Assembly (NCBI GenBank): GCA_007134775.1
Contig: SLKC01000064.1
Span: 1-64,000 of the forward strand
DNA length: 64,000 bases
Reading direction: 5' to 3'
Source of the DNA: Ectothiorhodospiraceae bacterium
Lineage (GTDB): Bacteria > Pseudomonadota > Gammaproteobacteria > XJ16 > Halofilaceae
Shown: piece after piece, positions 1-64,000 of the stretch
Layout: each line of letters begins with the position of its first letter
Position numbering within the stretch: position 1 is the stretch's first letter
The notes under the pieces: generated by a model
Database searches by the model: none
What the model was told of the DNA's origin: nothing
Seen by the model: the letters and a program-made list of their open reading frames with translations, nothing else
Position numbers and translations under genes: made by a program

Positions 1-2
1 AC

Positions 3-143
3 GGTAGGGACAACTACTGTGTCGGTCCGACTCGCGTGGTCAGCAACCAGTACGGCTACGCGGGTGAAACGACCGGGTTCGATCCCGGCTTCACCGTGGA
101 TGTGGCCGCGCCCGTGGCTTCACGGCATGAGGCCACGGGCTAA
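3..143 (+). CDS. C-terminal fragment of an unrecognised protein (truncated by window edge)
   Basis: An open frame enters from the left edge and closes with TAA at 141-143, giving 46 residues. The visible tail contains RDNYCVGPTRVVSNQYGYAG and later FDPGFTVDVA, and it has natural-looking composition for this genome. I do not recognise the family, and the tail alone does not allow a function to be given. The stop codon sits inside the 3' arm region of a perfect hairpin, which is consistent with the true end of a transcription unit that converges on the CDGSH gene. It could be a chance open frame, since only 141 bases are visible. Confidence 0.45.
   Translation, partial: GRDNYCVGPTRVVSNQYGYAGETTGFDPGFTVDVAAPVASRHEATG
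110..140. terminator. 9-bp perfect hairpin between convergent genes
   Basis: GCCCGTGGC at 110-118 is exactly complementary to GCCACGGGC at 132-140, with a 13-base loop. It lies between the end of the left-edge gene and the stop of the leftward CDGSH gene. There is no T-tract on either side, so it may be a bidirectional terminator, a transcript-end stabiliser or one copy of a dispersed hairpin repeat. Confidence 0.4.
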
Positions 144-160
144 AACAAGCGGTGCCGTAA

Positions 161-403
161 CTACAGACGCGAGTGCGTACCGTCGCAGAAGGGCGGGTTG
201 GCCGTGTGCTTGCAACCGCAGAAGTGGATCGTGCCGCTCTTCTCGGGCTTGTGAATAACCGGGTTGAAGCTGGTCTCCTTGTGCGAGCCGTCACAGTAGG
301 GCTGATTCGTGCTGCGCCCGCACGCGCACCAGGCATAGGTCTTGCCCGCTTCGACCTCGACGGCGAAGGGACCCTTCTGCGCGATGTTCGGTTGTTCACT
401 CAT
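161..403 (-). CDS. CDGSH-type iron-sulfur protein
   Basis: An 80-residue protein with two tandem CDGSH-type motifs. The first is a full C-x-C-x(8)-C-DGSH pattern (WCACGRSTNQPYCDGSH, about residues 25-41). The second is the variant HFCGCKHTANPPFCDGTH near the C terminus. In the mitoNEET/MiNT-like family each motif binds a redox-active [2Fe-2S] cluster through three Cys and one His, and bacterial double-motif forms are small soluble proteins tied to redox or iron-sulfur handling. I chose the ATG at 403 over the in-frame ATG ten codons upstream because GGGAG sits eight bases before it. The gene stands alone and diverges from the DMT permease. Its physiological partner cannot be told from the sequence. 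Confidence 0.88.
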   Translation of the reverse strand: MSEQPNIAQKGPFAVEVEAGKTYAWCACGRSTNQPYCDGSHKETSFNPVIHKPEKSGTIHFCGCKHTANPPFCDGTHSRL

Positions 404-558
404 GGGCTCTGCTCCCAGCATCTCACGGCACACCGCAAGGATAGCCCATTACCACCCCGGAGCGGCAGGGATGGGCCAGGTACGACGTCCATTCGCTGTA
501 TCGAGGCGCCGGGTGCGGTAGGCTGGAGGGTCTGCCCGCTTCCAAGAGGAGAATCCGT

Positions 559-1476
559 GTGGTCTCGCGCGCTGATGCCACCGCTGCCGGCAACACGGCA
601 CAGGGGATCCTGCTCGTCGCCGTTGGCGTCTTCAGCCTGACGATCAACGATGCGATGGTGAAGCATCTGGGCGAGACCTACGCGATCGCCCAGGTCGTCT
701 TCTTCCGCATGCTTTGTGCCCTGCCCTTCGTGCTCGCCCTGGCCCTCTACATGGGCGGCCCGCGGGTGCTGCGCATACGGCGTCCCGTATTCCATTTCGG
801 GCGCGGCCTGATCTTCACCGTCGCCGCCTTCACCTTCTATCTCTCCTTGACGCTGCTGCCGCTGGCGGAGACCACCGCGATCGCCTTCTCCGGGCCGCTG
901 TTTGTCGCACTGCTATCGCTCCCCCTGCTGGGCGAACGGCCGACGCCGCGCCAATGGCTGGCGACGATAGCCGGCTTCATCGGTGTGATGCTGATTGTGC
1001 GCCCCGGTTCGGCCACCTTCACCCTGGCCGCCCTGGTGCCGCTGGTGACGGCGCTCGGCTACGCCCTGTTCATGATGAGTGCCCGCTTCCTGCGCAGCGA
1101 CGAGAACCTGTGGGCCACCATGGCCTATGCCACGGCCGTGCCGCTGATCTGCAGTGCGCTGCTCCTGCCCTGGTTCTGGCAGCCGCCGGAGCCGGCGCAC
1201 TGGCCCTTCTTCATCGGCAGCGGCATCTTCGGTGGGCTCGGCATCAGCCTCATCACCCAGGGCTTCCGGGTCGGCGTTGCCTCGGCCGTCGCCCCCTTTG
1301 AATACACCGGCATGATCTGGGCCGCATGCTTCGGCTGGTTCTTCTGGCACGAAGTCCCCTCGGCGCTGACGATCACGGGTGGGGTTGTGATCGCCGCAAC
1401 CGGCGTCTTCCTCGCCTGGGAGCATCAGCGCGCCAGCCGCCAGCGCCGGCTGCCCGAGACGCTGCCGCCGCCGTGA
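559..1476 (+). CDS. EamA-family (DMT superfamily) inner-membrane permease
   Basis: A 305-residue protein with about ten hydrophobic helices arranged as two EamA repeats (roughly residues 15-143 and 150-285). The first repeat ends in the typical LLGERPTPRQWLATIAGFIG segment that links helices 4 and 5. The family exports or imports small metabolites, including amino acids, S-adenosylmethionine and nucleosides. The substrate cannot be assigned here, although the closest general resemblance is to RhaT/SAM-type carriers. The start is GTG at 559 with a good AAGAGGAG ribosome-binding site seven bases upstream. The dimethylargininase gene begins 25 bases after its stop and may be co-transcribed, which would allow a role in moving an arginine-derived compound. 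That link is inference. Confidence 0.85.
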   Translation: MVSRADATAAGNTAQGILLVAVGVFSLTINDAMVKHLGETYAIAQVVFFRMLCALPFVLALALYMGGPRVLRIRRPVFHFGRGLIFTVAAFTFYLSLTLLPLAETTAIAFSGPLFVALLSLPLLGERPTPRQWLATIAGFIGVMLIVRPGSATFTLAALVPLVTALGYALFMMSARFLRSDENLWATMAYATAVPLICSALLLPWFWQPPEPAHWPFFIGSGIFGGLGISLITQGFRVGVASAVAPFEYTGMIWAACFGWFFWHEVPSALTITGGVVIAATGVFLAWEHQRASRQRRLPETLPPP

Positions 1477-1501
1477 GCCCGCCCGGGGATACAGAAGCCT
1501 G

Positions 1502-2284
1502 ATGACCGCGACCGTCGCCCTGCTCAATCGCCCCTGCGAGCGCCTCGCCGAATGCGAGGTGAGCTTCATCGAGCGCGAGCCGATCGACATCGAACGCGCG
1601 CGGGTGCAGCACGAGGGCTACGCCGAGGCCCTGCGCGCGCTCGGCGTCGAGGTGGTCTGTCATGAGGTCAATCGCGATGCGCCGGACGGCGTCTTTGTCG
1701 AGGATGTGGCTCTGGTCCTCGACGAGTGCGCCGTCATGTTGCCCATGGGTACGGCGGCGCGCCGCGATGAGGTCGACGCCGTCGCCGGGCTGCTGGCCCC
1801 ATACCGGGTGTTGGAGTGGATCGAGCCGCCGGCGCGCCTGGAAGGAGGCGACATCCTGTGCTTGGGGCGCACCCTCTACGTCGGGGCGAGCACGCGCACG
1901 GACCCGGACGGCATCGCCGCGCTCGCCCAGGTCGTCGAGCCGCTCGGCTATCATGTGGAGCCGGTGCCCGTGTTCGGCTGTCTGCACCTGAAGACCGGGG
2001 TGACGGCGCTCGACGAGGCGACGGTCGTGATCAATCCGGACTGGGTCGATGACGCCGCCTTCGCCGGCCTGCGCCGCCTGCGCGTCGACCCGAACGAACC
2101 GTGGGCAGCGAACACGCTGACCGTGGGTGGCACCACGCTGGTACAGGCCGGCTGTGCGCAGACACAGCGCGTGTTGGAGCGCGCCGGTTTCGCCACTCAG
2201 GCCGTGGCCATTGGTGAATTCGCGCGCGCTGAGGCCGGGTTGACCTGCCTGAGCCTGGTGATCCCGCCGGCCGAGCCGAGGTAG
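1502..2284 (+). CDS. N(G),N(G)-dimethylarginine dimethylaminohydrolase (DDAH)
   Basis: A 260-residue enzyme of the guanidino-modifying superfamily. DDAH hydrolyses asymmetric dimethylarginine or monomethylarginine to citrulline and methylamines. The catalytic residues fall at the same numbers as in the Pseudomonas enzyme: Glu114 in ARLEGGDIL, His162 in GCLHLKTGV and the nucleophile Cys249 in EAGLTCLSLV. The length equals the family norm, so the gene looks intact. It follows the DMT permease by 25 bases on the same strand and converges on dacB. It probably lets the cell salvage methylated arginines from degraded protein. A related ornithine/arginine deiminase-like activity is less likely given the exact residue match. 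Confidence 0.92.
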   Translation: MTATVALLNRPCERLAECEVSFIEREPIDIERARVQHEGYAEALRALGVEVVCHEVNRDAPDGVFVEDVALVLDECAVMLPMGTAARRDEVDAVAGLLAPYRVLEWIEPPARLEGGDILCLGRTLYVGASTRTDPDGIAALAQVVEPLGYHVEPVPVFGCLHLKTGVTALDEATVVINPDWVDDAAFAGLRRLRVDPNEPWAANTLTVGGTTLVQAGCAQTQRVLERAGFATQAVAIGEFARAEAGLTCLSLVIPPAEPR

Positions 2285-2335
2285 TGGGGCACGCGCGCCG
2301 GCTATGTCCGACGCGCATCCGACCGAGGCGTCGCC

Positions 2336-3847
2336 TCAGGCGCCCCCTTCGAGGATCCAGTGCAGGATCGCCTCCTGCACCGCGTGGCCGCGCCCGCCGC
2401 GGACTTCATTGCCGTTGATCAGGATCACCGCGATGAGGTCTTCGTCGTCATGGTTGCGCAGGTAGCCGGCAATCGTCGAGGCGTCGCGCAACATGCCCGT
2501 CTTCATCCGCATCCGGCCGGTCGCCGCGGAATCCGCGAAGCGCGAGGACAGGGTGCCATCGATGCCCGCGATGGGCAGGGACGCCTGGAATTCTGGGGCG
2601 AAACGACTCGCCGCGGCGAGTTCCAGGAGATCGGCCACTTGGACCGCGGAGACGCGGTTCGTGCGCGACAGCCCGGCGACCTCGTCGAGGACCATGCCCG
2701 CGGTGTCGAGGCCGTGTTCGTCGAGGATCGCGCGCACCGCGCTACGGCCATCCGCCTCGGTGACCGGGCCGTCGGCGCGTTCCGCGGCAAGGCTGAGGGC
2801 GAGTTGGCGGGTCATCACGTTGTTGCTGTACTTGTTGATCCGCCGCACCGCCTCGCTCAGCGGCCCCGACTCGTGCTCGACCAGCGGCTCGTCCTCGGGG
2901 CCGCTCCATTCGCCGCTGCGCCAGCCGCCGTCGAATTCGCCACCCCACTGGCGCCAGAGGCTGTCGAAGAGGTCGTGGACGTAGTCCTCGACCGGTAGGG
3001 CGGAGCGGTACAGACGCGCCAAGTCGCAGCCGCTGCCGTGGCGGCCGTCGAGGATGGCGGTTGGCGGATCGCGCTCGGTGTCGAGCGCGAACCCGACGTG
3101 CCAGCGGTAGGCATTGCACCACGCATCGTCGTCGAGCTGCAGGCGGTTGTCGACTTCGAGCCCGTCGAGCGGTGGATGGAAGGCGACGCGCACGCGCCCT
3201 TCCGCGTCCACGGATTCGAGCTCGAATTGGATGGCGTTGTAGTTGACCAGCAGCGGATGCGGCGGCTGGTTGTAGGCCCGGTAGGGCCGGCCATCGAACG
3301 CGCCCGCGCCGCTCTCGGTCGGCGCGAAGCGCGAGCGATCCAGCACCAGATCGCCGGTGATCGCGTCGACGCCGCGGCGCTGCACCGAGCCCAGCAGCTC
3401 CCAGAAGCGCTCCGCGGTCAACAGGGGGTCGCCGCTGCCCTCGATCCAGAGATCGCCCTCGAGTCGGCCTGCTTCCACGGGGCCGTCCGCGTGCACGCGT
3501 GTCGTCCAGGTATGGGCCGGACCCAGCGCATCGAGGGCGGCATAGGTGGTGAACAGCTTCATGACCGAGGCGGGATTGCGCGGCTGCCCCGCCTGGAACT
3601 GCAGCCGCGGTTCGTCCTCTCCCGGCTTGTGCACGAGCAGGCTGATCGCCGCGGGTGACAGCTCATGCTCATCGAGGAGCGTCTGCAGCGCGGGCGGCAG
3701 GGCGTGCGCGGCCTGTGCCGGGGAGGCCGGCTCGGCGCGCGCATCCAGCGCTGCCGCGGCAAGCGCGAACAGCCCCGGGATGATCAGCGTAAAGCGGCAC
3801 CAACGGGATCGCAGACGTTGTGGCGGCACGGTCGGGACGAAGCACAT
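2336..3847 (-). CDS. dacB: D-alanyl-D-alanine carboxypeptidase/endopeptidase (PBP4 family, S13)
   Basis: A 503-residue periplasmic penicillin-binding protein that trims or cleaves cross-links in peptidoglycan. All three penicillin-binding motifs are present: SVMK at 94-97, SNN at 341-343 and KTG at 449-451. The long insert between the first two motifs is typical of S13 enzymes. The N terminus has a basic n-region (RLRSRWCR) followed by a hydrophobic stretch and a likely signal peptidase site near ALDARAEP, so it is exported. It stands alone, converging on the DDAH gene and diverging from prkA. The ribosome-binding site before the chosen ATG is weak (GGGGA, 12 bases away), so the exact start is less sure than the identity. 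Confidence 0.93.
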   Translation of the reverse strand: MCFVPTVPPQRLRSRWCRFTLIIPGLFALAAAALDARAEPASPAQAAHALPPALQTLLDEHELSPAAISLLVHKPGEDEPRLQFQAGQPRNPASVMKLFTTYAALDALGPAHTWTTRVHADGPVEAGRLEGDLWIEGSGDPLLTAERFWELLGSVQRRGVDAITGDLVLDRSRFAPTESGAGAFDGRPYRAYNQPPHPLLVNYNAIQFELESVDAEGRVRVAFHPPLDGLEVDNRLQLDDDAWCNAYRWHVGFALDTERDPPTAILDGRHGSGCDLARLYRSALPVEDYVHDLFDSLWRQWGGEFDGGWRSGEWSGPEDEPLVEHESGPLSEAVRRINKYSNNVMTRQLALSLAAERADGPVTEADGRSAVRAILDEHGLDTAGMVLDEVAGLSRTNRVSAVQVADLLELAAASRFAPEFQASLPIAGIDGTLSSRFADSAATGRMRMKTGMLRDASTIAGYLRNHDDEDLIAVILINGNEVRGGRGHAVQEAILHWILEGGA

Positions 3848-4073
3848 GAGTGGGCGGATTCCCCATCATGCCCGCTCGCGCGCTTTGTGGGTAGGGTCTG
3901 GGCGGCGTGGCAGCGCGCGGATGGACGAGCGAGAAAACCTGCATCGGTTGCGGAACATCTGCGCCGCCTCGGGTATCGAATACACGGACACCAGCATGAC
4001 GTGTCCGCATTCCGCGGTTCCGATTCCCGCTGTATCGACCGTACGTCCATGAGACGGCGGCGAAGGAGGCACG

Positions 4074-6029
4074 ATGTCGAGCACCCATGGTGACAAGCCC
4101 GCGGATCGCCGCGGTGAGTTCATCGATTCGCTGGCCGAGTACGCGCAACGAACCCGCGCCCAACGCTGGGAGGGCACACTGGGGGATTTCCTCCGCGATA
4201 TCTTCCCGCAGGATCCGGCGCGCTTGGCGCGGACCAGCCATCAGTACCTGTGGGACATGATCCGGTGGCACGGCACCGATACCTCGAGCGAGGGCGAGGG
4301 GGTCACCGCCTACCATCTGTTCGCCGATGAGCTCTACGGCATCGACGAGCCGCTCGAGCGCTTCGCCAACTATTTCAAGGCCGCAAGCGAGGGTTCCGAG
4401 GTGGGGCGCCGGCTACTGTTGCTGCTGGGGCCGCCGTCGGGTGGCAAGTCGAGCCTGGTGACGATCATCAAGCGTGGTCTCGAGGCCTACAGCCTCAGCG
4501 ACGAGGGTGCGATCTACGCCGTCAAGGACAGCCCGGTCCACGAGAATCCGCTGAACCTGATCCCGCCCGCGAAGCGCGGGGAGCTGCGCGAGCTCTACGG
4601 CGTGGAGATCGAGGGCGAGCCGACGCCCTACGTCGAGCACCTGCTGCGCGCGCAATATGACGGCGATTTCCTGCAGATGCCCGTCGAGCGCGTTTTTCTC
4701 AGCGAGGCCTCGCGCGTGGGCATCGGCACCTATGCACCGCATGACCCGAACACGGCCGATATCGCCGACCTGGTCGGCTCGGTCGACCTGTCCAAGGTCG
4801 CCGAGTATGGCGACGAGGGCGATCCGCGCGCCTGGTCCTGGTCGGGGGCGGTCTACGCCGCCAACCGCGGCATGCTCGAGATGATCGAGATCCTCAAGGT
4901 CAAGCGCGAGTTCCTCTATATCCTGCTCACGCTGACCCAGGAAAAGAACGTCAAGGTCTCGCGCTTCCCGCTGATCCACCTCGACGAGAGCATTATCGCG
5001 CACACGAACCTGGCCGAGTTCCGCCGCTTTCTGCAGGAGAAGGAGAACGAGGCGCTGCTCGACCGGATGGTGATCGTCCAGGTCCCCTACACGCTGCGCT
5101 ATCACGACGAGGCACGCATCTACCACAAGCTGACCTCGGCGACACCAACCTTCCGCGAGGTCCATCTCGACCCGCATGCGCTCAATGCGGCCGCCGTGTT
5201 CGCCGTGCTCACGCGCCTGTCGCCCTCGGAGCGTGCCGATCTCGATGCGGCGAAGAAGGCGCGTCTCTATGCCGGCGAAGATGTCGAGGGAGTCTCCGCG
5301 CACGAGGCCGAGCGCATCCGCCAGGAATCGCCCGAGGAGGGCATGGAGGGGGTCAGTCCCCGCTTCGTCATCAATGCCCTCGCCGGCGCGATCAGCAGCA
5401 GCCAGCGCCAGAGCCTGACCGCGGTCGATGTCATGCTCGCGCTCAAGGATGCGATCGACGCGGATGCCCGCATGGACGGCCGGCAGAAGAAGCAGTGGAA
5501 GGACTTCCTGGTCACGGTGCGCAAGGAGTTCTACAACCGCTGGGCCAAGGAAGACGTGCACAAGGCGCTGTTCGTCTCCTTCGAGAACGAGGCGCAGGAT
5601 CTGCTCGACAAGTACCTCGATGAGGTCGAGGCCGTGCTCGACGCGCGCAAGGTCACTGACCCGATCACCGGCGAGGAGCGCGATCCCGACGAGCGTTTCC
5701 TGCGCTCGGTCGAGGAGAAGATCCGCATCTCCGACTCGGGCAAGGACAGCTTCCGCCAGGAGGTGGTGCGCAAGGCGATGGGCGCCTACAAGCGCGGCGA
5801 GAAGTTCACCCTCGACAGCCACACGCGGCTGCGCGAGGCCGTCGAGCAGTACCTGTTCGAGGAGCGCCGCGACGTGCTGCGCCTGGTCACCTCGGGGGCG
5901 CGCCCCGACGAGGAGGCGCAGAAGAAGATCTCCGCGGTCGAGAGCCGCCTGATCAGCGACTACGGCTACGACGAGCACAGTGCGCGCGAGGCGCTCAACT
6001 ACGTCACCACGCTGCTGTCGCAGGAGTGA
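4074..6029 (+). CDS. prkA: PrkA-type serine protein kinase / AAA+ protein
   Basis: A 651-residue protein that matches the length and architecture of E. coli YeaG/PrkA: an N-terminal AAA+ region with Walker A GPPSGGKSS at 119-127, and a C-terminal kinase-like region. PrkA is a cytoplasmic protein kinase induced in starvation and stationary phase. In enterobacteria it acts with YeaH, affecting nitrogen-starvation response and RpoS-linked heterogeneity. The start is backed by a perfect AAGGAGG eight bases upstream. It is the first gene of a tight three-gene operon, and yeaH begins seven bases after its stop. No clear sigma-54 -24/-12 element was found in the 226 bases upstream. Confidence 0.96.
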   Translation: MSSTHGDKPADRRGEFIDSLAEYAQRTRAQRWEGTLGDFLRDIFPQDPARLARTSHQYLWDMIRWHGTDTSSEGEGVTAYHLFADELYGIDEPLERFANYFKAASEGSEVGRRLLLLLGPPSGGKSSLVTIIKRGLEAYSLSDEGAIYAVKDSPVHENPLNLIPPAKRGELRELYGVEIEGEPTPYVEHLLRAQYDGDFLQMPVERVFLSEASRVGIGTYAPHDPNTADIADLVGSVDLSKVAEYGDEGDPRAWSWSGAVYAANRGMLEMIEILKVKREFLYILLTLTQEKNVKVSRFPLIHLDESIIAHTNLAEFRRFLQEKENEALLDRMVIVQVPYTLRYHDEARIYHKLTSATPTFREVHLDPHALNAAAVFAVLTRLSPSERADLDAAKKARLYAGEDVEGVSAHEAERIRQESPEEGMEGVSPRFVINALAGAISSSQRQSLTAVDVMLALKDAIDADARMDGRQKKQWKDFLVTVRKEFYNRWAKEDVHKALFVSFENEAQDLLDKYLDEVEAVLDARKVTDPITGEERDPDERFLRSVEEKIRISDSGKDSFRQEVVRKAMGAYKRGEKFTLDSHTRLREAVEQYLFEERRDVLRLVTSGARPDEEAQKKISAVESRLISDYGYDEHSAREALNYVTTLLSQE

Positions 6030-6036
6030 GCCGACG

Positions 6037-7224
6037 ATGAGCGAGGAGACCGGCAGCGGGGGCGGTGACCGCCACCGCTGGTACGAGCTGTTCTCGCGCG
6101 GCGCGCGCGACTGGCTGCGGCACAACGCCAAGCTGCGCGAGGCCGTGCGCGACCAGCTCCCCGAGCTGGTCAAGGACGCCGACGTGCTCAGCCGGCCCAG
6201 CGACCGCACCGTGCAGGTGCCGGTGCGCTTCCTCGAGCACTACCGTTTCCGCCTGCGCGATACCAATCAGGAGGAGGGCGTCGGCCAGGGCGAGGCCCAA
6301 CCGGGGGATATTCTGCGCCCCGGCAAGGGGCGACGCGGACAGGGCAGCGGCAGTGAGGGCGGTAGCGGTGACGGGGCGTTCCGCTTCGTCTTCGAGTTCA
6401 GCGTGGAGGAGCTGGTCGACTGGATTTGGGAGGAGCTGGAGCTGCCCGATCTGCAGCCGCGCAGCGCGGGCAGTGTCGTCGAGGAGGATGTCGTGCCCGA
6501 GGGTTGGAACCGCCGCGGCCCACGGGCCCGCCTCGATCGGCGGCGCACACTGAAGGAGGCGGTCAAGCGCCGCAGCGTCCAGGGCGAGGGCGCGGTGCCG
6601 TTCACCGACGACGATCTGCGCTACCGCCAGCTCAAGCGGCGCGAGCGCCCCGCGACCGAGGCGGTCGTCGTCTTCATCCTCGATGTCTCCGCGAGCATGG
6701 ACGAGAACCGGCGGCGCCTGGCCAAGACCTTCTTCTTCTGGGCCGTACACGGCCTGCGCCGCCAGTACGGCGAGGTCGATGTCGTGTTCATCGCCCATAC
6801 CAACGAGGCGTGGGAATTCGACGAGGAGCAGTTCTTCCAGGTCAGCGCGACCGGCGGCACCGTCGCCTCGAGTGCGCTCGAACTCGCCTACACCATCCTG
6901 ACCGAGCGCTACGACCCGGGGCGGTACAACGCCTACGCCTTCTACGCCTCGGATGGGGACAACTTCGGCGATGATCGCCATCGCGCGTTCGACCGCCTGC
7001 ACCGGCTGGCCGGTATCACCAACTTCATGGGCTTCGTCGAGACGCCGCAGAACTTCCTCGAGAACGGCCGCTCCGAGATGGGGCGGCTGTTCGCGGCACT
7101 GGCCGCGCGCGATCTCGCGGTGGGCAGCTATACCGTGCACCAGCAAAACGACATCTGGGCGGCGATCGACGCCTTCTTCCGCCACGAGGCACGCCAACAG
7201 CAGCAGGGGGAGGAGCCGGCATGA
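6037..7224 (+). CDS. yeaH: YeaH/DUF444 family VWA-like protein
   Basis: A 395-residue member of DUF444, the constant partner of PrkA. The N-terminal half is charged and contains a Gly/Ser-rich linker (about residues 95-110). The C-terminal half is a von Willebrand A-like domain that starts with VVVFILDVSASMDENR, keeping the DxSxS metal-site motif near residue 216. The start at 6037 follows the AGGAG at the very end of prkA. Its stop overlaps the spoVR start by four bases (ATGA), which implies translational coupling. Molecular activity is unknown in the family; a role as a scaffold or adaptor for the kinase is inferred from context. Confidence 0.94.
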   Translation: MSEETGSGGGDRHRWYELFSRGARDWLRHNAKLREAVRDQLPELVKDADVLSRPSDRTVQVPVRFLEHYRFRLRDTNQEEGVGQGEAQPGDILRPGKGRRGQGSGSEGGSGDGAFRFVFEFSVEELVDWIWEELELPDLQPRSAGSVVEEDVVPEGWNRRGPRARLDRRRTLKEAVKRRSVQGEGAVPFTDDDLRYRQLKRRERPATEAVVVFILDVSASMDENRRRLAKTFFFWAVHGLRRQYGEVDVVFIAHTNEAWEFDEEQFFQVSATGGTVASSALELAYTILTERYDPGRYNAYAFYASDGDNFGDDRHRAFDRLHRLAGITNFMGFVETPQNFLENGRSEMGRLFAALAARDLAVGSYTVHQQNDIWAAIDAFFRHEARQQQQGEEPA

Positions 7225-8615
7225 GCGAGGTGTCGAGCGAGGCGCGCCTGGCCGACTACCGCCAGCGGTTCGAAGAGCTGGCGGGCGCCCAGGGCCTGGA
7301 CTACTACCCGATCGACTTCGAGCTGGTGCCCGACACCTTCATGATGGAGGTGGCCATCTACGGCCTGCCCGTGCGCATGCCGCACTGGTCCTTCGGTGTG
7401 CGCTACATCTACCAGCATGTGCAGCACCGCATGGGCTATTCGCGGATCTTCGAGGTCATCTTCCCCGGCAATCCCAACCGCGCCTACCTGCAGAGCCGCA
7501 ACACGCTCGCGGAGAACACGCTGGTCACCGCCCATGTGCTCGGTCACGCTGATTTCTCGAAGCACAATCAGCTCTTTGCGCGCATGCAGTCGGAGGTGGG
7601 CTATCGCATCGTCGAACAGGCGGCCGATCGCGCCCACCGCATCGAGGACGCGATCCGCGAGCATGGGGCCGCACGCGTCGAGGCGGTGCTGGACGCCGCG
7701 CTGGCGCTGGAGCAGTGCATCGACGTGACCCGACCGGTCAACCGCCCCGATTATCCGCAATGGGAAGCGCCGGCGGACCACGCGGAGCCGCGCGACCCGG
7801 GATTTGCCGAGCGTTATCAAGAACTCCCCGGTGAGGCAGCGCCCCCTGCACCCGATGAACAGGTTCGGCGCGCCGACATACCGCCTGCGCCCGAGCCCGA
7901 TCTGCTCTGGTTCATCGCCCGCTACGCGCCGGAACTCGAGGACTGGGAGCGCGACATCTTCCTCGCCGTGCGCGAGGAGTCCTACTACTTCTATCCCCTC
8001 TTCGCCTGCCAGATCATGAACGAGGGCTGGGCTAGCTACTGGCACGCCCGCCTGCTGCGCGAGGCCGACTTCCTGCCCACGCAGGTCTATGTCGATGCGA
8101 TCAAGGCGCACTCCGACGTCGTGCGGCCCTACGCAGGCGAAGGCGCGGTCGCGCTGTCGATCAACCCCTACCACCTCGGCTTCTGCATCTGGGAGCGCAT
8201 TATCGAGCAGCAGGGGCTTGAGGCGGCTTGGCGCATCCGCGCGGAGGAGGACGACTTCAGCTTCGTGCGCAACTACCTCGACGAGACACTCGCGGCCGAT
8301 CTCGGTCTGTTCGCCTACACCCGCCGTGGCAAGAGCCGCAGCCTGCGTTACGAGGTCCGGGACGCCGAACTCGACGAGCTGCGCGAGCTGATGCTCGCGC
8401 CGAAGTTCAACTACGGCGCCCCGCGCGTGCGTGCGAGTGCGCTGCGACGCGACGGCAGCCTCGATCTCGAACACGACGCCGAGACCGATGGCCGCGGGCT
8501 CGATCTCGAGCGCGCGGATCGCGTCCTCGAATACCTGCAGCGGGCGTGGCGCCGGCCGGTGCGCCTGACCACGGTGGATCACGACGGCGATCGCTTCGAG
8601 CTCGAGGCGATCTGA
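7221..8615 (+). CDS. SpoVR-like family protein (YcgB)
   Basis: A 464-residue SpoVR/YcgB protein. Diagnostic segments include GLPVRMPHWSFGVRYIY near residue 50, NEGWASYWHARLL near residue 265 and INPYHLGFCIWERI near residue 315. The family is named for a Bacillus spore-cortex gene, but in proteobacteria it is part of the general stress regulon and its biochemistry is unknown. The gene overlaps yeaH by four bases and closes the prkA operon. It is somewhat shorter than E. coli YcgB, and residues 180-220 form a Pro/Glu-rich spacer. A 7-bp hairpin follows the stop. Confidence 0.94.
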   Translation: MSEVSSEARLADYRQRFEELAGAQGLDYYPIDFELVPDTFMMEVAIYGLPVRMPHWSFGVRYIYQHVQHRMGYSRIFEVIFPGNPNRAYLQSRNTLAENTLVTAHVLGHADFSKHNQLFARMQSEVGYRIVEQAADRAHRIEDAIREHGAARVEAVLDAALALEQCIDVTRPVNRPDYPQWEAPADHAEPRDPGFAERYQELPGEAAPPAPDEQVRRADIPPAPEPDLLWFIARYAPELEDWERDIFLAVREESYYFYPLFACQIMNEGWASYWHARLLREADFLPTQVYVDAIKAHSDVVRPYAGEGAVALSINPYHLGFCIWERIIEQQGLEAAWRIRAEEDDFSFVRNYLDETLAADLGLFAYTRRGKSRSLRYEVRDAELDELRELMLAPKFNYGAPRVRASALRRDGSLDLEHDAETDGRGLDLERADRVLEYLQRAWRRPVRLTTVDHDGDRFELEAI

Positions 8616-8616
8616 G

Positions 8617-8637
8617 GCATCGCGTCGGGGGCGATGC
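8617..8637 (+). terminator. Hairpin after spoVR
   Basis: GCATCGC at 8617-8623 pairs perfectly with GCGATGC at 8631-8637 around a seven-base loop, beginning one base after the spoVR stop. AAA follows but there is no T-run, so it is a weak intrinsic terminator at best. Confidence 0.35.
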
Positions 8638-8720
8638 AAACGGCGACCATTGTTCGTAGACTGTCGCTGACGGGCCCGCTCGGCCCGCACATCGTGGCAG
8701 GCGCAACAAAGGGGCAGTCA

Positions 8721-9530
8721 ATGCAGGGGCTGAAGAGGACGTATCAGCGAGCAGCGGGGTTGCTGGTCGCGACGCTGATTGCGGTTACCGGCTGTGCGAC
8801 CGTGCCCGACACGGAACGGCGCCAGGTCCTGCTGCTGAGTCCGCAGGACGAGGTGCGCCTGGGCCTGGAGGCGTTCGACCAGGTCCGCGATGAACTCGAC
8901 CTGATCGAGTCGGGACCGGAGAAAGAGCGGGTCGAGCGCATCGGCGAGCGCATCGTTGCCGCCGCCAGCAATCGCCTGCGGGATCGCGGGTTCGATTCGC
9001 TGGAGTGGGAGTTCCACGTGGTCGAGGATGATCAGGTCAATGCCTTCGTCCTCCCGGCCGGCAAGATCGTCTTCTATACTGGCCTGCTCGATCTCGCCGC
9101 GGACGATGATGAGGTGGCCGCGGTCATGGGACACGAAGTGGCCCATGTCGTGGCGCGCCACGCCGGCGAGCGGATCAGCCAGAATGTGCTGATCCAGATG
9201 GGGCTTGGCGCGGCCGCGGTCGCACTCTCCGATCCGCAGAGCCCGCGGGGGCAGGCGACGATGGCCGCGCTCGGCCTCGGTGCCCAGGTCGGCGTTCAGC
9301 TCCCCTTTAGTCGGATCCACGAGGCTGAGGCAGACGAGATCGGCCTCTTCATGATGGCCGAGGCGGGCTATGACCCGCGCGCGGCGGTATCGTTCTGGGA
9401 TCGGATGGACGAGATGGCGGGTGATAGACCGCCGACCTTCCTCTCGACCCATCCCGGACCCGAGCAGCGCCGCGACAAACTCGAGTCCCTGATGCCGCGG
9501 GCGCTGGCGATCTACGAGCAGCAGTCCTGA
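8721..9530 (+). CDS. M48-family zinc metallopeptidase, lipoprotein
   Basis: A 269-residue M48 peptidase. The zinc site HEVAH is at residues 138-142 (VMGHEVAHVVARH), with the third ligand expected in EAEADEIG about 60 residues later. The N terminus is a lipoprotein signal ending in the lipobox VTGC, so the mature protein should be anchored to a membrane facing the periplasm. Homologues such as LoiP/YggG and BepA degrade or monitor misfolded outer-membrane proteins. I chose ATG 8721, with GGGG upstream, because it places the signal peptide at the N terminus; an upstream in-frame ATG would bury it. It is a single-gene unit. Which M48 subfamily it belongs to is not settled by eye. Confidence 0.9.
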   Translation: MQGLKRTYQRAAGLLVATLIAVTGCATVPDTERRQVLLLSPQDEVRLGLEAFDQVRDELDLIESGPEKERVERIGERIVAAASNRLRDRGFDSLEWEFHVVEDDQVNAFVLPAGKIVFYTGLLDLAADDDEVAAVMGHEVAHVVARHAGERISQNVLIQMGLGAAAVALSDPQSPRGQATMAALGLGAQVGVQLPFSRIHEAEADEIGLFMMAEAGYDPRAAVSFWDRMDEMAGDRPPTFLSTHPGPEQRRDKLESLMPRALAIYEQQS

Positions 9531-9618
9531 AACCACTCGCTGTGCCCTGGCCCTTGCCCTTGCCCGCGGGCCGGGGCCGGCGCACCATGGCGGCGTCCTT
9601 CACTCGGAGCTGCACGCC

Positions 9619-11865
9619 GTGTTACGTCCACGACTCGTCTGCCTCCTCATTGCACTGCTGATCAGCCTGCCCGTTGCCGCCGACGAGCGCACCGCAGCAG
9701 GCGATGAGCCGGCACTACAGGAGATCATCGATGGCGGGCACGGCCCCTTCACCGAACGCCTCGCCGAATGGACACAGGAGGTGGCGGAACACCTGATTGC
9801 CCAGCTCGGCGAGGCCGTGCAGGTCTTCGATCCGCGTAGCGACGTGGCCGATTGGACCGCGTTCGGGGCGATGCTCGTCGAGATCGCGCTCGTGGTCGTG
9901 CCCACGGTCGCCCTGTTCCTGCTCCTGCGGCTCGCGGAGCGCCCCCTGTTCCGCCGCGCAGCTGCCTGGAGCGAGGCGACGACGCGCGGCGGGGTGGCAC
10001 TGGTGCGGCGTGCGGTTGCCGTCGGTGGCTCCGCGCTGAGCGATTTCGCCGTCATCGCCCTCGCCTGGCTCGCCGGCTACCTGATCGCGCTCTATGCGCT
10101 GGGCGAACGCGGTGCCCTCGATACCGGTCAGGCACTCTTTCTCAACGCCTTCCTGGGCCTGGAGCTACTCAAGGCGGGCTTCCGGGTGCTGTTTGCGCCG
10201 CGCTACCGCCTGCTGCGTCTGCTGTCCCTGGGCGATACCGATGCCGCCTACTGGAATGCCTGGCTGGCCCGCCTAACCGACTTCGTCGGCTACGGCCTGC
10301 TACTGGTCGTCCCTCTGGTGCGCAGCGAGCTGGCGCCGGCGCTGGCCTCGCTGCTCGCCTTCCTGGTGCTGCTCGCGGGCCTCGTCTATGCGATCGCCAT
10401 CATCCGCCAGAACCGCGATCGCCTGCGCAGCCGTTTCGAGGCGGCCGCGGCGAGCACGGGCAACAGCTTCAACCGGTTCGCCTTCTCCCTGCTCGCGCGG
10501 GTGTGGCATTGGATCGCGATCGTTTACTTGGTAGCCCTCGCCGCGGTCATCCAGCTCCGCCCCGAGGAGGCGTTGCCGCTGATGGGGCAGGCGACGCTGC
10601 AGAGCATCATCATCATCGCCGCCGGTATCGGCGCTCACCTGGGGCTGTCACGCATCATCGGGCGGCCGCTGCGCGTGCCCGCCGCTACGCGCGAGCGCCT
10701 GCCCGATATCGAGGAGCGCATCAACCTCTTCGTCCCAGCCGGGGTTAAGGTCCTGCGCGTGCTGCTCGGGGTTGTGGTCGCTTTCGCCCTGCTACATGCC
10801 TGGCACCTGTTCGATGCGATCGCCTGGATCGCCTCCGAGCGTGGGACGCGTTTCCTCGCGACGTTGATCTCGGTGGCGATCATCGTCACCGTCGCCTGCG
10901 GGCTCTGGGTCGTACTGGCGAGCTGGATCGACGCCCAGCTGCAGCTCGAAGGGGACAACGGCGAGGACATCGGCGCGCGCAAGCGCACCCTGCTCGCACT
11001 GTTCCGCAATGCCCTGGCGATCGTGCTGGCGACGATGACGCTGATGATTCTGCTCGCCGAGGTCGGCATCAACATCGCGCCGTTGATCGCGGGTGCCGGT
11101 GTTCTCGGTCTTGCCATCGGCTTCGGTTCCCAGAAATTGGTCCAGGACATCATCACAGGGGTGTTTATCCAGTTGGAGAACGCCGTCAACACGGGCGACT
11201 TCATCACCGTCGGCGGCCTCTCGGGGACGGTCGAACGCCTCAGCATCCGTTCGGTCGGCATCCGCGACATCGAGGGCGCCTTCCATATCATCCCCTTCTC
11301 TCACGTCGATACCGTAACCAACTACATGCGCGACTACGCCTACCATCTCGGTGTCTACGGTATCGCCTACCGCGAGAGCACGGACGAGGCGATCGTGCAT
11401 CTGCGCGCCGCGTTCGAGGACCTCATGCAGGACCCCGATGTCGCTCCCCACATCCTGGGTGAACTCGAAGTCAACGGGGTCACCGGCTTCGGCGACAGCG
11501 CGGTGAACGTGCGTATCCGCATCAAGACGGTCGCGGGCATGCAATGGTTTGTCGGGCGCGCGTATAATCGCCTGGTCAAGCAGCACTTCGATGCCGCGGG
11601 CATCGAGATCCCGTTTCCGCACACCACGCTCTACTTCGGCCACGACAAGGAGGGCGAGGCACCGCCGGCGTTCGTGCGGGTGCTGGAGAGCGCGGCCGAG
11701 GCGCGCGCGCAGGGCCAGGCACCGTCGTCGGCTCCCGTCGCCCCGGGCGGGCCCGACCCGGCGCACGAGGGGGAGCGCGAGCTGCCGCCGGAATTCGGGG
11801 ATGTCGAGCGCGACGACCCGGACGGCGGGCGCGGTGATCCACAGGACAACGACGGAAGGCGCTGA
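9619..11865 (+). CDS. Large MscS-family mechanosensitive channel (YbiO-like)
   Basis: A 748-residue inner-membrane channel. It has a signal peptide, a short periplasmic segment and several N-terminal transmembrane helices. The conserved MscS core begins with the pore-lining helix GAGVLGLAIGFGSQKLVQD, followed by the beta-domain IITGVFIQLENAVNTGDFI. The C-terminal ~70 residues form an acidic, Pro-rich cytoplasmic tail. Such channels open on membrane tension to release solutes during osmotic downshock. Length and layout resemble E. coli YbiO more than the small MscS. The start is GTG 9619 with CGGAG upstream. The next gene starts within its stop codon (TGATG), so the DUF3581 gene is translationally coupled to it. 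Confidence 0.92.
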   Translation: MLRPRLVCLLIALLISLPVAADERTAAGDEPALQEIIDGGHGPFTERLAEWTQEVAEHLIAQLGEAVQVFDPRSDVADWTAFGAMLVEIALVVVPTVALFLLLRLAERPLFRRAAAWSEATTRGGVALVRRAVAVGGSALSDFAVIALAWLAGYLIALYALGERGALDTGQALFLNAFLGLELLKAGFRVLFAPRYRLLRLLSLGDTDAAYWNAWLARLTDFVGYGLLLVVPLVRSELAPALASLLAFLVLLAGLVYAIAIIRQNRDRLRSRFEAAAASTGNSFNRFAFSLLARVWHWIAIVYLVALAAVIQLRPEEALPLMGQATLQSIIIIAAGIGAHLGLSRIIGRPLRVPAATRERLPDIEERINLFVPAGVKVLRVLLGVVVAFALLHAWHLFDAIAWIASERGTRFLATLISVAIIVTVACGLWVVLASWIDAQLQLEGDNGEDIGARKRTLLALFRNALAIVLATMTLMILLAEVGINIAPLIAGAGVLGLAIGFGSQKLVQDIITGVFIQLENAVNTGDFITVGGLSGTVERLSIRSVGIRDIEGAFHIIPFSHVDTVTNYMRDYAYHLGVYGIAYRESTDEAIVHLRAAFEDLMQDPDVAPHILGELEVNGVTGFGDSAVNVRIRIKTVAGMQWFVGRAYNRLVKQHFDAAGIEIPFPHTTLYFGHDKEGEAPPAFVRVLESAAEARAQGQAPSSAPVAPGGPDPAHEGERELPPEFGDVERDDPDGGRGDPQDNDGRR

Positions 11866-12578
11866 TGTTTCTTGATGCGTTCTACAATATCGCGGAGGGC
11901 CGGGTGCGTATTGCCGCCGCCGACGCGAGCCGCTTTGCCAAGGAGATCGCGGGCGACTTCAATCCGATTCACGATCCCGACTCCCGGCGTTTCTGTGTAC
12001 CCGGCGATCTGCTCTGCGCACTGGTGCTGCGTCACTACGGGCTGGCGCGCGAGATGACTTTCCGCTTTCGCGGCATGGTCGGCGACGGAGTTACGCTCTG
12101 CCTGCCGGAGGAGGCGGGTGAGGCCTTCACCGTGACTGATGACCGCGACCGCGCCTATCTCGATGTCGAACGCGCGGGTCCCGTGACCCTCGATGCCGGT
12201 GTGATCGAGCCCTTCATCCGGAGCTACGCTGCCTTCTCGGGCAAGAACTTCCCGCATATCCTGCAGCCGCTGCTGGCCGAGCACGGCGTCATGTTCAACC
12301 CGGACCGACCGCTGGTGATGTACGACAGCATGGGCTTTGCGCTCGATGGCTTCGCCGATGGCGAGGTGACGGCGGAACTGGCCGGCGCCGAGCTGGAGGT
12401 CGCGACCAAGCGCGCGGACGCCCTGCTGCACTTCGATATTCGTGCGGCCGGAGAGCGCATCGGCAGTGGGTCGAAACGTTTGGTCATCAGTGGGCTGCGC
12501 GCCTACGACGATGAGCGGATGCAGCGCATCATTGCCGAGTACGAGGCACGGCGGGCGGCCTACGGCGCCACCGCCTGA
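11865..12578 (+). CDS. DUF3581-type protein with MaoC/hotdog-like signature
   Basis: A 237-residue cytoplasmic protein that I recognise as the DUF3581 family of gammaproteobacteria from MFLDAFYNI at the start, FAKEIAGDFNPIHDPDS at 27-43 and the C-terminal GLRAYDDERMQ region. No function is established. The segment DFNPIH followed by FCVPGDLLCALVL closely resembles the substrate-binding loop and central helix of MaoC-type hotdog hydratases (D-x-N-P-x-H then PG). That suggests an acyl-CoA or acyl-ACP binding hotdog fold. It overlaps the MscS gene stop and precedes a HlyU-like gene by 58 bases. Confidence 0.8.
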   Translation: MFLDAFYNIAEGRVRIAAADASRFAKEIAGDFNPIHDPDSRRFCVPGDLLCALVLRHYGLAREMTFRFRGMVGDGVTLCLPEEAGEAFTVTDDRDRAYLDVERAGPVTLDAGVIEPFIRSYAAFSGKNFPHILQPLLAEHGVMFNPDRPLVMYDSMGFALDGFADGEVTAELAGAELEVATKRADALLHFDIRAAGERIGSGSKRLVISGLRAYDDERMQRIIAEYEARRAAYGATA

Positions 12579-12636
12579 CAACGGCGAACGACCGAACGCA
12601 TCATGCTTTGACTGCGGCTTGGTCAGGGGAGGAGCG

Positions 12637-12927
12637 ATGGTCCTGGACTTCCTGCGCAAGCTCACGGGTCGGCCCAATGCTGGGAGTGACGAGCCGGCCG
12701 CCCGCGAAACCTACCAAGGTCTGGAGGTGCTCGCCTGGCCACGTGCCGAGGGTGGTGTCTGGCGCGTTGCAGGCCGGATACAGCGCCCCGGTGATGACGA
12801 GGGCGCGGGCCACGACTTCGTTCGTGCGGACACAATGGCCAGCCACGACGAGGCTGTACGCATGTCCCTGCTCAAGGGTAAGCAGCTGGTTGACGAGAAG
12901 GGCGAAGGCATTCTGCCGAAGGAGTGA
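12637..12927 (+). CDS. HlyU-family protein
   Basis: A 96-residue protein with the HlyU layout: a short amphipathic N-terminal helix (MVLDFLRKLTGR), then YQGLEVLAWPRAEGGVWRVA, RADTMASHDEAVRMSLLKGK and QLVDEKGEGI. The family name comes from a Vibrio regulator of haemolysin. Most environmental members are uncharacterised, so a regulatory role should not be assumed. The start has GGGAGGAG upstream. The glycerophosphodiesterase gene follows after six bases, suggesting one transcript. Confidence 0.82.
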   Translation: MVLDFLRKLTGRPNAGSDEPAARETYQGLEVLAWPRAEGGVWRVAGRIQRPGDDEGAGHDFVRADTMASHDEAVRMSLLKGKQLVDEKGEGILPKE

Positions 12928-12933
12928 CTTGCC

Positions 12934-13770
12934 GTGGCCTTGATTGGAATCGGGCGCTTCGTCAACATCGCTCACCGTGGGGCCAGCGGTCACGCGCCGG
13001 AGAACTCCGTCGCCGCCTGCGAACGGGCCGTCGCTATGGGGGCCGATTTCATCGAACTTGATGTGCGGCGCACGCGCGACGGTTTCATCGTCGCCTTCCA
13101 TGACGAGACACTCGATCGAACCACGGACGGCGAAGGCGCCTTCGCCGGGATCTCGCGTGATGAGCTGCAGGCGCTCGACGCCGGCAGCTGGTTCAATGCA
13201 GCCCACCCGGCGTCAGCGGACGGCTCCTTCCCCGGTACGCAGGTTGCGACCCTGGATGAGATCATTGCCGCGGTTGGCGACCAGGTCGGACTCTACATCG
13301 AGGCGAAATCGGCCACGGGCCAGCCCGGCATCGAGCGCGACCTGGTCGAGCTCCTCGTTCGCGCCGGTCTCGTTGACGCCGGACGCGTGGTCCTCCAGGC
13401 CTTCCACACCGCGAGTTTGTTTGCCTACCGCGAGCTGGCTCCCCAGGTGCCGCGCGTCCAGCTTCTCGAATATGTACACAGCGCCGGCGCTGGTGTCATT
13501 GAAGCGCACGGAAACACCCGCCCTCCTGCGGAGATGACATCGGCGGATTTCGCGCAGATCGCCGAGTACGCCGACGGCGTTGGCCCCAATGGGGCGATCG
13601 CCGGCCGCGAGGCCCTCGCCCGCGGCTTCGTCGAGAATGCCCACGCCGCAGGGCTGTTCGTCCATGTCTACACCGTCGATGATCCAGCAGCAATGCAGCA
13701 ACTGATCGATATCGGCGTCGACGGCATCTTCACCAACTATCCTGATCGGCTTGCCGGCCTGCTTGGCTAG
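12934..13770 (+). CDS. Glycerophosphodiester phosphodiesterase
   Basis: A 278-residue cytoplasmic GDPD-family TIM barrel that hydrolyses glycerophosphodiesters to glycerol-3-phosphate and an alcohol. The family signature is clear: NIAHRGASGHAPENS near residue 11 (catalytic His and Arg), FIELDVRRTRDG (metal-binding Glu and Asp) and VAFHDETLDRTTDG (second catalytic His). The C terminus keeps VHVYTVDDP and GVDGIFTNYPD. There is no signal peptide, so it is the UgpQ-like cytosolic type rather than periplasmic GlpQ. The start is GTG 12934, with GAAGGAG inside the end of the upstream gene. Confidence 0.92.
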   Translation: MALIGIGRFVNIAHRGASGHAPENSVAACERAVAMGADFIELDVRRTRDGFIVAFHDETLDRTTDGEGAFAGISRDELQALDAGSWFNAAHPASADGSFPGTQVATLDEIIAAVGDQVGLYIEAKSATGQPGIERDLVELLVRAGLVDAGRVVLQAFHTASLFAYRELAPQVPRVQLLEYVHSAGAGVIEAHGNTRPPAEMTSADFAQIAEYADGVGPNGAIAGREALARGFVENAHAAGLFVHVYTVDDPAAMQQLIDIGVDGIFTNYPDRLAGLLG

Positions 13771-13920
13771 CCGCGACGGTCGGCCGTGCCGTTAATGAAG
13801 TCACGGTAATAGCCGTTACAGGACGCCTTCATCGGCTCGCTGGCACCTTCGTAACTGCGCTGCGTTGGAGGGTTGAGCCTTCAGCGCGAATCGAAGTCCG
13901 AGCCGATTGGAGGTTAGACA

Positions 13921-14154
13921 ATGACGCACTACAAGAGTCTGCTGCTCGCCCTGCTGTTCGCCTTCGCGATGATCTTCGGTGGCATGGGAACGGCCGCTGC
14001 GGCCGAACTCGGTGAAGACACCGACAACCAGACCCTCGCCTACGAAGATGATGATTGGGATGACGAAGGCGATGATTGGGGCGATGACGACTGGGATGAC
14101 GAAGGCGATGACTGGGACGACGACGAGTGGGATGAAGGCGACGACGACTGGTAA
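13921..14154 (+). CDS. Small secreted Asp/Trp-rich repeat protein
   Basis: A 77-residue protein with a clean signal peptide (about residues 1-27, hydrophobic core LLLALLFAFAMIFGG, cleavage near AAAAEL). The mature part of roughly 50 residues is almost only Asp, Trp, Glu and Gly. From residue 43 it repeats DDWDDEG-type units, and DDWDDEGDDW occurs twice. The gene has an excellent GGAGG ribosome-binding site and its own 150-base upstream region. I recognise no family. The extreme negative charge with evenly spaced Trp suggests cation binding or electrostatic coating in the periplasm, but this is conjecture. The nearly identical 21-base coding units imply recent repeat expansion. Confidence 0.75.
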   Translation: MTHYKSLLLALLFAFAMIFGGMGTAAAAELGEDTDNQTLAYEDDDWDDEGDDWGDDDWDDEGDDWDDDEWDEGDDDW

Positions 14155-14311
14155 TCCCCAACTGGCCGTTGCTGTCTGCTGACAGCGTGGCCCCCGACAA
14201 GCCTGGACGGCGCGAGTCCGCACTCCCAATCGGAGGCGGGCTCCGCTGTTTGGGGGCGTCCTGAACGAACCGCGCTAGCGCGAGCATGGCGGCCACTGTC
14301 GACTGCCGCGT

Positions 14312-15046
14312 TCAGACCTCCGTATGCAGCCCGCATTCACGTTTGAGGCCGAAAAAGCGCGTCTCCTCCACGGCCATGCCATCGGCGAGGCGGTGGGTCG
14401 TGTGGACATCGCCGATCGAGACGTAGCCCTGGTGCCACAACGGATGGTAGGGCAGTTCATGCGCGCGTAGATAACGATAGATGTCGCGGTCGCTCCAGTC
14501 GAGGATCGGGTGGATCTTGATACGCCCATTCTGGCGTTCAACGAAGTCGCGCTGCTCCCGGCTCTGCGCCTGATTGCGGCGGATGCCCGCGAGCCAGGCG
14601 CTCGCCTGCAGCTCTTCGAGTGCGCGCTGCATCGGCTCGACCTTGTGGAGTTGGTTGTAGCGCTCGAGCCCTTCGGCCCCCTGTTCCCACAGGCGCCCGT
14701 GGCGGGCCTCGATCCAGGCCGGACTCACCGGTGGGCGATAGACCTGCAGGTTCAGTGCGAGCCGTTCGGTGAGTTCATCGATGAATCGGTAGGTCTCGGG
14801 GAAGAGATAGCCGGTATCGATGAGCACGACCGGCAGCTCGGGTTGCTGTCGGGTCGCCATGTGCAGAAGCACGGCCGATTGTGCGCCGAAACTCGACGAC
14901 AGCACGGTGCATCCGGGGAATCGCAACAGCGTCCAGGCGACTCGCTCTTCCGCGGACAGGGGCTCGAGTTCCGTCGAGGCGGTGGTTGTATCCAAGTGCG
15001 CGCGGTTGTGCGCGCAATCGGGGTGTAGCGGTAGGACATCACCCAT
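14312..15046 (-). CDS. cysH: Phosphoadenylyl-sulfate (PAPS) reductase
   Basis: A 244-residue assimilatory sulfate reductase. It carries the nucleotide-binding segment [11 protein letters not shown] and [16 protein letters not shown], and ends with the catalytic motif ECGLH. The Cys-pair motifs that bind the [4Fe-4S] cluster of APS reductases are missing: the corresponding place reads [10 protein letters not shown]. It should therefore be the thioredoxin/glutaredoxin-dependent PAPS type, reducing PAPS to sulfite. I chose ATG 15046 because GGGAGG precedes it by five bases; the upstream in-frame ATG lacks this. It diverges from the MetX-family gene, so both may belong to cysteine biosynthesis. 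Confidence 0.93.
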
Positions 15047-15092
15047 CACGACCTCCCGGTGGTCGATTCGGTCGCCAGTGCAAGACACGCCC

Positions 15093-15121
15093 AATGTAGG
15101 CGCCACGGGTTGCAATCTGAA
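15093..15121 (-). promoter_or_regulatory. Candidate sigma-70 promoter of cysH
   Basis: On the minus strand TTCAGA (complement of 15116-15121) and TACATT (complement of 15093-15098) are spaced by 17 bases. Each matches four of six consensus positions. The predicted transcript would start near 15086, about 40 bases before the cysH ATG. A CysB site could not be picked out by eye. Confidence 0.3.
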
Positions 15122-15293
15122 GGAATGAATGTCGCTAGCCTTGTAACAGATGGTTCTAAAGGGGCGTTGAATCCGTCATGCCCCACGGTGCGATGAGTAG
15201 ATCCCGGAAGTCTTAGACGCCCCTGCGGTGGTCTGGGAGAATGCGCGGTCCGTCCGCTGCCACCCCGGCCCTGACACGGAGAACGAGGCTCGC

Positions 15294-16406
15294 ATGACCG
15301 CTGCCCGTGAGTACGTTGTCCTCAATCAGCCCTTCGAGATGTACCGTGGCGGTCGCCTCGAGGATGTGACGATCGCCTACGAATCCTGGGGGCGGCTGGC
15401 ACCGGATCGCGACAATGTGCTGCTGCTCTTTACCGGGCTGTCACCGAGCGCGCACGCCGCCTCCTCGGAGCGTGACCCGAGCCCGGGCTGGTGGGAGTTC
15501 ATGATCGGTCCGGGCAAGCCGATCGATACCGAGCGCTTCTACGTCATTTGCATCAACTCGCTGGGCAGCTGCTTCGGCTCGACCGGGCCCGCCTCGCCCA
15601 ACCCGGCCACGGGTGAGCCCTATCGGATCGACTTCCCGCGGTTGTCGGTCGAGGACATCGCGCGCGCGGGGCGTGAGGCGTGCCGGGCGCTGGGGATCGA
15701 GCAGGTGCACACGGTCGCCGGCGCCTCGCTGGGGGGCATGGATGTGCTCGCCTATGCCCAGCTCTTCCCGGGCACCTATCGCGATCTGATCAGCATCTCG
15801 GCGGGGCCCCATGCGACACCCTTCGCGATCGGCTTGCGCTCGCTGCAGCGCGAGATCCTGCGCTCGGATCCAGCGTGGCAGGGAGGCCGCTACGCCGAAG
15901 GCGAGGGGCCGATGCAGGGAATGCTGCTCGCGCGCAAGCTGGGCATGATGACGTACCGCTCCGGCGAGGAGTGGCTTGAGCGCTTCGGCCGCGAGCGCAT
16001 CGAGGATCCGGTGCCCCTGGACGTCGACCCTTTTCGCGCCGAATTCCAGATCGAATCCTATATCGACGGCAACTCGCGCAAGTTCATCGGCCAGTTCGAC
16101 GCCAATTGCTACCTCTATCTGTCGCAGGCGATGGATCTCTTCGACGTCGCCGATCACGGGACCGGCACGGTGGCCTCCGGCCTCGCGCGCATCCAGGCGC
16201 GACGGGCGCTCGTCGCCGGCGTGACCACGGACTGGCTCTTTCCGATCTGGCAGCAGCGCCAGATCGCCGAGGGCTTGAACGCGGCCGGCGTCGAGGTCGA
16301 TCTGCACGAGCTGTCGTCGTTGCAGGGGCACGACGCCTTCCTCGTCGATCGCGAGCGTTTTGCCCCGATGGTCCGCGACTTCCTGGCGGGCGGTGAGCGC
16401 GACTAG
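15294..16406 (+). CDS. MetX-family O-acyltransferase, probable serine (or homoserine) O-succinyltransferase
   Basis: A 370-residue alpha/beta-hydrolase acyltransferase. The nucleophile Ser lies in GASLGGMDVLAYA (near residue 145), and the catalytic His is in LQGHDAFLVD near the C terminus, as in MetX. However, the region that in homoserine acetyl/succinyltransferases reads CHALTGD/SG-like here reads FTGLSPSAHAASSERDPSPG, followed by GWWEFMIGPGKPIDT and INSLGSCFGSTGP. I associate this pattern with the serine O-succinyltransferase branch found in Xanthomonas relatives. Divergence from cysH supports a role in making O-acylserine for cysteine. Automatic pipelines would probably call it homoserine O-acetyltransferase. 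The family is certain; the substrate is inferred. Confidence 0.82.
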   Translation: MTAAREYVVLNQPFEMYRGGRLEDVTIAYESWGRLAPDRDNVLLLFTGLSPSAHAASSERDPSPGWWEFMIGPGKPIDTERFYVICINSLGSCFGSTGPASPNPATGEPYRIDFPRLSVEDIARAGREACRALGIEQVHTVAGASLGGMDVLAYAQLFPGTYRDLISISAGPHATPFAIGLRSLQREILRSDPAWQGGRYAEGEGPMQGMLLARKLGMMTYRSGEEWLERFGRERIEDPVPLDVDPFRAEFQIESYIDGNSRKFIGQFDANCYLYLSQAMDLFDVADHGTGTVASGLARIQARRALVAGVTTDWLFPIWQQRQIAEGLNAAGVEVDLHELSSLQGHDAFLVDRERFAPMVRDFLAGGERD

Positions 16407-16506
16407 CAAGACCGCCCAGCCGCGGGCTTGCGGCCCGAGTGGAACAACACGCGCGGTGCCGACCTGCAGCGCTGCCTTGCGATGCCGCTGCTCGTGCTAT
16501 CCGGAG

Positions 16507-17049
16507 TCATTGCAGCTCGCGGGCGGCTTTCGCCTTGTCTAGAGCCAGGGCGATCTCGACCAGATCCAGCAGATCCTCGCGGCGGCCCAGGTCGATCTCG
16601 ACGACGGGCCAGAAGAGGTCGTATTGCTCCAGCAGATCGCGGCACGCGTCGGCGGCATCCAGCTCGGCAAGCGGTGCGCGGTCCAGACCAATGACGACTG
16701 GGACGTCTGCGGCGAGTCGGCACAGATCGCCCACGGCGGCGCGCAACGCTACGGCCGGTTCGGTGAGGCTGGCGTCAAGCAGATGGATGATGGCGATCGC
16801 GCCATCCGCCAGGTGCGGGTGCAGTTCGGAGAGTGGGGGCTGATCGCCGAGTCCGTAGAGCCGCAGAGGCGACGGCGTGTCGGTCGGCACCTCGCCGTAG
16901 AGAAGGGGGATGGCGAGCGCGCCATCATGGTGGGTGGGCGCTTCGCGGGGCAGCAATCGGGTTCGCGAGGGGGGTGTCACGCTCCCGCGGCCGACTGCAG
17001 CGGCCGAGCTGCCGCTCGCCGCGCCCGTGATCAGGACCTTCGGGGCCAC
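16507..17049 (-). CDS. Degenerate small GTPase-like protein (P-loop lost)
   Basis: About 180 residues resembling the bacterial MglA/Ras-like GTP-binding proteins that often pair with roadblock proteins. The strand leading into the P-loop (KVLITG) is present, but the loop reads GAASGSSAAAVG with no GK[ST]. The usual LYGTPGQERF switch-II segment appears as LYGLGDQPPLSE, and later beta-strands (AIAIIHLLDAS, DVPVVIGLDRA, WPVVEIDLG) keep the fold. GTP binding is therefore doubtful. I place the start at GTG 17049, preceded by GACGAGG, because residues upstream of it in this frame do not look protein-like. It may be a pseudoenzyme or a decaying gene. Confidence 0.6.
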   Translation of the reverse strand: MAPKVLITGAASGSSAAAVGRGSVTPPSRTRLLPREAPTHHDGALAIPLLYGEVPTDTPSPLRLYGLGDQPPLSELHPHLADGAIAIIHLLDASLTEPAVALRAAVGDLCRLAADVPVVIGLDRAPLAELDAADACRDLLEQYDLFWPVVEIDLGRREDLLDLVEIALALDKAKAARELQ

Positions 17050-17180
17050 TGCGACCTCGTCGACAACGCCGGCCACTCGCCGCCCCGGGGACTGCCATCC
17101 GTGTGCGCCACGTAGTTGCGCTCGCCGAGCATGCCCCTCGCGCCAGATATCCGCAGGATGTCCTCGGCGTCTTCGTCCAT
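17031..17180 (-). CDS. Possible 49-residue small ORF overlapping the GTPase-like gene start
   Basis: An ATG at 17180 opens a 49-codon frame beginning MDEDAEDILRISGARGML and ending in TGA at 17031. That end is 19 bases inside the GTPase-like gene, in another frame. AAGG precedes the ATG by six bases. The overlap would allow translational coupling. I recognise no family, and the C-terminal third is Arg/Trp/Pro-rich like random GC-rich sequence, so it may be only a leader ORF or chance. Confidence 0.3.
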   Translation of the reverse strand: MDEDAEDILRISGARGMLGERNYVAHTDGSPRGGEWPALSTRSQWPRRS

Positions 17181-17193
17181 GTCGGCCTTCTAG

Positions 17194-17222
17194 ATTAGCG
17201 CTCTGCCGACACGCACTGTCAC
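17194..17222 (-). promoter_or_regulatory. Candidate promoter for the GTPase-like unit
   Basis: On the minus strand GTGACA (complement of 17217-17222, five of six) and GCTAAT (complement of 17194-17199, four of six) are 17 bases apart. The start site would fall near 17187, leaving almost no leader before the small ORF at 17180 but a normal leader for the gene at 17049. Confidence 0.3.
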
Positions 17223-17431
17223 GGCCCCTCTTTTCATGCGATCGGGACAAAGGGGGGTGAAATGCCGATCCATCCCTTTCCCTCCTCCGTTCCACAACGC
17301 CGGTTCGGGGCCACATGTGCTTCCGTCACTAGGGGATTGTAGCGCCAAATATCATGCGTGGGGTGCCCAGAAACGTGCGATTCGCGCGTTGCCAGCGGCC
17401 AAAGTGGCGCAACGGCGAGGCAATGTAGCGG

Positions 17432-18448
17432 TCAGTTCAACGGCGTGGGCAGAGCGCATCCGCCCTGGCGGCGGAACTCCCTTGGGGAACAACCAAACCA
17501 GGTAATGAACGAGCGGTAGAATCCGGCAGGGTTCTGGTAGCCGAGATGGTGGGCAATGGCGCTGACGGACAGATCGGTCTGCAGCAGCAGATCGGCGGCG
17601 CGGTAGCGGCGGACCTCGGCTACCAGCTCCGAGTAGCTGGCGCCCATTTCGGCCAGCCCCTTCTGGAGCGTGCGGGGGCGCATCCCGAGCAACTGCGCGA
17701 CCGCCTCGATCCGGAGGTCGCCGGTGTCCATCGCGAGTTCGACGGCGTTCTTCGCGCGCGTGGTGATGTCGACGGGACTGACGTCAAAGGGGGCCAGACG
17801 GGCGCGCGCGCTCGTGTGCAGGTTCGGATTCGAGCTGAGCATCGGCGTTACCAGATCCTGGGTCGGCAGGCGGATGCAGCTGTCCATGCGGGTCGACTGG
17901 ACCGGGCAGCCCAGTTTCTCACGATAGTCGGCGACGCCATTCACCACGCGCAACTCAACACTGCAGGGCTGTACTGGCACATAACCGTGGCGGCGCACGA
18001 GTTGGCAGAGTTCGCTGAAAACAAAATCGCGGAAGGTGTGGGGAGCGATGTCGGCGTCGTCGCGCCAGACGATCACCGTCTCATCGCCATCCTCCTCGAT
18101 GCGCAGGTGGTCGACGTCGCAGACGTAACGGAAGTAGCGGCAGAAGGCGTAGAGCGCCCCGTGGAGATTGGGCGCGCTGCTCACCGTTGCACCGAAGCGC
18201 TGATCGACCGTCAGCGGCGGGTGGCCTGCGATATCGGCACCGACCGCGGGCCGCTGCGATTCCCGCGCCAGGCGCCGCCACGGCGTCATGCCTCGGTCTA
18301 CCGACATCCGTTGCCACGGCGGCGTGTGGGAGAGGAGCACGAGGGCGGAATCGCCGGCAGGCGACTCGCGCGCGGATTGTGTCAGTGCACGATTCGCGAT
18401 CAGGTAGCAGAAGGCGAGCATCGTACCCGCATTGGGTCGTTCTCCCAC
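17432..18448 (-). CDS. AraC-family transcriptional regulator
   Basis: A 338-residue regulator of the AraC class with an OruR/ArgR-type N-terminal 'arabinose-binding' domain and a C-terminal double helix-turn-helix (about residues 240-330). The second HTH is clear: LSVSAIAHHLGYQNPAGFYR followed by FITWFGCSPREFR. The start is GTG 18448, with GGGGGAG five bases upstream. The gene is flanked by unrelated single genes, the GTPase-like unit downstream and selO upstream, so its target is not obvious. The 310-base region upstream may contain its promoter. Confidence 0.9.
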   Translation of the reverse strand: MGERPNAGTMLAFCYLIANRALTQSARESPAGDSALVLLSHTPPWQRMSVDRGMTPWRRLARESQRPAVGADIAGHPPLTVDQRFGATVSSAPNLHGALYAFCRYFRYVCDVDHLRIEEDGDETVIVWRDDADIAPHTFRDFVFSELCQLVRRHGYVPVQPCSVELRVVNGVADYREKLGCPVQSTRMDSCIRLPTQDLVTPMLSSNPNLHTSARARLAPFDVSPVDITTRAKNAVELAMDTGDLRIEAVAQLLGMRPRTLQKGLAEMGASYSELVAEVRRYRAADLLLQTDLSVSAIAHHLGYQNPAGFYRSFITWFGCSPREFRRQGGCALPTPLN

Positions 18449-18758
18449 GGCGCTCCCCCGCTCGTGGTTGTGGGGCTGCGGGCCTCCCGCGGCGTCGAGC
18501 GACTCGACACCGTCCTCCTGGCGTCCCGCTCTGTTGCTCCACTGGGCCGTCGGTGCGAGCAGCCCAGCGAAAGGGCCATGGAACCGTCGCCGCCGCGGCC
18601 GGGCCGCCAGCCAGCGCTGGCCGCCGACCCGGGCGGATCGCTACGACGAGACGGATCCAACGGGTACAACAGTATCGGATAAGCAGCATTGCTCGGGTAG
18701 TGCGACAAGCGCAGTTCAGGCGTCCGAATTGCGCACGACGACCCGTTGCAGCACGCCC
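18449..18758. other. 310-base gap between AraC gene start and selO stop
   Basis: No convincing gene is visible. Open frames here lack ribosome-binding sites and protein-like composition. An AT-richer pocket around 18655-18695 is the likely promoter area for the AraC gene, but I could not define -35/-10 boxes with proper spacing. Confidence 0.4.
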
Positions 18759-20264
18759 TCACGTGCCGCAGAACGTGCGGTATACCCCTTCGCCCGGGGC
18801 GGGTGGCCGGGCGTAGTGTTCCATGCCCGGATGATCGTCGAACGGGCTCGCGAGGACCGTGAGCAGCTCCTCCATTACGCCGAAGTCGCCATCGCGTTCG
18901 GCGGCGTCGACGGCGCGCTGGGCGAGGTGGTTGCGCAGGATGTAGGCGGGGTTGACCGCGCGCATGGCCTCGCGGCGTTCGCCCGCGCTGCGGGGCTCCG
19001 CGGCCAGGCGCTCCTGCCAGCGAGCGAGCCACTCGTCGATGACAGCGGGGTCGTCGAACAGCGCCCGCAATGGCGCCATCGAACCCTCTTCGGTGAAATC
19101 GACATCGGCCAGGCGGCGGAAGGTCAGCGTGAAATCGGCTTGCCCACGCGCCATGCGCTGTAGCAGATCGAACGCGAATTCGGTATCGCCCTGCTGCGCC
19201 GCCACCAGCCCGATCTTGCGCTGCAGACCGGCGTGGTAACGCGCCTCGAAGGCCGGCGCGTAGGCGTCGAGCGCGGCGCGGGCGCGCTCGATCGCGGCCT
19301 CTTCGTCGTCGGCGAGTAGTGGCAACAGCGTCTGGGCGAACTGAGCGAGGTTCCAGTGGCCGATACGCGGCTGCTCGTTGAAGGCGTAGCGGCCATACAC
19401 GTCCACCGAGCTGTAGGCGGTGGCCGGGTGGTAGGTATCGAGATAGCCGAAGGGGCCGTAGTCGATGGTCTCGCCGGCGAGGGAGATGTTGTCCGTGTTC
19501 ATCACACCGTGGATGAAGCCCACCAGCAGCCAGTCGGCGATCAGCGCCGCCGTGCGTTCGCAGACCGCTTCCAGGAGCGCCGCATAGCGGTTCTCCGCGT
19601 CTGCCACGTGCGGGTAGTGGCGCGCGATGACATGGTCGGCCAGGGTGCGCAGGGCCGCACGGTCGCCGCGGCTGTAGAAATACTCGAACGTGCCTACACG
19701 CACATGCGACTGTGCCACCCGCACAAGGATCGCCCCGGGTTTCACGCTATCGCGGAATACCGACTGGCCCGTGCGCAGGGCCGCCAGGGCACGCGTCGTG
19801 GGGATGCCGAGGGCCGCCATCGCCTCGCTGCCCAGATACTCGCGTACCACCGGTCCCACCACGGCACGCCCGTCGGCCATGCGCGAGTAGGGGGTCAGTC
19901 CCGCGCCCTTGAGCTGGACATCGCGGCGTCTGCCATCGCGATCGACGCGCTCGCCGAGCAGGATCGCGCGACCGTCGCCGAGGCGCGGCACCCAGACACC
20001 GAACTGGTGGCCGGCGTAGACCATCGCCAGGGGGCGCGAACTCTGTGCGACCTGGTTGCCCGCAAGGATCTCGATCGCCTCGGGCTCGACAAGCGCGTCG
20101 GGGTCGAGACCCAGGTGAGCGGCCAGGGGGCGGTTCAGCCGGATCAATTCCGGCTTCGGGACCGGGACGGGTGCCTGGCGTGTGTAGAACGCCTCCGGCA
20201 GTTCGGCAAAGGTGTTGTCGAAGCCGAATGGGTCGTCGAGCGCGCGCTCGGGGGCAGCCGTCAT
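18759..20264 (-). CDS. selO: SelO/YdiU protein adenylyltransferase (AMPylase)
   Basis: A 501-residue SelO pseudokinase. In this family ATP is bound in a flipped orientation and AMP is transferred to Ser, Thr or Tyr of redox-related proteins. Recognisable segments are VYAGHQFGVWVPRLGDGRA, VQLKGAGLTPYSRMADGRAV, SEAMAALGIPTTRALA and GFIHGVMNTDNISLAGETID (ATP/metal site). The C terminus ends FCGT, keeping the cysteine third from the end that corresponds to the selenocysteine position of eukaryotic SelO. I chose ATG 20264, with GGAG upstream, over ATG 20279. It diverges from the putative oxygenase gene. Expected role: oxidative-stress control by AMPylation of glutathionylation pathway proteins. 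Confidence 0.95.
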   Translation of the reverse strand: MTAAPERALDDPFGFDNTFAELPEAFYTRQAPVPVPKPELIRLNRPLAAHLGLDPDALVEPEAIEILAGNQVAQSSRPLAMVYAGHQFGVWVPRLGDGRAILLGERVDRDGRRRDVQLKGAGLTPYSRMADGRAVVGPVVREYLGSEAMAALGIPTTRALAALRTGQSVFRDSVKPGAILVRVAQSHVRVGTFEYFYSRGDRAALRTLADHVIARHYPHVADAENRYAALLEAVCERTAALIADWLLVGFIHGVMNTDNISLAGETIDYGPFGYLDTYHPATAYSSVDVYGRYAFNEQPRIGHWNLAQFAQTLLPLLADDEEAAIERARAALDAYAPAFEARYHAGLQRKIGLVAAQQGDTEFAFDLLQRMARGQADFTLTFRRLADVDFTEEGSMAPLRALFDDPAVIDEWLARWQERLAAEPRSAGERREAMRAVNPAYILRNHLAQRAVDAAERDGDFGVMEELLTVLASPFDDHPGMEHYARPPAPGEGVYRTFCGT

Positions 20265-20390
20265 CGCTGGGCTCCGCATTTGATGTCTTGCTCAGGCATG
20301 ATAAACCATCGCGACCGGCGTGGGTATTCCGGGGCGGTGTACAATCTCCTATACTCGCGCGCCCCCGCGCCCGAGTCGACTTGGAGCATG

Positions 20391-21239
20391 ATGCGAGCGA
20401 TCCACCTCACATCGACGGCCCTGTCCGACGACGAGCGCAATACCCGCATCTACGCGGGCGAGGCCGTCCTCTTCCGTGGCTTCACCGCCGTCCATGAACT
20501 CGTCGACCTGTTGCGCAACCGCTGTCGCGCCTACCTGGGGGATGCCCCCGAGCGCGCTCACGAGCAGATGGCGCCGGCGGCCCTCGCGGAAGCCGCCGAG
20601 CGCCTGCGTCGTGCCGTGCTCGCCGATGAGGCGGTGAGCGAGGCCGTTAACATCGCCTTCGCGGAGGTCGGCGTCGCCCTGGACGAGACCTACGGCGACG
20701 GCCTGAAACAGCGCGTGCAGGCCGCCGGCGAGGCGGACGGGCGGCGCTCCGTCGCCCCCTTGGGCGTGCACCGCGATACCTGGGGGTCGAACGTGCCCGC
20801 CCAGACGAATTGGTGGGCACCGGTCTACCCGGTCACGCCTGAGCGCACGCTCGCCCTCTTCCCGACCTGGTTCGACCGCCCCGTCACGAACGGCAGCGCT
20901 GGCTGGGATTTCCGCGAACTCCTGCGCCGCCTGAGGGAAGAGGGCCCCGAGCCCGATTACCCGCTGCTGCCGCTGGCCACCGATCCGCCCGGCTGGGACG
21001 AGGCGGTGCCGATCAGCCCCGAGCCCGGTGACCTGCTTTGCTTCTCCGGCGCGCACCTGCACGCGAGCGTGCCCAACGCCACCGGGCGCACGCGGCTGTC
21101 CTGCGAGATCCGCACCGTCAACGCCCGCGACGCCGCCGCGGGCCGGGGCGCCCCCAACGTTGATGGCCGCGCGGTGCGCACCACCTGGCAGCTCTTCAAA
21201 CGCCTCACCGACGGTGAGCGCCTAGGTGCGCTCGAATAG
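20391..21239 (+). CDS. Putative Fe(II)/2-oxoglutarate-type oxygenase of unknown substrate
   Basis: A 282-residue protein that I do not recognise as a named family. It contains an H-x-D pair in LGVHRDTWGSN and, about 100 residues later, GDLLCFSGAHLHASVPNATG followed by RTRLSCEIRT. That spacing of HxD, distal His and Arg is the facial-triad pattern of phytanoyl-CoA-hydroxylase-like Fe(II)/2OG oxygenases. A Trp/Pro-rich segment (TNWWAPVYPVT) lies between them. ATG 20391 is preferred over ATG 20388 because GGAG lies four bases before it. A plausible -10 (TATACT, 20350-20355) lies upstream. The gene diverges from selO and converges on a DMT permease. Small-molecule hydroxylation is inferred from motif only. 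Confidence 0.65.
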   Translation: MRAIHLTSTALSDDERNTRIYAGEAVLFRGFTAVHELVDLLRNRCRAYLGDAPERAHEQMAPAALAEAAERLRRAVLADEAVSEAVNIAFAEVGVALDETYGDGLKQRVQAAGEADGRRSVAPLGVHRDTWGSNVPAQTNWWAPVYPVTPERTLALFPTWFDRPVTNGSAGWDFRELLRRLREEGPEPDYPLLPLATDPPGWDEAVPISPEPGDLLCFSGAHLHASVPNATGRTRLSCEIRTVNARDAAAGRGAPNVDGRAVRTTWQLFKRLTDGERLGALE

Positions 21240-21338
21240 CGGGCATGCTGCCGGGATGAGTCGTTAGCGGCTTTCTCGAGCAGCGGTTATCTCACGCCGC
21301 GCAGCGTTTCCCGAACACGACGCGCACGAATCGAGCGC

Positions 21339-22226
21339 TCAGGGCGCACCCCGGCGGCGCTCTTTGCGAAGCGCAATCCATGAATGCACCACGAGGGTAC
21401 CCAGGATGAGCGCGCCGCCGAACAGGGTCGCACCGGGTGGTTCCTCGCCGAGAATCAGCCAGACCCAGTAGGTGCCGAGCACGGCCTCGATGACGAAGAA
21501 CAGGGCCACCTCCGCCGACGGCAGGTAGCGCGTCGCCGTCGTCATCATCAGCAGCGCTAGCGGCATCTGCACCAGCCCCATCAGCGCGAGCCAAAACAGC
21601 GACATCGCCCCGAGCTGAAGCGGCGCGGCAAAGGCCGCCACCAGCAGGCAGGCGACAGCGCCGCCGCCGCCGAGCACGGCGAGCCGGCTGATGCCCGGCG
21701 CGCGCCGTAGCAGCGTGAAGTTGATCGCCACCCCGAGCGCCGCAGTGATCGCGAGCAGATCGCCGAGCCACTGCCCCGTGCCGATGGAGCCGCCGAAGAC
21801 CAGCGCGATCCCGGCGAGGCAGACGGCCATCGCCACCCAGGTGCGAAGCCCGACCCATTCGCCCAGAAAGAGACCGGAAATCACCGCCGCAAACAGCGGT
21901 GCCGCGGTCAGGATGACGACCACGTTGGCCACCGCGGTATTGAGCAGTGCGGTGACAAACAGCACCTGCATCAGCCCCATGCTCAGGCACAGGATCCAGG
22001 CGCTACGACCGCCCGCGATGAGGCTATGGCCGATCCACCGCCCCCGCGCGACGCGCAGGACGAAGGCCAGAGAGACGGCCATGAACAGCCCGCGCCAGAA
22101 GATGACGTCGGTCGCCGGGGCCGCCGCGAGGCGCACCAGCAGCGCGTCGAAGCTGAGCACGGTGACGCCGATGGCGGCGAGCAGCGTGCCCCGGCGGTGA
22201 TCGGTGGCGAAGACCAGGGAGGACAT
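21339..22226 (-). CDS. EamA-family (DMT superfamily) permease
   Basis: A 295-residue inner-membrane protein with ten hydrophobic helices in two EamA repeats. The signature loop FLGEWVGLRTWVAMAVCLAG occurs after helix 4. It shares fold but little obvious sequence with the other DMT permease near 1 kb. Substrate unknown. It diverges from trmFO with an 83-base gap and converges on the putative oxygenase gene. No strong ribosome-binding site is visible before the chosen ATG. Confidence 0.85.
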   Translation of the reverse strand: MSSLVFATDHRRGTLLAAIGVTVLSFDALLVRLAAAPATDVIFWRGLFMAVSLAFVLRVARGRWIGHSLIAGGRSAWILCLSMGLMQVLFVTALLNTAVANVVVILTAAPLFAAVISGLFLGEWVGLRTWVAMAVCLAGIALVFGGSIGTGQWLGDLLAITAALGVAINFTLLRRAPGISRLAVLGGGGAVACLLVAAFAAPLQLGAMSLFWLALMGLVQMPLALLMMTTATRYLPSAEVALFFVIEAVLGTYWVWLILGEEPPGATLFGGALILGTLVVHSWIALRKERRRGAP

Positions 22227-22309
22227 GGAGTGGCCAGGGCGCGGTCGAAGCCGTCATCATACAAGCCTTGGCGACAGTGCGGCGTAGAGCCCGACGGAGT
22301 GTGTGGGAG

Positions 22310-23698
<1,389 letters not shown>

Positions 23699-23784
23699 GC
23701 ATATCGGCGCTTGAATTCGCTCGGGGCACTCGTACAATGTGGCGGTTTCACGGGGGCGCCCGAGCAAGCGGGGTGGTGGACGAG

Positions 23785-24051
23785 ATGGCGGAACGCACGG
23801 CGACCGAGGCGGAGATCGCGGAGATGCTCGTCGAGGCACTCAACCTCGATGTCAGCGCCGAGGAGATCGAGCCGGAGGCCCCGCTGTTCGGCGATGGCCT
23901 CGGTCTGGACTCCATCGACGCGCTCGAGATCGCGATGGAGGTCTCGCGCAACTACGGCGTCCAGCTGCGCTCTGACGATCCGGACAATGCGCGCATCTTC
24001 TCGTCCCTGCGTGCGCTGGCCGAATACGTTGACACCAACCGGACCCGCTGA
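23785..24051 (+). CDS. Acyl carrier protein of aryl-polyene-type cluster
   Basis: An 88-residue acidic four-helix carrier protein. The phosphopantetheine attachment Ser43 is in GLGLDSIDALEIAMEV, close to the usual DSL motif but with DSI as in aryl-polyene ACPs. It holds the growing polyene chain. It is the first gene of the rightward biosynthetic run, and the only ACP in the locus, whereas E. coli-type clusters have two. The ATG at 23785 is chosen from the family N terminus. Upstream GTG and ATG codons in frame would add unlikely residues. The next frame overlaps its end. Confidence 0.92.
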   Translation: MAERTATEAEIAEMLVEALNLDVSAEEIEPEAPLFGDGLGLDSIDALEIAMEVSRNYGVQLRSDDPDNARIFSSLRALAEYVDTNRTR

Positions 24052-24670
24052 CCCTGCCCTGCATCGACGGCTCATCGCCGGACTGATCCTGCTGCTTTAC
24101 CCGTTGTGGTCGCACGCCGTGATTGCCGCCGGTCAATCCGGGTGGAGCCTGCCCGGCTTCGCCGTCCTGGTCGCGCTCGCCCTCCTGGTGCGCAATGGCG
24201 GCCTGCCGCGTACACCCGGCCCCTTCGTCGCCATCACCGTCATCGCTGCCGCCGGCGCACTCGACCTGCTCGCGGCGACCGCGCTCGCGCTCTATCTGCC
24301 GCCGATCGCCATCCCCGCCTTCCTCGCCTGGGTGTTCGGGCGCACGCTGCTACCCGGGCGCCGCCCCCTGATCCAGCGCTTCGCCGAGGAGGTGATGGGC
24401 CGCCACGAGCCGGCGCGCGAGGGCTACATGCGCGGCCTGACCTGGTTCTGGGCGCTGCTGCTGTCAGCACTGGCGCTGGAGGCCGCGCTGCTCGCGGTGT
24501 TCGCCAGCCCAGTCACCTGGTCGCTGTTCGCCAACGGTATCAATTACATTATCGTGGTCGCGGCCTTCGCCGGCGAGTTCGCACTACGCTGCTGGCGCTT
24601 CGGCCTGCCCGAACGCCCAGGCGAGTTCTGGCTGCGCCTGGCCCAGACCGATTTCCGCCGCCTGGGCTGA
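24029..24670 (+). CDS. Cluster membrane protein (COG4648-like)
   Basis: About 205-213 residues with five or so hydrophobic helices and no soluble domain. It resembles the conserved integral membrane protein that follows the ACP in aryl-polyene and flexirubin-type clusters. A basic loop reads FGRTLLPGRRPLIQRFAEEV, followed by HEPAREGYMRGLTWFW. No ATG or GTG precedes the first helix. A TTG at 24029, overlapping the ACP gene by 23 bases, is the best in-frame start, and the true start could lie up to ten codons later. Function unknown; presumably it organises the synthase at the inner membrane. Confidence 0.75.
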   Translation: MTPTGPADPALHRRLIAGLILLLYPLWSHAVIAAGQSGWSLPGFAVLVALALLVRNGGLPRTPGPFVAITVIAAAGALDLLAATALALYLPPIAIPAFLAWVFGRTLLPGRRPLIQRFAEEVMGRHEPAREGYMRGLTWFWALLLSALALEAALLAVFASPVTWSLFANGINYIIVVAAFAGEFALRCWRFGLPERPGEFWLRLAQTDFRRLG

Positions 24671-24742
24671 ATACGGCGGTATCGTGCGGCCGTGGGCGCC
24701 GCGCTGTATCCGAGGTCATCCAAACAGGACGCTGCGAACTGC

Positions 24743-25843
24743 ATGTCCACTCAAGGCAAAAGGCGGCTGTCGACCGGCGAAGCGAAGGCGCGCGCGCAGG
24801 AACTCGCCTTCGCGCCCTTCGCCTTCTTCGCCGCGACCACCCTGCGTGACAGCGGCGTGCTCGACGCCCTGGCGCGCGCCGGACGGGACGGCGCGAGCAG
24901 CGCGGGGCTGGCCGAGGCGACGGGACTCACCCCACAGGGAACGGCAGCGCTGCTCGACTTCGCCGTCGATCTCGGTATCGTCGAGGCGCACGGTGAAGGC
25001 TTCGTCCTCGCCCCACTGGGTCACGTTCTGCTCAGCGATGCGACGACCCGCGTGAACATGGACTTCACGCGCGATGTCGCCCGCCACGGCCTGCCTGTGC
25101 TACACGCCTCCGTACGCGCCGGCACACCGGTCGGCCTGCGCGCGCTCGGCCCCTGGCCGACGCTGTATGACGGCCTCGGCGAGCTCGACGAATCGGTGGC
25201 GACGAGCTGGTACCGCTTCGATCAGTTCTATTCCGACCAGGCCTTCCGCGACCTGCTCCCGCACCTGTTCGCCCGGCCCGTGCGCCATCTCGTCGATATC
25301 GGGGCCAACACCGGGCGTCTGGCGCATGCGTGTCTGGAACACGATGACGACGTGCATGTCACGCTGGTCGATCTTCCCGGACCACTCGAACAGGCGCGCC
25401 AGCAGCTCACCGAGGCGGGTCTGACCGCGCGCGCGACCCTGCATGCGGCCGACCTCCGGGAAGACGATCCGGACCTGCCGGGTGCCGCTGATGCCTACGT
25501 CATGAGTCAGCTCCTCGCCTGTTTCTCACCCGAAGACATCGTGCGGTTGCTCAAGCGCACCGCCGCGGCCATGGCGCCGACGAGCCGCCTCTACATCGTC
25601 GAACTCTGCCCCGACCGCCAGCGCGAGCCGGCGGCGCGCTACAGCCTCAATGCGATCTCGCTCTACTTCATCTGCCTCGCCAACGGCAACAGCCGTTTCT
25701 ACCGGCGTGACGACCTCGCTGGCCTGATCGCGCGGGCGGGTTTGCATATCGAGGCCGAAATCGACAATCTCGGGGCGGGGCACACGCTGTTTTGCTGCCG
25801 GCCGTCGCCGGGCGAGCACGCGAGCGTGGGGGAGGCGACGTGA
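24743..25843 (+). CDS. SAM-dependent O-methyltransferase (COMT-like)
   Basis: A 366-residue class I methyltransferase. An N-terminal winged-helix dimerisation domain (about residues 15-95, including GLTPQGTAALLDFAVDLGIV) precedes the SAM-binding motif HLVDIGANTGRLAHA and motif II HVTLVDLPGP. This architecture is that of plant-type caffeate and bacterial polyketide O-methyltransferases. In this cluster the likely job is methylation of the aryl head group or a carboxyl. The ATG at 24743 is assumed; a GTG at 24692 is possible and neither has a strong ribosome-binding site. Its stop overlaps the next start (GTGATG). Confidence 0.85.
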   Translation: MSTQGKRRLSTGEAKARAQELAFAPFAFFAATTLRDSGVLDALARAGRDGASSAGLAEATGLTPQGTAALLDFAVDLGIVEAHGEGFVLAPLGHVLLSDATTRVNMDFTRDVARHGLPVLHASVRAGTPVGLRALGPWPTLYDGLGELDESVATSWYRFDQFYSDQAFRDLLPHLFARPVRHLVDIGANTGRLAHACLEHDDDVHVTLVDLPGPLEQARQQLTEAGLTARATLHAADLREDDPDLPGAADAYVMSQLLACFSPEDIVRLLKRTAAAMAPTSRLYIVELCPDRQREPAARYSLNAISLYFICLANGNSRFYRRDDLAGLIARAGLHIEAEIDNLGAGHTLFCCRPSPGEHASVGEAT

Positions 25844-26154
25844 TGGCGGCCGAAACGCTGCAGCGGGTGGGCACGTTCACGATTGCCGCGGACGATCCCT
25901 GCCTGCAAGGGCATTTCCCCGGTCACCCGATCGTCCCGGGTGTGGTTATCCTGGATCACGCGCTGACGCTGCTGACCGGGACCCTCGCCGACGCCGCCGC
26001 CGTCGCCGCACTGCCCCGGCTGAAATTCACCGGCGTGGTCGAACCCGGCGAGTGCGTCGTCGTGAGCGGTACGCGCCAGGGGAGCCGACTCGCCTTCCGC
26101 TGCCACGTCGGCGAGCGCCCGGTGGCTGAGGGTCAGGCGGAGATCGCCGGGTGA
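25843..26154 (+). CDS. FabZ/FabA-like hotdog 3-hydroxyacyl-ACP dehydratase (small)
   Basis: A 103-residue single-hotdog protein. The catalytic segment QGHFPGHPIVPGVVILDHAL near residue 20 is nearly identical to the FabZ active-site helix GHFPxxPIxPGV, with the catalytic His. It should dehydrate 3-hydroxyacyl-ACP during polyene extension, alone or as a heterodimer with the second hotdog protein encoded at 27135. The Glu/Asp partner of FabZ/FabA is taken by Asp in LDHAL. The start overlaps the methyltransferase stop, with GGGGGAGG upstream. Confidence 0.87.
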   Translation: MAAETLQRVGTFTIAADDPCLQGHFPGHPIVPGVVILDHALTLLTGTLADAAAVAALPRLKFTGVVEPGECVVVSGTRQGSRLAFRCHVGERPVAEGQAEIAG

Positions 26155-26178
26155 GTCTGCAGGGAACGGGGGGAGTCG

Positions 26179-27135
26179 ATGAGCGGTAACTGGCGTGACC
26201 AGCCGGAGCGCGGCAGCGGTGCGGCGCTACGCATCATCCGCTGGATCGCCCTGCGCGTGGGGCGCCCGCCGGCGCGGCTGCTGCTCTATCCGATTGCGCT
26301 CTATTTCTTCCTCACCGCGCGCGCTGCCCGGCGGGCCTCGCGCGAGTTCCTGGAACGCGCCGGGGTACGCCGTGTTCATGCCGGGCACATTTTCCGCCAC
26401 TTCCACACCTTCGCCGCGGTGATCCTCGATCGGGTCTATTTCCTGCGCGGTGAGCTCGAGCGCTTCGATTTGCGGCTGCATCTCGACGACGGCGTGCGCG
26501 AACATCTCGCCGAGGGCCGCAGCGCCGTGCTCATCGGGGCCCATCTCGGCAGCTTCGACGCCCTGCGCGCCCTCGGTGTGCACGAGCGCCGAGCGCGGCT
26601 CAAGGTGCTGATGCACCACGACCACAACCAGCTCGTTACACGCCTGCTCGAGGCCCTGAATCCGCGCTTCGCCGAAACCGTCATCCCGCTCGGCCGTCCC
26701 GACACCCTGTTGCGCACGCACGAGTGGCTCAGTGAGGGCGGCTGTGTGGCGCTGCTTGGCGACCGCGTCTTCGCCGGTGACGACTCGCTGCGCGGGCGGG
26801 CCGTCACCTGTTCCTTCCTCGGCGCGCCCGCGCGCCTGCCTACCGGCCCGCTGCGCCTGGCGGCGACGGTGCGCGCGCCGGTGATGCTCTTCTTCGGCAT
26901 CTATCGCGGCGGCTGCCGTTACGACGTCCACCTCGAATGGTTCGCCCAGCCCGAAGACCTGCCCGGGCAGCGCGACACGGCCGCGCTCGCCGGGCTCGCC
27001 CAGCGCTACGCCGCGCGGGTGGAGGCCTTCAGCCGCGACGCGCCTTACAACTGGTTCAACTTCTACCCCTTCTGGCAGCGCCCCGAGGGGGAGGACGACC
27101 GCGCCCCCGCGGCCGACGCCGAGACCGCGCGCTGA
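26179..27135 (+). CDS. LpxL/HtrB-like (LPLAT) acyltransferase
   Basis: A 318-residue membrane-associated acyltransferase. After a basic N-terminal region and one hydrophobic anchor (LLLYPIALYFFLTA) comes the LPLAT core with the H-x4-D catalytic motif in GAHLGSFDALRA, followed by ALLGDRVFAGDD and LPTGPLRLAATVRAPVM. The C terminus ends in APYNWFNFYPFW, typical for this group. Homologues in aryl-polyene clusters are thought to transfer the polyene acyl chain from ACP to a lipid or sugar carrier. Its stop overlaps the next start (TGATG). GGGGGGAG precedes the ATG. Confidence 0.9.
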   Translation: MSGNWRDQPERGSGAALRIIRWIALRVGRPPARLLLYPIALYFFLTARAARRASREFLERAGVRRVHAGHIFRHFHTFAAVILDRVYFLRGELERFDLRLHLDDGVREHLAEGRSAVLIGAHLGSFDALRALGVHERRARLKVLMHHDHNQLVTRLLEALNPRFAETVIPLGRPDTLLRTHEWLSEGGCVALLGDRVFAGDDSLRGRAVTCSFLGAPARLPTGPLRLAATVRAPVMLFFGIYRGGCRYDVHLEWFAQPEDLPGQRDTAALAGLAQRYAARVEAFSRDAPYNWFNFYPFWQRPEGEDDRAPAADAETAR

Positions 27136-27560
27136 TGCTCGAGCGCGAGGCCTTCATCGACCTCATCCCGCACGCCGGGCCGATGTGCCTGATCGAGCGC
27201 GTCGCACACTGGGACGACGGCCAACTGCGCGCGCTCAGCGCGAGCCACCGTGCATCGGACCACCCGCTTGCGCGCGATGGCCGCCTCGCCGCGGTGCACG
27301 CACTCGAGTACGCCGCCCAGGCGATGGCGATCCACGGCGCGCTGCTCGCCGCGCGCGATGGCGCGGCGCTGCCGCCCGGTTTCCTCGCGGGGGCGCGCCG
27401 GCTGCGCCTGGCCGTCACGCGCCTCGACGATCAGCCCGGGGAGCTGGTCATCGACGTGGAGCGGCAGTTCGTCAGCGGTGGCGATCTGATCTACGGCTTC
27501 ACGGTCGCGGCCGCCGCCACGACGCTGGCGACGGGCACGGCCACGGTGGTGGCGCGATGA
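27135..27560 (+). CDS. Second hotdog dehydratase (ApeP-like)
   Basis: A 141-residue hotdog protein starting LEREAFIDLIPHAGPMCLIERV, the family hallmark in which PHAGPM replaces the FabZ PHRyPF loop. The helix AAVHALEYAAQAMAIHGALL supplies the acidic residue (Glu) of the active site. In characterised aryl-polyene systems this subunit cooperates with the small FabZ-like dehydratase. Start and stop overlap the neighbouring genes by one and four bases, indicating a tightly coupled operon. Confidence 0.88.
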   Translation: MLEREAFIDLIPHAGPMCLIERVAHWDDGQLRALSASHRASDHPLARDGRLAAVHALEYAAQAMAIHGALLAARDGAALPPGFLAGARRLRLAVTRLDDQPGELVIDVERQFVSGGDLIYGFTVAAAATTLATGTATVVAR

Positions 27561-28324
27561 CGCTGAAGCCCGTACAGGGAAACGGGGGCGACCGTGATGC
27601 GGGTACCGTCGCCGTGATCCCCGCCTACAACGACGCGGCCACGGTCGCGGACGTGGCCCGGCGCGCGGCGGCCTACTGCCCCGTGATCGTCGTCGACGAC
27701 GGTTCGACCGACGATACCCCCGCGGTGCTCGCCGGCGCGCCCGCCACTGTGTTGCGCAACACCGCCAACAGCGGCAAGGCGGCGAGTCTCTGGCGCGGTT
27801 TCGAGCACGCGCTGGAGCAGGGTGCCGAGCGCGTGCTCTCGCTCGATGCCGATGGCCAGCATGCGCCCGAGGAGATCCCGCGCCTGCTCGCCGCCGCGGC
27901 CGAGCAACCCGAGCGCATCATCATCGCCAGCCGTTCCATCGGCCGCGAGCAGACGCCGCCGCTGCGGCTGTTCGCCAACCGCATGGCGAACTTCTGGATC
28001 TCCTGGGCGGCGGGTTACCCGATTGCTGATACGCAGTCGGGTTTTCGCCTCTATCCGGCGAATGTGCTGCGGCGGGTGCGCGTGCCGACCGATCGCAGCC
28101 GCGGCTTCGTCTTCGAGAGCGAGATGCTGATCGAAGCCGCCCGTCGCGGCGTGCGTGTGCTGTCGGTACCGATCCAGGCGATCTATCATGAGGACCGGCG
28201 GCCGAGCCACTACCGCGCCGCCGCCGACACGCTGCGCATCATTCGCATGGTGGCGTGGAAACTGATTCGGCGGGGCAGCTACCCCCAGGGGCTCTACCGT
28301 AGCCTCACCGAGAAACCGGAATAG
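27557..28324 (+). CDS. Family 2 glycosyltransferase
   Basis: A 255-residue GT-A fold glycosyltransferase like dolichyl-phosphate mannose synthase. Nucleotide-binding segments are VAVIPAYNDAATVADV and VIVVDDGSTDDT, the metal-binding DxD is in SLDADGQHAPEEI, and the acceptor-side QSGFRLYP and FVFESEML blocks are present. There is no C-terminal membrane domain. In E. coli-type clusters a GT2 and an acyltransferase occur as one fused protein; here they are separate genes. It probably attaches a sugar during transfer of the polyene to its final lipid. ATGA overlap with the upstream gene. Confidence 0.9.
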   Translation: MTLKPVQGNGGDRDAGTVAVIPAYNDAATVADVARRAAAYCPVIVVDDGSTDDTPAVLAGAPATVLRNTANSGKAASLWRGFEHALEQGAERVLSLDADGQHAPEEIPRLLAAAAEQPERIIIASRSIGREQTPPLRLFANRMANFWISWAAGYPIADTQSGFRLYPANVLRRVRVPTDRSRGFVFESEMLIEAARRGVRVLSVPIQAIYHEDRRPSHYRAAADTLRIIRMVAWKLIRRGSYPQGLYRSLTEKPE

Positions 28325-28374
28325 GGGGGCGCAGACCGTTCGGTGTGGCCGCCACGGCACAGGAGTCACAAGTG

Positions 28375-29055
28375 ATGAGCCAACGGGTCGACTGGGATCG
28401 TCACGCGCTGCAGACCAACCTGCTCGCCAACGCCGTGGTGCTCGTGAGCGCCGGCCTCATACTGCTCGTCGTCGGTGCCGTCGTGCTGGGCCGCGGCAGC
28501 CGGACACCACCGTTGCCCGCCGACTGCGAGTGGATTATCGTGCCGGGGCATGCGCTCGCAGCGGGACAGCCCTCCGCCGATTTCCGCGCCCGGCTGGCGC
28601 GGGCCCACCAACTCGCAGTCGCCGCGCCCCGTGCCCGCGTACTGCTGCTCGGTGGCGTCGTCCCGGGCCAGACGCGCTCGGAGGCGGCGGCCGGCGCGGA
28701 CTGGTTGCGCGAGCGCGGGATCGCCGCCGAGCGCCTGGTCTGCGAGGACACCTCGCGGCACACGCTGGAGAACTTCCAGCGCGCCTGCGCGCTGATCGGC
28801 GCCCCGCAGGGCCGGCTGGTGTTGGTGACCAATCGTTACCACCTCGCGCGGGCGGCGACGATGGCGCGCAACCTGGGGCTGCCGGCGACGCTCTGCCCGG
28901 CCGAATCGGAGCGCCTGCGCGCGCTGGCGCGGCCGTGGCGGGTGCTGTGGGAGGCCTACTTACTGCACTGGTATCACACCGGGCGCATCTACGCCCGCCT
29001 GACCGGCAACCAGGGCATGCTCGCACGCGTCTCGCGCACGCCGCGGGCCGAGTGA
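28375..29055 (+). CDS. DUF218/YdcF-ElyC-like inner-membrane protein
   Basis: A 226-residue protein with one N-terminal membrane helix (AVVLVSAGLILLVVGAVVLG) and a DUF218 domain. The domain shows CEWIIVPGHAL, RVLLLGGVVPGQTRSEAAAGA and CEDTSRHTLENFQRA, then VTNRYHLARAATMARNLG. DUF218 proteins (SanA, ElyC, YdcF) are linked to envelope integrity, often via undecaprenyl or lipid-carrier metabolism. Presence in a polyene-lipid cluster suggests a role at the carrier step, by inference. ATG 28375 is used; GTG 28372 next to it has equally good AGGAG spacing. Confidence 0.85.
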   Translation: MSQRVDWDRHALQTNLLANAVVLVSAGLILLVVGAVVLGRGSRTPPLPADCEWIIVPGHALAAGQPSADFRARLARAHQLAVAAPRARVLLLGGVVPGQTRSEAAAGADWLRERGIAAERLVCEDTSRHTLENFQRACALIGAPQGRLVLVTNRYHLARAATMARNLGLPATLCPAESERLRALARPWRVLWEAYLLHWYHTGRIYARLTGNQGMLARVSRTPRAE

Positions 29056-29071
29056 TCCGGAGACAGGGACG

Positions 29072-30487
29072 ATGCCTCACGACCGCGATGGCCCTCATAC
29101 CACCCGCCGCGGGCGCGCCGCCCTGCTGCTGGCGGCCCTGGTGCTACTCCTCCTGCAGGCCTGCTCGAACACACAGACCCGGGCGCTGCCGCTGCTGACC
29201 GGGCCCGATTCGAGCTTCATCGACGATCCGGTCTTCGACGGGCGCATCCATGTCTACACCGCGGGCGATCCCGCCGACCCGCCCGTGCTCCTGGTCCACG
29301 GCATCGATGACCGCGGTGCGGCCTCGTGGGAGGGGGTGATCGCCGAACTCGCGCGCGACTACTACGTCATCGCACCCGACCTGCCCGGCTTCGGCCACTC
29401 GGGGGTAGGTAACGAACACTATACCCCGGATCGCTACGTCGACAGCCTGGCCGCCGTCATCGCGGCCTATGCCGAGGGCCCGGTCCACCTGGTCGGTCAC
29501 TCCCTCGGTGGCGCAGTGGGCATCCGCTACGCCGCCACCTACCCGGACGACGTCGAGCACCTGCATCTCGCCAGCGTCGCCGGGATCCTGCACAAGTCGA
29601 CCTATTCACGCTTCCTGGCTGGCCGCGGGGGCGAGGCGGCCGCGGCCTTCGACCACGAGGAGCGCCTGTTTGACCGCCTTGGCGGGCGCTTCCTCAGCAA
29701 GCTCTTCCGCCGCCTCGAGGAGCGCCGCGACGTCAGTGCCACGGCGCGTGATCGCGCCCGCTTCCTGAATGCAGAGCCAGGCCGCATCGCCGGGGTGGCC
29801 CTGCTCGAGACCGATTTCAGTGCCACGCTCACCGAAGTCAGCACGCCGACGAGCATCCTCTGGGGCAGCGACGACCGCGTCGCACCTTTGCGCACCGCGC
29901 GCCTGCTCGCCGCCACCCTGCCGGGACGCGACCTGACCCTGTTCAGCGGTGTCGGCCATATGCCGATGGAAGAGATCCCCGGAGAGTTCGCCGCGGCCCT
30001 GCGCGAGCGCATCGCCGGCACCGGGGCCGGCGGCGACGCCTGGCCGCCGCCGTCGCGGGTGCCCGGCGATCGCGTCGGGCGTTGCAAAGACGAGCGCGAT
30101 CGCGTCTTCAGTGGCCGCTATGATCGCATCGAGATCGACAACTGCGGCGGCGTTGTGCTCGATCGCGTCAGCGCCCGCTCGGTCGAGATCGTGCGCTCGC
30201 GCGTGACGGTGCGCGAGCCGCAGATCCACGGCGACGCCTTCGGCCTGCGCGTGCGTGGCAGCGACGTCGTTATCACCGCCGGTGACATCTCGGGCGATGT
30301 CGCGATCGATGTCACCCAGACCTTCCTCGATGTCGCCGGTACACGGCTCAATGGCCGTGACGTCGCCGTGTACGCCAGCGGGCGCGGCGGCAGCGAGCTG
30401 ACCTTCTCCGTCACACCCTACCGCAGCGGTGACGAGCAGCGCTTTATCCACACCATCCGCCCGTTCCATTGGGACGATCGGATCTGA
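29072..30487 (+). CDS. Lipoprotein alpha/beta-hydrolase fused to a beta-helix-like C-terminal domain
   Basis: A 471-residue protein. The N terminus is a lipoprotein signal with lipobox LQAC (Cys31), so it is membrane-anchored in the periplasm. Residues ~60-320 are an alpha/beta hydrolase: oxyanion HGIDDRG, nucleophile elbow GHSLGGAVG and catalytic-His region SGVGHMPMEEIP. Residues ~350-455 form a different domain of short repeating strands (YDRIEIDNCGGVVLDRVSA, SVEIVRSRVTV, SDVVITAGDISGDVAIDV, FLDVAGTRLNGRDVAVYA) that look like parallel beta-helix rungs. I do not know this fusion. It could process or deposit polyene lipids at the envelope. Confidence 0.8.
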   Translation: MPHDRDGPHTTRRGRAALLLAALVLLLLQACSNTQTRALPLLTGPDSSFIDDPVFDGRIHVYTAGDPADPPVLLVHGIDDRGAASWEGVIAELARDYYVIAPDLPGFGHSGVGNEHYTPDRYVDSLAAVIAAYAEGPVHLVGHSLGGAVGIRYAATYPDDVEHLHLASVAGILHKSTYSRFLAGRGGEAAAAFDHEERLFDRLGGRFLSKLFRRLEERRDVSATARDRARFLNAEPGRIAGVALLETDFSATLTEVSTPTSILWGSDDRVAPLRTARLLAATLPGRDLTLFSGVGHMPMEEIPGEFAAALRERIAGTGAGGDAWPPPSRVPGDRVGRCKDERDRVFSGRYDRIEIDNCGGVVLDRVSARSVEIVRSRVTVREPQIHGDAFGLRVRGSDVVITAGDISGDVAIDVTQTFLDVAGTRLNGRDVAVYASGRGGSELTFSVTPYRSGDEQRFIHTIRPFHWDDRI

Positions 30488-30495
30488 ACTCATCG

Positions 30496-30690
30496 GTGCA
30501 GCTCGACGCGCGCCACGATCTGCAGGCGGCGAAGGCGCAGGCGCTCGCCAGCCTTGGCGAACTCCTCGACTACCTCGACGTCGCTCGCACGGACATGCCC
30601 GCGCCCGAGGACGTAGGCGATCCGGTCGAGTACGTCGATCCCGAGGACGCCTGCCCGCCGGTCGCGCCCGGGCTGCTCGCGCAGGACTAG
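30496..30690 (+). CDS. Small acidic hypothetical protein
   Basis: A 64-codon frame that follows the hydrolase gene by eight bases and ends at the edge of the hairpin element. It has a helical N-terminal half (LQAAKAQALASLGELLDYL) and a Pro/Asp-rich tail. GTG 30496 is the likeliest start but has no good ribosome-binding site; a TTG at 30469 is also in frame. Composition is protein-like and no other gene overlaps it. No family recognised. Confidence 0.4.
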   Translation: MQLDARHDLQAAKAQALASLGELLDYLDVARTDMPAPEDVGDPVEYVDPEDACPPVAPGLLAQD

Positions 30691-30696
30691 CGCGCC

Positions 30697-30853
30697 CTAG
30701 GGACCCTCTGAACAAAGGCCATCCTGGCCTTGTTCAGATACGGGCCATGAAAATGCGATTTTCATGGCCCTTCAGATCAACGACTTGCAGTCGTTGATCT
30801 GCTGGTACATCCCTGTGCCGCGGGAGGGAATGAATTGATCAGACCCTCCCTAG
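30697..30853. repeat. 157-bp MITE-like element of consecutive hairpins
   Basis: Bounded by imperfect 19-bp inverted repeats: CTAGGGACCCTCTGAACAA at 30697-30715 and the complement of 30835-30853, matching at 15 of 19 positions. Inside are three hairpins end to end. Arms 30708-30720/30726-30737 pair with one bulged A. Arms 30742-30754/30758-30770 and 30773-30785/30789-30801 are each a perfect 13-bp stem with a three-base loop. A fourth pair, GGGAGGG/CCCTCCC (30822-30828/30844-30850), overlaps the stop codon of the AMP-ligase gene. It lies between two convergent genes and could act as a bidirectional terminator. No coding capacity. Confidence 0.75.
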
Positions 30854-32187
30854 CGGTAACCGCCCGCCTGTTCGAAGGCGGCGAGGAGTGCGGCGCGCGG
30901 TAGCTTGCCCGTCTCCGTGCGGGGCAGGCGTTCGACGTGGCGCAAGGGGCGCGGCAGGAAGGCGGCGTCGATGCGTTCACGCAGCGCCGCACGGATGGCC
31001 TCGGCGCTGAGTTCGGGGGCGACAACCAGGGCGGCCAGACGCTCCGGGCGATCGCTGTCGCCCGCGGCGGGTGGCGCGAACAGGGCGCCGTCGATGACGC
31101 CGGGGATGCGCAGCAGGGCCTGGTTGAGCTCGGCGAGCGAGGCGCGCTTGCCGGCGATGTTGACCAGGTCCTCGTCGCGGCCGACGACGCGGAAACGCCC
31201 CGGGGCGACGTGCTCGAGCCGATCCTGCAGGGTAAAGCCGACCGGCAGGTGCGCGGCATCGGCATACGTCGCACCACTCGCGTCCTCAGTCAGCGTGAAG
31301 CCCTGGAACAGCGACCAGGTCGCGTCTTCGGTCGGGCGGCGGCGGGCCATGCTGCCGACCTCGGAGCAGCCATAGATCTCGGCGACGCGTGTGTCGTGGA
31401 CGGCCTCCAGGCGCGCGGCGATGGCCGGGTCGAGCGGGCCGGTCGCCGACCAGACCGTCTCGACGGCCGGCAGTTGCGGGGGCGGCTCGGCCAGTGCGCG
31501 CAGGTGCGCCGGCGTGCTGACCAGCACGCGCGGTGCCGGTAGCGCTGCCAGTGCCGCCGCAATGTCGGCGGGCGTGAACGGTTGGGCCGCACTGGCTACG
31601 ACCGGGGCGAACAGCGGGATCAGCACCGAGGTCTCGAGGCCATACATGTGCTGCGGCGGCACGGTCGCGACGAGGTGGTGGAGCGCGTCGGCGCTGAGGC
31701 CCATCTCGGCGGCGTTGATGGCGCTGCTGTCGTAATAGGTCCGCCACGGCTTCGGGATCGCCTTGGGCCGGCCCGTGCTGCCCGAAGTAAACACGATCGC
31801 CGCGAACTGCTCGGCCGGGATCTGCGGCACGGCGCCGGGGCCGGCGGGAGCGGCCTCGAGGCGCGCGCTGCAGCGCTGCGGCCAGCGGGCGTCACCGGGC
31901 TCGTCGCTGAGGACGTAGGCGTCGGGGTAGTCGGTGAGCAGATCCGCTACCGTCGCATCGAGGCGGTTGGCCGGCAGCAGGTTGGTCTGGCCGGCGGCGA
32001 TCACGGCGGCGAAGGCACGGCTGAAGCGGTAGCGGTCGCGGCAGAGGTTGATGGCGTGGGCGCGTTCGGGCAACCGCTCGGCGAGGGCGGCGACCTCGGC
32101 CAGAAAGGTGCCGACGTCGATCGTGCGCCCGGCGCGGTGGGCGAGCGGGGCGTCGGCTTCCCGGGTCGTGAGCGGTAGCTGCTTCAT
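30850..32187 (-). CDS. AMP-dependent acyl/aryl ligase (starter-activating, ApeH-like)
   Basis: A ~445-residue member of the ANL adenylating superfamily. Core motifs: A3 IVFTSGSTGRPKAIPK, A5 EIYGCSEVGSMARR, A7/A8 GRFRVVGRDEDLVNIAGKR, and the A10 lysine in RTETGKLPRAALL. Short ligases of this type in aryl-polyene clusters load the aromatic acid, 4-hydroxybenzoate in E. coli, onto ACP. It is the only gene of the locus on the minus strand. ATG 32187 is chosen; an ATG pair at 32244/32241 lies upstream without a well-placed ribosome-binding site. Its stop codon lies in the right end of the hairpin element. Confidence 0.9.
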   Translation of the reverse strand: MKQLPLTTREADAPLAHRAGRTIDVGTFLAEVAALAERLPERAHAINLCRDRYRFSRAFAAVIAAGQTNLLPANRLDATVADLLTDYPDAYVLSDEPGDARWPQRCSARLEAAPAGPGAVPQIPAEQFAAIVFTSGSTGRPKAIPKPWRTYYDSSAINAAEMGLSADALHHLVATVPPQHMYGLETSVLIPLFAPVVASAAQPFTPADIAAALAALPAPRVLVSTPAHLRALAEPPPQLPAVETVWSATGPLDPAIAARLEAVHDTRVAEIYGCSEVGSMARRRPTEDATWSLFQGFTLTEDASGATYADAAHLPVGFTLQDRLEHVAPGRFRVVGRDEDLVNIAGKRASLAELNQALLRIPGVIDGALFAPPAAGDSDRPERLAALVVAPELSAEAIRAALRERIDAAFLPRPLRHVERLPRTETGKLPRAALLAAFEQAGGYR

Positions 32188-32262
32188 GGCCTCGCGTGCG
32201 TCGCCTCCCGCGTGAGCCACGCGTTGCGCACGAGCATCCATCACCTGTGAAGAGGCGGGATG

Positions 32263-32291
32263 TTAACGCGCTGTGCGCCCTCGTGTATATT
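32263..32291 (+). promoter_or_regulatory. Probable promoter of the chorismatase-to-ketoreductase operon
   Basis: TTAACG (32263-32268, four of six) and TATATT (32286-32291, five of six) are separated by exactly 17 bases. This is in an AT-rich pocket between the divergent ligase and chorismatase genes. Predicted start near 32298, giving a leader of about 60 bases that contains the palindrome at 32319. Confidence 0.5.
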
Positions 32292-32318
32292 GATCGATAA
32301 CGAACCGAGGCTCATCGA

Positions 32319-32334
32319 GCCCGCCATGGCGGGC
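32319..32334. promoter_or_regulatory. Perfect 16-bp palindrome in the leader of the chorismatase operon
   Basis: GCCCGCCATGGCGGGC reads the same on both strands. It lies between the predicted start site and the chorismatase GTG. It may be an operator for a dimeric repressor or a transcript hairpin close to the ribosome-binding site. No repressor gene is present in the cluster. Confidence 0.35.
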
Positions 32335-32356
32335 CCTGACGCGACCGGGGGGTGCG

Positions 32357-33340
32357 GTGCAGTTGCACGATCAGGCCAATCATGACGGCGGTCCCGTCCC
32401 GCTCAGGGTGACGTGTCGGGCGTGTCCGCCCGACCCCCTGGCGCGCTTCCGCTTCGCCGGCGACGATCCCCGGGATGGGGATCTGCTCACCGACCAGCGC
32501 TGGCTCGGTGGGGATTGCGGACACGAGTGCTGGGATGCCGGTGCGCCCGTCGCCCGGGGTACGACGGACGACATCGCCTGGGCGGCCACCGATGAGCTGC
32601 TGCTGCTCTCCTTTGCCGCGACCAACCACGATGCGGACGATCCCGCGGCGGTCACCGAGGACGCCTACCGCCGCCTGATCGGATTCGCGCGCGAGGCGGG
32701 TTATCCCTGGCTTCTGCGCCTGTGGAACTTCATCCCGCAGATCAATCGCGGCGAGGGCGACGGCGAGCGCTATCGCCGCTTTTGCCTCGGGCGCAACGTC
32801 GCCCTTGAGGAGGCGGGCATCGCCCAGTCGGAGCTGTGTGCGGCCACGGCAGTGGGCACGCACGGCAAGCGCCTGCTCATCCACATGCTCGCCGGGCGCA
32901 GGCGTGGCGTCCCCGTAGAGAATCCGCGCCAGGTCGCGGCCTATCACTACCCGCGCATCTACGGCCCGCGCAGCCCCTCCTTCGCCCGCGCCCTGGGCCT
33001 GCCACTCGCCGACGGGGGCCAGGCACTATTCGTCTCCGGCACGGCGAGCATCGTCGGCCACCGCACGCTGCATCCGGGCGAGGTGATGCCGCAGGTCGAC
33101 GAGACCCTGCTCAACCTCGAGGCCCTGCTGGGTGCAGCCGCGGAGCGCCTCGGCAAGCCCGATCTGGCGGGGTTCAACGGCGACAGCCTGCTGCGCGTCT
33201 ACCTGCGCCATCCCGAGCACTGGGATGCGGTCGCCGAACGCATCCGCTCCACCTGGCCGTCGGCGCTGCTCGCCGGGCTGGAGGCGGACATCTGCCGCAG
33301 TGATCTCTGCGTCGAGATCGAAGCCTTCCACCGTGCTTGA
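32357..33340 (+). CDS. Chorismatase (FkbO/Hyg5/XanB2-like), hydroxybenzoate synthase
   Basis: A 327-residue chorismate hydrolase-family enzyme. Characteristic blocks: LLRLWNFIPQINRGEGDGERY, AATAVGTHG, YHYPRIYGPRSPSFARA and LFVSGTASIVGHRTLHPG, the last belonging to the YjgF-like fold of this family. Family members convert chorismate to 3- and/or 4-hydroxybenzoate or a dihydroxycyclohexadiene acid. XanB2 of Xanthomonas supplies xanthomonadin precursors this way. Within this cluster it should provide the aryl starter for the AMP-ligase. Start GTG 32357 with a G-rich stretch upstream. It heads the run of seven rightward genes that ends at the ketoreductase. Confidence 0.9.
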   Translation: MQLHDQANHDGGPVPLRVTCRACPPDPLARFRFAGDDPRDGDLLTDQRWLGGDCGHECWDAGAPVARGTTDDIAWAATDELLLLSFAATNHDADDPAAVTEDAYRRLIGFAREAGYPWLLRLWNFIPQINRGEGDGERYRRFCLGRNVALEEAGIAQSELCAATAVGTHGKRLLIHMLAGRRRGVPVENPRQVAAYHYPRIYGPRSPSFARALGLPLADGGQALFVSGTASIVGHRTLHPGEVMPQVDETLLNLEALLGAAAERLGKPDLAGFNGDSLLRVYLRHPEHWDAVAERIRSTWPSALLAGLEADICRSDLCVEIEAFHRA

Positions 33341-33423
33341 GCGCCGATTGCGCGCGACCGCTTCCGCGCGGGGCATCCCATGGGGTACGCTGCCGCGCCG
33401 ATCGTCTACGGGGGGAGCCAGCA

Positions 33424-34239
33424 ATGACCGCGGACAGTGACGACCAGCGCCGAGAGACCGGAACCGGGGCGGAGGAACCCGCCGCACCGCCGCACCCCGT
33501 GATCTCGCGCTACTACAGCAGCCGCGAGGAGCGCCAGGAGTGGGTCGACAGCATGTTCGACGCCAGTGCGGTGCACTACGACTGGATCACCGATGTCATG
33601 TCGTTCGGCTCCGGGCGCTGGTACCGCGGCTGGGCGCTGCGTCGCCACGGCCTCGAGTCGGGCATGCGGCTGCTCGATGTCGGCACCGGCACCGGGGTCA
33701 TCGCGCGCAAGGCGCAGGACATCGTCGGCCCGAGCGGTGAGGTGCTCGCCGTCGACCCGAGCGAGGGCATGCTGGAACAGGCGCGCGCCGCCGGTGTCGA
33801 ACAGACAATGACCGGCCAGGGTGAGGACCTGCCCGTGGCGACCGGGCACTACGACATGCTCACCATGGGCTACGCCCTGCGCCACGTCGCCGACCTGCAC
33901 ACGGCCTTCGGCGAATACGGCCGCGCGCTGGCACCGGGCGGGCGGGTGTTGCTGCTCGAGATCACGCCGCCGCGCAGCCGCGTCGGCTACCATGTGCTGC
34001 GCTTCTATCTGCAGCGCGTGATCCCGCTGATTACCCGGGTCTTCCGCCGCTCGCGCGATGCCCAGGTGCTGATGTACTACTACTGGGACACGATCGAGAA
34101 CTGTGTGCCGCCCGAGACCATCCTGGCGGCGCTGCGCGAGGCCGGGTTCGAGCAGGTCGACCGGCATGTGATCTTCGGCATCTTCTCCGAGTATACCGGC
34201 GTGAAGCCGGCCGCCGCTGACAGCGGCACGGCAACCTGA
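33424..34239 (+). CDS. UbiE-like SAM-dependent methyltransferase
   Basis: A 271-residue class I methyltransferase of the UbiE/MenG type. The SAM motif I is RLLDVGTGTGVIARKAQ, followed by VLAVDPSEGMLEQARA and the UbiE-like block DMLTMGYALRHVADL. The first ~35 residues are a charged, disordered-looking extension. Ubiquinone methyltransferases are normally elsewhere in the genome, so within this operon it more likely modifies the aryl ring or polyene. GGGGGAG precedes ATG 33424. It is the second methyltransferase of the locus. Confidence 0.88.
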   Translation: MTADSDDQRRETGTGAEEPAAPPHPVISRYYSSREERQEWVDSMFDASAVHYDWITDVMSFGSGRWYRGWALRRHGLESGMRLLDVGTGTGVIARKAQDIVGPSGEVLAVDPSEGMLEQARAAGVEQTMTGQGEDLPVATGHYDMLTMGYALRHVADLHTAFGEYGRALAPGGRVLLLEITPPRSRVGYHVLRFYLQRVIPLITRVFRRSRDAQVLMYYYWDTIENCVPPETILAALREAGFEQVDRHVIFGIFSEYTGVKPAAADSGTAT

Positions 34240-34275
34240 ACCCGACGGCGGTGCGCGAGGGCGGGAGCGGCAGCG

Positions 34276-34893
34276 ATGGCGCAGCACAGACGCGGTTGGC
34301 GGGGCGGTTGCGGGGCCGCGCTGTTGTGGATCGCGGCCGTGGCCCTGCCGGCGAGCGCGGACCACATCACGCCGGGTGAACTGCTGCAGCGTCTCGCACC
34401 GGACGATGCCACCTTCGCCAGCCGCTACGTCGAGACTCGCGAGTCCGGCCTGCTGACCGAGGCCGTGCGCACCGAGGGCGAGCTGCACTACACCAGCCCC
34501 CGCACCCTGGAGAAGACGGAGCGCCGCGACGGCGACGAGCGCACGGTCTTCATCGAGGACGACACCGTACGCATCGAGAGTGCCGAGGAGACCCGGCGGT
34601 TCCCGGTGAGCCGCTCCGCCGAACTCGCCGCGCTGGTCGAGCTGATGGAGGCGGTTGCCACCGGTGATGCCGGTCGTCTCGAGGAACGGTTCCGGGTGGC
34701 GATCGAAGGCACCGAGGCGGAGTGGCGGCTGCGCCTGCAGGCGCGCCAGGGCGAAGGCAGCGGACGCGGCAGCGATGGCCGCCAGCCGTTGCGCCTGGAG
34801 GTCGCGGGTGCGGAGGATGCCGTCGAGCGCATCCGCGTGGACTCGGCCGCGAGCGGACGGCTGACGCTGGAGCTGACCGGGGCGGTGGATTGA
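34276..34893 (+). CDS. LolA-like periplasmic carrier protein
   Basis: A 205-residue protein with a signal peptide (GCGAALLWIAAVALPASA, cleavage before DHITP). Its LolA-related beta-sheet shows in FASRYVETRESGLLTEAVRTEG, LHYTSPRTLEKTE and TVFIEDDTVRIE. LolA-type proteins in aryl-polyene clusters sit beside the MMPL exporter and probably accept the lipid-like product in the periplasm. The stop overlaps the exporter start by four bases (TTGA). Confidence 0.82.
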   Translation: MAQHRRGWRGGCGAALLWIAAVALPASADHITPGELLQRLAPDDATFASRYVETRESGLLTEAVRTEGELHYTSPRTLEKTERRDGDERTVFIEDDTVRIESAEETRRFPVSRSAELAALVELMEAVATGDAGRLEERFRVAIEGTEAEWRLRLQARQGEGSGRGSDGRQPLRLEVAGAEDAVERIRVDSAASGRLTLELTGAVD

Positions 34894-37157
34894 GCGCACG
34901 CTGGGTGCGGATCGTGGTCTGGGCCGTGGGCGTGCTCGCGTGCGCGGCGATCGTCCTGCCGGGACGTATCGCCACCGATCTCACCGCCTTCCTGCCCGCC
35001 GGCGCGACGCCGGAGCAGGAGCTGGTCGCCGGCCAGCTCGAACGCGGGGCCGCGAGTCGGCTGCTGCTCGTCGCCGCGGGTGACGCCCGGCGCGAGGTTG
35101 GCCCGGGCGAACTGGAGCGCCTGCGCGCCGCGCTCGCCGAGACGGGCGCATTCCGCCTGGTCGCCACCTACCCCGATCCGGCGATGCTGGACGGCCACGA
35201 GATCCTCTTCGACTACCGCTACCTGCTCAGCGATCGACTCGACACCGAGGATTTCCGCGCCCCCGCGCTGCGGGCCACCTTCGCCGGCATCGTCGCCCAG
35301 CTCCGCCGCGGCGACGGCGCCATCGACGAGGAGATGCTCGCGCGCGACCCGACCGGGGAGATGCCGTACCTGCTGCGCCAGTGGGCCGGCGGTGCGCCCG
35401 CGGACGCGGTCGACGGCTGGCGCCTCGATGATGGCCGGCCCGTGCTCCTCGCCGCCGCCGACGCCGCGCCCTACGACCTCGAATCGCAGGCGCGCGCGCT
35501 GGCGGCGATCGAGGCGGTGGCGGCGGAGTTCGATCCGGCCGTGCCCGTGGAGATCGCCGGGGCGCCGGCCGTGGCGGTGGGCACGCGCGACGTCATCCGC
35601 AGCGAGGCCGTGCGCGTCACCGGCCTCGCCAGCATCGCCGCGGTGCTGGTCCTGCTCGTGGCGCTGCGCCGTGCGCCCGCCGTCGTGCTCGCGCTCGTGC
35701 CCGTGGTCTCGGGCGTGCTCGCGGGCGCGGCGGCCGTGCGCCTCGGCTTCGGCGAGATCCACGGTATCACGCTCGCCTTCGGCGCCACGCTGCTCGGTGT
35801 CACCGTCGATTACCCGCTGCACCACCTCTGGCGCAGCCGGGTGGCTGGTGCTACGCCGCCGGAGCGGGCGATCCGGCGGCCGCTGTTCGTCGGCGCGCTG
35901 TCGACGGCGGTCGGGTTCGCCGCGCTCGCCATGGCCGGCGTCGGTGGCCTGCAGCAGCTTGCACTGCTCGCGGTCACCGGTATCGTCGTCGCCGCCGCGG
36001 TGACCTCGTGGGTGCTGCCCGCGCTCGCCCGTCGGCCCGTCGCCCGCCTGCAGGGGCCGCCAGTGCTGCCGTTGACCGCCCCGCCGTGGCTCGCGCCGAC
36101 TCTCGCCGCCGTGCTGATCGCCGGCGGCCTGCTCGCGGCCGCCACGGGGGCGCGCCTGGACACGAATCTGGCGACGATGTCGCCCGTGCCGGCCGAGCTG
36201 GCCGAGCGCGACGGCGTCTTCCGCGCCGCGCTTGGCCTCGCGGAACCGCGCTTTGTCGCCGTGTTTGCCGGCAGCGATCGCGAGAGCGCCCTGCAGCGCA
36301 GCGAGGCGGCGCGCCCCGCGCTCGACGCCGCGGTCGCCGCCGGCCACCTCGATCGCTACGATACCGTGGTGCGGCTGCTGCCCAGCGGTCGCGCGCAGGC
36401 CGAGCGCGCGGCGGCCCTGCCGTCGGCGCAGACGCTCGCCCCGGCGGTCGCGGCGGCGACGGCGGATCTGCCACTGGCGACCGAGGCGTTCGCGCCCTTC
36501 ATCGAAGACGTGGCTGCCAGCCGCGAACGCCCTGCGCTGGTGGCGGACGACCTGCCCGCGGGCCTGCTGCGTGACTGGATCGATGAGCGCCTGGTCGCGC
36601 AGCGCGGCGAGTGGCTATCGCTGGCCCCACTCGCTGGCGTGACCGATGCCGACGCGATCGGTGACGCCCTCGACAACGGCCGCGTGCTCGACCTCCAGCG
36701 CGAGGCCGACCGCCTGGTGACGGGCTATCAGCACCAGGCCCTGTTGCACTTCGCCATCGGCGCTGTGCTCATCGCCGCCGTGCTCTTCGCCGGCACCCGA
36801 AGCGCGCGGCGTACCGCCCAGATCCTGCTTGTGGCGGGTGGTGCCGTGGGCGGTACGGTGTTGCTGCTCGCCGCGACCGGGACCGCGCTGTCGCTGTTCC
36901 ACGTCATCGCGCTGCTGCTGGTCGTCGGGCTCAGTATCGATTATGGTGTCTTCGCGCGGCCGGGCGACGCTGTCGGCGCGGGCTCGGTGAGCATCTGCGC
37001 GCTCTCGTCCGCGCTGGCCTTCGCGGTGCTGGCCACGGCCGATATCCCCCTGCTGCAGGCCATCGGTGTGACCGTCACCTGTGGCACGATACTGGCCTGG
37101 GCGCTGGCGGGGCTGTTCGCCGCCGGCACCGCAACAACCACGGATCACCCGAGTTGA
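34890..37157 (+). CDS. MMPL/RND-family exporter
   Basis: A ~755-residue inner-membrane transporter with the RND twofold layout. A first helix (VVWAVGVLACAAIVL) is followed by a large periplasmic domain, then a block of five helices starting at VTGLASIAAVLVLLVALRR. A second helix/periplasmic loop/helix-block repeat follows. The conserved Asp-containing segments LLGVTVDYPLHHLW and LVVGLSIDYGVFA correspond to the proton-relay helix 4 motifs (GxxxDY). It probably exports the finished aryl-polyene lipid to the LolA-like carrier. The TTG start overlapping the upstream stop is preferred; GTG 34905 is possible. Confidence 0.92.
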   Translation: MSARWVRIVVWAVGVLACAAIVLPGRIATDLTAFLPAGATPEQELVAGQLERGAASRLLLVAAGDARREVGPGELERLRAALAETGAFRLVATYPDPAMLDGHEILFDYRYLLSDRLDTEDFRAPALRATFAGIVAQLRRGDGAIDEEMLARDPTGEMPYLLRQWAGGAPADAVDGWRLDDGRPVLLAAADAAPYDLESQARALAAIEAVAAEFDPAVPVEIAGAPAVAVGTRDVIRSEAVRVTGLASIAAVLVLLVALRRAPAVVLALVPVVSGVLAGAAAVRLGFGEIHGITLAFGATLLGVTVDYPLHHLWRSRVAGATPPERAIRRPLFVGALSTAVGFAALAMAGVGGLQQLALLAVTGIVVAAAVTSWVLPALARRPVARLQGPPVLPLTAPPWLAPTLAAVLIAGGLLAAATGARLDTNLATMSPVPAELAERDGVFRAALGLAEPRFVAVFAGSDRESALQRSEAARPALDAAVAAGHLDRYDTVVRLLPSGRAQAERAAALPSAQTLAPAVAAATADLPLATEAFAPFIEDVAASRERPALVADDLPAGLLRDWIDERLVAQRGEWLSLAPLAGVTDADAIGDALDNGRVLDLQREADRLVTGYQHQALLHFAIGAVLIAAVLFAGTRSARRTAQILLVAGGAVGGTVLLLAATGTALSLFHVIALLLVVGLSIDYGVFARPGDAVGAGSVSICALSSALAFAVLATADIPLLQAIGVTVTCGTILAWALAGLFAAGTATTTDHPS

Positions 37158-38335
37158 TGGTTACCCCGTTTCTGACTGCATCGAGCCTGGTCACGGCGGC
37201 CGGGCGCGGCCGCCAGGCCATGGGCGCGGCCCTGGCCGAGGGCAGGAGCGGCCTGCGCCCGCTCGACGAGGGCGGGCTCACGCTCTACGCCGGTGCGGTC
37301 GATGGCGTCGACGCGATCGCCCTGCCGGCCGCGCTCGCCGCCTACGACTGCCGCAACAACCGCTTGGCCGAGCTGGCCCTCGCCACCGACGGCTTCGCCG
37401 AGCGGGTCGCCGCTGCGCTGGAGCGCTACGGCCGGGATCGCGTCGGTATCTTCCTTGCCACGAGTACGGGGGGAATGCGCGAGACCGAGGCCCACTTCCG
37501 CCAGTTGGGACCCGAGGAGATCCTGCCGCCGTCGTTCTCGCTGGAGACCACGCATCGCCTGTCGGCGACCACGGACTACCTGTGCGCGCGCCTCTGCATC
37601 GCGGGGCCGGCGCAGTCGATTTCCACGGCCTGCTCGTCGAGCGCGAAGGTATGGGCGAGCGCGGCGCGCCACATGGCCGCCGGGCTCTGCGACGCCGCTG
37701 TGATCGGTGGCGTCGATTCGCTGTGCCGCACGACGCTGTTCGGCTTCAATGCGTTGGAACTCACCGCGCAGGGCCCCTGCCGGCCGTTCGCCCCCGACCG
37801 GGACGGACTCTGTCTCGGCGAGGCCGCGGCGCTGGGCCTGCTCGAGGCCGAACCGCGCACAGGCGCCTCGCTGGCGCTGCTCGGCTACGGCGAGAGCACG
37901 GATGCCCACCATATGTCGACGCCCCACCCCGAGGCGCTGGGCGCGCGTCTGGCGATGCGGCGGGCGCTGGCGCGCGCCGGCGTCGACGCGGGGGCGATCG
38001 ATTACGTCAACCTGCATGGCACGGCGACCCCGTTCAACGACGCGACCGAGGACCAGGCCGTGGTCGCGGAGCTGGGCACGGCGGTGCCGGTCAGTTCCAC
38101 CAAGGGGTGGACGGGGCATACCCTCGGTGCCGCCGGCATGGTCGAGGCGCTGCTCTGCGAGCTCGCCGTCTCCGAGGGCCTGCTGCCGCAGACGCTCAAT
38201 ACCGACCGGATCGACGACACCATGCGCGCGAACATCCTCCTCGAGCCGAGACACGCCAGTCCGCAGCGGGTGCTCAGCAACTCCTTCGGCTTCGGCGGCA
38301 ACAACTGCGCCCTGGTCTTTGGGGAGGCGGCGTGA
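37157..38335 (+). CDS. Beta-ketoacyl-ACP synthase (condensing KS subunit)
   Basis: A 392-residue FabF-like thiolase-fold enzyme. Catalytic residues are all present: Cys159 in SISTACSSSAKV, His287 in VNLHGTATPFND, and the Lys/His pair in SSTKGWTGHTLGAAG. The C-terminal FGFGGNN glycine loop closes the active site. It condenses malonyl units onto the aryl-primed ACP. It is followed at once by the chain-length-factor-like gene, so KS and CLF probably form a heterodimer. ATG 37157 overlaps the exporter stop. Confidence 0.94.
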   Translation: MVTPFLTASSLVTAAGRGRQAMGAALAEGRSGLRPLDEGGLTLYAGAVDGVDAIALPAALAAYDCRNNRLAELALATDGFAERVAAALERYGRDRVGIFLATSTGGMRETEAHFRQLGPEEILPPSFSLETTHRLSATTDYLCARLCIAGPAQSISTACSSSAKVWASAARHMAAGLCDAAVIGGVDSLCRTTLFGFNALELTAQGPCRPFAPDRDGLCLGEAAALGLLEAEPRTGASLALLGYGESTDAHHMSTPHPEALGARLAMRRALARAGVDAGAIDYVNLHGTATPFNDATEDQAVVAELGTAVPVSSTKGWTGHTLGAAGMVEALLCELAVSEGLLPQTLNTDRIDDTMRANILLEPRHASPQRVLSNSFGFGGNNCALVFGEAA

Positions 38336-39129
38336 TGCGCGCGCGGGTCGACGGTATCGGCGTGCTCGGCCCCGGCCTGTCCGGCTGGGGCGAGGCGCGG
38401 GCGATCCTCGCCGGAGAGGTGGCCTTCGAGCACGCCCCGGTCGGCCGCGTCATCGCCCCCGATCTGCCGCGCACCGAGGCGCGCCGGGCGACGCTGTCGA
38501 CGCATCTGGCGCTGACCGTCGCCGCCGAGGCGCTGGCCGGCCGCGCGGCGCCCGATGAGGCGATGCCGTCGGTCTGGGCGGCGGCGGACAGCGATCTGCA
38601 GGGCCTCGACCGCAACTGCCGCTCACTCGCCGAAGAGCCCCCCTGGATCTCCCCGCACCGGTTCCAGAACTCGGTGCACAACACCCCGTCGGGGTACTGG
38701 TCGATCGCGACCGGGTGCCGCGGACCCGCCACGGCGATCTGCGCCGGGGCGACGACGGCCGCCGCCGGCCTGGTGGAGGCGCTGACGACGCTGGCCGAGG
38801 GCCATGAGCGCTGCCTGCTCGTCGTCGCCGACGAGCGCTCACCGCCCGTGCTCGAAACCGCGCGTCCCGTGCCGTTTTCCTTCGCGACCGCGCTGCTGCT
38901 GGTGCCCGGCGAGGCGGCGTGCGGGCGCCCCCTGGCGCTGACGACCGTGCCGGCCGACGAGGTCGCGGAGAGGACCTGCGCCGATCCCGGGCTCGAGGCC
39001 TTGCGCCGGAGCAATCCCGCGGCGCGCCTGCTGCCGTTGTTGACCGCGCTCGCTGGCGAAGCACCGGCGACGGTCGATCTGGCCTGGACCGGGCACAGCG
39101 TGCGCCTCGAAGTGGAGACGGCGGCGTGA
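38335..39129 (+). CDS. Chain-length-factor-like ketosynthase partner
   Basis: A 264-residue truncated thiolase-fold protein, much shorter than a full ketosynthase. Conserved-looking blocks are WISPHRFQNSVHNTPSGYWSI and the pseudo-active-site segment GPATAICAGATTAAAG. The His residues needed for condensation are not present downstream. This matches the ApeC-type partner that sets chain length in aryl-polyene synthases. Whether the Cys in AICAGA has any role is unclear. Starts inside the KS stop codon and overlaps the ketoreductase start. Confidence 0.88.
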   Translation: MRARVDGIGVLGPGLSGWGEARAILAGEVAFEHAPVGRVIAPDLPRTEARRATLSTHLALTVAAEALAGRAAPDEAMPSVWAAADSDLQGLDRNCRSLAEEPPWISPHRFQNSVHNTPSGYWSIATGCRGPATAICAGATTAAAGLVEALTTLAEGHERCLLVVADERSPPVLETARPVPFSFATALLLVPGEAACGRPLALTTVPADEVAERTCADPGLEALRRSNPAARLLPLLTALAGEAPATVDLAWTGHSVRLEVETAA

Positions 39130-39851
39130 AGCGGGCGATCGTCACCGGCGGCAGCGGCGACCTCGGCGGCGCCATCGCTCACCGCCTGGCCGCCGACGGC
39201 TTCTTCGTCTATGTCCACGCCAACCGCGGGCGCGATCGGGCGGCGGCCGTCGTCGAGCAGATCACCAACGATTTCGGCGCCGGACGCGCCGAGGTTGTGG
39301 TCTTCGATGCGACCGACGCCGAGGCCAGCGCGAGCGCGCTCGAGGGGCTGCTCGCGGCGGGGCCGATCCAGGTGGTGGTCAGTAATGCCGGGCTCTACCA
39401 GGACGGGCCGATGGCGGGAATGGGCGTTACGCAGTGGCGCGCGCCCATCGATGTATCGTTGCACGGCTTCTTCCATGTCACGCAGCCGCTGCTGCTGGCG
39501 ATGATCCGTCAGCGCTGGGGCCGAGTCATCGCCGTCTCCTCGGTTGCCGGCGTGCTGGGCAACGCCGGGCAGACCAACTACGCCGCGGCCAAGGCGGGGC
39601 TCCATGGCGCCGCGAAGTCGCTGGCGCGGGAGCTCGCCTCGCGCGGCATCACGGTCAATGTCGTCGCACCGGGGATCATCGAATCGGCGATGACCGCGGA
39701 GCCGTTTGATGGTGAGCGCATCCGCGCGCTCGTGCCGATGCGGCGCACGGGGCGGCCCGAGGAGGTCGCCGCGCTGGTCGCCTTCCTCGCCTCGGATGAA
39801 GCGGGCTATATCTCCGGGCAGATCATCGGTGTCGACGGCGCGATGTCCTAG
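39126..39851 (+). CDS. FabG-like 3-oxoacyl-ACP reductase (ketoreductase)
   Basis: A 241-residue short-chain dehydrogenase. The NADPH-binding TGGSGDLGGAIA motif is at the N terminus, then VVVSNAGLYQDGP (a variant of the usual NNAG), the catalytic Ser in VSSVAGVLGN and YxxxK in NYAAAKAGLHG. It reduces the 3-keto group after each condensation. GTG 39126 overlaps the CLF stop. A 10-bp hairpin 30 bases after its stop marks the end of the operon. Confidence 0.93.
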   Translation: MKRAIVTGGSGDLGGAIAHRLAADGFFVYVHANRGRDRAAAVVEQITNDFGAGRAEVVVFDATDAEASASALEGLLAAGPIQVVVSNAGLYQDGPMAGMGVTQWRAPIDVSLHGFFHVTQPLLLAMIRQRWGRVIAVSSVAGVLGNAGQTNYAAAKAGLHGAAKSLARELASRGITVNVVAPGIIESAMTAEPFDGERIRALVPMRRTGRPEEVAALVAFLASDEAGYISGQIIGVDGAMS

Positions 39852-39880
39852 GGTGGGCGGTGTGCCGGGTCACGCGGCGC

Positions 39881-39907
39881 CGCCGCACCGGGGCCGTCGG
39901 TGCGGCG
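39881..39907. terminator. 10-bp hairpin between convergent ketoreductase and lipoprotein genes
   Basis: CGCCGCACCG (39881-39890) pairs perfectly with CGGTGCGGCG (39898-39907) around a seven-base loop. It sits in the 75-base gap between convergent genes, with no T-tract on either side. Confidence 0.5.
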
Positions 39908-39926
39908 ACGCGCCATCGCGACTACT

Positions 39927-40319
39927 TCAGAGCAACTGGATCTCGTTGAGGATGTCGCGTTCGAGGTTCTGGATCCAGCTATTGTAGTTCGGGTGGATCG
40001 TGCCCTCCTGCGGATTGTGGTCGAGGTTCTGCGAATCCCGATACTGGATGTCGAAGCTCTCCTCGTCGTAGGTGATGTCGATCTCCGCGCGGTGGTCACG
40101 AACCTCCAGCGTGGCGCGTACGTGACCCGGGTCCTGCGGTTGCATGCGCCAGCCCCGGTTGGCGCCGGCGCGCACGATCGCGCGTTCGACGTCCTCCGGT
40201 GCATAGGTGCCGCCGAGTGCCGCGTTATCGACGTTGCGGATGTGCGCGCCCCCCGCGCAGGCGGCGACCAGCAGGGCGGTGCTCAGAATGCCGGCCAGCA
40301 GAATTGCCATGCGTTGCAT
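39927..40319 (-). CDS. Small lipoprotein of unknown function
   Basis: A 130-residue lipoprotein with lipobox VAAC (Cys21). The mature domain has the pattern IRNVDNAALGGTYAPEDVERA, RAGANRGWRMQPQDPGHVRA and AEIDITYDEESFDIQYRDS. This resembles a conserved but uncharacterised lipoprotein seen in many gammaproteobacteria. It is a single gene with a good GGAGG ribosome-binding site, divergent from the glutamate dehydrogenase gene. Not obviously part of the polyene locus. Confidence 0.82.
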   Translation of the reverse strand: MQRMAILLAGILSTALLVAACAGGAHIRNVDNAALGGTYAPEDVERAIVRAGANRGWRMQPQDPGHVRATLEVRDHRAEIDITYDEESFDIQYRDSQNLDHNPQEGTIHPNYNSWIQNLERDILNEIQLL

Positions 40320-40469
40320 CAGTGGTTTCCTCCATCGTTGTCGTCATTGTCGCTTGCATCCGTGGTGGGACCGCCGCCGCGCCAATTACCACGCCGACGC
40401 CGTTAAGCGGCCGCCGCCGCGAGGATAGCGCAGCAAGCACCCAGCGCGGAACGGCGCATGACGGGAAAC

Positions 40470-40498
40470 TGGTCACACGGGTGTACCGCGGCTATGGT
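40470..40498 (+). promoter_or_regulatory. Candidate promoter of gdhB
   Basis: TGGTCA (40470-40475) and TATGGT (40493-40498), each four of six, are separated by 17 bases. The predicted start near 40505 would leave a leader of less than 20 bases before the GTG at 40522. Confidence 0.3.
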
Positions 40499-40521
40499 AG
40501 GGGTTCAGTTGGGGTTGTGCC

Positions 40522-43500
40522 GTGCGACCGGCCCGCGGCGCATCCTCGTGGTCGGGACAACCGGGAGATAGTGCCATTCTCACCAGCAAGCGTTCTGCCA
40601 GCAGCGGCGTGACCGAATACCTCGTCGAGTTGGTGCGAGCACGCGCCGATGGTCGTGACCCCGATGCCCTCGCGCACCTGTTGCGCGAGATGCTCAAACG
40701 CGGGGTCCCTGACGAGATCCGACGCCTCGATGGCGACACCCTCGCCGGCGTCATCGGCTGGATCTATGATTTCCACCAGGAGCGGATGCCCGGTGAGGCG
40801 AAGGTCCGGGTGATCGAGCCGACCGCCGAGCAGCAGGGCTGGGATCTGCCCTTCGCGCTGGTCGTGGTCGCCACCGAGGACCGCCCCTTCCTCGTCGATT
40901 CGGTCTCGATGGCGATCGCGGAGACCGGGCCGACGGTCCGCTTCCTGTTCCATCCGCAGGTCCGCATTGAGCGCGATGTCCACGGCCGCCTGCAGCAGTA
41001 TTTCGGCAGCCGGGAGGAAGGCCCTGCGGGCGCGCTCGACGAGTCGTTGATGACCTTCTGTCTGGAGCGGCCCATCCCCGAGGACGTGGTCGAGCGCCTG
41101 ACCGAGCGCATCAATGTCGCGCTGGCCGATGTCGAGGCGACGGTCACTGACTGGCACGCCATGCGCGCGCGCGCCGAGCAGCTTGCGGCCGATTTCGCCG
41201 AACCGCGGCCCCCGATCTCCGATGCCGATCGCGAGGAGACGCGCGCCTTTCTCGAGTGGCTCGCCCACCACCACTTCCTGCTGCTCGGTTTCCGCGAGTA
41301 CGGCGTCGCCGGCGAGGGCGACGAGCGCGTCCTGCAGCTTGAGCCCGATAGCGGTTTCGGCATCCTGCGCGGTGCGCGCAAACAGGGGCGGCGACGCAGC
41401 GTGCGCGCGCTTGAGCGTCGGCTGCAGGACTTCGAAGAGGGCCCAGTGCCGCTGATCTTCACCAAGACGGATGCGCGCTCGACCGTGCATCGGCGCGGGC
41501 ACATGGACTATGTCGGCGTATTGCACTACGACGAGGCCGGCCACATCGTTGGCGAGAGCCGCTTCGTCGGGCTGTACACCGCGAACACCTATCACCGCTC
41601 GGTCTGGGAGATCCCGTTCGTCCGGCGCAAGGCCGATGCGGTGCTCGAGCGTTCCGGACTGCGCGCGGACAGCCATGGCGGCAAGGCGCTGATCAATATC
41701 CTGGAGACGCTGCCGCGCGACGAGCTGTTCCAAAGCACGACCGACGAACTCTACGAACTCGCGCTGGGTATTCTCGAGCTCGAGGCGCGTGCGCGCACGC
41801 GGGTCTTCGTCCGCCGCGATCACGTCGCGCAGTTCTTCTCCTGCCTGGTCTTCATCCCGCGCGAACGCTTTAACACCGAGGTCCGCCAGCGTGTGCAGGT
41901 GATCCTCCGTGACCATCTCGGCGGTGCGCGCGAAGATTTCGCGCTACAGCTCGGCCAGTCCGATCTGGTGCGCGTGCACGTCATCGTCCGTCCCGAGGGC
42001 GAGTGTGCGGAGGACTACGACGTCGAGGCGATCGAGGAAGAGGTGGTCGCAGCCGTGCGCTCCTGGCACGACGATCTGCGCGATCAGCTCATCGAGCGCC
42101 ACGGCGAGCGCGCCGGGATGCGCCTGGCGCGGCGTTTCGAGAAGGCGCTGCCGGCCGCCTATGTCGACCAGGTACCCCCGCGCGTGGCGCTGTTCGATGT
42201 GGAGAAGGTCGACGGCCTGGGCGGGCCCGATGACATCGCCATGAGCCTCTATGCGCCGCTCGATGCTACCCGTGGTGTGGTGCGTTTCAAGGTATTCAAG
42301 CACGATCACACGATCCCGTTATCGGTGGCGCTGCCGATGCTTGAGGATATGGGGCTGCGTGCGCTCACCGAACGGCCCTACGAGCTGCGCATGCCCGATG
42401 GTGACCGGATCTGGATCCAGGACTTCGATCTGCAGCCGACATTCACGGAGGCCTGGCGGCTCGATCTCGACCAGGTGCGCGAGCCCTTCCAGGAGGCCTT
42501 CGAACAGATCTGGCGTGGGCACACGGAGAGCGACGGCTTCAATCGACTGATCCTCGGGGCGCACATGGACTGGCGGCAGGCGGCGCTGCTGCGCGCGCTC
42601 TGCCGCTACCTGTTGCAGACGGGTGTGCCGTTCTCGCACGCCTACATGGCCGATACCCTAAGCCGTCACCCGCTGATCGCGCGCGTTCTGGTCGAACTCT
42701 TCGAGGCCCGCTTCGGCACCGCCGCGGAGTCCGAGAGCGAGGCCGAGCGCGCCGCCGCTGCGGCACAGCTCGAGGCGACCTGCACCAGCCTGGTCGGCAG
42801 CGAGCCCGCCGAGATCGTCGAGGGGCTGATCGAAGCCCTGCGCGATGCGCGCTCGGGTGGACGCGATGACCGCGTCGCCGCCTGCCGCGATGCGCTGGAG
42901 ACGCTGTTCGACCGCGTTGCCAGCCTCGACGAGGACCGAATCCTGCGCGCCTTCGCGCGCCTGATCGACGCCATCGCGCGCACGAGCTACTACCGCACCG
43001 GCGCCAGCGGCCAACCGCGGCCCTGGGTCGCCTTCAAGATCGATTCCGGGCGGCTACCCGATCTGCCGCGGCCGCGGCCGCTGGTCGAGATCTTCGTGCA
43101 CTCGCCGCGCATGGAGGGTATCCATCTGCGCGGCGGCCGGGTGGCGCGTGGTGGCCTGCGCTGGTCGGACCGGCGCGAGGACTTCCGTACCGAGGTCCTC
43201 GGACTGATGAAGGCGCAGAGCGTGAAGAACACACTGATCGTCCCCGTCGGCGCGAAGGGCGGATTCGTGACCAAACAGCTCCCCGAGGGCGGTGATCGCG
43301 CGGCGATCCAGCGCGAGGGTGTGGAGTGCTATCGCCAGTTCATCCACGGTATGCTCGACATCACCGACAACATCGACCAGGGCGAGATCGTCCACCCGCC
43401 CGGCGTCGTGCGCCACGACGAGGCCGATCCCTATCTCGTTGTCGCCGCCGACAAGGGCACGGCGACCTTCTCCGACATCGCCAACGGCATCGCCGCCGAG

Positions 43501-45561
43501 CATGGCTTCTGGCTCGACGACGCCTTCGCCTCGGGTGGCTCGAACGGCTACGACCACAAGAAGATGGGCATCACCGCGCGCGGGGCGTGGGAGTCGGTCA
43601 AGCGCCACTTCCGCGAACTCGGCGTGGACTGCCAGAGCGAGCCCTTCACGGCGGTCGGTATCGGCGACATGGGCGGCGACGTCTTCGGCAACGGCATGCT
43701 GTTGTCGCGGCAGACCCGGCTGGTCGCCGCGTTCAACCACCTGCACATCTTCATCGATCCCGATCCTGATCCCGAGACCAGCTACGCTGAGCGCGAACGC
43801 CTGTTCGCCAATCCCGGCCTGGGCTGGGACGACTACGACCGCTCCTGCCTCTCCGAAGGCGGCGGCGTCTGGTCGCGTCAGGCCAAGCGCATCGCGCTCA
43901 ACGACCGTATCCGCGCGGCGCTCGATATCGCGGCCGAGGAACTGACGCCGACCGAGCTGATCCGCGCCATCCTGTGCGCACCGGTCGACCTGCTCTGGAA
44001 CGGCGGCATCGGGACTTACGTCAAGGCGAGCGACGAGCCCGATGAGGCCGCCGATGACCGCGCCAACCGCCTCGTGCGTGTCGATGGTCGGGACCTGCGC
44101 TGCCGCGCTGTCGGCGAGGGCGGGAACCTGGGCCTGACCCAGCGCGGGCGCGTCGAGTACGCGCTCAACGGCGGCTGCATCAATACCGACTTCATCGACA
44201 ACTCCGCCGGCGTCGACTGCTCCGACCACGAGGTCAATATCAAGATCCTCCTGAACGCGGCGTTGGCAGCGGGTGATCTCGATGCCCGCCGGCGCAACGC
44301 TCTGCTCGCCGAGATGACCGATGAGGTCGGCGAACTGGTGCTGCGCAACAACTACCTACAGACGCAGGCGATTACGATGATGGAGGCGTTCACGCAGCCG
44401 CGGCTGGGGACGAAGGCGCACCTGATCGCCTGGCTCGAGCAGCAGGGTCACATGGATCGGGCACTGGAGTACCTGCCCGATGACGAGACGCTCGAGGAGC
44501 GGCGGCTGCGCGGGCAGGGGCTCGCGCGCCCGGAGCTGGCGGTTCTGCTCTCCTATGCGAAGATCGCGCTCTATCCGCGGCTGCTCGACTCGGAATTGCC
44601 CGAGGACGCCTACCTCGATCACGAGCTGGTCGAATACTTCCCCACGCCGCTGCGCGAATCCTTCGCGGGGCACATGCGCACACACCGCCTGGCCCGCGAG
44701 ATCGTCGCCACCCAGGTGACCAACGAGATCGTCAACCGCATGGGCGCGAGCTTCGTGCTGCGCATGCAGGAGGATACGGGTACCGCGCCCGACGAGATCG
44801 CGCGCGCCTACACGATCGCGCGCGATGTCATCGGCGCCCTGGCGCTGTGGCAGGAGATCGAGGCGCTCGATGGCGCGGTGGCGACCTCGGTGCAGACCGG
44901 GCTGCTGCTCCGCGTTTGGGACTACATGCGCCACGCCACACGCTGGCTGCTCAATCGCCCCGGACATCGGCTCGATCTCGGCTCCGAGGTCGATGCCTAT
45001 GCGCCCGGTTTCGCGGCACTGCGCGATCATCTCGATGAGGTGCTGGTCGCCGGCGAGCGCGAGCGCATCGAGGCGGCGATGGCCGAACCGATCGAGCAGG
45101 GGGTGCCGCACGCGCTTGCGCGACGCGTTGCCGTGCTCGACGCCCTCTACCCGGCGTTCGATATCATCGAGGTGGCCAATGCCCACCGCCTGCGCGTGGA
45201 GCACGCGGGCCGTTTCTACGCCCGGCTCGGGGAGGCGTTCAGCCTGCCCTGGCTGCGCGCGCGCATCGCCGAGCTGCCGGTCGCGGGTGCATGGCACGCC
45301 AACGCCCGCGGGTCGCTGCTCGCGGAACTCTACCAGCGCCACCGCGCGCTGACCGAGTGCGCTATTGTCGCCGGTGGCGCGCGGGAGGCCGAGGATGCAG
45401 TGGAGCACTGGATCGCGGAACAGGGCGATGATGCCAAGCGCCTGCAGAGCCTCGTCAGCGAGATGCAGCGCCTGGCCCGGCTCGATTACCCCACCGTCGT
45501 CGTCGCCCTGCGCGCCCTGGAGAAGCTGATCGCGGACAGCCGCGGTGGCGAGACCGTGTAG
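40522..45561 (+). CDS. gdhB: Large NAD-specific glutamate dehydrogenase
   Basis: A 1,679-residue protein of the ~180-kDa NAD-GDH class that deaminates glutamate to 2-oxoglutarate. The N-terminal ~700 residues are regulatory, with ACT-like segments ([20 protein letters not shown] near residue 115). The catalytic domain spans about 840-1240: [20 protein letters not shown] (substrate site), [14 protein letters not shown], the dinucleotide-binding [15 protein letters not shown], and [12 protein letters not shown]. The C-terminal third is helical. The GTG at 40522 is the furthest plausible start; the conserved N terminus appears to begin near [17 protein letters not shown], so a start about 25 codons later is possible. 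Enzymes of this class are usually catabolic and allosterically controlled. Confidence 0.94.
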   Translation: [1679 protein letters not shown]

Positions 45562-45619
45562 GCGTTGGCGCGGGCAACCGCCTCGTCGGGTCCGTGTGCG
45601 GATCGTGGGTGTTGCGTGC

Positions 45620-45644
45620 CGCCGTGCGGCAAGGTCGCACGGCG
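45620..45644. terminator. 9-bp hairpin between convergent gdhB and hrpA
   Basis: CGCCGTGCG (45620-45628) and CGCACGGCG (45636-45644) pair perfectly around a seven-base loop. It lies in the 152-base gap between convergent genes and lacks a T-tract. Confidence 0.45.
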
Positions 45645-45713
45645 CTGCGCGGTGCCTGGAAGGGCATGCCCGCGGTAGCGGTTGCGCTGCGCCGCGGGGG
45701 CCGGGTGCCAGTA

Positions 45714-48700
45714 TCAGGCGTCCGCATTGCGTTTGACGATTTCGAGTTGCTTCTCGACCCGCCCCGGAGAGACCGGTATGCGCGTGCCCAGGTGCTGGGC
45801 GAACAGCGACACGCGCAGCTCCTCGATCATCCAGCGCAGCGTGGCGACCGCCTCGGGGGCGTGGCCGATCCCGCCCAGCGGTGGCAGCACCGCCTTGACC
45901 TGCTCCCATAGCGGCGCCACCTCGGCGCGGCCGCGGCGATCCTTCTCCGGTTCACGGTCGAGGCGCTCGAGGCGGCGTGCGACGGCATCGAGATAGCGCG
46001 GCACCTCGGTGCGCCAGGCCGGCGGTGTCGCCGTGATGAAGCCGGGGAAGACCAGATGGTCGAGCTGATCGGCGATATCGCGCGCCGTCTCGATCCAAGT
46101 CATCGGCAGGTTGCCCTCGATCTCCCGCCGCACTGCACGATAGCGCTCGCCGATACGATCGAGCTCGGCGATGAGGGCCTCGGCCGTCGACCACAGCCGG
46201 GGGCGGCCCGCCTCCAGCAGGGCGTCGAAGCCGTCGCCGTCGCGCGGTAGCGGCGCGTCGGCGAGAAAGGCCGCATCGATGACCGCCTCGACCAGGTCCG
46301 CGGTGAATCGCTTGCCGTCGATGCGCGTGCCGAAGTGCAGCGCGACGCGGTTGAGGCCGTCGAGACCCCGCTCAAGGTCGCGCAACTGCCCGGCGAGGCG
46401 CAGGCGGATGAGTGCGCGCACGCCGCGGCGGTGGGCGATGACGGCCTCGGCGGCGGTGCCAAAGGCGGTCAGGCGCACGCCCGACCTGACCGGCTCCAGG
46501 GCGGGATGGACCTGCATCACGATACCGTGGCGCTCGATCTCCGCGCTCTCGGGCAGCGCGCCAAAATCCCACTCGCGGACGTCGTCGCGCTCGAAGCCCG
46601 AATCGGCGGCACTGATCTCGGCGTTGGCGGCGTCGCCGTGGCGTTCGGCCAGCGCCACAAGATCGCGGCTCGTATCGACGGTGTTGCCCTCCTCGTCGAT
46701 GACGCGAAAGCGCATGTGCAGATGCGGTGGCAACTGCTCCGGCTGCCAGGCATCGGGCGGTGGCGCGTCGCCGGTCATTGCCTCGAGTTCGGCGGCCATC
46801 GCCGCGGTCAGGGGCTGCTCGTCGGGCACCAGCCGCGCCGCCAGTGCGCGGGCGAAGTCGGGGGCGGGGACGAAGCGCCGCCGCCACGGCTTGGGCAGGC
46901 TGCGGATCAACGCCTCGATCTTCTCCACGCGTAGGCCGGGCACGAGCCAGTCGCAGCGCCCCGGCGGGATCTGCCGGATCGCTGCCCGCGGCACGGTCAG
47001 GGTGACGCCGTCGGCCTCGTGGCCCGGCTCGAAGCGGTAGGCGAGCGGCAGGCGCAGGCCGGCGAAATCGAGCTGGTCCGGGTAGGCGCCCGCGGTGACC
47101 TCGTCGGCGGGGCGCTGCATCAGGTCCGACTGCGTCAGCTTGAGCCGCTCGCGCGCCGTGGCTTCGAGGTCGCGGTACCAGCGGTCGAAGGTCGGGCCGT
47201 CGTGGACGTCGGCCGGGAGCTGCGCCTCGTAGAACGCGATCAGGGTCTCGGGCTCGACGGCGATATCGCGGCGCCGGGCGCGCTCCTCCAACCCCTCGAC
47301 TTCGGCGAGCAGGGCGCGGTTGTGCGCGAGGAAGTCGGCATCGCGCTTGAATTCACCACCGACGAGGGCATCGCGGATGAAGATCGTCCGGCTCTCGGCC
47401 GCGGCGATGGAGCCGTAGTTCACCCGCCGGCGCGGGTTGATGACCAGGCCGTAGAGCGTGGTCTGTTCGTCGGCGGCCACGCGCTCGGCCCGGGCCTGCC
47501 AGCGCGGGTTGCTGTAGCTGCGCCGCAGGAGGTGGGCGCCGAGGCGCTCGATCCAGGCGCGCTCGATCGCGGCCACGGTGCGCGCGAATACGCGCGAGGT
47601 CTCGCTGATCTCGGCGGCGACGAGCCACTTCGGCCGGGTGCGGACGACGCCCGAGCCGGGGAAGATATAGATGCGCCGGTTGCGCGTGGCGGTGTACTCG
47701 CCGCCACCCTCGTGGCGGGCGACGTTGCCCAGCAGCCCGCTGAGCACGGCGCGGTGGACGGCGGCGCTGCGCGTGTCATCGGGTTCGCCAGTGACCGCGG
47801 TGGCGTCACCACCGCCTGCGGGCAGCAGCCCGAGTTCCTCCATCTGGCCGCGGAGCTGGCCGTGCAGATCGACCCATTCGCGCATGCGCACGAACGACAG
47901 GAAGTGCTCGCGCGCGATGCGCCGCAGGCGGTTCTGCGACTGCTTGCCGCGCTGGCTTTGCCAGAAGGCCCAGAGGTTGAGCAGCGAGGTGAAGTCGGAA
48001 CGGGCGTCGCGGAAGGCGTTGTGGGCCGTATCCGCCGCCCCCCGCGCCTCTGCGGGGCGCTCGCGCGGATCCTGGATAGTCAGCGCGGCGGCGAGCACGA
48101 GCAGCTCATCGATCACGCCCTCTGTGCGCGCCTCGAGGAGCATACGCGCGAGGCGCGGATCGACGGCGAGGCGCGCGATCTGCTCGCCGCGCTCGGTGAG
48201 CTTGCGCTCGGGATCGACGGCGCCGAGTTCGAAGAGCACGGTGTAGCCGTCGTTGATCAGGCGGCGCTCGGGGCGGTCGATGAACGGGAACTGCTCGACC
48301 GCGCCGAGGCCGAGCGAGGCCATCTGCAGCACGACCGCAGCGAGATTGGTGCGACGGATCTCGGGGTCGGTGAAGCGCGGCCGCGCGAGATAGTCGTCCT
48401 CGCTGTAGAGGCGAATGCACACGCCCGGGCCGATGCGCCCGCAGCGGCCCGCGCGCTGATCGGCAGAGGCCTGCGAGACCTTCTCCACGGGCAGGCGCTG
48501 GACCTTCGAGCGCACGCTGTAGCGCGAGATACGTGCCTCACCGGGATCGATGACGTAGCGGATGCCGGGGACGGTCAGCGAGGTCTCGGCGACGTTGGTC
48601 GCGAGCACGATCCGGCGCCGGCCCCCGGTGCGGAATACGCGCTGCTGCTCGCCCGCCGACAGGCGTCCGTAGAGCGGCAGGATCTCGGTGTCGCGCAGGC

Positions 48701-49655
48701 CGGCGCGGCCGAGGGCCTCGGCGGCATCGCGGATCGCGCGCTCGCCGGGAAGAAACACGAGGACGTCCCCGGGGCCCTCGCTGATGCACTCGCGCACCCC
48801 CTCGACGATCGCCGATTCCCGGTCGAGCTCGTGGTCATCGTCGCTCGCCGCCTCCAGGGGGCGGTAGCGGATCTCCACGGGGTAGGTGCGGCCCTCGACA
48901 TCGATTACGGGGGCGTCGCCGAAGTGGCGGCTGAAGCGCTCGGGGTCGATCGTCGCCGAGGTGATGATCAGGCGCAGATCGCTGCGCCGCGCGAGCAGGC
49001 GCTTGAGGTAGCCGAGCAGGAAATCGATGTTGAGGCTGCGCTCATGGGCCTCGTCGATAATGATGGTGTCGTAGGCGCTGAGATCGGGGTCGTGGCGGAT
49101 CTCGGCGAGCAGGATGCCGTCGGTCATCAGCTTGACTGCGGTGGCGTCGCCGACGCGCTCGTTGAAGCGGACCTGCCAGCCGACGGTCTCGCCCGTGGTC
49201 TCGCCCAGCTCCTCCGCGATGCGGTCGGCGACGCTGCGCGCCGCGATCCGCCGCGGTTGGGTGTGGCCGATGCGGCCCTCGAGGCCGCGGCCCAGCTCGA
49301 GGCACATCTTCGGTAGCTGCGTCGTCTTGCCCGAGCCGGTGTCGCCGCAGACGACCACGACCGGGTGCTCGGCGATTGCCGCCAACAGTCGCTCGCGGGC
49401 GTCGCTGACCGGTAGCTCGGACGGATAGGTTGGCGCGAGCGGATGGCGTGCGGCGCGCGCCGTGCGCCGTGCGGCATCGGCCTCGACAGCGCGCCGCAGG
49501 CGGGCCAGTCCACGATCAAAGGGCTGACCCTTGCGCGCGCGCCGGCGCAGGCCCTTGAGCCGGCGGCGGAAGGCGGGCCGCCTCGGGGCGCCGGCGTGCT
49601 CGATCTGCTCTTCCAGGTCGGCCCAGGGGCTCGTGGCCTGTGCGGATTCTCCCAT
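45714..49655 (-). CDS. hrpA: HrpA-type DEAH-box RNA helicase
   Basis: A 1,313-residue ATP-dependent helicase. Motif I GDTGSGKTTQLPK is near residue 105, motif II is DEAH in IIIDEAHERSLNIDFLLGYL, and motif III is the SAT of LIITSATIDPERFS. Motif VI lies in QRAGRCGRIGPGVCIRLYS. These are followed by helicase-associated and OB-fold regions and the long DUF3418 C-terminal half typical of HrpA. E. coli HrpA is involved in mRNA processing and rescue of stalled ribosomes. It is the last gene of a leftward run priA-argS-SPOR-hrpA, starting 22 bases after the SPOR gene. Confidence 0.96.
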   Translation of the reverse strand: MGESAQATSPWADLEEQIEHAGAPRRPAFRRRLKGLRRRARKGQPFDRGLARLRRAVEADAARRTARAARHPLAPTYPSELPVSDARERLLAAIAEHPVVVVCGDTGSGKTTQLPKMCLELGRGLEGRIGHTQPRRIAARSVADRIAEELGETTGETVGWQVRFNERVGDATAVKLMTDGILLAEIRHDPDLSAYDTIIIDEAHERSLNIDFLLGYLKRLLARRSDLRLIITSATIDPERFSRHFGDAPVIDVEGRTYPVEIRYRPLEAASDDDHELDRESAIVEGVRECISEGPGDVLVFLPGERAIRDAAEALGRAGLRDTEILPLYGRLSAGEQQRVFRTGGRRRIVLATNVAETSLTVPGIRYVIDPGEARISRYSVRSKVQRLPVEKVSQASADQRAGRCGRIGPGVCIRLYSEDDYLARPRFTDPEIRRTNLAAVVLQMASLGLGAVEQFPFIDRPERRLINDGYTVLFELGAVDPERKLTERGEQIARLAVDPRLARMLLEARTEGVIDELLVLAAALTIQDPRERPAEARGAADTAHNAFRDARSDFTSLLNLWAFWQSQRGKQSQNRLRRIAREHFLSFVRMREWVDLHGQLRGQMEELGLLPAGGGDATAVTGEPDDTRSAAVHRAVLSGLLGNVARHEGGGEYTATRNRRIYIFPGSGVVRTRPKWLVAAEISETSRVFARTVAAIERAWIERLGAHLLRRSYSNPRWQARAERVAADEQTTLYGLVINPRRRVNYGSIAAAESRTIFIRDALVGGEFKRDADFLAHNRALLAEVEGLEERARRRDIAVEPETLIAFYEAQLPADVHDGPTFDRWYRDLEATARERLKLTQSDLMQRPADEVTAGAYPDQLDFAGLRLPLAYRFEPGHEADGVTLTVPRAAIRQIPPGRCDWLVPGLRVEKIEALIRSLPKPWRRRFVPAPDFARALAARLVPDEQPLTAAMAAELEAMTGDAPPPDAWQPEQLPPHLHMRFRVIDEEGNTVDTSRDLVALAERHGDAANAEISAADSGFERDDVREWDFGALPESAEIERHGIVMQVHPALEPVRSGVRLTAFGTAAEAVIAHRRGVRALIRLRLAGQLRDLERGLDGLNRVALHFGTRIDGKRFTADLVEAVIDAAFLADAPLPRDGDGFDALLEAGRPRLWSTAEALIAELDRIGERYRAVRREIEGNLPMTWIETARDIADQLDHLVFPGFITATPPAWRTEVPRYLDAVARRLERLDREPEKDRRGRAEVAPLWEQVKAVLPPLGGIGHAPEAVATLRWMIEELRVSLFAQHLGTRIPVSPGRVEKQLEIVKRNADA

Positions 49656-49676
49656 GGATGATTCCGCGACCGGGCG

Positions 49677-50258
49677 TCAGCGCCGGCCGCTGAGGACGAG
49701 TGAGTCGATGCCGTTGTCGCGCAGACGCTCCTGCGCGGTTTCCAGTTCGCCCTCGCTGGTGAACGGCCCGACATGCACGCGGTACCAGTCGTCGCCGTCG
49801 ACCTCGACCGAACGGACCTGGACATCGAGGCCGAGTAGGGTGACCTCGGCGACCAGGCTCTCGGCCTGCTCCGGGTTCTGGAACGAGCCGACCTGCAGAT
49901 AGTAGTTGTACGGACCGTCGACGTCGGGCTCGACCGGTTCGGGTTCGACCGGCTCCGGTGTGGGGTCCACGCCTTCGTCGACCTCCGGAGTGGGGCCTTC
50001 CGGCAGCACGATCTCCAGCTCGGGCAGGATGGAGTAGAACTCGAACCGCGGTCCCTCCTCCTCTTGCTCAGTGTCGGCGAGATCGTCGCTGTCCTCGATG
50101 GCGATCTCCGCCTCCTCCATCGGCTCGATGTCGTCGAGATAGACGAGAAAGGCGACGAACAGGCCGATGATCAGCCCGATCGTGAGCATGGCCCAGCCGG
50201 GCAGTCCCTTGTCGTCTCCGCTGTTGCCGCGTGTCCGGCGTTTGTTCGCGGCTGCCAT
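49677..50258 (-). CDS. SPOR-domain cell-envelope protein (FtsN-like)
   Basis: A 193-residue bitopic protein: short basic cytoplasmic tail (KRRTRG), one membrane helix (AMLTIGLIIGLFVAFLVYL), an acidic and Pro/Glu-rich periplasmic linker, and a C-terminal SPOR domain (about residues 115-190, YNYYLQVGSFQNPEQAESL). SPOR domains bind denuded glycan strands at the septum. Position directly after argS, itself downstream of priA, is the classic gammaproteobacterial location of FtsN-like proteins. However, hslVU, which usually follows, is absent here and hrpA is found instead. The linker contains EPVEPEPVEP-type repeats. Confidence 0.9.
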   Translation of the reverse strand: MAAANKRRTRGNSGDDKGLPGWAMLTIGLIIGLFVAFLVYLDDIEPMEEAEIAIEDSDDLADTEQEEEGPRFEFYSILPELEIVLPEGPTPEVDEGVDPTPEPVEPEPVEPDVDGPYNYYLQVGSFQNPEQAESLVAEVTLLGLDVQVRSVEVDGDDWYRVHVGPFTSEGELETAQERLRDNGIDSLVLSGRR

Positions 50259-50267
50259 GACTCCCCC

Positions 50268-52031
50268 TTACATCGACTCCGGTGCGCTGACACCGATCAG
50301 TTCCAGGCCGTTGCGAATGACCTGGCCCGTGGCCGCCACCAGCGCCAGTCGGGCGTCGCGCAGCGTCTCATCGGTGACGAGGAAGGTCTCGGCGTTGTAC
50401 CAGGTGTGGAAGGCGTTGGCGACGTCCTCGAGCAGGTAGTAGCAGATGCGATGCGGCTCGCGATTGGCCGCGGCCTGGGCAATCACTTCGGGAAAACGCT
50501 CGAGCGCGGCGAGCAGCTCTGTCTCGTGGTGCGTGCCCAGGCGGTCGAGATGCGCCAGGCCGCGCCCGCGATCCCAGGTCCCGGCACGCGCCTCGAGCTG
50601 GCTGAAGACGCTGGCGATGCGGGCGTGGGCATATTGGATATAGTAGACCGGGTTGTCCTGGCTCTCGGCCTTGGCCAGGTCGAGATCGAACTCGAGGTGC
50701 TGGTCGCAGCGGCGCAGGACGTAGAAGAAACGCGCGGCGTCGTTGCCGACTTCTTCGCGCAGCTCGCGCAGGGTGACGAACTCACCCGCGCGGGTGGACA
50801 TCGGGATCTTCTCGCCGCCGCGGTAGAGCGTGGCGAACTGCACCAGCAGGATCTCGAGGCGGTCGTCGCCGTCGGTGAGCGCGCGCAGCGCACCCTGCAT
50901 GCGAGCGACGTAGCCGTGGTGGTCCGCGCCCCAGACATTGATCAGGCGGTCGAAACCGCGTTCGAGCTTATCGAGGTGGTAGGCGATATCGGAAGCGAAA
51001 TAGGTCGTCTGCCCGTTGTCGCGGACGACGACCCGATCCTTCTCGTCGCCGTAGGCGCTCGCGCGGAACCACTCGGCACCGTCGTGGCTGTAGACGTGGC
51101 CGGAGCGGCGCAGGCGCTCGAGGGTGCGTTCGACGGCATCGCCGGTGTAGAGGCCGCGCTCGGCGAACCAACGGTCGTAGACGACGCCGAATTCGGCGAG
51201 ATCCTGGCGGATGTTCTCCACCATCGCGTGGCGTCCGGTTTCGAAGACACGCTCCCAGCCGTCGTCACCCAGCAGCGTGCGCGCGCGTTCGACGAGCGCA
51301 TCAATGTGGGCCTCCGCGTCGCCGCCGTCGCCGGCGTCGGGCGGCAATTCGTGCGCCACGCTAGCGGCGGCGTGGACCAGGCCGTCGCCCTCCTTCGCCT
51401 GGAGCGCCCCTGCGATTTGGCGCACATAAGCGCCGTGGTAGCCGTTGGCCGGGAACGCGACCGCCTCCCCATGCGCCTCGATATAGCGCAACCAGACGCT
51501 CAGCGCCAGGATGTCCATCTGGCGGCCCGCGTCGTTGACGTAGTATTCGCGCTCGACGCGCCACCCCGTCGCCGCCAGCAGATTGGCCACCGAGGCGCCA
51601 AGGGCGGCGCCCCGCCCATGGCCGACATGGAGGGGGCCCGTGGGGTTGGCCGAGACGAACTCGACCTGGATGGAGCGCCCCGCCCCGGCGTCGCTGTGGC
51701 CGTAGGTGGCGCCCGCTTCCAGGATCGTGCGCACGATCGCGTTGCGGGCGCCGGTGGCCAGGAAGAAGTTGATGAACCCGGGCCCGGCGATCTCGATGCG
51801 ATCGATGCGATCGTCGCCGGGCAGTGCGGCAACGATCTCCTCGGCCAACTCGCGCGGAGGCCGCCGCGCCGGCTTGGCCAGCGTCAGGGCGACATTCGAG
51901 GCGAGGTCGGCGTGGCCCCGATCGCGGGCGTGCTCGACGCGGATGGCCGGTCGCTCGGTGAGGGGCAGCTTTCCCTCTGCGATCAGTGCATCGAGGGCGC
52001 GCTGTAGCAGGTCGGCGACGACATCCTTCAC
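50268..52031 (-). CDS. argS: Arginyl-tRNA synthetase
   Basis: A 587-residue class I aminoacyl-tRNA synthetase. It has an N-terminal Add-1 domain, then the HIGH-type motif in NPTGPLHVGHGRGAALG and the KMSKS counterpart in GEKIPMSTRAGEFVTL. A C-terminal DALR anticodon-binding domain begins near DNPVYYIQYAHARI. I chose GTG 52031 because GGAG sits eight bases upstream and the residues VKDVVADLL match the usual N terminus. The longer ATG 52067 has no ribosome-binding site. Located between priA and the SPOR gene on the same strand. Confidence 0.96.
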   Translation of the reverse strand: MKDVVADLLQRALDALIAEGKLPLTERPAIRVEHARDRGHADLASNVALTLAKPARRPPRELAEEIVAALPGDDRIDRIEIAGPGFINFFLATGARNAIVRTILEAGATYGHSDAGAGRSIQVEFVSANPTGPLHVGHGRGAALGASVANLLAATGWRVEREYYVNDAGRQMDILALSVWLRYIEAHGEAVAFPANGYHGAYVRQIAGALQAKEGDGLVHAAASVAHELPPDAGDGGDAEAHIDALVERARTLLGDDGWERVFETGRHAMVENIRQDLAEFGVVYDRWFAERGLYTGDAVERTLERLRRSGHVYSHDGAEWFRASAYGDEKDRVVVRDNGQTTYFASDIAYHLDKLERGFDRLINVWGADHHGYVARMQGALRALTDGDDRLEILLVQFATLYRGGEKIPMSTRAGEFVTLRELREEVGNDAARFFYVLRRCDQHLEFDLDLAKAESQDNPVYYIQYAHARIASVFSQLEARAGTWDRGRGLAHLDRLGTHHETELLAALERFPEVIAQAAANREPHRICYYLLEDVANAFHTWYNAETFLVTDETLRDARLALVAATGQVIRNGLELIGVSAPESM

Positions 52032-52118
52032 GACATGGCTCCGGTCGATATTCGGCAAGCCCACCATTCTAGCGCGCCCCGTAGCGGCGGAGAACCTGCG
52101 CGTCAGAGCAGGGGGCCC

Positions 52119-54311
52119 TCACAGGATTTCGACCGGGTCGACATCGATCGACCAGCGCACTTGCCGCGCCTGCCGTGATGACGCCAGCCACGCGCGCAGC
52201 TCATGCAGGGCGCGGTGAAGCGGGGCACGGCGCGGGGCCAGCAGACCGAGCTGGGCACGGTAACGCCCGGCGAGACGCTCCATCGGCGCCGGTGCCGGTC
52301 CATGGAATTCGAGATCGCGGATGCGACGTTCGCCCAGGTGCTCACGCGCACTGCGCAGTAGCTCCAGCGGTGGCGCGGCCGCCGGTGCCTCGGCGCGCAC
52401 CAGGGCCATGCGGCTCGCTGGCGGCAGCCCGGCGCTGCGACGTTCGGCGAGCAGTTGCGCTGCGACCGCGTCATAGCCGGCGTGGATGAGGGACTGGAGC
52501 AGCGGGTGCTCGGGATGGCGCGACTGGATCAGGACCCGTCCGGGCCGCTCGGCGCGCCCGGCACGCCCCGCAACCTGGAGGATGGTCTGCGCGAGCTGTT
52601 CCGGTGCTCGGAAGTCGGCGCCAAAGAGGCCACGGTCGGCATCGAGGATGCCGACGAGCGTGACGCCGGGGAAGTCGTGTCCCTTCGCCAGCATCTGCGT
52701 GCCGAGCAGGATGCGCGCCGCCCCCGAGCGGATCCGTTCCAGGCCCGCATCGAGGGTGCCGCGGCGACGGGTGCTGTCGCGGTCGATGCGCACGGTCGGA
52801 TAGTCCGGGAAACTGGCCTGCAGTGCAGCCTCTACGCGCTCCGTGCCCGCGCCGAGCTGCACCAGTGCCGTCGAGCCGCACTCGGGGCAGACGGTCGGCT
52901 GCGCGCGCTCGGCCCCACAGTGGTGGCAGCGCAGGCGGTTGTCGCGCGCATGCACCGTCATGCGCGCATCACAGCGCTGGCAGTTGGCGACGTGTGCGCA
53001 GTCGTCGCAGATGAGCGTCGGCGCCCAGCCGCGCCGATTGAGGAAGACCAGGACCTGTTCGCCCGCCTCCAGATGCTGCTGCATCGCTTCGCGCAGGGGG
53101 GCAGAGAGTCCTTCGGCGAGGCGCCGGCGCCGGATATCCACCAGCTCCAGCGCGGGTGGCGTCGCGCCGCCGGCCCGACGGTCCAGGCGCAGGCGTTGGT
53201 AGGCCGCGCGCTCGACGTTGGCGAGGCTCTCCAGCGAGGGGGTCGCCGAGCCCAGGACCACAGGGATGTCGAGTTGCTGGGCGCGGCGCACGGCGAGATC
53301 GCGGGCATGGTAGCGATACCCGTCCTGCTGCTTGAGCGAGGCATCGTGCTCCTCATCGACGATGATCAGGCCAGGTCGGGCGAGCGGGGCGAACACGGCC
53401 GAGCGCGTGCCGACGATTACCGCTGCCTCGCTGCAGGCAGCGCGGCGCCATGCGGTGAGGCGGTCGCGATCGGTGAGTCCGGAATGGAGTACGGCGACGC
53501 TGCCGCCCAGTCGCGCCTCGAAGCGTTGGATGAGCTGTGGCGTGAGGCCGATCTCCGGGACGAGAACGAGGGCCTGGCGCCCCCGCGCGCGGCACGCGGC
53601 GATGGCGCCGAGGTAGACCTCGGTCTTGCCCGAACCGGTGATCCCCTGCAGTAGAAACGGCTGGAACCGATCCGCTGCCGCGGCGATGGCCTGGGTGGCC
53701 GCTGCCTGCTCGGCACCGAGTTCAGGGGGCGATGTGATGGGGGCAGCAGTGGCTGCGGTCGGCGGATCGACCGGCTCTACCCAATCGCGCGCGAGCAGCG
53801 CGTGTAGGGGCTGGCGATAGTTGGGACTGATGCCCCGCAGCTGCGTGCGATCGAGGCCGGCGGGCGCGTCCGCGAATGCAGCCAGCAGCCGCTGGCGGGC
53901 GGGCTGGCCGCGAAGACCCGCTGCGAGTGCGGCCTCTCCAGCCGCTGTAATCCGCCAGTGCTCGGTCGGCTCGGCCACCGCCGAGCGCCCCTGGCGCAGG
54001 GGGGCGGGCAGCAGCGCGGTCAGCACCTCGCCGAGTGGATAGTGGTAATAGCCCGCGGACCAGGTCAGCAGGGCGAGTAGATCCGGTGGCAGAATCGCCT
54101 CGCGGTCCAGCGAGGCGGTGATGGGGCGGAGGCGCGCCGGATCGACCGCCGCCGTCTCCGGCCACGCAAGCACCACCCCTACGCGATGGCCACGACCGAA
54201 GGGCACGCGCACGCGCGCCCCCGGTGGCGGGCGATCGCCTTCTACGAGGTAATCGAAGGGCTCGTCGAACGGCCCCGGGACGATGACCCGCACCAACGTG
54301 TGGGTGGACAT
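52119..54311 (-). CDS. priA: Primosomal replication-restart helicase PriA
   Basis: A 730-residue 3'-5' DNA helicase, matching E. coli PriA length. The N-terminal 3'BD domain starts MSTHTLVRVIVPGPFDEPF. The Walker A is in LLQGITGSGKTEVYL and the DEAH-like box is DEEH in LIIVDEEHDASLKQ. A zinc-binding insert with paired cysteines runs CDDCAHVANCQRCDA, then CHHCGAE and CPECGS. Motif VI is in VAGRAGRAERPGRVLIQ. ATG 54311 gives the family-standard N terminus; an ATG at 54500 in frame would add residues that overlap the DnaA-box region. PriA reloads DnaB at stalled forks. Confidence 0.96.
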   Translation of the reverse strand: MSTHTLVRVIVPGPFDEPFDYLVEGDRPPPGARVRVPFGRGHRVGVVLAWPETAAVDPARLRPITASLDREAILPPDLLALLTWSAGYYHYPLGEVLTALLPAPLRQGRSAVAEPTEHWRITAAGEAALAAGLRGQPARQRLLAAFADAPAGLDRTQLRGISPNYRQPLHALLARDWVEPVDPPTAATAAPITSPPELGAEQAAATQAIAAAADRFQPFLLQGITGSGKTEVYLGAIAACRARGRQALVLVPEIGLTPQLIQRFEARLGGSVAVLHSGLTDRDRLTAWRRAACSEAAVIVGTRSAVFAPLARPGLIIVDEEHDASLKQQDGYRYHARDLAVRRAQQLDIPVVLGSATPSLESLANVERAAYQRLRLDRRAGGATPPALELVDIRRRRLAEGLSAPLREAMQQHLEAGEQVLVFLNRRGWAPTLICDDCAHVANCQRCDARMTVHARDNRLRCHHCGAERAQPTVCPECGSTALVQLGAGTERVEAALQASFPDYPTVRIDRDSTRRRGTLDAGLERIRSGAARILLGTQMLAKGHDFPGVTLVGILDADRGLFGADFRAPEQLAQTILQVAGRAGRAERPGRVLIQSRHPEHPLLQSLIHAGYDAVAAQLLAERRSAGLPPASRMALVRAEAPAAAPPLELLRSAREHLGERRIRDLEFHGPAPAPMERLAGRYRAQLGLLAPRRAPLHRALHELRAWLASSRQARQVRWSIDVDPVEIL

Positions 54312-54390
54312 GCGGCGGCTCGCGGTGGCTTCACGACGAGAGCATAACAGGCGGTTGTCAGCGTGCGCCGGGCAGGCCCGCGTCCGGCCA

Positions 54391-54425
54391 CTTTCCACAG
54401 AATCTGTGGATAACTGTGTGGAAAG
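54391..54425. promoter_or_regulatory. DnaA-box cluster upstream of priA
   Basis: The complement of 54405-54413 is TTATCCACA, a perfect DnaA box. It is flanked by CTTTCCACA (54391-54399) and its exact inverted copy TGTGGAAAG (54417-54425). Both are near-consensus boxes, and a TCCACAG/CTGTGGA inverted repeat lies between them. Three boxes within 35 bases suggest DnaA binding. The site is about 80 bases upstream of the priA start, so it may regulate priA or titrate DnaA. An origin role is possible but unproven. Confidence 0.55.
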
Positions 54426-54638
54426 TCTGGGTGAAAGCCGCGCTACACGGCACTGTGCAGCGCCCTTCCTCGGATTGCCGAAAAAGTAACCATGTCTCAA
54501 AAAGTACCGTAAAAACAGATAGATAGAGTTCTATTGGGGCGGCGGGGCAGGGCGCTGTCTGGCGGCGGGGTGCGACATATCGTGTCGTGTCAAGCCTGTT
54601 GACAAAATGGTCGACGGGGTGGCGGCTGGGGCGGATGC

Positions 54639-54670
54639 GCGACCCCACGGGCGTCAACCCGCGGGGTCGC
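54639..54670 (-). terminator. Hairpin downstream of pntB
   Basis: GCGACCCCACGGG (54639-54651) pairs with CCCGCGGGGTCGC (54658-54670) at 12 of 13 positions around a six-base loop. It lies about 105 bases past the pntB stop. No T-tract follows. Confidence 0.45.
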
Positions 54671-54773
54671 GTCGAAGCAGGTGGTGGTACGGTCGAGCGG
54701 TCTTGCGACTGCCGAGGCGGGGCGCCAGCGACAGCGCCCCTGTTCATCTCGGCATTGTGTACAAGGCGTGCGC

Positions 54774-56140
<1,367 letters not shown>

Positions 56141-56144
<4 letters not shown>

Positions 56145-56452
56145 GCCTGGTCCCCCTTGTTCGAGCTGCGTGGGTCGTCGCTGGTCTTGAACATCTCAAG
56201 CATGCGGTCGGTGACGACGTAGCCCCCGACGGCGTTGCCCGCGCCGAGGAACACGGCGAGGAAGCCGATGACCTGTTGCGCCGTGGTTTCGGCAAAGCCG
56301 AGTGCCACCATCGCGCCGACGACCACGATGCCGTGGACGAAATTCGAGCCCGACATCAGCGGTGTGTGCAGGATCACAGGGACCTTCGAGATCACTTCGT
56401 AGCCCGTGAATGCGGCGAGCATGAAGATATAGAGCGCGACGAAGCCTTCCAT
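56141..56452 (-). CDS. pntAB: NAD(P) transhydrogenase subunit alpha part 2 (membrane)
   Basis: A 103-residue protein with three to four membrane helices, beginning EGFVALYIFMLAAFTGYEVI and containing VPVILHTPLMSGSNFVHGIV. In E. coli this region is fused to the end of PntA. The separate form is the three-subunit arrangement seen in Rhodospirillum-type enzymes. Start codon overlaps the pntAA stop by one base (TGATG), and its end overlaps pntB by four. Confidence 0.95.
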
Positions 56453-57582
56453 CAGGTTTCCCCCTCGATGGCCTTGCGCGTGGGCTCGTGGCGGATTGCG
56501 CCGGCGTGGGTGAGGACGCAGGCGTCGAGCACCTCGTCCGAGAAGTCGAGCGAGACGCCGTCATCGCCGAGTACCGGTTCGAGCAGTTTGAGCAGGTTGC
56601 GTCCGTACATCTCGCTCGCGTGCACGGCCGCCAGGCTGGGCACGTTGGTCGGCCCAGCGATGATGACGCCGCTGTGCTCGATGGTCTGCCCGGGTTGCGT
56701 GAGTTCGCAGTTGCCGCCTCCCTCGGCGACGAGGTCGACGATGACGGAGCCGACCTTCATGCCCTCGACCATCGTGGCGGGTACGATCTTGGGTGCGGGG
56801 CGGCCCGGCACGCCGGCGGTGCAGATCACCGCGTCGGAGCGCGCGAGGCGTTCGGCGAGCACTTCGGCCTGCTTCTGCTTCTCCTCGTCGGTAAGCTCGC
56901 GAGCGTAGCCACCCTCGCCGGTCGCGTCGATGCCGGTGTCGATCAGGCGCGCGCCCAACGATTCGACCTGCTCGCGCGCATCGGGGCGGATATCGTAGGC
57001 CTGCACTTGGGCACCGATCCGGCGCGCCGTGGCAATCGCCTGCAGGCCGGCCACACCGGCGCCGATCACGACGACCTGCGCGGGGCGGATGGTCCCGGCC
57101 GCGGTGGTCAGCATCGGGAACAGGCGCCCCGAGTGTTCCGCGGCGATGATCGCCCCCTTGTAGCCGGTAATCGTCGCCTGCGAGGACAGGGCGTCCATCG
57201 CCTGGGCGCGACTGATACGCGGTACCAATTCAAAGCTGAGACCGCTCACCCCGGCGTCGCGCATGGCGATGATCCGCTCGGGCTCGCGATGGTGTTCGGT
57301 GAAGCCGACGTAGAGGGCCCCCTCGCGCAGCGCGGCCGCTTCTTCGGGGGTGGGTGGATGGATCTTGACCAGGATGTCGGCCTCGGCGAGCGCTTCCTCG
57401 GGGCGGTCGACGAACCGGGACGGGGCATAGTCGGAATCGGGATAGCGCGCCTGCTCACCGGCGCCGCGCTCCATGACCACCTCGACGCCACGGTCGATCA
57501 GCCGCTGTACCGCACCGGGATCCAGGGCGACGCGGCGTTCACCCGGTTGGGTCTCCCGGATCAGCGCGATCGTTACGGACAT
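56452..57582 (-). CDS. pntAA: NAD(P) transhydrogenase subunit alpha part 1 (NAD-binding)
   Basis: A 376-residue cytoplasmic domain I of transhydrogenase, homologous to alanine dehydrogenase. It begins VTIALIRETQPGERRVAL, and has the dinucleotide fold VVVIGAGVAGLQAIATARRIGAQ, the mobile loop GGYARELTDEEKQKQAE and the C-terminal EGGGNCELTQPGQTI. ATG 57582 is preferred, as the GGGGGAGAG upstream fits and the family starts here. First gene of the pnt operon, divergent from hemH. Confidence 0.95.
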   Translation of the reverse strand: MSVTIALIRETQPGERRVALDPGAVQRLIDRGVEVVMERGAGEQARYPDSDYAPSRFVDRPEEALAEADILVKIHPPTPEEAAALREGALYVGFTEHHREPERIIAMRDAGVSGLSFELVPRISRAQAMDALSSQATITGYKGAIIAAEHSGRLFPMLTTAAGTIRPAQVVVIGAGVAGLQAIATARRIGAQVQAYDIRPDAREQVESLGARLIDTGIDATGEGGYARELTDEEKQKQAEVLAERLARSDAVICTAGVPGRPAPKIVPATMVEGMKVGSVIVDLVAEGGGNCELTQPGQTIEHSGVIIAGPTNVPSLAAVHASEMYGRNLLKLLEPVLGDDGVSLDFSDEVLDACVLTHAGAIRHEPTRKAIEGET

Positions 57583-57682
57583 GCACTCTCTCCCCCGGGG
57601 TCGTTGCAGCACAGCGGGCGCCGTGGATGCGGCGACCGCGCTACTGGGTGAAGACAGGGTGGCGGCGTTAGCTCGTTATGGT

Positions 57683-57712
57683 TTGCCGCCAATCAGTGCA
57701 ACACCCTACAAT
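57683..57712 (+). promoter_or_regulatory. Candidate hemH promoter
   Basis: TTGCCG (57683-57688, four of six) and TACAAT (57707-57712, five of six) are separated by 18 bases in the pntAA-hemH divergent region. The start site would be near 57719, about 100 bases before the hemH ATG. Confidence 0.4.
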
Positions 57713-57818
57713 GCGCTCGCACGGATTTCCACCGCACTACATCCACTGCGCGCCTGGCGCCGAACCCTGAAGTCGCGGCTCCGCCGCTTCTCCCCGCCGA
57801 ACCACGGACAACACTGGA

Positions 57819-58940
57819 ATGACCACAACCTATTCCGCCTACGTCGACCAGGCCGATTACGAGCACGGCAGTCGCGACTGCCTCGGCGTGCTCCTGGTCA
57901 ATCTCGGGACCCCGGAGGCGCCCACAACGGCCGCGCTGCGCCGCTACCTGCGCCAGTTCCTCAGTGATCGCCGCGTGATCGAGTTGCCGCGGTGGAAGTG
58001 GCTGCCGATCCTCGAGGGCATCGTGCTGCGCACACGGCCGCGACGCGTGGCGAAGGCCTACGCCGAGATCTGGACTGAGGAGGGGTCGCCGCTGCTGGTC
58101 ACCAGCCGCCAGCAGCAACAGGCGCTTGAGGCGGCGCTACGCGAACGCGCCAGTGGGCCCGTGAAGGTGGCGCTGGGGATGAGCTACGGTGAACCCTCGA
58201 TCCCGAACGCCCTGGCGGAGCTGCGGGAGGCCGGCGCCCGGCGCATCCTGCTGCTGCCGCTCTACCCGCAGTACTCGGGTTCGACCACGGCTTCGGTCTT
58301 CGATGCGACGGTGGCAGAGCTGATGCGCTGGCGCTGGGTGCCGGAGTTCCGCTACATCCAGCACTATGCCGACGAGCCGGCCTATATCCGTGCGCTTGCG
58401 GACTCCGTGCGCGAATACCGCGCCGAGCACGGCAGCGGCGAGCTGCTGCTGATGTCGTTTCATGGGGTGCCGCGGCGCTACCTCGACAACGGCGATCCCT
58501 ACCACTGCCAGTGTCACAAGACCGGGCGGTTGTTGGCGACCGAACTCGGTCTCGGCGATGATGAGTGGATGGTGACTTTCCAGTCGCGTTTCGGCAGCGA
58601 GCCGTGGCTGCAGCCCTACACCGACGAGACCGTCGAGGCACTGGGAAAAAAAGGGCTTCGTCGTATCGACGCGATCTGCGCGGGATTCTCCGCCGACTGC
58701 CTGGAGACGCTTGAGGAGATCGCGGGCGAGAACCGCGAGATCTTCGAGGGGGCGGGGGGCAGCGAGCTGCACTATATCCCCTGCCTGAACGCGCGCAGCG
58801 ACCACATCGCGATGCTGGCGGACCTGGTCATGCGCCACTGCCGCGGTTGGCCCGAGTTCGACCCCGACGTGCCACTGCCGATGCCCGCGGATTATGAGGC
58901 GAGCCGAGAGCGCGCGCTGGCGCTCGGCGCACCGCGCTAG
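57819..58940 (+). CDS. hemH: Ferrochelatase
   Basis: A 373-residue enzyme that inserts Fe(II) into protoporphyrin IX. Family blocks: GVLLVNLGTPEAPTTAALRRY at the start, LPLYPQYSGSTTASVFD, the catalytic His in LLMSFHGVPRRYLDNGD, and FQSRFGSEPWLQPYT. The conserved Glu lies in ADCLETLEEIA. The YHCQCHKTG segment after the active-site His is typical of proteobacterial forms. Stand-alone gene; a 10-bp GC hairpin follows 60 bases after the stop. The ribosome-binding site is weak. Confidence 0.96.
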   Translation: MTTTYSAYVDQADYEHGSRDCLGVLLVNLGTPEAPTTAALRRYLRQFLSDRRVIELPRWKWLPILEGIVLRTRPRRVAKAYAEIWTEEGSPLLVTSRQQQQALEAALRERASGPVKVALGMSYGEPSIPNALAELREAGARRILLLPLYPQYSGSTTASVFDATVAELMRWRWVPEFRYIQHYADEPAYIRALADSVREYRAEHGSGELLLMSFHGVPRRYLDNGDPYHCQCHKTGRLLATELGLGDDEWMVTFQSRFGSEPWLQPYTDETVEALGKKGLRRIDAICAGFSADCLETLEEIAGENREIFEGAGGSELHYIPCLNARSDHIAMLADLVMRHCRGWPEFDPDVPLPMPADYEASRERALALGAPR

Positions 58941-58999
58941 ACGCGACGGGTCTACTGGCCGAGCATCTTGGGCCTGGTGGCCTTGGCGTTGGCACGGAT

Positions 59000-59023
59000 G
59001 GGCCTGCCCTCGGGGGCAGGCCC
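59000..59023 (+). terminator. GC-rich hairpin after hemH
   Basis: GGGCCTGCCC (59000-59009) pairs perfectly with GGGCAGGCCC (59014-59023) around a TCGG loop. No T-run follows, so Rho-independent activity is uncertain. Confidence 0.5.
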
Positions 59024-59036
59024 GCTACGACCCGAT

Positions 59037-59076
59037 AGCAGGCACCGCCTGGATGGAGCAGGCACCGCCTGGATGG
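59037..59076. repeat. Exact tandem duplication of a 20-bp unit
   Basis: AGCAGGCACCGCCTGGATGG occurs twice, at 59037-59056 and 59057-59076, in the gap between the convergent hemH and FadL-like genes. Two copies only; probably a slippage product. Confidence 0.85.
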
Positions 59077-59152
59077 GGTGTTCGTGCCCTTGATCCGCCC
59101 CGTCTTTCCACGCCCTGGGGCGGGGACGCCCACGCGCGACCGGGCAGGGCTT

Positions 59153-59184
59153 GGCCGCCGTGTCCGCGGGGAGACACGGCGGCC
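59153..59184 (-). terminator. 12-bp hairpin after the FadL-like gene
   Basis: GGCCGCCGTGTC (59153-59164) pairs perfectly with GACACGGCGGCC (59173-59184) around an eight-base loop, beginning six bases past the stop of the leftward porin gene. No clear T-tract. Confidence 0.5.
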
Positions 59185-59190
59185 ACCGGC

Positions 59191-60579
59191 TCAGAAGCGC
59201 CAGGCCCCCTGCACCGCGACGATGTCGACGGAATTGTCGTAGTCTCCGCGGAGCACATCGCCGAACTCGTTGGTGCGTTCGATCGATGTGTCGCTGATGC
59301 GCAGATGCGAGTAGGCGGCATCGATCTCGAAGTTCGACCCGGCGGGATGGTAGCCAAACCCGACGCTGAACCAGCGTCGGTCGTTGTCCGGGATGCGCGG
59401 TGAGCGTGTGGCCTTGTCGTCGACCGGCGCCTCGTCGTAGGCGATACCGGTACGCAGGATCCAGTTATCCGAGACGTCCCACGCCGCCCCGAGCGCCAGG
59501 CGCAGCGTGTCGTTGAAGTCGAGCGACTCGGAGGTGTCGGGCTGCTTGGAGTCGAATTCGATGTCGAGCGAATCGATCCGGCTCCACCGCGTCCAGGTCA
59601 GGTCGCCCATGAAATTGACATCGTTGCCAAAGGTGGCGGGCCGTCCGGAGTAGCTGATCGTCAGGGTCTCTGGTAGATCGATCGTCGCCGCGGCGTCGGC
59701 GTCGACGAAGACGTTGCCCTTCTCGTTGGCGGCCTCAAAGGTTTCGTTGCGATGGTTGTAGCTCACGTCGCCGTCGATGCTGTGGGTGACGTGGCCGCGA
59801 TAGGTGATGCCCAGTCGCGTCTGCTCGTTGATCTCGGCGGCGACGCCCAGGTTGAGCCCGGCGCCCCAGTTGTCGCCCTCGACCACGACATCGCTGTCGT
59901 CGTTGGGGTCACCGCGCACGCTGTTGAAATCCTGGAAGAAGAACTGCGGGCCGACCGCGCTCGGATCGAGCCGGCTGCCCAGCGTCGCCTCGGCATACTG
60001 CAGATTGATCCCGCCACCGAGACTGACGTGTTCGCTCAGGCGGTAGGCGATTGATGGATTCAGGTTGATCGTGATGAGTTCCGAATTGGTCGCATGGTAG
60101 CGACCGACCCACTCCTCGTCGTAATCGCTCTCCAGGCCGTACGGAACATTGACGGCGAAGCCGGCGGTCAGATCGTCACTGAGCGGATGGACGTAATAGA
60201 AGTTCGGCACGAAGGCCGTCTCGCCCCCGTCCGTACTCTCCGTCGCATCGGCCCCCGGTAGTTGCTCGTAGGTGAGGTTACCTGCATCGCCCGCGTTGAG
60301 TGTGGAGCCGTCGTCGCTGAAGTCGAAACTCACGTCGACAACGCTGGCGACCACCGTCGCACTGCGCTGATCATGGCGATTCATTCCGGCGGGATTCCAG
60401 AATGCGGTCGCTGGATCCTCCCAGTTTACGCCCGTGCCGGCGAAGGACGTACCCTGGCCCTGTGCGCCCTGCTCCAGGAGCTGGAATGCCGATGCCTGTG
60501 CGGTTACCGGAGCGCCGACCCCGATCGCGACCGCTGCGGCCAGTACGTGAACGCGGAACTGCTTGCCTCGTGCCTGCAT
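59191..60579 (-). CDS. FadL/OmpP1-type outer-membrane transport protein
   Basis: A 462-residue outer-membrane beta-barrel. Signal peptide near residues 1-29 (HVLAAAVAIGVGAPVTAQA, cleavage before SAFQLLEQ). The mature start SAFQLLEQGAQGQGTSFAGTG is the FadL plug, with the NPA box in AFWNPAGMNRHDQRS. Alternating strands run to the C-terminal VDIVAVQGAWRF, ending in Phe as the assembly signal requires. It imports long-chain fatty acids or other hydrophobic compounds. ATG 60579 has GGGAGG upstream. It diverges from a MarR regulator that probably controls it. Confidence 0.93.
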   Translation of the reverse strand: MQARGKQFRVHVLAAAVAIGVGAPVTAQASAFQLLEQGAQGQGTSFAGTGVNWEDPATAFWNPAGMNRHDQRSATVVASVVDVSFDFSDDGSTLNAGDAGNLTYEQLPGADATESTDGGETAFVPNFYYVHPLSDDLTAGFAVNVPYGLESDYDEEWVGRYHATNSELITINLNPSIAYRLSEHVSLGGGINLQYAEATLGSRLDPSAVGPQFFFQDFNSVRGDPNDDSDVVVEGDNWGAGLNLGVAAEINEQTRLGITYRGHVTHSIDGDVSYNHRNETFEAANEKGNVFVDADAAATIDLPETLTISYSGRPATFGNDVNFMGDLTWTRWSRIDSLDIEFDSKQPDTSESLDFNDTLRLALGAAWDVSDNWILRTGIAYDEAPVDDKATRSPRIPDNDRRWFSVGFGYHPAGSNFEIDAAYSHLRISDTSIERTNEFGDVLRGDYDNSVDIVAVQGAWRF

Positions 60580-60672
60580 CGTTGCCTCCCGTTCAGCCGT
60601 TTCCCCCTGGGCAGACACCTGCCACCCGCTGTCCCCCCGGATGGACACCCAGGTTGTCATTTCGTAGTCTGG

Positions 60673-60701
60673 ATTGTCAGGAGCCAAGGGCGCACTGTCA
60701 A
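60673..60701 (-). promoter_or_regulatory. Probable promoter of the FadL-like gene
   Basis: On the minus strand a perfect TTGACA (complement of 60696-60701) and GACAAT (complement of 60673-60678, four of six) are separated by exactly 17 bases. The start site would be near 60666, leaving a leader of about 87 bases. The marR start lies only 29 bases beyond the -35, so MarR binding here would affect both genes. Confidence 0.55.
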
Positions 60702-60729
60702 CTTGCTACCGGTCAGGAGGCGGGCCGTC

Positions 60730-61242
60730 ATGGCAGCCGATCCTAATACGACAGCTTCCAGACAAGGGGCTTCGGCCTCGGGCGCAACCCTGTACCGCCT
60801 GTTACGTCAGATCCGCCCAACGTACCGCGCCCTCGTGCGCGTACTTGAGGGCCATTTGGCCTCCACGGGCATGACGCGCCCGATGCGCGCCGTACTGGAG
60901 CTGCTTGTCGAGCAGGGTGCGTTGACCGTGCCCCAGCTCGCACGGGCGCTTGCCGTGCGCCGGCAGTTCGTCCAGCGTGTGGTCAACGAACTGGTCGCGG
61001 ACGGGCTGGCCGAGCGCCGCACGAATAGCGCCCATCGGCGGTCCTGGTTGATTGTCGCGACTGCGAAGGGGCGCGAACGCTTCGAAGTGCTGCACCGTCG
61101 CGAGCGGGCCGAGATCGAACGGGTGGGCGCACGCTTCGACGAAGCGCGGGTGGAGACGGCGATCGAGGTCTTGGAGCAGCTCGAGCGCGAGGCCCGGGCC
61201 CTCGATCCTGCCAGCGACGCAATCGCGTCACGTGATGATTGA
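60730..61242 (+). CDS. MarR-family transcriptional regulator
   Basis: A 170-residue winged-helix regulator. The DNA-binding domain spans about residues 45-115: VLELLVEQGALTVPQLARAL, then the recognition helix VRRQFVQRVVNELVADGLAE and the wing ERRTNSAHRRSWLIVATAKG. Flanking helices form the dimer interface. AGGAGG precedes ATG 60730. Divergence from the FadL-like porin gene suggests local control of hydrophobic-substrate uptake; the ligand is unknown. Its stop lies within the putative -35 of the tRNA promoter. Confidence 0.92.
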   Translation: MAADPNTTASRQGASASGATLYRLLRQIRPTYRALVRVLEGHLASTGMTRPMRAVLELLVEQGALTVPQLARALAVRRQFVQRVVNELVADGLAERRTNSAHRRSWLIVATAKGRERFEVLHRRERAEIERVGARFDEARVETAIEVLEQLEREARALDPASDAIASRDD

Positions 61243-61268
61243 TCTCGGCCACTCGCCGGCGCTACACT
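61239..61268 (+). promoter_or_regulatory. Candidate promoter of tRNA-Pro
   Basis: TTGATC (61239-61244) and TACACT (61263-61268), each four of six, are separated by 18 bases and followed by a very GC-rich segment, as is common for stable-RNA promoters. The start would be near 61275, about 35 bases before the tRNA. Confidence 0.4.
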
Positions 61269-61310
61269 TCGCGGCTCGCGCCGGTGCCAGGACCGGCCGC
61301 GCCGGGTCGG

Positions 61311-61387
61311 CGGGGTGTAGCTCAGCTTGGTAGAGCACTGCCTTCGGGAGGCAGGGGCCGCAGGTTCAAATCCTGCCACCCCGACCA
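61311..61387 (+). tRNA. tRNA-Pro (anticodon CGG)
   Basis: A 77-base cloverleaf. Acceptor stem CGGGGTG/CACCCCG, D-arm with GCTC...GAGC, anticodon stem CTGCC/GGCAG with loop TTCGGGA (anticodon CGG at 61335-61337, reading CCG), T-arm with GGTTCAAAT, discriminator A and an encoded CCA (61385-61387). It reads the CCG codon, which is heavily used in this GC-rich genome. The region immediately downstream contains mobile-element debris. Confidence 0.97.
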
Positions 61388-61622
61388 ATAAAATCAGCAA
61401 GTTACGCACTCCGAGTTCCTTTCTCTCTGCGCTGTACGGCAATGATACGGCCTGAAGGCCGTCTGCCGTGCCGTACGCCGCTACGGCGCCGACTTTAGGC
61501 TGAGTGCCGCAGGCTTTTGGGAAGCAGTGCCCAGGGCCAAACAGGACTCACCTGATGCACAATACGGCTCGGGGCACCCTCACTAACAAACCGCCCACTG
61601 GCCGCAAGGAGTCCTCTCTTCC
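61388..61622. other. 235-base gap downstream of tRNA-Pro
   Basis: No gene is supported. An ACGGCCT/AGGCCGT inverted repeat occurs near 61450-61465. Base composition is slightly less GC-rich than the core genome. I saw no exact repeat of the tRNA 3' end that would mark an integration site. Confidence 0.4.
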
Positions 61623-62312
61623 TCAACCGGAGTACGCATGCTGGACCCCCAATTCGGTGGCGACATGGGCCGGCGACCGCGCCACTAGAGTCCGTTGTTG
61701 GCGCCACGGCTGGATTTCGGTGCTGTCAGCAGAAATTCCTAAACCCCGATCCCAGCCGGAAACGTACGCCTCGCCCCGGTCAGCGGCGTAGAAGTTCCCG
61801 TTTGCCGCTGCCTGGTCTCGCGCATACTCCCAGTTGTCCTCGCGCTGGGCGACGCCGTACTGCGGGTGCGGTGTCCGGGCCAGGTCCATGAGGTAACGGG
61901 CGCTTTTGCCATCGAGCGCGCGAAAGGCAGCAATCCGTAACCGGCCATCCGCACGGCGCATGATGGTGGCAATCAGGTATTCCTCGCGCTGAATGGTCAC
62001 GAGTGGACCATCGAGTTCCACCGGGCCGATCTCGAGCCACCAGTCCTCGCCGGCCGCGGAGATCAGGGGCCGCTCATCCGTCGGCGCGATCAGTTCCGCC
62101 AGTCGTTCCATGGCTGGCTCCAGTGCCTGCCAGCCGGCGGCCACCGTGGCACTCCGCTCCTGAAGGCCGTGGAGCAGCGCCGCGAACGGCAATTGGCCCT
62201 CGTGCTGCAGGCATTCCGCAAGTCGGGGTGCATTGATCGGGTAGGGGATGTCCGGCAGGCCATATTGGGCCAGTGCTTCGGTATTCAGGCGCAAGCCTGT
62301 CGAATCGTCCAT
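61623..62312 (-). CDS. Hypothetical protein of unknown family
   Basis: A 229-residue soluble protein beginning MDDSTGLRLNTEALAQYGLP. ATG 62312 has a good GGAG seven bases upstream; in-frame codons further upstream lack one. It has no signal peptide or membrane helix. The middle contains DWWLEIGPVELDGPLVTIQ and RRADGRLRIAAFRALDGKSA, suggestive of a small alpha/beta fold. The C terminus has GNFYAADRGEAYVSGWDRG. I recognise no family. It lies alone among mobile-element remnants after a tRNA gene, and its GC content looks lower than the core, so horizontal origin is likely. Confidence 0.55.
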   Translation of the reverse strand: MDDSTGLRLNTEALAQYGLPDIPYPINAPRLAECLQHEGQLPFAALLHGLQERSATVAAGWQALEPAMERLAELIAPTDERPLISAAGEDWWLEIGPVELDGPLVTIQREEYLIATIMRRADGRLRIAAFRALDGKSARYLMDLARTPHPQYGVAQREDNWEYARDQAAANGNFYAADRGEAYVSGWDRGLGISADSTEIQPWRQQRTLVARSPAHVATELGVQHAYSG

Positions 62313-62421
62313 GGCGTCTCCTTGGCAGCGGAGTTGGCGCTGATCCCTCAGGCCCCAAACGGCCTTGCCAGAGTCCCGGTTGAGCGGATCACTGTGCGCA
62401 GTCAGCATGATGTTGCCATCG

Positions 62422-62891
62422 AGCAGGCTGTTGAAAAAACGGTCCCGTCATGGCGGCGTTTGCGGGATAATCGCATGCGGTACTAATCATCAGGGAGCGA
62501 TGCGCGGAGCGGACATCACGCAGGAGTCCCTTTTCACCATGGTCCGTTTTGAGACGTTCGTGCCGGACGATCATCCATTGCGCCCGATTCGGGCAATGGT
62601 GAACGAGACGCTGGGGCGCATGTCGTGGTTGTTCGATGCGATGTACGCCGAGGGCGGACGCGAGTCGATTCCGCCGGAGCGTTTGGTGCGCGCGATGCTG
62701 CTGTAGGTGCTGTTACTCGGTGCGCTCGGAACAACGCCACCTGATGGAGCAGATCAACTCCAACCTGCTGTTCCGCTGGTTCGTGGGGCTGGCAATCGAT
62801 GATCCGGTCCGGAGCCACTCGGTGTTGTCCAAGAACCGCGAGCGGCTGATGGAGCACGGGGTAGTTGATCGGTGATTTTCAACAGCCTGCT
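62422..62891 (+). mobile_element. Collapsed IS element with intact 16-bp terminal inverted repeats
   Basis: AGCAGGCTGTTGAAAA at 62422-62437 is the exact inverse complement of 62876-62891, delimiting 470 bases. The interior encodes the N-terminal part of an IS5/IS4-like transposase, broken by a stop codon and a frameshift, and the catalytic C-terminal two thirds are missing. It is thus a non-autonomous remnant that could still be mobilised in trans if a full copy exists elsewhere. No clear target-site duplication was seen. Confidence 0.85.
62500..62875 (+). pseudogene. Truncated, frameshifted transposase (IS5/IS4-like N-terminal region)
   Basis: ATG 62500 with CAGGGAG upstream opens a frame beginning MRGADITQESLFTMV, then FVPDDHPLRPIRAMV, a hallmark of this transposase group. 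The frame ends at TAG 62704-62706, where relatives have a Gln codon (CAG). An extra base within the next ~15 bases shifts the frame, after which VRSEQRHLMEQINSNLLFRW and KNRERLMEHG continue the same protein. It then ends 16 bases before the right inverted-repeat edge. Two lesions plus a deletion make it clearly inactive. Confidence 0.85.
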
Positions 62892-62965
62892 AGAGAGCCG
62901 CGCCCCGACTGCCGTTACGTAGCCGCCGGAGCGGTGGCGCTGAACGCCATGCTGGGGGGCGGCAT

Positions 62966-63239
62966 GGCTTCGTCACGAAGAATACTGTGCCCTTGGCGAG
63001 GGCGAGGAGCGGTTAGCAGCCTATCGGGCGTGGTGGCGGAACGCCTCGGCGACGAGGTGGTCAGCGGCATCCGCGAAGCGATTGAGCGAGGCTTGGCTCT
63101 CGGGGATGGCCGCTTGACCCAGAAAATGGAAGCGCGGACCGGTACCCGGCTGCGGAGGGCCAACCCGGCCCCGAGCCGAAGTCAGAGCAGGGGTAGGCCG
63201 CAGCGACGTGGTGTGCATGATGGGAAATTACGACTCTGA
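62966..63239 (+). pseudogene. Remnant of REP-associated (Y1, TnpA-REP) transposase C-terminus
   Basis: One frame carries EEYCALGEGEERLAAYRAWW, matching the 'HPLYxALG...R..AYRALF' block of REP-associated tyrosine transposases. After a frameshift near 63045 a second frame continues with RLGDEVVSGIREAIERGLAL and KMEARTGTRLRR, ending near SRGRPQRR. This is the usual C-terminal end of that family. The HUH catalytic domain is missing. Its end overlaps the annotated LysR start. Confidence 0.7.
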
Positions 63240-64000
63240 CCCCCGCTTCCTCCCCTCGCTAGCTGTCCTGCGCTGTTTCGAGGCAGCAGCCCGGCGGGAG
63301 AGTTTCACGCTTGCGGCCGAGGAGCTGAACCTGACTCAGAGTGCCGTCAGCCGCCAGGTCCGGGAACTCGAGCAGGTGCTCGGTTTCCCGCTGTTCCGGC
63401 GTGTCGGGCGCCGGGTGGTGCTGAGTGACGCGGGCCGCCGTTTCGCAGATCGGCTCGGTGCCGATCTCGAACGCCTGCGCCAGACGATCCAGCAGACCAT
63501 GGCGGCCGGCGATCAGCGCTGTGCGCTACGTATCGCCTCGCTGCCCACCTTCGCCAACCGCTGGCTGATTCCCCGCCTGGAGCGGTTCGAAGCGGCCAAC
63601 CCGGATGTCGTCGTCAGCATCGGTACCTGCCTGGGCCCGTTCGATTTCCACCGCGAACGCTTCGATCTGGCTATCCATTTCGGCAGCCAGGATTGGCCGG
63701 ACACGCGCATGACCCGCCTTTTTGATGAAGCGGTTGTCGCCGTCGCCGCACCGGAATTCATTGCTCATCATGGGGTGAGCGCACCGGCCGACCTGGAGTC
63801 GGTCCCCCTGCTGCACCTCGATTCCCGCCCGCAGGCCTGGCGCGAATGGTTCCGTGCCGCCGGCCTCGCCAGCGAGCCCGTCCTGCGCGGTAAGTGGTTC
63901 GATCAGTTCTCGATGATCATCACCGCCGCCGTCGCCGCGCTCGGCGCGGGGTTGCTGCCGGTCTACCTGATCGAGGAGGAGCTGCGCACCGGTCGCCTGG
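63217..64000 (+). CDS. LysR-family transcriptional regulator (GcvA-like), cut by right edge
   Basis: 261 codons are visible before the window ends; about 30-40 residues are probably missing. The N-terminal HTH is standard: LPSLAVLRCFEAAARRESFT, then LAAEELNLTQSAVSRQVREL. The effector domain starts LRIASLPTFANRWLIPRLERF, typical of GcvA/AmpR-like members. The ATG pair at 63217/63220 lies within the transposase remnant and has no good ribosome-binding site, so the first residues (MMGNYDSDP) may derive from that remnant. Its target gene is outside the window. Confidence 0.88.
   Translation, partial: MMGNYDSDPRFLPSLAVLRCFEAAARRESFTLAAEELNLTQSAVSRQVRELEQVLGFPLFRRVGRRVVLSDAGRRFADRLGADLERLRQTIQQTMAAGDQRCALRIASLPTFANRWLIPRLERFEAANPDVVVSIGTCLGPFDFHRERFDLAIHFGSQDWPDTRMTRLFDEAVVAVAAPEFIAHHGVSAPADLESVPLLHLDSRPQAWREWFRAAGLASEPVLRGKWFDQFSMIITAAVAALGAGLLPVYLIEEELRTGRL

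Follow-up and report, generated by a model that had tools for sequence, protein, structure and literature searches.

The window analysed here is a 64,000-nucleotide stretch of DNA in which an open reading frame at 13921–14154, on the + strand, gives an unbroken 77-aa translation and a stop (MTHYKSLLLALLFAFAMIFGGMGTAAAAELGEDTDNQTLAYEDDDWDDEGDDWGDDDWDDEGDDWDDDEWDEGDDDW). As the initial annotation had noted, the frame has its own intergenic region, with 150 nt separating it from the stop of the upstream GDPD gene (13770) and 157 nt separating it from the end of the convergent downstream gene for PAPS reductase (CysH, 14312). The same-strand genes upstream encode a peptidase M48, an MscS-type mechanosensitive channel, DUF3581, an HlyU family protein and GDPD. 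The features of the locus are as follows:

13771–13920, + strand: upstream intergenic region or putative 5′ UTR, 150 nt, running from the GDPD stop (13770) to the ATG
13831–13839, + strand: 5′ arm of a predicted helix, AUCGGCUCG, from single-sequence folds; joined by the CCUUC that precedes it, the arm pairs with 13899–13913
13899–13907, + strand: 3′ arm of the same predicted helix, CGAGCCGAU, adjoining the Shine-Dalgarno sequence, from single-sequence folds
13909–13913, + strand: Shine-Dalgarno sequence GGAGG, read from the sequence, with the ATG 7 nt downstream
13921–14154, + strand: ORF for the exported Asp-Trp repeat mini-protein, from translation; the sole match within its own genome
13921–14004, + strand: apparent Sec signal peptide, residues 1–28 (K5, hydrophobic core, TAAAA/E), from inspection and an AlphaFold2 helix at residues 3–19
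14005–14151, + strand: mature peptide of about 49–50 residues, depending on the cleavage site, from composition and an AlphaFold2 model without secondary structure
14047–14135, + strand: 36-bp tandem repeat, 2.5 copies with 88% matches, coding DDDWDDEGDDW(G/D), from Tandem Repeats Finder
14206–14253, no strand assigned: strong GC-rich hairpin between the convergent genes, without a T-run, from a fold of 14150–14275 (z = −3.1)

The apparent signal peptide, the ribosome site and codon-position GC all support coding, and 13921–14154 is very likely a real, translated gene. The strong ribosome binding site claimed in the initial annotation is present as GGAGG. Codon-position GC is 0.71/0.35/0.72, which is gene-like in its low second position; the corresponding values for the neighbouring genes are 0.67–0.74/0.44–0.48/0.76–0.87, so that third-position GC of the mini-protein ORF falls below theirs. 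Its Glu codons are mostly GAA, whereas the neighbouring genes prefer GAG. The two complete copies of the 36-bp repeat differ at 4 bases, of which 3 are synonymous third positions and the fourth changes G to D. This synonymous excess, at n = 4 changes, is suggestive of coding in the + frame.

The product had previously been described as secreted, and the apparent signal peptide, whose cleavage site near A28 was placed by inspection, agrees with this. The mature part of about 50 aa contains 23 D, 7 E, 6 W and 5 G, lacks His, Met and Cys as well as Lys and Arg, and has a calculated charge of approximately −30. Its final 36 residues are D, E, W or G throughout, and the repeat DDWDDEGDDW reported earlier occurs there in two exact copies. 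Tryptophans are spaced 7-5-7-5-7 and each Trp of the repeat region is preceded by DD or DE; every Trp spacing fell within 5–7 in 0.08% of random placements, a regularity that is partly due to the tandem duplication. The extreme composition that first drew attention to the gene was borne out: with every frame considered, the richest 44-aa stretch holds 33 D/E/W at the mini-protein and 18 elsewhere in the window, and 30 first-order Markov simulations gave no more than 14. The proteome, which had been called acidic, is so only mildly, with a median pI of about 5.8 in a rough gene set in which some shadow ORFs remain. AlphaFold2, run with no alignment, returned a sole helix at residues 3–19 and no secondary structure in the mature part, at low confidence (pLDDT about 55–64). 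The mature mini-protein is thus predicted to be disordered.

Upstream of the gene, a promoter scan of 13771–13920 found no sigma-70 consensus pair, and no Rfam family reached its gathering score near the gene; two weak antisense Rfam matches fell below threshold and were taken as chance. The two helix arms are perfectly complementary, and the predicted helix extends across the ribosome site. In a shuffle test devised after the fold was seen, a perfect 9-bp arm to the same place arose in 3 of 2000 dinucleotide shuffles, and the ribosome site was equally closed in 17 of 400 shuffles. When the whole ORF was included in the fold, the ribosome site partly opened. As a lead from a single sequence, it is possible that the predicted helix serves as a translational switch. 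Short repeats are present between 13823 and 13913 as well, two that are SD-like and two that are complementary (13865/13907; 13825/13877). Downstream, the predicted hairpin at 14206–14253 is possibly the shared transcript end of the two convergent genes; a terminator scan that requires a T-run found none.

Relatives of the mini-protein were sought in several collections. Searches of two congeners and 91 further genomes of the class yielded no orthologue, the weak matches there reflecting signal peptides or composition; one of these matches (L003) is a thioredoxin-like protein. In a search of 84,980 species genomes, which may omit records of the own genome or of one near it, none of 130 pattern stretches was confirmed as a close homologue. 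Phages, plasmids and viral contigs held no homologue and the own genome no paralogue, weak matches there to a congener's acidic protein being unrelated frames. Pfam gave nothing above its curated cut-offs, the best match being trypanosome PARP (18.1 bits against 100), and NCBIfam gave no match, so that the earlier statement that no family comes to mind holds. A PDB search by sequence gave no relative with a meaningful E-value, and no paper returned by our literature search describes a secreted Asp-Trp or acidic-Trp protein of this sort. Lacking an orthologue, the mini-protein offers no proof that it is under selection.

Within the genus, the nearest counterpart is an exported DEHAGE-repeat protein of a congener (L002 in G001; E = 0.0017 in the genome search). 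Like the mini-protein, it is small and joins a signal peptide to an acidic, low-complexity mature part; unlike it, it lacks Trp, contains His and has different neighbours. The likeness lies mostly in the signal peptide and composition. At about 1150–1296 and 1492–1734 of the same congener locus, two adjacent small exported acidic proteins share (S)GDEHAG(E/D) repeats, and one of the two has a lipoprotein-like signal.

Among the neighbours read, no metal gene, transporter or metal-linked stress regulator adjoins the mini-protein gene, and no sil genes lie beside it. Homologues of four neighbours (GDPD, CysH, DUF3581 and MetX-like) are on other contigs or in other places in both congeners, and reading their GDPD and CysH regions revealed no acidic mini-gene. 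Since these four tested neighbours are placed elsewhere, the congeners offer no syntenic slot in which to seek a lost or decayed copy.

DDW tracts as such recur in other bacteria. A scan for the pattern W-D-D ... D-D-W-D across the 84,980 species genomes returned at least 117 stretches; among the matches listed, most are tails at the C-termini of unrelated proteins, and small exported proteins account for some. Within the class, the DDWDD(D/E) pattern occurs in 20 of 369 genomes, and only in the own genome does it sit in a protein built in this way; a stricter pattern was found in 8 of 398 genomes of the phylum. A search of the own genome with one pattern found no other DDW-type tail. NapC/NirT-type tetraheme cytochromes with C-terminal DDW tails are present in Nitrosomonas (L071, L095, L020) and in a further genome, G323 (L134, L157, L160), whose three near-identical cytochrome copies have DW tails that differ in length (206 versus 209 aa). 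DDW-tailed proteins in several gammaproteobacteria (L178, L179, L182, L022, L030, L054, L135) are presumably GTPase Obg, as judged by N-terminus or tail. Proteins of Collinsella, Olsenella and relatives (L016, L050, L066, L068, L092, L124) share DARTGKVLEAD followed by long DW or RDDW tails, and appear PepSY-like by eye.

Two actinobacterial matches, from Acrocarpospora pleiomorpha (L028) and Sphaerisporangium corydalis (L130), are related to each other, and matches are present in 12 of 201 Streptosporangiaceae genomes (further loci L186–L201 and L202–L208). All 12 begin with an apparent signal sequence and end in a D/W-rich stretch whose length varies. These mini-proteins have 43–50 residues, appear to be exported by their signal peptide, and have no Pfam model. 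An ABC transporter gene is common to six of the seven neighbourhoods read, with P450, DUF1996 and cytochrome bd (CydA) genes in subsets; the seventh, from an Acrocarpospora-like branch (L205), differs. Like the mini-protein, members of the family run directly from the signal peptide into D/W repeats that reach the C-terminus, within fewer than about 80 aa. They differ in belonging to another phylum and in having a conserved leader of their own, MLRRLIATG, and their neighbourhood of ABC transporter, P450, DUF1996 and CydA genes is absent around the mini-protein gene. Pairwise BLASTP that included the leader found no significant similarity (E = 13), and what the family therefore documents is maintenance of the architecture elsewhere; it does not make the mini-protein gene a member. 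The initial annotation had proposed looking for orthologues of variable repeat number; none was found for the mini-protein, and such variation is seen in this unrelated family. Together with the partly shared neighbours, the variable repeat length suggests that the DW architecture is useful rather than accidental.

How might such a peptide function? The reading we favour, to which we give an even chance, is that the mini-protein is a Sec-exported, disordered envelope polyanion that binds cations, where we infer both the export and all of the binding. The Sec route would carry the small protein into the cell envelope, and the mature peptide would persist there as an unfolded, highly charged polyanion. 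Most likely it would then bind cations through multivalent electrostatic interactions, with clusters of carboxylates holding divalent metals, or with peptides and proteins of positive charge as the ligands, and the regularly spaced tryptophans may provide contacts to the membrane or to a partner. Cation binding is the simplest function for a peptide of this kind, and the earlier suggestion of a periplasmic polyanion appears to be the best reading of its anatomy. We prefer the disordered polyanion because of the apparent signal peptide, the ribosome site, the last 36 residues composed only of D, E, W and G, the charge of about −30 and the AlphaFold2 prediction. Further points in its favour are the 7-5-7-5-7 Trp spacing, the synonymous changes between repeat copies, the recurrence of DDW tails, the Streptosporangiaceae family and the precedent of SilE. 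Neighbours without metal genes and the lack of an orthologue count against it. Metal binding in itself needs no tryptophan, and this too counts against cation binding.

We regard it as doubtful that the gene is instead a young orphan, in which a signal peptide and a recently expanded 36-bp repeat are translated and exported with little or no selected function. Its uniqueness to the own genome across the collections searched, the tandem repeat at the DNA level and the different surroundings of the tested neighbours in the congeners would all fit such an origin. They are opposed by the synonymous bias between repeat copies combined with a constant Trp spacing, by the good ribosome site, and by the maintenance of DW mini-proteins in another phylum.

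Charge alone is no explanation for evenly spaced tryptophans that follow DD or DE, and this keeps alive another reading, in which the DDW repeats are a free-standing acidic-aromatic tail that binds one basic surface, such as that of an electron carrier or a membrane protein. Recognition of a partner explains the regular Trp spacing more easily than charge does, and NapC/NirT-type tetraheme cytochromes, like the putative GTPase Obg, do end in DDW tails. The role of those tails is itself putative, however, the neighbourhood contains no partner, and the one pattern searched found no such tail elsewhere in the own genome; we consider docking of this kind unlikely.

Two remaining possibilities are far less probable. 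It is most improbable that the frame is not translated and that the repeat is non-coding or codes on the other strand: overlapping antisense open frames of 137, 155 and 98 aa count as a point in favour, but antisense open frames likewise accompany other genes of this GC-rich window, and those over the mini-protein ORF lack the support that the + frame draws from its apparent signal peptide, GGAGG, coding-like codon-position GC and third-position changes. Equally slight is the probability that the peptide chelates Ca or lanthanides specifically, in the manner of an EF-hand or of lanmodulin: its many carboxylates, and tryptophans that could report lanthanide binding, are set against the absence of a D-x-D-x-D-G loop, of flanking helices, of a fold predicted by AlphaFold2 and of a PDB relative with a meaningful E-value. 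By inspection, the mature part has neither an EF-hand loop nor GGxGxDxux nonapeptides of the RTX type, with no Pfam match, and it offers no His, Met or Cys as soft-metal ligands. Metal or lanthanide specificity thus finds no support in the sequence, and the Ca and lanthanide binding raised in the initial annotation is unsupported as a specific property.

Returning to the envelope polyanion, the most general new point is that stand-alone DW mini-proteins, as recognised by their sequences, recur in distant bacteria. Much more tentatively, and against our own expectation, near-pure Asp/Trp exported mini-proteins may constitute a recurrent class of independent origins in distant bacteria, each a dedicated envelope polyanion that its regularly spaced acidic-aromatic repeats would form, with translation that is perhaps gated by an RNA helix over the ribosome site in the present case. 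Exported proteins of small size and low complexity readily escape annotation and filtered similarity searches. If the mini-protein does bind metals or cationic peptides, it would represent a minimal polyanion in the bacterial envelope, and one that is easy to test.

Among known systems, the SilE protein is periplasmic, is disordered without metal and absorbs metal ions, binding Ag+ through His and Met motifs (PMC5008109). A sponge of that type would also fold on binding its metal. The mini-protein resembles it in being small and probably periplasmic, and the AlphaFold2 model, at low confidence, gives its mature part no structure; it differs in having no mature His or Met and no sil genes beside it. 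The procyclic acidic repetitive protein (PF05887) likewise carries acidic repeats behind a signal sequence, although these are eukaryotic EP/GPEET repeats without DW and the match of 18.1 bits lies below the cut-off of 100. NapC/NirT-type cytochromes share the acidic DDW stretch, which in their tails varies in length. The cytochromes, however, are heme proteins to which the tail is appended, whereas in the mini-protein it makes up nearly the whole mature protein, showing that Asp-Trp repeats can form one alone.
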